From positions 1-24,135 of IMG/VR virus record IMGVR_UViG_3300025030_001185: 24,135 nt of DNA. One strand, written 5' to 3'. This DNA is from a virus. Below are positions 1 through 24,135 of the stretch, one piece after another. The notes beneath the pieces are model-generated. The model made no database searches. It saw only the letters and a program-made list of their open reading frames with translations, and was not told the origin of the DNA. The stretch's first letter is position 1; each line of letters starts with the position of its first letter. Position numbers and translations under genes: made by a program.

Positions 1-36
1 TATATGAAATAATATTAAAAATATAACTTAATATAC

Positions 37-65
37 TTGACAATTAGCAAAAATTATAGTAAAAT
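37..65 (+). promoter_or_regulatory. sigma-70 promoter of the secreted-protein gene
   Basis: TTGACA at 37-42 and TAAAAT at 60-65 are separated by exactly 17 bases. The first Shine-Dalgarno (AAGGAG, 87-92) lies just downstream, so this promoter should drive the + strand gene alone. Assignment is by match to the consensus. Confidence 0.8.
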
Positions 66-104
66 ACACATAAAACTAAATTAAAAAAGGAGATGTTCAA
101 TTAT

Positions 105-1013
105 ATGAACAAAAAAGAAAGTATGCTTAATAGGGAAAGTAAGTTTAGTAGATTAATTTTATGTGTTGTATTGAGTTTATTTATTTTAGTAATTAGTAGT
201 GGTGCAGTTTTTGCAAATGGGAATAATAGTGTAAACGTAGAGATTAATGGACAAAAATTAAATTCAAATGCTTTTATCGACAGTAATTCAGGAACTAGTT
301 TAGTACCATTTAGAACTATTTTTGAAACTTTAGGTGCAAATGTAAAATGGGATCAACAAACACAAACTATTATTGCAAACAAAGGAAATATTTTAATAAA
401 ATTGAAGATTAATGATAATTATATGTTTGTTAATAATACTCCAAAGGATATTAAAATTAGACCTATCATAATATCTGGACGTACATTTGTCCCATTACGT
501 GTTGTTAGTGAAGCATTAGGTGCTGATGTAAATTGGGATGGTAATACTAGAACTGTTTATATTAGTAGTGTAGGTAGTGTAAATACAAATAGCAATGTAA
601 ATAGTAATGTAAATAGTAATGTAAATAGTAATGTAAATAATGTTGATATTCCAAAAATAAGAGATGATAATATTTATAATACACCACAACAATCGCAAGA
701 ATCAAGTAATACTAATGATATTCCACATGAAAAAATAATTTCACAATTATTAAGTGTGTTAAATTGTAATAAAGTAGAAGGCAATCAATTAACATTTGGG
801 ATTGTGAATGATTATGGAAATAGTAATACTAAAAAATGGAACATACTAAATAATACAGAAAAACAACAATGTGCTCAAATGAAATTAAATCAATTAAAAG
901 AAAGAAAATATCCTGGTTTTAAAGATTTAGTAGAAGGAGAAAATGTTGTATTTATATTAGGTGAATATGCAACTACAGGAAAAGTTTTAGATCAATTTAA
1001 TTTAATGTGGTAA
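105..1013 (+). CDS. secreted protein with copper-amine-oxidase-N-like domain
   Basis: Predicted exported protein of about 302 residues. An ATG at 93 overlaps the AAGGAG site (87-92), so the ATG at 105 is the better start. The N-terminus has basic residues followed by a hydrophobic stretch (LILCVVLSLFILVISSGAVF) and a possible signal-peptidase site after VFA. Residues of about 45-150 form a copper-amine-oxidase N-terminal-like domain with two half-motifs: LVPFRTIFETLGANVKWD and FVPLRVVSEALGADVNWD. Despite the name, this domain in Clostridia is mostly a surface or secreted module without oxidase activity. An Asn/Val/Ser linker with a DNA-level 12-bp repeat follows, then about 95 residues I do not recognise. 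The gene is convergent with the tail module and has its own promoter and terminator, so it is probably a moron or lysogenic-conversion gene acting at the cell surface (inference). Confidence 0.8.
   Translation: MNKKESMLNRESKFSRLILCVVLSLFILVISSGAVFANGNNSVNVEINGQKLNSNAFIDSNSGTSLVPFRTIFETLGANVKWDQQTQTIIANKGNILIKLKINDNYMFVNNTPKDIKIRPIIISGRTFVPLRVVSEALGADVNWDGNTRTVYISSVGSVNTNSNVNSNVNSNVNSNVNNVDIPKIRDDNIYNTPQQSQESSNTNDIPHEKIISQLLSVLNCNKVEGNQLTFGIVNDYGNSNTKKWNILNNTEKQQCAQMKLNQLKERKYPGFKDLVEGENVVFILGEYATTGKVLDQFNLMW
579..644 (+). repeat. 12-bp tandem repeat encoding VNSN units
   Basis: GTAAATAGTAAT is repeated in register from about 597, with a degenerate copy before it and a partial copy after, and encodes Val-Asn-Ser-Asn repeats in a linker. 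It stays in frame (multiple of 3), so copy-number change would lengthen the linker without breaking the gene. Confidence 0.85.
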
Positions 1014-1017
1014 ATGA

Positions 1018-1047
1018 AAGAGAGGATAATAAAAATCCTCTCTTTTT
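1018..1047. terminator. bidirectional terminator between convergent genes
   Basis: A 10-bp perfect stem, AAGAGAGGAT (1018-1027) with ATCCTCTCTT (1035-1044), is followed by T on the + strand. It also ends the tail module on the - strand, where the T tract is poorer. Confidence 0.85.
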
Positions 1048-2623
1048 ATGTTAATTTTATCCCTCGACCTATCATTACAATATGTATTCTCCCATTGGTC
1101 AAATTGGATGGAATATTACTACCAATTGGTGTTAAAATCAATTTAGAATAATAATCAGTACCACCAATATTTTCTTTTTCAAATTTACCATGAAAAAATA
1201 CTGGCTGACCATTTAATTCACTTGGAATGTCACTTGTTGTCCAAGGCATACCATTTACGGTAACATCAAGATATTTATATCTAAGAATCACATCAATACC
1301 TGTATTGCTATACTCTACATTTCTATACTCTTGATACTCTTCTATAGCAAAAGAAGAAGTAGGGAAAGAATATGGGCCAGATTGAAAAATACCAGGATAT
1401 TTACCAAACTTAGGTTTAATCATCATTTGGTCGATATAAATATTATTAGCAGATATATTTTCATATTTAACATAGACATAACCAGTACCTAATGGACTTA
1501 AAAAATAGAAAGATTTACTACTCCCAATATCCCAATCTGATACACCTTGATAAATTATAGATGTGCTAGATACTTCTTCTTCACCAGAATCATCTATTAT
1601 TGTTAGTGGTGTGTTGTCTGAAAATTTCATTATAGATATCCTTAGTGAATTAACACCAACCGTTCCTCCTTTAAATTTGAATGAAAAACGAGTATCTCTG
1701 TTACCCCACCAATCAGTATTCGCAAGACCACTTCCTGTACTCTCCTCATTGATTTGCCAAATTGATTCTCCAGGTCTAATATTTATTGAGACAGTATTAT
1801 CGTAGGCACTTTGAAAAGAAACGATTCCTCCACTATGATAGAGTGGTCTCAATGTAGATATGTCATAATTTTCACCACCAGAATTACTATATTTACTTGG
1901 ATAATCACAATCTATGAATGAAGAAACTATACCATCTGGAGTTATTGATTTTATTTCATTAGATGCTGTAACTTCAAGTGAACCATTTTCATTTATTTTA
2001 GTCCAAACTCTCCCTAATTCATCCTCAATATCCATCCCATTCAATTTTAAATTTTCTGCTTCTATTACACCGTTTTTTGTAATAAAATTACTAAAATTAA
2101 TAATATTATTTTCACCAGATATATCTAACACAGTATTACCTTCTGTATTATTCAATTTTAATTCTCTTAAATTGATTACACCATTATTATCTATAGTAAT
2201 TACATCTACCCAATCCTCTGTTGGAGGGGTTGCTTTGTTTTGTTGTATTGAAAATCCTACTGTTGGATTAATAATTATTCTTGATTTATTATCTGAACGA
2301 AGGAGAGAGAGGATCATGTTAAAAATTTGTACACCATTGCTATTAATAAGAAAAGTCTGCTTTCCTTCTGCATCTGAGGCATCAATTTCTAAATTTTCAC
2401 CAACCAAAATTTTACCAACAATTCTTTCTCCCACAACACCATCCGCATTCATGCACAATTCATAATTATCTCCACCTGATTTTGAAATTCCTACTGCTCC
2501 ATGTGTTATTCTGACAATTCTTCTAGGGTCGTTTGGATCGTATGCAGTAAATCCATTCCTATCAAGTGAACAATATTCATTTGCTGATAAATTAATCTCA
2601 CCAGTAATTTTGCCTTGTAAAGT
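1046..2623 (-). pseudogene. tail-tip protein, C-terminal part (frameshifted)
   Basis: This is the C-terminal part of the tail-tip/receptor-binding protein whose N-terminal part is the gene ending at 2506. The frame is open from 2623 to 1046, although its first ATG is only at 2458 and has no ribosome binding site. Read in this frame, the stretch before that ATG continues the upstream gene sensibly (GKITGEINLSANEYCSLDRN, then DPNDPRRIVRITHGAVGISK). That is a typical motif of the central region of phage tail-spike or antireceptor proteins. The rest is rich in beta-forming, Asn/Gly/Ser residues and looks like a fibre or carbohydrate-binding tip. A -1 change near 2614 separates the two halves: one G seems to be missing in AAGGC compared with an expected AAGGGC. 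I judge it one gene broken by a single-base deletion or a sequencing error. Programmed frameshifting is less likely because no slippery heptamer is in the right phase. Confidence 0.75.
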
Positions 2624-4629
2624 TTAGAAGCAACGGAATTATTTGTGCTATTTATTTTGTTCCAATCTGATTTAGATGATGCTAGTTCTACAGATGTAGA
2701 AATTGATTGGTTTAATAATGCTAAATACTTATCTCTATCTTTGGAAATATCTGCTATATTAGAGATTACAACATCTATAGAACCTTGATCATAGTCATAG
2801 CTAAATTCTGTAATAATACATTTAATATCAATATAAAATTTATCATATTTAACTCTTACAATTTCTCCTAGTTTAAGTTTGTTACGATCTAATTGACAAG
2901 CAACATCAAGACAATTATATAAATCAATTAATGACAATTCTATAGATATTGGCAATGACGAATATTTTTTAAATTCGTTACGACCATACTCTAATAAAAT
3001 TTTTGGATTTGAGATATTATCATTACGTATCTCTCTTTTCTTTACATAACTTTGCTTTAATTCAAATAATTCTTCCTCTGTAAAGTTTTCTTCTAAAGAT
3101 AGTAAACTAGTTAAACTATCAATTTGAGAATTTATATTTACTATTTGATTTTCTAATCCATTATTAACATTATCACTAAATGTACCAGTTACACCAGTAT
3201 TATCAACATCTTCAATATAAGAAAAAAGTGCATTCCCTTCTTCGACAGTATAATGTATTACATTAATAATGTTATTGCCATTATAGATTGCTTTAAATGT
3301 AGAACTTAATGGAAACTTATTATCATAATTATAATATCTATCATTAATATAATCACATATTTTTAAAGCAATTGCTGTAGTATTATCACCTGAAACTAAA
3401 GGTATATTCATTGTTATATCATTTAAATATAAAAGAATATTACCACTATTTATACATGGAGTATCTATAGTTATATCAAATATTAATGAATTAATTTCTT
3501 TCTTTTTTGCGTCAATATAATCTTGTTTTGTATCTCTTTCCCATAACAAGTCATCAGTATCTTGATTATTTACTTGTGCTATGTCTAAAGAATCTAATAT
3601 TACTAACATTTCTGTATTTAAAGTATTTAATTGCGTATATTTTGTATTTAAAGTGCTTTGCAATGATATTTTTTGATTTGTTAATGATTCAAATTGTCCT
3701 TCATATGAAGAAATTTTAGAATTGTAATCTTCGATCGATATGCAAAGTTGATCACTCATATAGTCAGAATGTCTAATTATATTACCAAATTCATCTCTGG
3801 AGAATGGAAACATAAAATATGAATAATCAACCAATGTGTCACTTCCTGTGATAGAAACGGAATTTATTGTTAAATCATTAGCACCAATCACACAAAGATG
3901 GGTACAAAATGAATCACTATTGGGTTTTAAATTTAATGATTGTATGTATTTACCATAATCAAAAACTAAAGCATAATTTGTTGAATTTGCTATTTTTTCA
4001 ATATTCTCAATAGATGTTAAATCATCAGATAAAGATACTGTATAATTTACTGTATTAAAATAGAGCAATGCGGAAAAAGATGTTGCAATTGAATTTAAAC
4101 AATCTAATGCTGTTTGACTACTAAATGAAAATTGTAAATATTTTAAATCTAAAGATGCTGAAATTGCACCAATTTGCCAAACTGTATTTTCTAAAACTAT
4201 TGAGACAATTTCACTACAATTTTTGCTATAGTCTGTATCTTCATTGCTATATGTAATAATTTCATCTGAAAGGTTAAATGCAAGAGAATAGCAATTTACG
4301 TTTTTTAAAAATGTATTTTGATCTGATACTGATTCTATTGAATTAATTACATAGTATTCAATTTGATTCATAAATTCTAAACGAATTAAATATTTATATT
4401 TGAGTAAATCAAAATCTTTATTTCTTACTAATTGATTATCTATTTCTATGTCTGTTAAAATTGAAAAATTTAATTCATTAATTTGTGATAATTTTGGATT
4501 GAATTGATAATTAAAAAATGAATCAAGTATTGATATTGTTTGTTTATTTGGTTTACATATGTAAAGTTTAGGTATTTCATTTAGTTTTGTTAGATCTAGT
4601 TCAAAAGATTGGAATGATATATTGATCAA
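2506..4629 (-). CDS. phage tail-tip / endopeptidase-like protein, N-terminal part
   Basis: Tail-tip protein of the prophage-tail/antireceptor type, expected at the distal end of the tail below the distal tail protein. Residues 20-70 (PKLYICKPNKQTISILDSFF, then QINELNFSI) match the usual opening of this family. About 300 further residues are beta-rich, and a coiled-coil segment lies near 295-380. From residue 673 the frame is wrong (it ends at a TAA at 2506) because of the frameshift described for the C-terminal part; an intact product would be about 1195 residues. The start is uncertain. The TTG at 4629 directly follows AAAGGAG with no spacing, and no ATG, GTG or TTG lies at a normal distance. 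The gene follows the distal tail and P63C genes and is separated from them by a homing-endonuclease unit. Confidence 0.75.
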   Translation of the reverse strand: MINISFQSFELDLTKLNEIPKLYICKPNKQTISILDSFFNYQFNPKLSQINELNFSILTDIEIDNQLVRNKDFDLLKYKYLIRLEFMNQIEYYVINSIESVSDQNTFLKNVNCYSLAFNLSDEIITYSNEDTDYSKNCSEIVSIVLENTVWQIGAISASLDLKYLQFSFSSQTALDCLNSIATSFSALLYFNTVNYTVSLSDDLTSIENIEKIANSTNYALVFDYGKYIQSLNLKPNSDSFCTHLCVIGANDLTINSVSITGSDTLVDYSYFMFPFSRDEFGNIIRHSDYMSDQLCISIEDYNSKISSYEGQFESLTNQKISLQSTLNTKYTQLNTLNTEMLVILDSLDIAQVNNQDTDDLLWERDTKQDYIDAKKKEINSLIFDITIDTPCINSGNILLYLNDITMNIPLVSGDNTTAIALKICDYINDRYYNYDNKFPLSSTFKAIYNGNNIINVIHYTVEEGNALFSYIEDVDNTGVTGTFSDNVNNGLENQIVNINSQIDSLTSLLSLEENFTEEELFELKQSYVKKREIRNDNISNPKILLEYGRNEFKKYSSLPISIELSLIDLYNCLDVACQLDRNKLKLGEIVRVKYDKFYIDIKCIITEFSYDYDQGSIDVVISNIADISKDRDKYLALLNQSISTSVELASSKSDWNKINSTNNSVASKLYKAKLLVRLIYQQMNIVHLIGMDLLHTIQTTLEELSE

Positions 4630-4660
4630 CTCCTTTAATTTACATTTATAGTTAAAAATA

Positions 4661-4700
4661 TAAAGAGATAATAAATAAATAAATAAATATTATCTCTTTA
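4661..4700 (-). terminator. terminator of the NUMOD endonuclease gene
   Basis: A 13-bp perfect stem (4661-4673 with 4688-4700) with a loop of repeated AAAT, followed on the - strand by ATTTTT. It separates the endonuclease from the tail-tip gene. Confidence 0.8.
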
Positions 4701-4712
4701 TAAATATGTATA

Positions 4713-6791
4713 TCATGCAATATTATTTTGTTTTTCTATGTACATTTTATAATCTTTTTTAAATATCCATTTAAATCCACCTGCTGTTTTTATTTTACCT
4801 CTATAACAACTAGAAATATTAGATATAAAAATATTTGTTTCAATTTCTGCTTCTTTCATATTATTATATTCTTTAATTAAATTATAATTTAAATCTAATT
4901 GAATAATATTTCTTTCTTTTAAAAATATAGGTGTTAATTTATCAATATTTTGCTCATAATCATTTTTATAAAACCACCTATAATTTCCTGCATGTTTTCT
5001 ACTACCTTTACAACAATTACATATACTTGATCTAGAAACTTTAGTTTCTTTTTCTGCTTCTACTGCACTTTCAAATTCTTTAATAAAAACATTATCTAAT
5101 GTTAATTGAATTATATTTATATTATTACGTAATCTAATATATTTATTATAGTTAATACTCTCATCATAATCTTCTTTATATTTCCACATAAATCCTCCAG
5201 ATGATTTTCTTTCTCCTTTACAACAATCTGTAATATGTATACATCCTATAATATTTTCTGCTTCAGAAATACTTTCATATTCTTTTATATATTCTCCATT
5301 TAAAGATAATTGAATAACTTTTCTTTTAGTATGTATTTGTATATTATCAAATGATATAATATCTTTATTATCATCATAATAATTTTTAAACATCCATATA
5401 AAACCATACGCATGATTAGTTTCTCTTCTACAACATTCTGATATATTACTTTGATTTAAATTTAATTGTCTACCTGCTTCTGTTGCACTTTCAAATTCTG
5501 CAATATATTCTCCAGTAAGGGATAATTGAATTACTGGTATACTTAATTTCTTACCATTTATTTTACCATTATCAATCATTATTTGCTTTGTATCATATAT
5601 GCACCACTTTAATTCATGTGCTTTATTTAGATAATTACATATTGTACCATAACTTAATTTCATAATAATAGAAATATCTTTAATATTTTTACCTTCATTA
5701 TAATAATTACTTGCTTCAATAATTCTTGTACTACAAGCAAACTCATGGCATTTTAACCAATTAATACTACTTAAATCAAATAATTTATTTAGTTTGCTAT
5801 GCAATATATTATTTTTTATGTATTCTAATTTACTTTTATCGCAATTAATGCGAATAACCTCAATTCCATTTATTTCTGCCATTTTATCTTTATAATCATC
5901 TATCTCTTTTGCTTCTTTTGCTGTTAAACCTGATAAATTATTATCTTTTTTATGCCATCCACCATCCATCTCAAAAATATATTTTTTATTATTTAATTCA
6001 AAATAAAAATCATATCTTCTAGGTTTGATCCAATCTGGAGAATATTCATATTCAAAATATATATTTAATTGCTCTAATAAATTAAATGCAAATTTATTTG
6101 GATAACTATTATTATCACTACAACGAGGGCAGGAAAAATAATAAGCAGAAATAGTATATAATTTATACTCTCTTTGGTATCCACAATTTGGACATAAAAA
6201 CATTTCTGACTTTCCAGTACTGTGTGTTATTGAATATCCATTATTAGGATATTTTAATAATTTGGCAATATCTGGTCTAGTAGTCCAAAGATCATTACAC
6301 CCTTTTAATACTTTTAAATTATGACATACATTACATCCTACTCCTTTGCTAATATTGCTTTCAAGTGAATTATCTATATTCCCATCTATCAAACATTTAT
6401 ATTTATATGCTTTATAATTTTTATATTTACCATATTCCATTGTTATTTGTTCTAATATTTCTATTTCTCCAGTCTTTGTTTTTATTATATCTCCAATATT
6501 ATATTTATATCCTTCTTTTATAAAACCTAATATAATTCCTAATTTACATTTTTTAAAACCATCTATTACTAAAGAATAAATTTTGTTATTATAATATACT
6601 ATAATAAATGATTTTTGCTTTTTTGTTATATAATCAATTATAGTAATTTCATCTTCAATATTATATTTTTTAATTTGATATATAAATCTTACTCTATGAC
6701 CAATACTGTTCTTCCAATCAATACATTCCTTATCTTTATTTACACCTCTACCGTTTCTTCTCGGCAAATCATCTAAAAATACTTTTCTCAT
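4713..6791 (-). CDS. homing endonuclease: zinc ribbons, Vsr/EDxHD-like nuclease, NUMOD repeats
   Basis: Free-standing homing endonuclease of 692 residues, expected to cut DNA and spread its own gene. Residues of about 150-225 carry paired cysteines (CNVC, CPNC, CPRC), probably zinc ribbons. The nuclease core at about 230-330 has YDFYFELNNKKYIFEMDGGWHKK region features (Y-D-F, then E-x-D-G-x-x-H) and later D-x-x-K, which fits the PD-(D/E)XK/EDxHD fold of Vsr-like homing enzymes. A probable helix-turn-helix follows at about 365-390 (KDISIIMKLSYGTICNYL). Four NUMOD1-like DNA-binding repeats (Q-L-x-L-x-G-x-x-I-x-E-[FY]-x-S, ending G-F-x-W) fill 405-690. The ATG at 6791 is preceded by GAGGAGG (6803-6809). 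It is not fused to a host gene. It has a leader RNA upstream and its own terminator. The nuclease type is inferred from motifs only. Confidence 0.85.
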   Translation of the reverse strand: MRKVFLDDLPRRNGRGVNKDKECIDWKNSIGHRVRFIYQIKKYNIEDEITIIDYITKKQKSFIIVYYNNKIYSLVIDGFKKCKLGIILGFIKEGYKYNIGDIIKTKTGEIEILEQITMEYGKYKNYKAYKYKCLIDGNIDNSLESNISKGVGCNVCHNLKVLKGCNDLWTTRPDIAKLLKYPNNGYSITHSTGKSEMFLCPNCGYQREYKLYTISAYYFSCPRCSDNNSYPNKFAFNLLEQLNIYFEYEYSPDWIKPRRYDFYFELNNKKYIFEMDGGWHKKDNNLSGLTAKEAKEIDDYKDKMAEINGIEVIRINCDKSKLEYIKNNILHSKLNKLFDLSSINWLKCHEFACSTRIIEASNYYNEGKNIKDISIIMKLSYGTICNYLNKAHELKWCIYDTKQIMIDNGKINGKKLSIPVIQLSLTGEYIAEFESATEAGRQLNLNQSNISECCRRETNHAYGFIWMFKNYYDDNKDIISFDNIQIHTKRKVIQLSLNGEYIKEYESISEAENIIGCIHITDCCKGERKSSGGFMWKYKEDYDESINYNKYIRLRNNINIIQLTLDNVFIKEFESAVEAEKETKVSRSSICNCCKGSRKHAGNYRWFYKNDYEQNIDKLTPIFLKERNIIQLDLNYNLIKEYNNMKEAEIETNIFISNISSCYRGKIKTAGGFKWIFKKDYKMYIEKQNNIA

Positions 6792-6803
6792 AAATTAACA
6801 TTC

Positions 6804-6864
6804 CTCCTCATATTATTTTATTAATCTATCAATCTATAAAACTCCAACCAAAAACCATCTCCTC
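6804..6864 (-). promoter_or_regulatory. two Shine-Dalgarno copies (B) facing the leader loop
   Basis: GAGGAG occurs at 6859-6864 and again at 6804-6809; the second is the ribosome binding site of the endonuclease. Both are exact complements of CUCCUC in the loop of leader B (6898-6905). The upstream copy has no ATG at a usable distance. Confidence 0.6.
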
Positions 6865-6882
6865 ACCACAAACAAAAATAAA

Positions 6883-6949
6883 ATAGGGAAGGGCAGAGAG
6901 GAGTATCTACCCATTTTTAGTTAGATTGCAAGCCTAACGTATCCCAAAA
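6883..6949 (-). ncRNA. structured leader RNA, copy B (three-way junction)
   Basis: On the - strand GGGA (6942-6945) can pair with UCCC (6886-6889). Inside are hairpin 2, GUUAG/CUAAC type (6920-6938), and hairpin 3, GGGUAGA (6906-6912) with UCUGCCC (6891-6897), 7 bp including one G-U. The loop of hairpin 3 is UACUCCUC. Its CUCCUC is complementary to two downstream GAGGAG sites. The closing stem is weaker here than in copies A and D. The copy shares GGGAUA at the 5' side and CUUCCCUAUU at the 3' side with the other leaders. Confidence 0.6.
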
Positions 6950-6978
6950 TCCATAAAAAACTATAACTTTATAAAATA

Positions 6979-7047
6979 AAAAAGAATCTACAGTTTTGTA
7001 GATTCTTTAAAATGTTCAAAATCAAAAAATCAATTATATTTAGTTAT
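6979..7047. repeat. dispersed repeat, copy 1 (terminator plus 3' flank)
   Basis: This segment, containing the AAGAATCTACA terminator and a flank with ATCAAAAAATCAATTATATT, is nearly the same as 19360-19422. Both copies sit just 5' of a structured leader RNA on the - strand. Confidence 0.75.
6981..7008 (-). terminator. terminator of the P63C gene
   Basis: A 12-bp perfect stem, AAAGAATCTACA type (6981-6992 with 6997-7008), loop of 4, then TTTTTTATTTT on the - strand. It lies within a stretch of about 65 bp that recurs near 19360-19422. Confidence 0.85.
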
Positions 7048-7062
7048 TAATGAGTTATCTAA

Positions 7063-7995
7063 CTAATTATCTTTCACATCCAAATCACCATTAATATTTA
7101 CATCACTAATTACATTTTCATCCTTATTTTCGTTATACCATCTATCAAACATAATTTCAAATTGACTCCAGTTATCACTTAGTTTCATAATAGTAATAAC
7201 TGATGCTAAATGTTTATCTAAATGAGGGATACCAATATTATCAGTTAAGAATTGATGAAATCTATATTTTCTATAAAATTTATTCTGATTAGATTTATTT
7301 TTAACTAATGGATTCTTCTTTCTTAATTCATCTAAAACTGTTTCAGGTAATACATCATAAACATATTTATTAGTATATTGACCAACTAAAGGAGATTTTG
7401 CATTTCCTTTGTATTGCCATCCTTTAAGTCTAAACATCTCTTTATAAAATTCTAAAGGAAATCTTCTAGTCCAAGGTAAAAATTCTTCTCTTACATATAA
7501 AGATAATAATTTTTGTAATTCGTCACGTTCTCTTTCTTCTTGAAATCCTGTAGCTTCATCAATCAATGCTATAATACCTATTTTAGATAAAGAACGAACT
7601 AGAATTTCACTTACTAATGCTAACGATTCTTGATTTTGCGTTAGAGTATTATCTTGTCTTGCTTGTAAAAATATATCACAAATAGTTGGAAGTATAGTCG
7701 CTTTATAGCCATCTAAAATTCTTTTATCTTTTGCAATATATTTTATAGAGAAATTCTCACCAGTGCTTAAAGCCTTATCTATATAGGGTTTGAGGTTATT
7801 TGCAGTCATAAAAGTAGGCAAATTCTCACCAGTCATAAAATCACTATTTAAAATTCCTTTTGACCTATCAAATGCTTTAAACATTGCTCTACTAGATAAA
7901 ATTCTAGTTCCATCTTCTAAAACTGCACAAGTTAATTCTTTTTCTCCAATAGTTATCTTACCAAAATGTGTTGCTTTTAAAATCTTTTCTTCCAT
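7063..7995 (-). CDS. P63C domain protein (moron)
   Basis: 310-residue protein that I assign to the P63C-domain phage family. The conserved C-terminal part is recognisable: ERDELQKLLSLYVREEFLPW, then RRFPLEFYKEMFRLKGWQY, LVGQYTNKYVYDVLPETVLD and RYRFHQFLTDNIGIPHLDKH-type sequence up to about residue 290. The biochemical role of the family is not established, so I give none. It lies between two tail genes but is not part of their operon. A near-consensus promoter stands directly upstream and a strong terminator directly downstream, the arrangement of a moron gene that can be expressed from a prophage. The start ATG at 7995 follows AAAGGAGG at a somewhat long distance of about 13 bases. Confidence 0.8.
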   Translation of the reverse strand: MEEKILKATHFGKITIGEKELTCAVLEDGTRILSSRAMFKAFDRSKGILNSDFMTGENLPTFMTANNLKPYIDKALSTGENFSIKYIAKDKRILDGYKATILPTICDIFLQARQDNTLTQNQESLALVSEILVRSLSKIGIIALIDEATGFQEERERDELQKLLSLYVREEFLPWTRRFPLEFYKEMFRLKGWQYKGNAKSPLVGQYTNKYVYDVLPETVLDELRKKNPLVKNKSNQNKFYRKYRFHQFLTDNIGIPHLDKHLASVITIMKLSDNWSQFEIMFDRWYNENKDENVISDVNINGDLDVKDN

Positions 7996-8039
7996 GTTTA
8001 AATTAAATCCTCCTTTAATTATATTATTATTTTAACATT

Positions 8040-8101
8040 ATAATACAACAAATAAAGGAGGAAGTCAATACATTATTTAAAAATAATTATATTTATATTC
8101 T
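8040..8101 (-). promoter_or_regulatory. sigma-70 promoter of the P63C gene, with AT-rich upstream box
   Basis: On the - strand TTGACT (8063-8068) and TATTAT (8040-8045) are 17 bases apart. An AT-rich box at 8080-8101 (AATATAAATATAATTATTTT) lies about 11 bases upstream of -35, where an UP element would be. The same box with the same spacing stands at the promoter near 19508-19569, and the bases before -10 (TGTTG) are also the same. Confidence 0.8.
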
Positions 8102-8117
8102 ATCAAACTACAATTCA

Positions 8118-8906
8118 CTAAATTAAATATCTTAATTGATATTCAAAATGAATTTTACATGTTCCTGTAATTCTTAAGGTATTTTCTCCAATAGGTATTT
8201 GAATAAAATTTAAATTACTATTGTCATAACGATATGTTGCTAATAGGGAAGTCTCAATTAATTTATGTTCTGTACTCACACTTATTAATTCGCCATCAAT
8301 TAATCCAGTAATACTAAATTCATCATTGCCATCGCTTGTATTTACAATACTAATATTTCCTGAGTTAACCTTTTCAATATAAATATTCATAGGGAGTAAA
8401 ACATCCCCTGTATTATCAAATATAATATCTGTATATGTAGGATTTACTGATAAATCATATATCTCAGTAGTTATTTTATCTGAGAAAGAGAATGGTGATT
8501 TTAAAATACAAGGACAAGTAATATATCCCGATCCTGTACCTGTGTGATTTACTTTTGGTTTTCCGTTAACCATAATATAATAAGTTTTATCTAACGCATC
8601 TTCTAATCCAGAATTATCTGTAAATTTTAATGGTATAAAGTATTTACTATCAATCACAGTAGATAAATATCTAAAATCAGTATTGGTAAAATTCTCAAAT
8701 CCAAATATAATTTCAAAATCAGTTATGTCTGTTTTTTTATTTGTTAATAAATAATCATCTCTTCCTTTAATATATTGCGTTTGTAATTCTCTAGGATATA
8801 AAAAAGGTTCTTCATATAAACCTGAATTAATCGAACAATTTATAACTTTTAAATCTTCACTTGATATTCCATTAAGAGTAAAATTAATAAAACTTTTAAT
8901 TAACAA
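8118..8906 (-). CDS. distal tail protein (Dit-like)
   Basis: 262-residue protein fitting the siphophage distal tail/tail-component family, which forms the hub joining tail tube and tip. Evidence: position directly after the tape measure gene (apart from an inserted endonuclease), size near 250, and the N-terminal pattern FINFTLNGISSEDLKVINCS with the following REL-type segment, resembling 'F-x-F-N-G-x-x-S' openings of Dit proteins. The middle has GKPKVNHTGTGSGYITCPCI and the C-terminal half is beta-rich, consistent with a galectin-like domain. The TTG start at 8906 has GAGGTG 7 bases upstream, which supports it. It begins 31 bases after the preceding endonuclease with no terminator between, so it depends on readthrough from the endonuclease gene or beyond. 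Confidence 0.75.
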   Translation of the reverse strand: MLIKSFINFTLNGISSEDLKVINCSINSGLYEEPFLYPRELQTQYIKGRDDYLLTNKKTDITDFEIIFGFENFTNTDFRYLSTVIDSKYFIPLKFTDNSGLEDALDKTYYIMVNGKPKVNHTGTGSGYITCPCILKSPFSFSDKITTEIYDLSVNPTYTDIIFDNTGDVLLPMNIYIEKVNSGNISIVNTSDGNDEFSITGLIDGELISVSTEHKLIETSLLATYRYDNSNLNFIQIPIGENTLRITGTCKIHFEYQLRYLI

Positions 8907-8937
8907 TTATTTTCACCTCAATTATTTTTAAATTATA

Positions 8938-10368
8938 TTAATTATCTGTAATGTAATTATCCAAAATCTCTTCAATCCTATCAAAATCATAATACCAAAT
9001 TTCTAACAAATTTATATTATTGTTTTTAGCATATTCTCTTTTTCTACGATCATGTTCTTGTTGTTTAAGAAAATCTTTCATTGTTTTATGAAATACTGGT
9101 ATAAATTTTTCATGTTGAATTCCTTGATATTCTATAAGTAAATTAAATCTAGAAATATAGAAATCGTAAGATAATAATCCATTACCCAATCCTAACAATC
9201 CATTATATTTCATCTGAGGAATAAAATAATTTTTATTATATTTATCTTTATCAATTAATTGTTCAAATTCTTCTTGTGATATTTTAATAAAATTTATATT
9301 ATTTAAATAATTAATAATTCTTCTTTCACCTTTAGATATGTTACATTCTGGACATCCTGTGCCATTAACTTTATCTGTTCTATGTGCGATAGAAGTAAAC
9401 CATGAATAACCACATTCTTTGCAAATCCACCAAACATGATCATTACTATATGGACAATATTCTTCTGGTTTATTTTTATTTTTATCATAATCCCACTCAA
9501 TACAAAGTTTAGGATTAACAACTAATAAATTATAATCTTCACTTGGTAATTTACCAGAGCAATATGGACACCCAGTATTATTTGAATTTCTTATTGCTAT
9601 ACTTGCTTTCCATTTATGATTGTTATTATTTTTGCATTTCCAATAAACATATTCAATAGCATTTGGACAATACTCTTCAGGAATTTTATCATTTTTATCA
9701 TAATCCCATTCCTTGCATAATTCAGGATTAATAATAAGTAAATTATAATCTTCTGATGGTAAATTTCCAAAGCAATAAGGACAACCAGTATTTTTATTTG
9801 ATCTATTATTAACACTTGTATGCCATTCGTGTTTAGGATTATTAGAACATTGCCACCAAACTTCTTTATTGTTGCCACAAGTTATATCATAAGGAGTTAA
9901 ATCACCATTCTTAGTAGGATGCCATTCTTTTGCTAATTCAGGATTCTTTGTTACTAAACAATTAGATAAACCTACTTTAAATCCTCTACAATAAGAACAA
10001 CCACAATTATCAAAAATATCTCTCCATTTTGCTTCAAATTCTTCACCACATTCTTCTTTTAAACATTCCCATTTTAATATTTTATCATTGCCATTATATT
10101 CTTTACTAACCAATTTAAATGACTTGTTGTTTAATTCACACCAAAGTTTTATATTTTGAATTGTATAAGGATTAGATTTATGAAATTTATCTGGTATATT
10201 TCCAATTTTTAAACTACTAAAAACAACATTATAAAAATAACCTTTGTTATCTTTAAAAATAATTTTTGATCTAGAATTAATATATTTATCACTAATTAAT
10301 TTATATCCTAAATTTTCAACACATTCTTTAACTTCAATATATGTAAATTTCTTTGTGCTTTTACCCAA
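8938..10368 (-). CDS. homing endonuclease: zinc-ribbon repeats plus PD-(D/E)XK-like nuclease
   Basis: 476-residue protein. Residues of about 90-345 hold one CxxC unit and three repeats of the 'probable zinc-ribbon' type (DUF4379-like). Each repeat reads N-P-E-L-x-x-E-W-[HD], then W-W-x-C-x-x-x-x-x-H-x-W, then GCPYC or GCPEC, with ED-YNLL linkers. The C-terminal domain of about 130 residues has YDFYISRFNLLIEYQGIQHE followed by QEHDRRKREYA and LLEIWYYD, a D...E-x-Q-G...H...D..K layout typical of PD-(D/E)XK/EDxHD-type phage endonucleases. The start is TTG at 10368, nine bases after AGGAG. It sits between the tape measure and distal tail genes without disrupting either, as free-standing homing endonucleases do. 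Target and activity are inferred. Confidence 0.8.
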   Translation of the reverse strand: MGKSTKKFTYIEVKECVENLGYKLISDKYINSRSKIIFKDNKGYFYNVVFSSLKIGNIPDKFHKSNPYTIQNIKLWCELNNKSFKLVSKEYNGNDKILKWECLKEECGEEFEAKWRDIFDNCGCSYCRGFKVGLSNCLVTKNPELAKEWHPTKNGDLTPYDITCGNNKEVWWQCSNNPKHEWHTSVNNRSNKNTGCPYCFGNLPSEDYNLLIINPELCKEWDYDKNDKIPEEYCPNAIEYVYWKCKNNNNHKWKASIAIRNSNNTGCPYCSGKLPSEDYNLLVVNPKLCIEWDYDKNKNKPEEYCPYSNDHVWWICKECGYSWFTSIAHRTDKVNGTGCPECNISKGERRIINYLNNINFIKISQEEFEQLIDKDKYNKNYFIPQMKYNGLLGLGNGLLSYDFYISRFNLLIEYQGIQHEKFIPVFHKTMKDFLKQQEHDRRKREYAKNNNINLLEIWYYDFDRIEEILDNYITDN

Positions 10369-10376
10369 AATATCAC

Positions 10377-10417
10377 ACTCCTAATATGATTTATAAATTA
10401 AAATACTTATACTCCTA
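10377..10417 (-). promoter_or_regulatory. two identical Shine-Dalgarno copies (C) facing the leader loop
   Basis: TAGGAGT occurs at 10411-10417 and again at 10377-10383, where it is the ribosome binding site of the TTG-started endonuclease. Both are exact 7-base complements of the loop ACUCCUA of leader C (10444-10450). Confidence 0.65.
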
Positions 10418-10430
10418 AATAAAAATAAAA

Positions 10431-10489
10431 TAGGGAAGAAGTATAGGAGTTACTTCTTATCAGTAGGGTAATTACTCCTACCTATCCCA
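10431..10489 (-). ncRNA. structured leader RNA, copy C (three-way junction)
   Basis: GGGA (10485-10488) faces UCCC (10433-10436). Hairpin 2 is GUAGG/CCUAC (10463-10481). A linker UGAUAA leads to hairpin 3, a perfect 6-bp stem GAAGUA (10451-10456) with UACUUC (10438-10443) and loop ACUCCUA. The loop equals the complement of both downstream TAGGAGT sites. The closing stem beyond GGGA/UCCC is weak, as in copy B. Its 3' edge CUUCCCUAUUUUAUUUUU is shared almost exactly with copy B. Confidence 0.65.
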
Positions 10490-10503
10490 AAAATATAAAT
10501 AAA

Positions 10504-10528
10504 AATAGGTGATAAATTATCACCTATT
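10504..10528 (-). terminator. terminator of the tape measure gene
   Basis: An 11-bp perfect stem, AATAGGTGATA type (10504-10514 with 10518-10528), loop of 3, then TTTTTATTTAT on the - strand. It lies between the tape measure stop and leader C. Confidence 0.85.
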
Positions 10529-10542
10529 AAAATAAAACATAT

Positions 10543-13500
10543 TTATTGAATTTGTTTTCCAGACTTTCTTATTAAATTCAAAAGTTTGTTACTAACTGAC
10601 TCTATATCTTTTTGACTATTTGCATTCATATTGTCAACATTTACAGATAAATAATAATTAGTATTTCCACCACTAGTTGCACCAACAGGACTAAAACTAG
10701 GGATATTAATATTAGGTGTAAACTTACTGATAATACTTTGCATATTCGGAATAAAATTGCTAACTGCATTTTTACTTAAAACTACTTCTTCGTTTTGTAA
10801 AAGAGAAGGTAATTCATTACTTTTTATTCCCTTATTAAACAAATTATCAATTAAATCTGCTATTCTATTACTAGAATTACCTACTACACCACCTTCATGA
10901 AATATAGAAATATTTTTAGTAATATCATCATATTTAACTGTTCTTCCTAAACTCTCAACTGTTTCTCGTAGTTTTAAGTATGTTGTTCCGTTATCATTTC
11001 TATATGGAACAAACCATTTACTTCCTATTTTAACTCTACCTGTTGATTGATCCCATTCTACATCTTCACCTAATATTGAAGCAAGTGATCTACTTTTAAT
11101 AATTGCTGTTCCATTTTCATTAATATATTGGCTAGGAGTAATAACTGCTTTTGGTGTTTGTGAAGAATTGTTACTACCACTTCCACTTCCAGATCCACTA
11201 CTATCATTTCCAACATTCTTACTAATTAAATCAATCTTATTCTGCAAATTGGAAGTTAGTGTTTCACCTAAACCTGCTCCAAAACTATCTTCATTTTCTC
11301 CAACAAAATTTATTAATCTCTGTAACTCTTGGATAATATTATCAACATTCCCTGATGCTAAATCTTCCTTTAAATTGTTAAACTTTATTTCATTAGCAAT
11401 CATATCTTGATAATATCTCTCAGTTTCTTTCTTTTGTTTCTCTAAACTCTTCTTGGTTGAATCATATTTATCATCTTCTAATTCTTTTTTAGCATCATTC
11501 TCATCTTTATATTCATCCAAAAGATCATCTAAATTATCTTCACGCAATTCTTTTTCTCTATCTCTTTGGGAATTTAATATTTCTTCATTTTTGGCATCTA
11601 ATTCTTTCTGTAATTCTGCTTTTAATTGCTTTCCTTCATATGAATCATTTTTACCTAAATAGTCAATTTGCTTTTGAATCTCTAATTTTTCTTTATTGAG
11701 TTTAGACATTTCAGAATCATAATCTTCAGTATTATATAAACGATCCATTAACTGTTTCTTTTTATTAATACTGTCCTCATACTCATCCATCTCATCTTCT
11801 AAATTCTTAATTATCTTATCGTGTCTTTCTTCTTCCTTCTCAATCTGTGCATCTAAAGCATCAATAGCAATATCTTTTTCTTTCTCATAAACTTCCTTCA
11901 TCAAATCAATAGTATCATCTGTAATATTTTTTATGAATTCTTTCTTCTTTTGAACAGCATCTAATTCTGCTTTTATTACGTCAGATAGCATATTAGATAA
12001 TTCATCGTATGTTGCAGTTCCTTTTTCTGCTAATGCTAAATCTGCTTCAATTGCTTTATGTTTTGCTTGTAATGCTGAAATTAATTCTTTATTTACATTT
12101 ATTTGTTGTTGAGTATTGTCTACATATTGTTGTGATCCTTCGTCATATAAAGATTGAACAGTTTGAAGCATTGATAATCTATCTGTGATTTGTTGGATTG
12201 GAATATCTAATTCTTCATACTTTGATTTGAGTATGTCTAGATTTTTTGTGTCTATATCTCCTATATTACTAGCATAAGTATTAGAATTAGGTTGTAATTG
12301 CTTACGATATTCCTCTGCTTGTTGAGCAGTTAATTTACCAGATGCTATTTGTTCACGAATAAATTCATTTGCTTGATGTAATACATTATTTTTTTCTTTT
12401 ATTATATCTATCTCTAGTTGAATAGAATCTCTATATGCCTGAGATGACTTAGAATATTTAGATGCAGTATTATTTATAAATTGTTGCTTATTATCTAACT
12501 CTGTTAATTGACTAGTAAATTCAGATAAAGTATTTGCCATCATTTTATCTGAACCTTCGTATATATCTTTTTGAATTTTATACCATTCTGTTGAATTTTT
12601 AGCAGATTCTTTCTCTAATTGATTCTTTTGTTCTGTTGTGAGTTGTGTAGTTTTGGATAGGTTAGTTAGTGCTACATTTTCATCATGGATAGAATTCTGT
12701 TTGTCTTTTAAAAGTTTTATTTGTTCTTCTGTTTCTTTACGATATTCAGCAGAAGAGGGGATAAGTGTTTCTTGTATTGCTTTTGATTTTTCTAAGAGTG
12801 CATCTATTTTTTCTTGCTCTACTGTATATTTTGAGATTAAGTTGGTTACTGGATTTGTTTCTTTGTCTGATGATTTAACACCTAATGCATCTGCACCATC
12901 TAGTCCAATTTTAGAAAAATCTACACCAGAAGATTCTTCTGTTATTTTTCTAAATGAACCTGCTAAATCAGCATTTCTTTTTTGTATTTCACCATATTCC
13001 TTAAAAAATTCTTTATCATCTGATATAAATGCTCCTGTTTTTGCATCTGCAAGATACAATTCTTTAGTTTTCGGATTCATTTTAAATTCATATTTTTCGC
13101 TTTGAAGCTTTCCTTGAGCATCATAAAATTTTGCCCATTTTTCACTAATCTTATTAATTAAAGATTCTTCAACTTTTTGTTTTGCTTCAGTTAAATTTTT
13201 AAAATTATTAAGTTCTTTAATTTGATATTTTTCCATTAAACTAATAAAATTTTTATTATTTAATATTTTATTTTCATAAAAATCTTTATCAAGTGTTATT
13301 TTTTCAATATATGCTTGTTTTGCTTTTTCTTGTTCTTTATTTACAATATTTATTAATTCATCTCTTAATGCTTTTTCATCATCTAATAATGATAATAATT
13401 GATTATGTTCTTTTGCTAATTCTATAATAGTATCTATATTAAATTTATTATTTTCATTATAATCAATTAATACTTTATTAATTTTAGAAATTGTAGATAC

Positions 13501-16500
13501 TGAATTAGATAATGTTTCTTGTAATTGTTTAACCTTTATATCAAAATTATTTAATTCATCTGTGGTAACTTTTATATTTTCTGGTTTAAAAGAATCTATA
13601 AAATCTTTTACTTTTTGTGGTTCTGCACCTAAATTAATTAAAATACTTTTTAAATTACTTAATTGCTCATTTACTTTCTTTTGTGTAGCTTCTGCTGAAA
13701 CATTGCCTTTTTTATATTCTTCAATTGCACTATTAATATTTCTAATTGAATTTGTAATATTTTTATCACTAATAAATGATTGAAATAAACCTTTAAAACT
13801 TTTATCACCTAAATTATCTATAGAATCAAATAATAAATTAATTATTTTAGTAACATCAGTCTTAGATAAATCTTTAATATTATCATTCAATATTAAAAAT
13901 GCTTCTGACTGTGATTTAACTTTAGAAGTTAACTCACCCATATCAGTTTGTAAAGTTTGTTGTTCTGTTCTTAAATCTTCGTATACTGATTGTGCAGACT
14001 TTATATACCTTCCGTTACCATTTTTTTTATTACTTTCTTTTTCTATGATTGATTGCTGAAGTTTCATTTCTTCAGTTACTTCATTTAGTCTTTTTCTTTT
14101 TTCTCTAAGAGAAGCAACTTCTGTGTCAACATTAGCATAGAATAAAGTTTTTAAATCTTCTCGTTTGTATTTTAATTCCTGTTCTTTTAAATCTATATAT
14201 TTTTGTAATTCTTCTCTATTCAATGATATGGCATTTCCTTCCAAATCATACTGTGCCACAGCATTCGGAATTGCCTGTGCTAATTTATTAGTAATATCAA
14301 GAAGTTTATTTTTCTCCTGAGAATTTAAATTAGTTTTATTTGATAACTCTTCATATACAGATATTAAATCTTTATTACTATTAATATCTTGCTGAACAGA
14401 TTTAGCAGATGAAGATAATTCATTAAAATATTCTTTTTGTTTCTTTTTTGCTTCTCCATATGCAGCAACTAATTTTAATACACCCTCAATAGCAAACCCA
14501 ATTGCCAAACCTATACCTAAACTCATAACTCCTTGCAATGCAGATATTGCTATTCTTGTTGCCATAGCACTTTTTGTTAGTAACATTAATCTTGCATGAA
14601 GGTTAAAAATAGATAAACCAAAAGCATTAATTATCCCAACATTTAAAGTAGTAGAAAATGCTCTTACTTTTGTGCTAGTTAATAATAATGTTGTACCAAA
14701 AATTAAAAATAAAGTATTTATTCCACCAATATGAGAACTTACACTACTAAAAGCATTAACTAAGTTATTAGCAATATTAATAAAACCTAATAAAGTATCA
14801 GAAGATAAAAATGTCGAATATAAGGTCTCCATAGATACCCTCAGTTGTTTAATTTTGGCATTTACTGAGTCCATATATTTCTCATTCTCTTGCATGGCAC
14901 TTCCAGAAGAATCTAATGCATGTTTTAAAGCTTCTTCACTTTCCGCAAAATTCGACAATAATGTTGCTAATATTTCACCTTGTCTTTTTCCAGCAATTTT
15001 TTCCAATAAATCTGCGGAAGTAATAGAATCTAATTTACCACTGTTATAAACTACAGATAAATCTTTTAAAACCTCATAGACATTACGAAATTCTCCATCA
15101 ACTGTTTTTAATCTTACTCCAACTTGTTCTAAGTCTTTATCTAATGTTGGAATTAATTCACCAGTATCACCATCAACTCCCCTTATTCTCATCGCGATAG
15201 TCCTCAAACTATTTCCGATAACTTCTCCTCCACGTTGTGAAACTGCCTGTACCGCTGTGATCATGGAGGCTGTCTGCTCCATGCTTGCTCCAGCTAATTG
15301 CATGGAATTTGCTGTCCGTTTTAGACCTTCCCCAAGGACTTCAACTGTGGTTGCATGTTTGTTTTGAAGATTATTGAGGACATCAATTATTTTAATACTA
15401 TCTTTTGCTTCTATATTATATGCTTTAAGATTAGCAATTAAATACATACTAGCAGTATTCATATCTTGAATATCGCCAACATTGCTTGTTATTAATGAAG
15501 TTTTTGCTAATTCAGTAGCATCTCTTAATGAATATCCCATTTTACTAAAATTTGTAATAGCATCTACAACTTCTGTAGTTGTTCTTGCAAATATATTACC
15601 AATCCTAGATGCTGTACTCGCAAGTCTTTGATATGTCATTTCTGTTTCATCAGTAACCTTTTTAAGACTTATCATTGCAGTATCTAAATCTTTAATAAAT
15701 TTTACACCTTCACCAAATTGCCTATAAAATCCCATCAAAGCATTTCCCACAATAAGCCAAGTAGAAAATTTATATGTTATAAGTTTAATACTTTCTGCAA
15801 AACTAATCGCTGATTTATTTGCATTATTAAAACCTTTAGAAATAGCATCTGCTTTTATTGAATTAAATTCTCTGTTCAATAATTGAATTTGATGAGTTAA
15901 ATTTTTAGATGCTGGATTTAATTTATTTATACTATTTAAATAAGCATTTAATTTACTATTATCATATAATCCTGCATATTGTTGTTTTAATTTTGTAACA
16001 TTTATAATAGCATCTTTTTGTGTAAGTTCAATTTTTTGTTGATTCCTTAAAAAATTAGCTGCTTCTTGATTTTTTATTCTATATGCACGAATTTCTTCAT
16101 CAAGATTACTATTGCTTTTAGTTTGTAATTGTTTTTGTGTATTAAATAATCCGTCAACATTTCTTTTTAATCTAGCAATTGAAATTGCATATCTATCAAA
16201 TGCTTTAGTATCACCATTAGATAATGCATTTTTCATTTTTTCTTGCAAACTTAAAAATTGTTTTTCTATTTTTGAAATACTTGATGGATTTACAATTGCA
16301 TTTATTTTTAATTCATTAAATTTATCTGTATATTTTGTATTAAATCCTTCAATTTTACCTACTTGTGTTTTTATTTTAGATAAACTAGACATTTTTAAAT
16401 CTAATTTATTTAATCTTTGTTCTAAATTATTAAAAACAGAAGATAGATTATTTGTATCTTTTGTTACTAATTTAATATCAGATATTAATTTATTCATTCC

Positions 16501-17256
16501 AGTTGCTTTAAATTGATTAAATACTGCATTACCATATGTAGATTTCATTCTATCAATTTTAGCTAATAAATCTGCTTGTTTTTTATCTAAATTGTTAACT
16601 AAATTTAATTCATCTTTTCTTGCTTGTGTATTTTGTTTAATTTTATTAAATTGTGCTTGTAATTCTGTTGTTATTTTACCATCTACAACTTTAATATTAT
16701 TTAAAATATTTTCAAATGATTTTAATTCATTAGTATTTATAAATTGTCCTAACTTACCATTCTGTAAAGTATTAACCATACCTTTATACTTTGCTTGTAA
16801 TTGATCAATACTTAACATATTATCTTGTTGTTGTCTATTAACTCTAACAAGTGATTGATTTACAGCATCCCACTGATACTTAAAATTTTCTACTAATCCT
16901 TTAGAAGTATTTGTTACATTAACTGTTACTCTACCAAATTCATCCCAAGTTGATTTAGCAGTTCTTCCAGTTGCATTCAAAGTATTTTCAATACTGCCAA
17001 TTGCAGTTAAAAATTTTAGAGATTCTTTAGTTGGTGCATCAAAATTAAATCTAGGAATTTTTATATTTTGCATAAAAGATGATATTTGATTTAACTGTGA
17101 TATTAACTGTGAAAGTCCTGTACCACCTATTTTTATGTTTAATGTTCCTATTTTTTTCTGTAATTCGCTTACTAATGTAGTAATTTCTGTGGTTATATTA
17201 GTTTTTGATGTTTTATCTAAAATAGTTTTGATTAAAATTGATAAATCCTGTGACAT
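10543..17256 (-). CDS. tail tape measure protein (TP901 type)
   Basis: 2237-residue tape measure protein that sets tail length and helps DNA ejection. At roughly 0.15 nm per residue, a rule of thumb for the family, the tail would be about 330 nm, so a long flexible siphophage tail is likely. The TP901-type core lies near residues 520-780 (LDTAMISLKKVTDETEMTYQ, NMGDIQ-like loop, GEGLKRTANSMQLAGASMEQ, IAGKRQGEILATLL). Hydrophobic segments lie near 850 (NTLFLIFGTTLLL) and 910-930 (LGIGLAIGFAIEGVLKLVAA). Long coiled coils flank them, most obvious near 1785-1870, rich in E, K and D. At about 2040-2125 there is a divergent copper-amine-oxidase-N-like domain (LASILGEDVEWD, then LRETVESLGRTVKYDD), unusual for a tape measure. 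The ATG at 17256 has GAGGTGA upstream. Confidence 0.92.
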   Translation of the reverse strand: MSQDLSILIKTILDKTSKTNITTEITTLVSELQKKIGTLNIKIGGTGLSQLISQLNQISSFMQNIKIPRFNFDAPTKESLKFLTAIGSIENTLNATGRTAKSTWDEFGRVTVNVTNTSKGLVENFKYQWDAVNQSLVRVNRQQQDNMLSIDQLQAKYKGMVNTLQNGKLGQFINTNELKSFENILNNIKVVDGKITTELQAQFNKIKQNTQARKDELNLVNNLDKKQADLLAKIDRMKSTYGNAVFNQFKATGMNKLISDIKLVTKDTNNLSSVFNNLEQRLNKLDLKMSSLSKIKTQVGKIEGFNTKYTDKFNELKINAIVNPSSISKIEKQFLSLQEKMKNALSNGDTKAFDRYAISIARLKRNVDGLFNTQKQLQTKSNSNLDEEIRAYRIKNQEAANFLRNQQKIELTQKDAIINVTKLKQQYAGLYDNSKLNAYLNSINKLNPASKNLTHQIQLLNREFNSIKADAISKGFNNANKSAISFAESIKLITYKFSTWLIVGNALMGFYRQFGEGVKFIKDLDTAMISLKKVTDETEMTYQRLASTASRIGNIFARTTTEVVDAITNFSKMGYSLRDATELAKTSLITSNVGDIQDMNTASMYLIANLKAYNIEAKDSIKIIDVLNNLQNKHATTVEVLGEGLKRTANSMQLAGASMEQTASMITAVQAVSQRGGEVIGNSLRTIAMRIRGVDGDTGELIPTLDKDLEQVGVRLKTVDGEFRNVYEVLKDLSVVYNSGKLDSITSADLLEKIAGKRQGEILATLLSNFAESEEALKHALDSSGSAMQENEKYMDSVNAKIKQLRVSMETLYSTFLSSDTLLGFINIANNLVNAFSSVSSHIGGINTLFLIFGTTLLLTSTKVRAFSTTLNVGIINAFGLSIFNLHARLMLLTKSAMATRIAISALQGVMSLGIGLAIGFAIEGVLKLVAAYGEAKKKQKEYFNELSSSAKSVQQDINSNKDLISVYEELSNKTNLNSQEKNKLLDITNKLAQAIPNAVAQYDLEGNAISLNREELQKYIDLKEQELKYKREDLKTLFYANVDTEVASLREKRKRLNEVTEEMKLQQSIIEKESNKKNGNGRYIKSAQSVYEDLRTEQQTLQTDMGELTSKVKSQSEAFLILNDNIKDLSKTDVTKIINLLFDSIDNLGDKSFKGLFQSFISDKNITNSIRNINSAIEEYKKGNVSAEATQKKVNEQLSNLKSILINLGAEPQKVKDFIDSFKPENIKVTTDELNNFDIKVKQLQETLSNSVSTISKINKVLIDYNENNKFNIDTIIELAKEHNQLLSLLDDEKALRDELINIVNKEQEKAKQAYIEKITLDKDFYENKILNNKNFISLMEKYQIKELNNFKNLTEAKQKVEESLINKISEKWAKFYDAQGKLQSEKYEFKMNPKTKELYLADAKTGAFISDDKEFFKEYGEIQKRNADLAGSFRKITEESSGVDFSKIGLDGADALGVKSSDKETNPVTNLISKYTVEQEKIDALLEKSKAIQETLIPSSAEYRKETEEQIKLLKDKQNSIHDENVALTNLSKTTQLTTEQKNQLEKESAKNSTEWYKIQKDIYEGSDKMMANTLSEFTSQLTELDNKQQFINNTASKYSKSSQAYRDSIQLEIDIIKEKNNVLHQANEFIREQIASGKLTAQQAEEYRKQLQPNSNTYASNIGDIDTKNLDILKSKYEELDIPIQQITDRLSMLQTVQSLYDEGSQQYVDNTQQQINVNKELISALQAKHKAIEADLALAEKGTATYDELSNMLSDVIKAELDAVQKKKEFIKNITDDTIDLMKEVYEKEKDIAIDALDAQIEKEEERHDKIIKNLEDEMDEYEDSINKKKQLMDRLYNTEDYDSEMSKLNKEKLEIQKQIDYLGKNDSYEGKQLKAELQKELDAKNEEILNSQRDREKELREDNLDDLLDEYKDENDAKKELEDDKYDSTKKSLEKQKKETERYYQDMIANEIKFNNLKEDLASGNVDNIIQELQRLINFVGENEDSFGAGLGETLTSNLQNKIDLISKNVGNDSSGSGSGSGSNNSSQTPKAVITPSQYINENGTAIIKSRSLASILGEDVEWDQSTGRVKIGSKWFVPYRNDNGTTYLKLRETVESLGRTVKYDDITKNISIFHEGGVVGNSSNRIADLIDNLFNKGIKSNELPSLLQNEEVVLSKNAVSNFIPNMQSIISKFTPNINIPSFSPVGATSGGNTNYYLSVNVDNMNANSQKDIESVSNKLLNLIRKSGKQIQ

Positions 17257-17286
17257 TTAATTTTCACCTCTTCTTTAAATGATAAA

Positions 17287-17312
17287 AAGAGGCGAACAAA
17301 ATATCGCCTCTT
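17287..17312 (-). terminator. terminator between broken endonuclease and tape measure
   Basis: A 9-bp perfect stem, AAGAGGCGA type (17287-17295 with 17304-17312), followed by TTTTTATC on the - strand. It ends the endonuclease transcript just before the tape measure ribosome binding site. Confidence 0.85.
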
Positions 17313-17325
17313 AAAATATTAATTT

Positions 17326-18789
17326 TTATACAATTTTCTTATCATTAATTTTTACAAATGAAAAAATCTCATCTATACTTTTATTCTTTAAATCTTTAGG
17401 AAATATAAATACACATTGATCTATTAACCCTGCTTTGTATAAATCTTTAATTTTTTTCTTTGCTTTACGTTTATAATCATTTACAAATTGTGTACTACTA
17501 TTTCTCCAAATTCCAAAATATTCAACATAAAATATTTTATTATCTATAAATAAAATCCAATCACACCTTCTATTATCATTTTCTTTGTTTAATATATCAA
17601 TATAATAATATTCTTTATGATGTTTTATAAAATTGTCTATAAAATAATTAGATATATCTTTTTCAGGTATAGATTTGCATTTTCTTCCTAATTTATCATA
17701 ACATATAGTACCTGATTTAAAAACTTTATCATATTTTATATTTAACCTTTTACATATTTGTTCTATAGAACCTATTCTATCTTTATAGCAAGGATAAGAT
17801 GCTATTGTTTTATCATTGTCTATTTCGTATGCAAATGGGACTCTTCCTAATTTTAAATATAAAAAATAAAAATCATTTAGTAATTCAAAGTCATTTTTTA
17901 ACGTAAATTCATGTCCAGATAATTCCCACCCCAATGATTTAATTAATTGATTATAACTCATATTAAAACTACTCATATATTGATATAAAGAAGAAACACC
18001 ATATTCAGGTTTAATTTCTATAGATAAAGGAGTTCTACCTAATTTATATTTTAATTGTTCTAACTCAAATAATAACTGTTCTTTTGTTTTTTGATATTTA
18101 TTAGCTTCTTCTAAATATTTCATACAAATTTCATTATATTTTAATTTTATTTGATTTTCTAACACTCGTCTATTAAATAAATAATTTTCTTTTGCATATT
18201 TATCATATTCATCTACTGTTGGACATTTACCTAATTTAATATATAATTTAATTAATCCTTCAATACTTAACTTAGTTCTTTCTTCATTTGATATAATTAA
18301 GTTTTTATGTATAAGCCCACTTTCATATAAAGCATTCTTAAAATTGCCAAATATTCCTGCAAACCAATCTTTATTTACATTTGTGTAATTATCAACGTCT
18401 GTTGTAGTAGGTATTTTATTTAAAGTTTTACTTAAATCTTGTAAAAATTTTATACCATCTTCTTTTGTTTTTAAATTATGTAATTTTCTATTTATATCTA
18501 ATTCACATTCAACAAGTAAATCATTATATGTGCTCCAATATTTATAAATAGAAGTTATAGAATATTTTATTTCATAATTAAAAGGACTTCTATTATGTAT
18601 TTGATAAAATTCTTTAACATTATTCATTATATCTTCTTTTGTATAATTTGTATTTATATTAACTTCCAGTCCTGCTTCTACTAATGCTTTATTCCAACTT
18701 CCAAAATATTTAGTATAAATTTTAGGACTAGGAAAATTATTATCTTTTTCAAATTCAACAAATAATGGAGTTTTATTATATGTATTATA
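17326..18789 (-). pseudogene. homing endonuclease, 3' part, after an in-frame stop
   Basis: Continuation, in the same frame, of the gene whose 5' part ends at the TAA at 18790-18792. The first ATG is at 18627 with only a weak AGAAGA upstream. The part before it (YNTYNKTPLFVEFEKDNN onward) is clearly coding and completes a repeat started before the stop. It contains about six divergent repeats of some 50-60 residues of the homing-endonuclease-associated repeat type (pattern G-R-x-P, then Y/F-G-S-W-N-x-A-L-x-x-x-G). The C-terminal nuclease domain has RRCDWILFIDNKIFYVEYFG followed by Y-K-R-K-A-K-K-K, a D...E-x-E-Y-F-G...K layout of PD-(D/E)XK-like phage nucleases. Without readthrough or suppression, the catalytic domain is cut off from the 5' repeats; re-initiation at 18627 is possible but weakly supported. 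Confidence 0.75.
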
Positions 18790-19185
18790 TTATCTTTTTA
18801 ATTCACTTAATAAAAACTCTTTAGAGAATGTTCTACTACCGTATTCTGCTTCTTTGCTTCTATATAACCCCATACTATTAGCTTTAACAGCAATAGCACT
18901 CCATTTTCTTTTTATCATTAATTTATCTATTATTTCTTCTTTGTTACCATTTTCATATAAATCTAATAATACTTGCTCGTCACATTTATACCAATCTTTA
19001 TCACCTAGAATATCTAAATAATTTAAAAAATTATTCCATGTTTCCCAATTAGTTTTATATGCACTTTCACTTGGGAAACCTAAACTACCTTTCATATCCT
19101 TACCTCTAGGGTACCTACCATTTTCCTTAAAAAATCTCCAAAATTCATCAATTAAAAATTCTTTTGTGTATCTTTCATTACCCAA
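18790..19185 (-). pseudogene. homing endonuclease, 5' part, ending at a premature stop
   Basis: N-terminal part of the repeat-rich endonuclease. The ATG at 19194 directly abuts AAAGGAG, so the TTG at 19185 (nine bases after the site) is the more likely start and begins GNERYTKEFLIDEFWRFF. The first associated repeat runs to about residue 60. An unrelated helical section with KRKWSAIAVKANSMGLYRS, perhaps helix-turn-helix, follows. A second repeat starts (FSKEFLLSELKR) and stops at TAA. Replacing TAA by one base (for example TAT, Tyr) would restore a single frame of about 620 residues, since the next 54 codons before ATG 18627 are open. A nonsense mutation is the simplest explanation. It lies directly behind structured leader RNA copy A. 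Confidence 0.75.
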
Positions 19186-19192
19186 ATAAACC

Positions 19193-19249
19193 ATCTCCTT
19201 TAATTATTAATTTTTATAATTGTTATATTTACAATTAATTATCTCCTTA
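19193..19249 (-). promoter_or_regulatory. two Shine-Dalgarno copies (A) facing the leader loop
   Basis: TAAGGAGATA (19240-19249) and AAGGAGAT (19193-19200, the ribosome binding site) are complementary over 10 and 8 bases to the loop side of leader A (19294-19303). The upstream copy is followed by ATAATTAATTGTAA, at best a start-stop, so it is unlikely to serve a gene. Confidence 0.65.
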
Positions 19250-19278
19250 AATTTTATCATTGCTATAATAAATAAAAT

Positions 19279-19349
19279 AATAGGGAAGGGTTATAAGGAG
19301 ATATAAAAACCCTTTTGTCATTAGTTGATCAGACTAATCTATCCCTATT
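19279..19349 (-). ncRNA. structured leader RNA, copy A (three-way junction)
   Basis: Best-formed copy. The closing stem is 8 bp, AAUAGGGA (19342-19349) with UCCCUAUU (19279-19286). Hairpin 2 is AUUAGU/ACUAAU. Hairpin 3 is AGGGUU with AACCCU (19308-19313 and 19287-19292), possibly extended by UAUA/UAUA so that UCUCCU is the terminal loop. The loop side reads UAUCUCCUUA, complementary to a TAAGGAGATA 45 bases downstream and to the ribosome binding site. Junction bases AUA and GACAA match those in the other copies. Confidence 0.7.
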
Positions 19350-19359
19350 AATACAAAAT

Positions 19360-19422
19360 AAAAAGAATCTACATTTTTATAGATTCTTTAAAATATTACA
19401 AATCAAAAAATCAATTATATTT
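19360..19422. repeat. dispersed repeat, copy 2 (terminator plus 3' flank)
   Basis: Matches 6979-7047 over the hairpin and the flanking AAATCAAAAAATCAATTATA stretch with few differences. It links the intergenic region here with the end of the P63C unit. Confidence 0.75.
19362..19389 (-). terminator. terminator of an emptied transcription unit
   Basis: A 10-bp perfect stem, AAAGAATCTA type (19362-19371 with 19380-19389), followed by TTTTTATTTTG. It is nearly the same as the P63C terminator, including its flank, and follows a strong promoter at 19508-19536 with no intact gene between. Confidence 0.8.
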
Positions 19423-19424
19423 AA

Positions 19425-19490
19425 TTGTTATATTGCTGTATTGCTAATTCATTAATTAACTTGTTAACAAATAAATAAGCATATAATTAT
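19425..19490 (-). pseudogene. remnant of a lost gene (C-terminal tail only)
   Basis: Between the promoter at 19508-19536 and the terminator at 19362-19389, one - strand frame reads AYLFVNKLINELAIQQYNN and then stops. It looks like the tail of a helical protein, but a stop codon precedes it and there is no start. I do not recognise the family. The call rests on amino-acid composition and on the promoter-terminator frame around it, so it is weak. Confidence 0.35.
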
Positions 19491-19507
19491 ATTTCAATTT
19501 TATTGTT

Positions 19508-19569
19508 ATTATACAACATATAAAATGGTATGTCAAGATATAAAGTGAAAATAATTATATTTATAATCT
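19508..19569 (-). promoter_or_regulatory. consensus sigma-70 promoter with AT-rich upstream box, no intact gene
   Basis: TTGACA (19531-19536) and TATAAT (19508-19513) are 17 bases apart on the - strand. An AT-rich box (19548-19569) matches the one upstream of the P63C promoter in sequence and spacing. Transcription would run into the terminator at 19362-19389 and, if that is read through, into leader A and the endonuclease. Confidence 0.85.
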
Positions 19570-19748
19570 AAGTTATGCATTTATACAATTATATCCAATT
19601 ATATCTAACTATTATATTTATAATCTATAAAAACAACTTAAAAATCCACAAAATCCATCAAATCTCCAAATTTACGATTTTACAAACCCTTATAAATAGT
19701 ACGTTTACAGCACCTCAAAAATTGAAAAATCATAACCAAATGAGGATT
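19570..19748. other. non-coding stretch downstream of the recombinase; possible attP
   Basis: No convincing gene. It contains several ATTATAT-type repeats (19551-19626) and, near 19665-19715, repeated TTTAC elements (TTTACGA, TTTACAA, GTTTACA) around ACAAACCCTTATAAATAGT. Attachment sites often lie beside the recombinase gene and such repeats could be arm or core sites, but nothing here proves it. Confidence 0.25.
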
Positions 19749-20774
19749 TTATGTTAATTTCATATTTTCTAATTCTTTATTCTTATTCATTAAATTTTTA
19801 ATTTTATCTCTAACTTGTGCTTTACTTATAGGTTTAATATACGCAGATCTCGTAGTCTCAGTCGATTTGTGATTACCCATTTCCGCTGCTAAAGAGAGGT
19901 CTCCAGTTTTTTCGTAAATATTATTCAATGCACTTTTTCTTACACAGTGACAGTGAAAATCATCTAATCCGATAATAGTACCTATTACTGTAATTCTCCT
20001 TTGCAATGAACCTTTACTCATTTTACGATAAACCTTCCCATAATAACTTATGAATAATGCATCTACTTCAAGATTATCAATATCTTTTCTTTTCTCAAAC
20101 CATTCTTGAATTAAAACTAAAGTTTCCTCTGACACGGATACTTCAACCAGATAGCCTCTTTTCTCCCTTATATTGGTAAAAACACAATTCTCTATATCTA
20201 AATCACTAATTTTAAGTTTCTCTACAGCACCAATCCTATTTGCACTATCCAATAAAACTTCAAAAAGTAACTTATCAATAATATCAAATCTCTTTTCATT
20301 CTTTAATCCTTCACGGATTTGTTCTATTTGATCATCGTTCAAGAAGTATGAATTAATAATTCTTTCTTCACTAGCACCTTTCATTCTATCTAATTTCTTA
20401 TCAAATGGATGCCTATCAATTAATCCACGTTTCATAGACCATAAATAGAATGTAGATACAGCAGCAATTTTATTATTGATAGTTTTCTTATTATTCTTTA
20501 AAGTATCTTGGCAAAAACTAATAAAACTTTCCATTATATCAATTGCATCAACAAATAAATCATCAGAGTATAAATCAATATTATTCCATTCTTCAGATAG
20601 AAATACCATGAATTGCATAAAATTACTTTCGTAAGTTTTGAAAGTTGTTGATTCTACGTCTTTATTCTTAATAATACTAGATTTAAGGTACTTTTGATAT
20701 TTAGCAATATTTGTTGGATTAATCTTTGCTTGTTTTTCTTTAGTGAAATACTTTACTTTTGTTATTTTACTCAT
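19749..20774 (-). CDS. int: tyrosine recombinase / integrase
   Basis: Phage integrase-family tyrosine recombinase of about 341 residues. An ATG further upstream (20855) has no ribosome binding site. The ATG at 20774 (SKITKVKYF) has AAGGAT upstream and gives a normal length. An N-terminal SAM-like core-binding domain spans roughly residues 25-135 (SSIIKNKDVESTTFKTYESN, then IAAVSTFYLWSMKRGLI). The catalytic domain shows R in SANRIGAVEKLK, H-x-x-R in HCVRKSALNN, a third motif in GNHKSTETTR and the probable nucleophile Tyr in SAYIK. The role would be prophage integration/excision or resolution of plasmid multimers. It lies directly upstream of the tail module on the same strand, which is unusual for an integrated lambdoid layout. 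Confidence 0.92.
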   Translation of the reverse strand: MSKITKVKYFTKEKQAKINPTNIAKYQKYLKSSIIKNKDVESTTFKTYESNFMQFMVFLSEEWNNIDLYSDDLFVDAIDIMESFISFCQDTLKNNKKTINNKIAAVSTFYLWSMKRGLIDRHPFDKKLDRMKGASEERIINSYFLNDDQIEQIREGLKNEKRFDIIDKLLFEVLLDSANRIGAVEKLKISDLDIENCVFTNIREKRGYLVEVSVSEETLVLIQEWFEKRKDIDNLEVDALFISYYGKVYRKMSKGSLQRRITVIGTIIGLDDFHCHCVRKSALNNIYEKTGDLSLAAEMGNHKSTETTRSAYIKPISKAQVRDKIKNLMNKNKELENMKLT

Positions 20775-20823
20775 TAAAAGCACATCCTTATATTTTATTT
20801 TATTTTTGTTTTTATAGTAGGGT

Positions 20824-20855
20824 AGAGAGCAGTAATTAAATATACTACTCTCCAA
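20824..20855 (-). promoter_or_regulatory. leader hairpin before the recombinase gene
   Basis: On the - strand GAGAGUAGUA pairs with UACUGCUCUC (10 bp, one G-U), followed by ACCCTACTATAAAAAC rather than a T tract. It could be a weak terminator for the RusA-like fragment or a regulatory hairpin in the recombinase leader; I cannot tell which. Confidence 0.4.
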
Positions 20856-20883
20856 AATATAATTATATTTACAATTTATTTAA

Positions 20884-21177
20884 TTAATCAATATTTCTAA
20901 TACACACATAAATCTTACCATCCTTATAACTACTTACAATATTATTTCTTTCCACAATAATCTTATCAATTATATTATCATCTTCACCTAATTCTCTAGT
21001 AATAACCTGATCAACAATACTTTTTGTAAAATTCTGAACATCAAATTTCTCCATACAATCAAATTTAAGAAAAATTATAATTGGTCTATCCCAATCTATA
21101 TTTAATTCATCTTTAGGAGTAACTTGATTACTTGGGAATTTATTAATCCAATTATTATATGTATTAGTTTTTACTGT
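20884..21177 (-). pseudogene. RusA-like endonuclease fragment without start
   Basis: An open frame of 97 codons directly behind the stop codon of the GIY-YIG gene, in the same frame, with no ATG, GTG or TTG near its beginning. It reads KTNTYNNWINKFPSNQ, then IIIFLKFDCMEKFDVQNFTK, VDQVITRELGEDDNIIDKII and SYKDGKIYVCIRNID. The D-x-x-N-x-x-K-x-x-x-D and E-D-D-x-I-I spacing resembles RusA-type Holliday-junction resolvases, where those acidic residues bind the metal. Family membership is from memory of the pattern and is tentative. The N-terminal end is missing, presumably lost when the endonuclease unit arrived. The internal ATG would skip conserved residues. Confidence 0.5.
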
Positions 21178-21996
21178 TTATAAATACTTCCATACTAATT
21201 TAGTTTTATCTGGTAATCTTCCACTAGATTTAAGAATACCTTTGCAACATTCAACAATATGAGCACTTTGAATATTATATTTATCACTTGCATCTTTAAT
21301 ACAATTAAATATTTCACCTGTTGTTATACAAATTATTTTTCTAGCATTAGGATTTTCTCCTTTCTTCTTAGATGATTTTTTCATTTTATTTTTTGTTTCT
21401 TCACTATGTTTTCTTCCTTTTAAACTATTACTCATCTTTAATTTACTTTCTTCAGAATGATGCTTTCCATAAAAATGATTATTTTCTCCACGCATTTTTT
21501 CTTTAGTTTCTTCAGATACTATTTTATTTTTTTGATAATTACTTATTTTTAATTTTGTTTCTTTATTTCTAGAAGTACCAATTTTAGCAATTTTCATTTT
21601 TCCTTTTGTTTCTTCGGATATTATCTTACCTTTTTCTGATTCACTTATTTTTTGTTTATGTTGTTCTGTCATTTTTCTTCCTGACATTGGTGAGTCTCCA
21701 CCAAGTGATATATTATAGTAATTTTCATTTTCAACCGCATTATGTAATTTAATATATTGTATTTCTAATTGATTCAATTCTTCTCTTGAATAAGCAATTG
21801 CAATTATTATCCTACTAAAATTTTCTTTATTATATTTCTTAATAGCTGATAATATTGCTAAACCACTGCCTAAATATGATTTCCAACTATTAGAAAACTT
21901 ACGTTGACCTATATATTTTTTACCATTTACTGTATTAGTTGTAATATAAATAAAACCGTATGGATCAATAATTTTTATTTCTTTAATTTCTTCCAT
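21178..21996 (-). CDS. GIY-YIG homing endonuclease with NUMOD3 repeats (Seg-like)
   Basis: 272-residue free-standing homing endonuclease. The GIY-YIG domain spans about residues 12-100: G-F-I-Y-I at 14-18, K-K-Y-I-G-Q-R at 26-32, then GSGLAILSAIKKYNKENFSR and LNQLEIQYIKLHN with the expected Glu. NUMOD3-type repeats follow at about 110-210 (G-R-K-M-T-E-x-H-K-x-K-I-S, I-S-E-E-T-K-x-K-M). The C-terminal part has a NUMOD1-like DNA-binding segment (ITTGEIFNCIKDASDKYNIQ). The ATG at 21996 has GGAAGGTGG nine bases upstream. Structured leader RNA copy D lies between this gene and Rha. It appears to have removed the start of the downstream RusA-like gene. Nuclease activity is expected from the intact motifs but not shown. 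Confidence 0.92.
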   Translation of the reverse strand: MEEIKEIKIIDPYGFIYITTNTVNGKKYIGQRKFSNSWKSYLGSGLAILSAIKKYNKENFSRIIIAIAYSREELNQLEIQYIKLHNAVENENYYNISLGGDSPMSGRKMTEQHKQKISESEKGKIISEETKGKMKIAKIGTSRNKETKLKISNYQKNKIVSEETKEKMRGENNHFYGKHHSEESKLKMSNSLKGRKHSEETKNKMKKSSKKKGENPNARKIICITTGEIFNCIKDASDKYNIQSAHIVECCKGILKSSGRLPDKTKLVWKYL

Positions 21997-22005
21997 CTTT
22001 AAATA

Positions 22006-22033
22006 CCACCTTCCGTATTTTTATTTACCTTAA
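22006..22033 (-). promoter_or_regulatory. two Shine-Dalgarno-like copies (D) facing the leader loop
   Basis: TTAAGG (22028-22033) and the ribosome binding site GGAAGGTGG (22006-22014) can pair with GCCUUAA/GCCUU of the leader D loop side, with G-U at the end. This is the weakest case, but the target differs from the AGGAG of the other three and the loop differs accordingly. Confidence 0.5.
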
Positions 22034-22044
22034 AAAGATATTAC

Positions 22045-22099
22045 AAGCAGGAAGATGTTAAGGCTTACATCTTATCGGATGTACATTCCTATCCTGCTT
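22045..22099 (-). ncRNA. structured leader RNA, copy D (three-way junction)
   Basis: The closing stem is 8 bp, AAGCAGGA (22092-22099) with UCCUGCUU (22045-22052). Hairpin 2 is short (GGA/UCC around 22077-22089). After a GAUA linker comes hairpin 3, a perfect 6-bp stem AGAUGU (22067-22072) with ACAUCU (22053-22058), loop AAGCCUUA. The Rha reading frame runs into the element and its UAA lies in this loop, so a terminating ribosome would disturb the fold. Confidence 0.6.
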
Positions 22100-22699
22100 A
22101 ATTGTGTTTTTAACACAAAAAAGAACACTTAATACAAGTGTCCTTTTGTCTATTAAAAATTTTACATCTGCAGTTTTAAATTGTAATAAATATTCCTCAA
22201 ACAAAGATAAAAGATTATTAAATTCTTCATAACCACAAGTTTTAAATGTTGTTACAGTTTTCCTTTTACCAAAATAAGATTCAAGTAATTTATCTCTTTG
22301 AATTTTATCATCTTTTTCACTTAATGCTTTAACTGTATTTAAACTTTGTTCTCTTCTATGTTCTAATTCTTCAATCATTTCTTCAAATGCTTTGGTGTAT
22401 TTATATGTAAAAATTAATGCTTCATCACCAGTAAATTTATTAACAAGAAGTGCAAATCCTTGTCTATCCATTATAAACATAGGTTGTTCTTTATTTTGAG
22501 TATTAATATATGAGGACTCGGAAAAATTCCCTTGTCCTAATTCTGGTATTAATTTAATAAATCCTCTAATTTTCTTTAACACATCTGAATGATCTTTTTT
22601 ATAATAATCAGAAACTTTCAAACTACTAACTACAACATTACCTTCTTCATTCACTGTTAAACCAAATTCCTTTTCAAAAACACTTAAACTATTACTCAT
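22058..22699 (-). CDS. rha: Rha family phage regulatory protein
   Basis: Rha-type phage regulatory protein of about 213 residues. The better start is the ATG at 22699 (SNSLSVFEKEFGLTV), nine bases after GGAGGA; an upstream ATG at 22717 overlaps poorly with a binding site. The Rha domain lies at about residues 15-115: VVVSSLKVSDYYKKDHSDVL, then F-S-E-S-S-Y-I-N, then MFIMDRQGFALLVNKFTGDE and Y-T-K-A-F-E-E-M-I. In lambdoid and related phages Rha proteins influence growth in particular hosts; the mechanism is unclear. The last 30 or so codons run through a terminator hairpin and into leader RNA D. The original C-terminus may therefore have been replaced when the endonuclease unit inserted. Confidence 0.85.
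   Translation of the reverse strand: MSNSLSVFEKEFGLTVNEEGNVVVSSLKVSDYYKKDHSDVLKKIRGFIKLIPELGQGNFSESSYINTQNKEQPMFIMDRQGFALLVNKFTGDEALIFTYKYTKAFEEMIEELEHRREQSLNTVKALSEKDDKIQRDKLLESYFGKRKTVTTFKTCGYEEFNNLLSLFEEYLLQFKTADVKFLIDKRTLVLSVLFCVKNTIKQDRNVHPIRCKP
22102..22145 (-). terminator. terminator inside the end of the rha frame
   Basis: AAGGACACTT with AAGTGTTCTT (22136-22145 and 22121-22130, one G-U) followed by TTTTTTG on the - strand is a good intrinsic terminator. A second hairpin, TTGTGTT/AACACAA (22102-22118), follows. Both lie inside the open rha frame, which suggests the last residues of that frame are not original. Confidence 0.7.
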
Positions 22700-22736
22700 A
22701 ATAAACATTCCTCCCATTATAAATTATTTTTTTATT

Positions 22737-22994
22737 TTACTTACCATATATCAAACTTCTAATCTCACGATAAGAAGTGATAAACTTTTTCAAATCATTA
22801 TCTTGGTTATATTCATTTACTGCATCAAAAACTTCATTAGATTTATCAAAACAAAATGAAACAGTTTTATCATCTTTCCTAACATCTCTAATTTCAAATC
22901 CTTTGAATCTTAAATATGCCGAGACGTTGAGGGACTGGGTTACGAAGTATTGCTGATTTTTATTTACTATTTGATTTTCTTTTTGATTAAACAT
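22737..22994 (-). CDS. DUF5659-like small phage protein
   Basis: 85-residue protein. The ATG at 22994 (FNQKENQIVNKNQQYFVTQS) has AAAGGAG eight bases upstream and is preferred to the ATG at 23015. The conserved-looking part is TQSLNVSAYLRFKGFEIRDV, then VSFCFDKSNEVFDAVNEYNQ and ITSYREIRSLIY, which matches my memory of the DUF5659 family common in Clostridium phages. No function is known. It lies between HU and Rha, 38 bases upstream of Rha's binding site, and is probably co-transcribed with Rha. Confidence 0.7.
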   Translation of the reverse strand: MFNQKENQIVNKNQQYFVTQSLNVSAYLRFKGFEIRDVRKDDKTVSFCFDKSNEVFDAVNEYNQDNDLKKFITSYREIRSLIYGK

Positions 22995-23015
22995 AATAAA
23001 TTCTCCTTTTCTCAT

Positions 23016-23067
23016 TTAAATTTAGTTTGATAGTGCTTGATTAAATTTAATAATTCACAGCACAAAA
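23016..23067 (-). promoter_or_regulatory. inverted repeat upstream of the DUF5659-like gene
   Basis: GTGCT (near 23061) and AGCAC (near 23036) with an AT-rich inverted repeat between them lie just before the gene. It could be an operator or leader hairpin; no clear -35/-10 pair is visible. Confidence 0.25.
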
Positions 23068-23096
23068 ATACCTATTGCAAAATAAACAATAGGTAT
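23068..23096 (-). terminator. terminator-like hairpin with an upstream competing strand
   Basis: ATACCTATTG type 10-bp perfect stem (23087-23096 with 23068-23077), loop of 9, then TTTTTGTG on the - strand. An additional AATACCTATAAT about 30 bases upstream (near 23112-23125) could pair with the same 3' strand, so an attenuator is possible. Confidence 0.7.
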
Positions 23097-23146
23097 ATCT
23101 CTACGGTAAATTAAATTATAGGTATTAATCTACAAATAAAATAAAA

Positions 23147-23175
23147 AGAGAGTAGGGAATAATCCCAAACTCTCT
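23147..23175 (-). terminator. terminator of the HU gene
   Basis: AGAGAGT (23169-23175) with ACTCTCT (23147-23153), and inside it GGGA with TCCC, followed on the - strand by TTTTTATTTTATTTG. Confidence 0.75.
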
Positions 23176-23254
23176 AATTAATTATATTGCTATTCAATTG
23201 TTAAACTATTTAATTAAAATATGTATTTACTATTCTTCCATATTCCTATTCTTC

Positions 23255-23569
23255 CTATTCTTCCTCTACTTTATCCTTCTCAAAAATACCATTAGTCCTA
23301 TCTTCAAAAATCTTACCTACCTTGAATTTTGCAGTAAATGAATCTTCGCTTTTATATTCTTGTCCTTTATTCTTACCAAAATTCATTTTACCTGTTCTGC
23401 CTTTAATTAGTTTCTTAGAGAATGTACCAAAACCTACTATCTTTACAGGATTGTCGTTTGCTACTGCATCCATAATTACATCAAATAAATCATCAATGTA
23501 AACTTCTGCACTTTTTTTAGTAATCTTGCTCTTCTCCGAAAGTTTTGTAATAAGTTCTTTTCTGTCCAT
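23255..23569 (-). CDS. hup: HU/IHF-family DNA-binding protein
   Basis: Histone-like protein of about 104 residues. The ATG at 23569 (DRKELITKLSEKSKITKKSA) gives the usual HU start; the ATG at 23578 is too close to AAAGGAG. The HU pattern is clear: V-Y-I-D-D-L-F-D-V-I-M-D-A-V, then VKIVGFGTFSKKLIKGRTGK with the G-F-G-x-F motif, and the arm and C-terminal F-K-V-G-K. The arm (MNFGKNKGQEYKSEDSFTAK) is somewhat different from the typical R-N-P-x-T sequence, and an acidic tail (GIFEKDKVEEE) extends past the usual 90 residues. It binds and bends DNA and may help recombination or genome packing. A consensus promoter lies upstream and a terminator downstream, so it is a monocistronic unit. Confidence 0.92.
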   Translation of the reverse strand: MDRKELITKLSEKSKITKKSAEVYIDDLFDVIMDAVANDNPVKIVGFGTFSKKLIKGRTGKMNFGKNKGQEYKSEDSFTAKFKVGKIFEDRTNGIFEKDKVEEE

Positions 23570-23637
23570 AAAAATCATTTCTCCTTTTAATTTAAATTAT
23601 TTTTATTTCCTCATTTCTTATTTCTGAGGTTATTGTG

Positions 23638-23666
23638 ATTATACAATTATTTTTATAATTTGTCAA
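23638..23666 (-). promoter_or_regulatory. consensus sigma-70 promoter of the HU gene
   Basis: TTGACA (23661-23666) and TATAAT (23638-23643) with a 17-base spacer on the - strand. This is a perfect match to the consensus and is located just upstream of the HU ribosome binding site. Confidence 0.9.
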
Positions 23667-23726
23667 TAGGGAATTGAAAATATTTTTGAGAAAGTTGAGA
23701 TTTATTATTTAATAATAGGGAAGAGG

Positions 23727-24134
23727 TTATTTAACATTCAACCCTTGTCTCAATAAACCACGTTTTAATGCATCTTTTGCTTTTCCATTCGCTAATTCCT
23801 TTGCTGTTTCTTCAACAAACATTCTCGCACCTATTCTATCATCAAGTTCTTGAGTATAGTAACCTCTTCCAGATTCTACAATGGGGGCAACTAATCTTCC
23901 TGTTTCTTCGTCCCTACGAATATTCTCTACTTTTAAAGTATTGTTACCAATCAAAGTAGTTTCTATATTATCTCTATCAAGTAAACCTTCATCATCGAAT
24001 TTACGATTGTAATGAGTTGGCTCATATGCATTGTAAACTTTTTCCACTGTTGCTATTTGCATTACTGTTTTTGACTCTTGAGACACTTCCTTTTTCATTG
24101 CTGAAGGTATGTATTTTTTTTGTATTTTATTGAT
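23727..24134 (-). CDS. unknown phage protein, cut by the window edge
   Basis: The frame is open to the right edge of the window. The first ATG inside (24098) has no ribosome binding site, and codons before it (K-K-Y-I-P-S-A before MKKEVSQ) look coding, so the real start is probably outside. The visible part is about 135 residues. A segment YNAYEPTHYNRKFDDEGLLD resembles stretches (Y-x-P-x-x-Y-x-R-R-x-x-x-G-G-L-x-D) I associate with proteins of the phage head-tail joining region, but that is a weak memory and no domain is assigned. The C-terminus is basic (KGRAK-like, KDALKRGLLRQGLNVK). It ends 60 bases before the HU promoter. Confidence 0.65.
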   Translation of the reverse strand: MNKIQKKYIPSAMKKEVSQESKTVMQIATVEKVYNAYEPTHYNRKFDDEGLLDRDNIETTLIGNNTLKVENIRRDEETGRLVAPIVESGRGYYTQELDDRIGARMFVEETAKELANGKAKDALKRGLLRQGLNVK

Positions 24135-24135
24135 A

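Follow-up and report, generated by a model that had tools for sequence, protein, structure and literature searches.

A three-way-junction leader of phage homing endonuclease genes with a loop matching two competing sites and a palindromic loop: a candidate RNA switch

The window (the whole stretch of DNA analysed, 24,135 bases) is a virus record, the tail genes of which show ~30–34% identity to Bacillus SPbeta-like phages. Four genes of homing-endonuclease type, each of a different kind, lie on its minus strand, and all of them are preceded by a leader (copies A–D). From 5' to 3' the leader consists of helix P1 ((nnn)GGGA/UCCC(nnn)), a UAG link, helix P2, a link of UGAUAA type, helix P3 with its loop L3, a single U and the 3' strand of P1. 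These are followed by an AU-rich linker, a first complement of L3 (copy1), a spacer, a second complement (copy2) and the start codon. The features of the four copies are listed below, with bit scores from the covariance model of the leader.

10485–10488, minus: copy C, 5' strand of P1 (GGGA), pairing with UCCC at 10433–10436
10462–10482, minus: copy C, P2 hairpin GGUAGG..CCUACU with the 9-nt loop AG-UAAUUA-C, palindromic hexamer at 10469–10474
10438–10456, minus: copy C, P3 hairpin GAAGUA..UACUUC, loop L3 ACUCCUA at 10444–10450
10411–10417, minus: copy C, copy1 UAGGAGU, complement of L3 apart from the ribosome site
10377–10383, minus: copy C, copy2 UAGGAGU, complement of L3 in the Shine-Dalgarno (SD) region of the ORF
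8938–10368, minus: copy C, ORF with TTG start, DUF4379 treble-clef zinc fingers and (by eye) a C-terminal PD-(D/E)XK-like motif
19279–19349, minus: copy A, structured core, 41.0 bits
19342–19349/19279–19286 and 19308–19312/19288–19292, minus: copy A, P1 and P3
19326–19331, minus: copy A, P2 loop hexamer UGAUCA
19294–19303, minus: copy A, L3 UAUCUCCUUA
19240–19249, minus: copy A, copy1 UAAGGAGAUA, 10 nt complementary to L3
19193–19200, minus: copy A, copy2 AAGGAGAU, ribosome site, 8 nt; likely start TTG at 19183–19185
18790–19194, minus: copy A, ORF as listed, HNH_repeat protein
6882–6949, minus: copy B, structured core, 24.8 bits
6942–6945/6886–6889, 6934–6938/6920–6924 and 6906–6912/6891–6897, minus: copy B, P1, P2 and P3
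6926–6931, minus: copy B, P2 loop hexamer UUGCAA
6898–6904, minus: copy B, L3 with CUCCUC within
6859–6864, minus: copy B, copy1 GAGGAG, complement of L3
6804–6809, minus: copy B, copy2 GAGGAG (SD), complement of L3
4713–6791, minus: copy B, ORF, NUMOD1 / I-HmuI NUMOD-like homing endonuclease
22045–22099, minus: copy D, structured core, 28.5 bits
22092–22099/22045–22052 and 22067–22071/22054–22058, minus: copy D, P1 and P3
22080–22085, minus: copy D, P2 loop hexamer UGUACA
22058–22066, minus: copy D, region containing L3, GCCUUAA at 22058–22064
22028–22033, minus: copy D, copy1 UUAAGG, complement of L3
22009–22012, minus: copy D, copy2 AAGG inside the ribosome site AAGGUGG, complement of L3
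21178–21996, minus: copy D, ORF, GIY-YIG (SegE-like) + NUMOD3 homing endonuclease

The pairings of loop and target described for all four copies in an earlier note on this DNA are located in the window at the lengths given there. The structured core of copy C extends to ~10492, so that the span 10377–10456 delimited in that note takes in the element incompletely. In copy A an in-frame stop divides the HNH_repeat endonuclease gene (18628–18793, minus strand), the same frame resuming as ORF 17326–18627; the leader is intact, but the gene that follows it has probably decayed.

Intrinsic terminator-like hairpins are located just 5' of leaders B, C and D (7008–6981, 10528–10504 and 22147–22119, minus strand) and a similar hairpin precedes the leader of copy A, the cassettes being placed directly behind terminators. 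Upstream of copy A, the stretches 19355–19449 and 19469–19570 are 81% and 75% identical to the P63C-gene flanks 6974–7068 and 8001–8102, respectively. There is no P63C ORF between these flank-like stretches, and a perfect TTGACA-17-TATAAT promoter is found at 19536–19508. Following the copy D GIY-YIG gene, the frame at 20884–21140 (minus strand) resembles a RusA-like resolvase in its C-terminal portion and has no start; it looks as if the cassette landed in the resolvase gene. A tyrosine recombinase (phage integrase; 20855–19749, minus strand) adjoins the endonuclease cassettes in the tail/late gene region.

A total of 69 distinct leaders from ~45 IMG/VR phage records was assembled by pattern scans of viral contigs (one with a fixed P2 loop and two with the P2 loop left free), protein-guided fetching and a covariance model; six of the leaders were added from a pattern scan. 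Every leader has a three-way junction of P1, P2 and P3 with nearly invariant joining strands (GAUAG and UGAYAAG). In an alignment of 13 sequences, both partners vary in 11 of the 17 pairs of the fold. The corresponding covariation score is 0.46 vs 0.17 (0.165) for shuffled and 0.05–0.14 for slid controls, a measure that leans towards the fold since the copies of this first alignment had been picked for it and their loops padded by hand. The covariance model recovers copies A–D of the window, as well as most of the ~65 other leaders, with E-values down to 1e-20, and it also matched leaders in loci fetched by protein similarity alone (e.g. L005, L007, L022, L035). The folding energy of the window copies, pseudoknots left aside, is modestly better than that of shuffled sequences (z from -1.2 to -3.9); for copy D, the predicted structure does not include P2. 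Divergent leaders missed by the model can be discerned by eye upstream of the DUF4379 match in L015 and L018 and at ~2150–2258 in L034. Each of them has two copies matching L3, and their palindromes are UAGCUA and UGAUCA, so the family is wider than counted.

A search of Rfam 15 (riboswitches, ribozymes, group I introns, HEARO, preQ1 and others) with a limit of E = 5 gives no match in the window, and with a limit of E = 1 the leaders of ten further loci are likewise without a match; a known RNA family was rejected on this basis. There is no convincing blastn match to the leader among 50,697 records of cultured phages and 72,556 plasmid records. The covariance model finds no match in ~1,500 bacterial genomes either, a result that shows little because strict filters let few candidates be scored; 14 matches from a scan of genome contigs were rejected as chance-like. 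No description of such a leader was found in the open-access literature. The existence of an RNA family is near certain, and a new phage RNA family is the best reading of these comparisons. Structured RNAs beside nuclease genes are known from HEARO / IscB omega RNA and other endonuclease-associated RNAs. The leader resembles them in adjoining a nuclease gene but differs in having no Rfam match and in that its variable strand matches its own message instead of an outside target; besides, the nucleases concerned are not IscB/TnpB.

The genes behind the leader are varied. Single scans of 64 downstream ORFs gave, by our own count, GIY-YIG, HNH, NUMOD, HNH_repeat or PD-(D/E)XK domains in 30, DUF4379 without those domains in 16, DUF7487 in 5, a zinc ribbon only in 2 and no Pfam match in 11. 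The leader is therefore common to unrelated families of mobile endonucleases. It is not essential to them, since many DUF4379 relatives of the copy C ORF have no recognisable leader. Two leader-bearing GIY-YIG genes (L075:3921–5939 and L081:1102–2355) have in-frame TAG where the domain continues, and with TAG read as a residue both give full GIY-YIG domains; these two phages probably recode TAG.

In all 69 leaders L3 is complementary to two separate sites, copy1 after P1 and copy2 before the start codon. By median spacing, copy1 lies 11 nt past the P1 region, copy2 13 nt past copy1, and the end of copy2 6 nt before ATG. The two best sites in the leader's own downstream region sum to 692 paired nt over the 53 distinct L3, vs a mean of 464 (sd 11, max 507) in 10,000 trials with downstream regions reassigned at random; for the second site alone the values are 326 vs 215 (sd 5.4, max 236). 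The proposal of the earlier note that loop and ribosome site change together thus holds in more homologues and extends to both copies across the 69 leaders. Its further point, that this is no generic anti-SD loop, is confirmed by the permutation and by the 23 of 53 distinct L3 devoid of the anti-SD core (CTCC, TCCT, CCTC), which still match their own copies (13.0 nt vs 8.1 for foreign leaders). L3 is diverse and not an invariant CUCCU, the outcome which that note had named as refuting its proposal; among the other loops are AUGUCAAC, AUGCUAAAC, AAUUGACC, AAGCGUUUA and AACCACUC, each with two matching copies. Five leaders illustrate the partners of L3:

L040: L3 AUGCUAAAC, copies GUUUAGCAU and GUUUAGCA(AUG)
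L071: L3 AUGUCAAC, GUUGACA twice
L075: L3 AACCACUC, GAGUGGUU and GAGUGGU
L082: L3 AAGCGUUUA, UAAACGCU twice
L033: copy1 with CCUAACCUU and copy2 with UUUUACCU, different halves of L3

In L055, as in L033, copy1 and copy2 match different halves of L3; copy1 is hence no mere repeat of copy2 and is itself selected to match L3. A strict rule that copy1 pairs with the 3' side of L3 was rejected, this being a tendency only (23 vs 9, 17 equal). The mean predicted duplex energies are practically the same (-8.86 kcal/mol for L3-copy1 and -8.83 kcal/mol for L3-copy2), copy1 being preferred in 27 leaders, copy2 in 18 and neither in 19. A Bacteroidetes-type TAnnTTTG box stands before P1 in 7 of 68 leaders vs 1.1% of control windows, and several of the leaders with core-less L3 have it upstream. 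Hosts using this box are probably independent of SD pairing; copy2 still abuts the start codon there. Promoter-like boxes, where seen, are placed directly before P1 (the enrichment of TATAAT is modest), so the predicted transcripts would include the whole structure.

The second feature of the leader is the loop of P2. A perfect Watson-Crick hexamer palindrome is present in 23 of 30 distinct P2 loops vs 3.4 expected from shuffles of the same loops. A palindromic tetramer is found in 29 of the 30 (13 expected; a few loops retain the tetramer only), and the last loop is self-complementary with G.U pairs. Prior to this test five loops that the hairpin finder had put in the wrong place were reset manually, and L077 (UGAACA, no palindrome), the downstream part of which is unclear, was left out. 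In L3, taken as a control, a hexamer palindrome occurs in 1 of 53 loops. There are 11 different hexamers (UAAUUA, UUGCAA, UGAUCA, UGUACA, UCAUGA, UUAUAA, UAGCUA, UUCGAA, AUCGAU, GUCGAC and AUUAAU, the last overlapping UAAUUA in one loop), and the four window copies have four different ones. The palindrome is swapped between sister leaders that are near-identical in the rest of their sequence: UUAUAA in L007 and UCAUGA in L023, UAAUUA and UCAUGA in two sister leaders of a single phage (L080), UGUACA in window copy D and UUGCAA in L005, as well as the pairs L035/L022 and L126/L131. Within-phage orthogonality of the palindromes was rejected, as hexamers are shared in 8 of 42 cases vs 9.0 after shuffling (P 0.45, 18 records). 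The hexamer is off-centre in the loop, commonly 2+6+1, and the arms of P2 covary as an RNA helix (G.U 13, A.C 0; the hairpin finder permitted G.U and not A.C).

An intramolecular partner for the hexamer was rejected, the match being no better in the own leader (3.9 nt) than in foreign leaders (3.75 nt). The two central bases of the loop are unable to pair within one hairpin, and the preserved complementarity is therefore best explained by pairing of two molecules. A six-base palindrome in an apical loop with flanking purines is the feature of the HIV-1 DIS and palindromic kissing-loop RNA dimers (PMC7357161). The P2 loop, often 2+6+1 with flanking purines, is alike in this respect, a likeness that is no test of membership, and its self-complementarity is under selection as judged by its excess and by the switching between sister leaders. 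It differs from DIS in belonging to an mRNA leader of a DNA phage, in having 11 different hexamers, often of A-U pairs only, and in that the dimer is here a prediction. The commonest hexamer, UAAUUA, consists of A-U pairs only and is a weak kissing loop unless other contacts support it. This lowers our estimate, but two leader RNAs probably self-associate via the P2 loop.

Taken as a whole, the leader would be a cis-acting RNA switch which sets how often the endonuclease is translated. The RNA would fold into the three-way junction, leaving L3 with two competing partners. Pairing of L3 with copy1 would give a local pseudoknot with the ribosome site free (presumably the ON state), while its pairing with copy2 in the ribosome-binding region would block initiation (presumably OFF). 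As both pairings use L3, they are mutually exclusive. The palindromes would allow two leaders to pair loop to loop, and the input would most likely be self-recognition, so that translation would be tied to the amount of leader RNA in the cell. We infer pairing in vivo, the block of the ribosome and RNA dimerisation, as well as translational control and the assignment of ON, from the leaders' sequences. It is quite likely that the exclusive L3 pairings control initiation of translation; the complete scheme, with its probable coupling to RNA self-recognition, we regard as probable. The earlier note had proposed a pseudoknot that hides the ribosome site and silences the gene until something opens it. 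A specific, co-varying pairing of loop and site, ending at a median of 6 nt before ATG, is indeed found in 69 leaders, but it is one of two exclusive pairings. Copy1 is nearer, is transcribed first, binds equally well and leaves the ribosome site uncovered, so the default state could equally be open.

The main rival of this switch is a ligand-binding riboswitch in which the dimer contact is incidental. Translational riboswitches possess SD, anti-SD and anti-anti-SD strands, i.e. two exclusive pairings of the strand opposing the ribosome site, and the exclusive pairing of L3 with copy1 or copy2 around the ribosome site has the same layout at the level of sequence. P1, P2 and P3 together with the near-invariant GAUAG and UGAYAAG joining strands would then form a pocket for a metabolite, the L3-copy1 state would be stabilised by the ligand, L3-copy2 would be the repressed state and the palindrome an incidental or stabilising dimer contact. 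It is hard to reconcile with this that the controlled genes are unrelated mobile endonucleases with no common metabolism, that there are few invariant bases for a pocket and that the strongest selected feature of the loop is self-complementarity and not a fixed sequence. The lack of an Rfam match and of a metabolic gene, and the free drift of the paired strand, also set the leader apart from the known riboswitches. We consider a metabolite riboswitch unlikely, though a small-molecule or protein ligand could be the input instead of dimerisation. Still less probable is that single matches of 6–7 nt, which are cheap in AU-rich sequence, only simulate the pairing because anti-SD loops fit SD-like sequence anywhere; the permutation, the subset without the SD core and the E-values of the model already refute this, and its probability is practically negligible.

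Should L3 merely block the ribosome site, copy1 would be a by-product, e.g. a duplicated ribosome site. Hiding of this site is established for I-TevI, I-TevII, I-TevIII, segB and mobE, homing endonucleases of T4/Aeh1 whose ribosome site lies inside simple hairpins (PMC2988022). The leaders share with them a phage homing endonuclease, a 5' structure at the ribosome site and (as predicted) translation control, and in 69 of 69 sequences a part of the structure is complementary to that site. However, the T4/Aeh1 hairpins, which are relieved by a late promoter within the structure, are gene-specific, whereas here one conserved junction with a competing decoy and a palindromic loop serves unrelated families, and the partner of the ribosome site is the loop of another hairpin, P3, and not the opposite strand of a stem. 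Moreover, copy1 is kept in 69 of 69 leaders, even where it is not SD, covaries as well as copy2 and often fits a different half of L3 (L033, L055). The common L3 and the equal predicted energies argue for a two-state switch rather than such a plain block, which we find improbable. Finally, the P2 palindrome may act as duplex DNA, either bound by a dimeric protein or used when the cassette recombines, RNA pairing being confined to L3. Palindromic hexamers are typical of protein sites and the window cassettes do come after terminators, but 11 hexamer types stand before the same gene families, and the off-centre position between arms that covary as RNA makes this explanation very unlikely.

If the two-state switch is true, the leader would be a portable control module placed before GIY-YIG, HNH, PD-(D/E)XK, DUF4379 and DUF7487 genes, in phages whose hosts are probably distant; a number of these phages appear to use recoded TAG. 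Should the palindrome mediate dimerisation, the leader would provide a rare example from nature of an mRNA whose dimerisation is linked to its translation. The furthest reading, to which we give somewhat less than an even chance, is that the mRNA recognises its own copies via the fast-changing palindrome and toggles L3 between decoy and ribosome site; a selfish gene would in this way gauge the dose of its own transcript by a module common to unrelated homing endonuclease families. As L3 is free to drift in step with its partners, the two-copy layout would constitute a ready-made retargetable switch.
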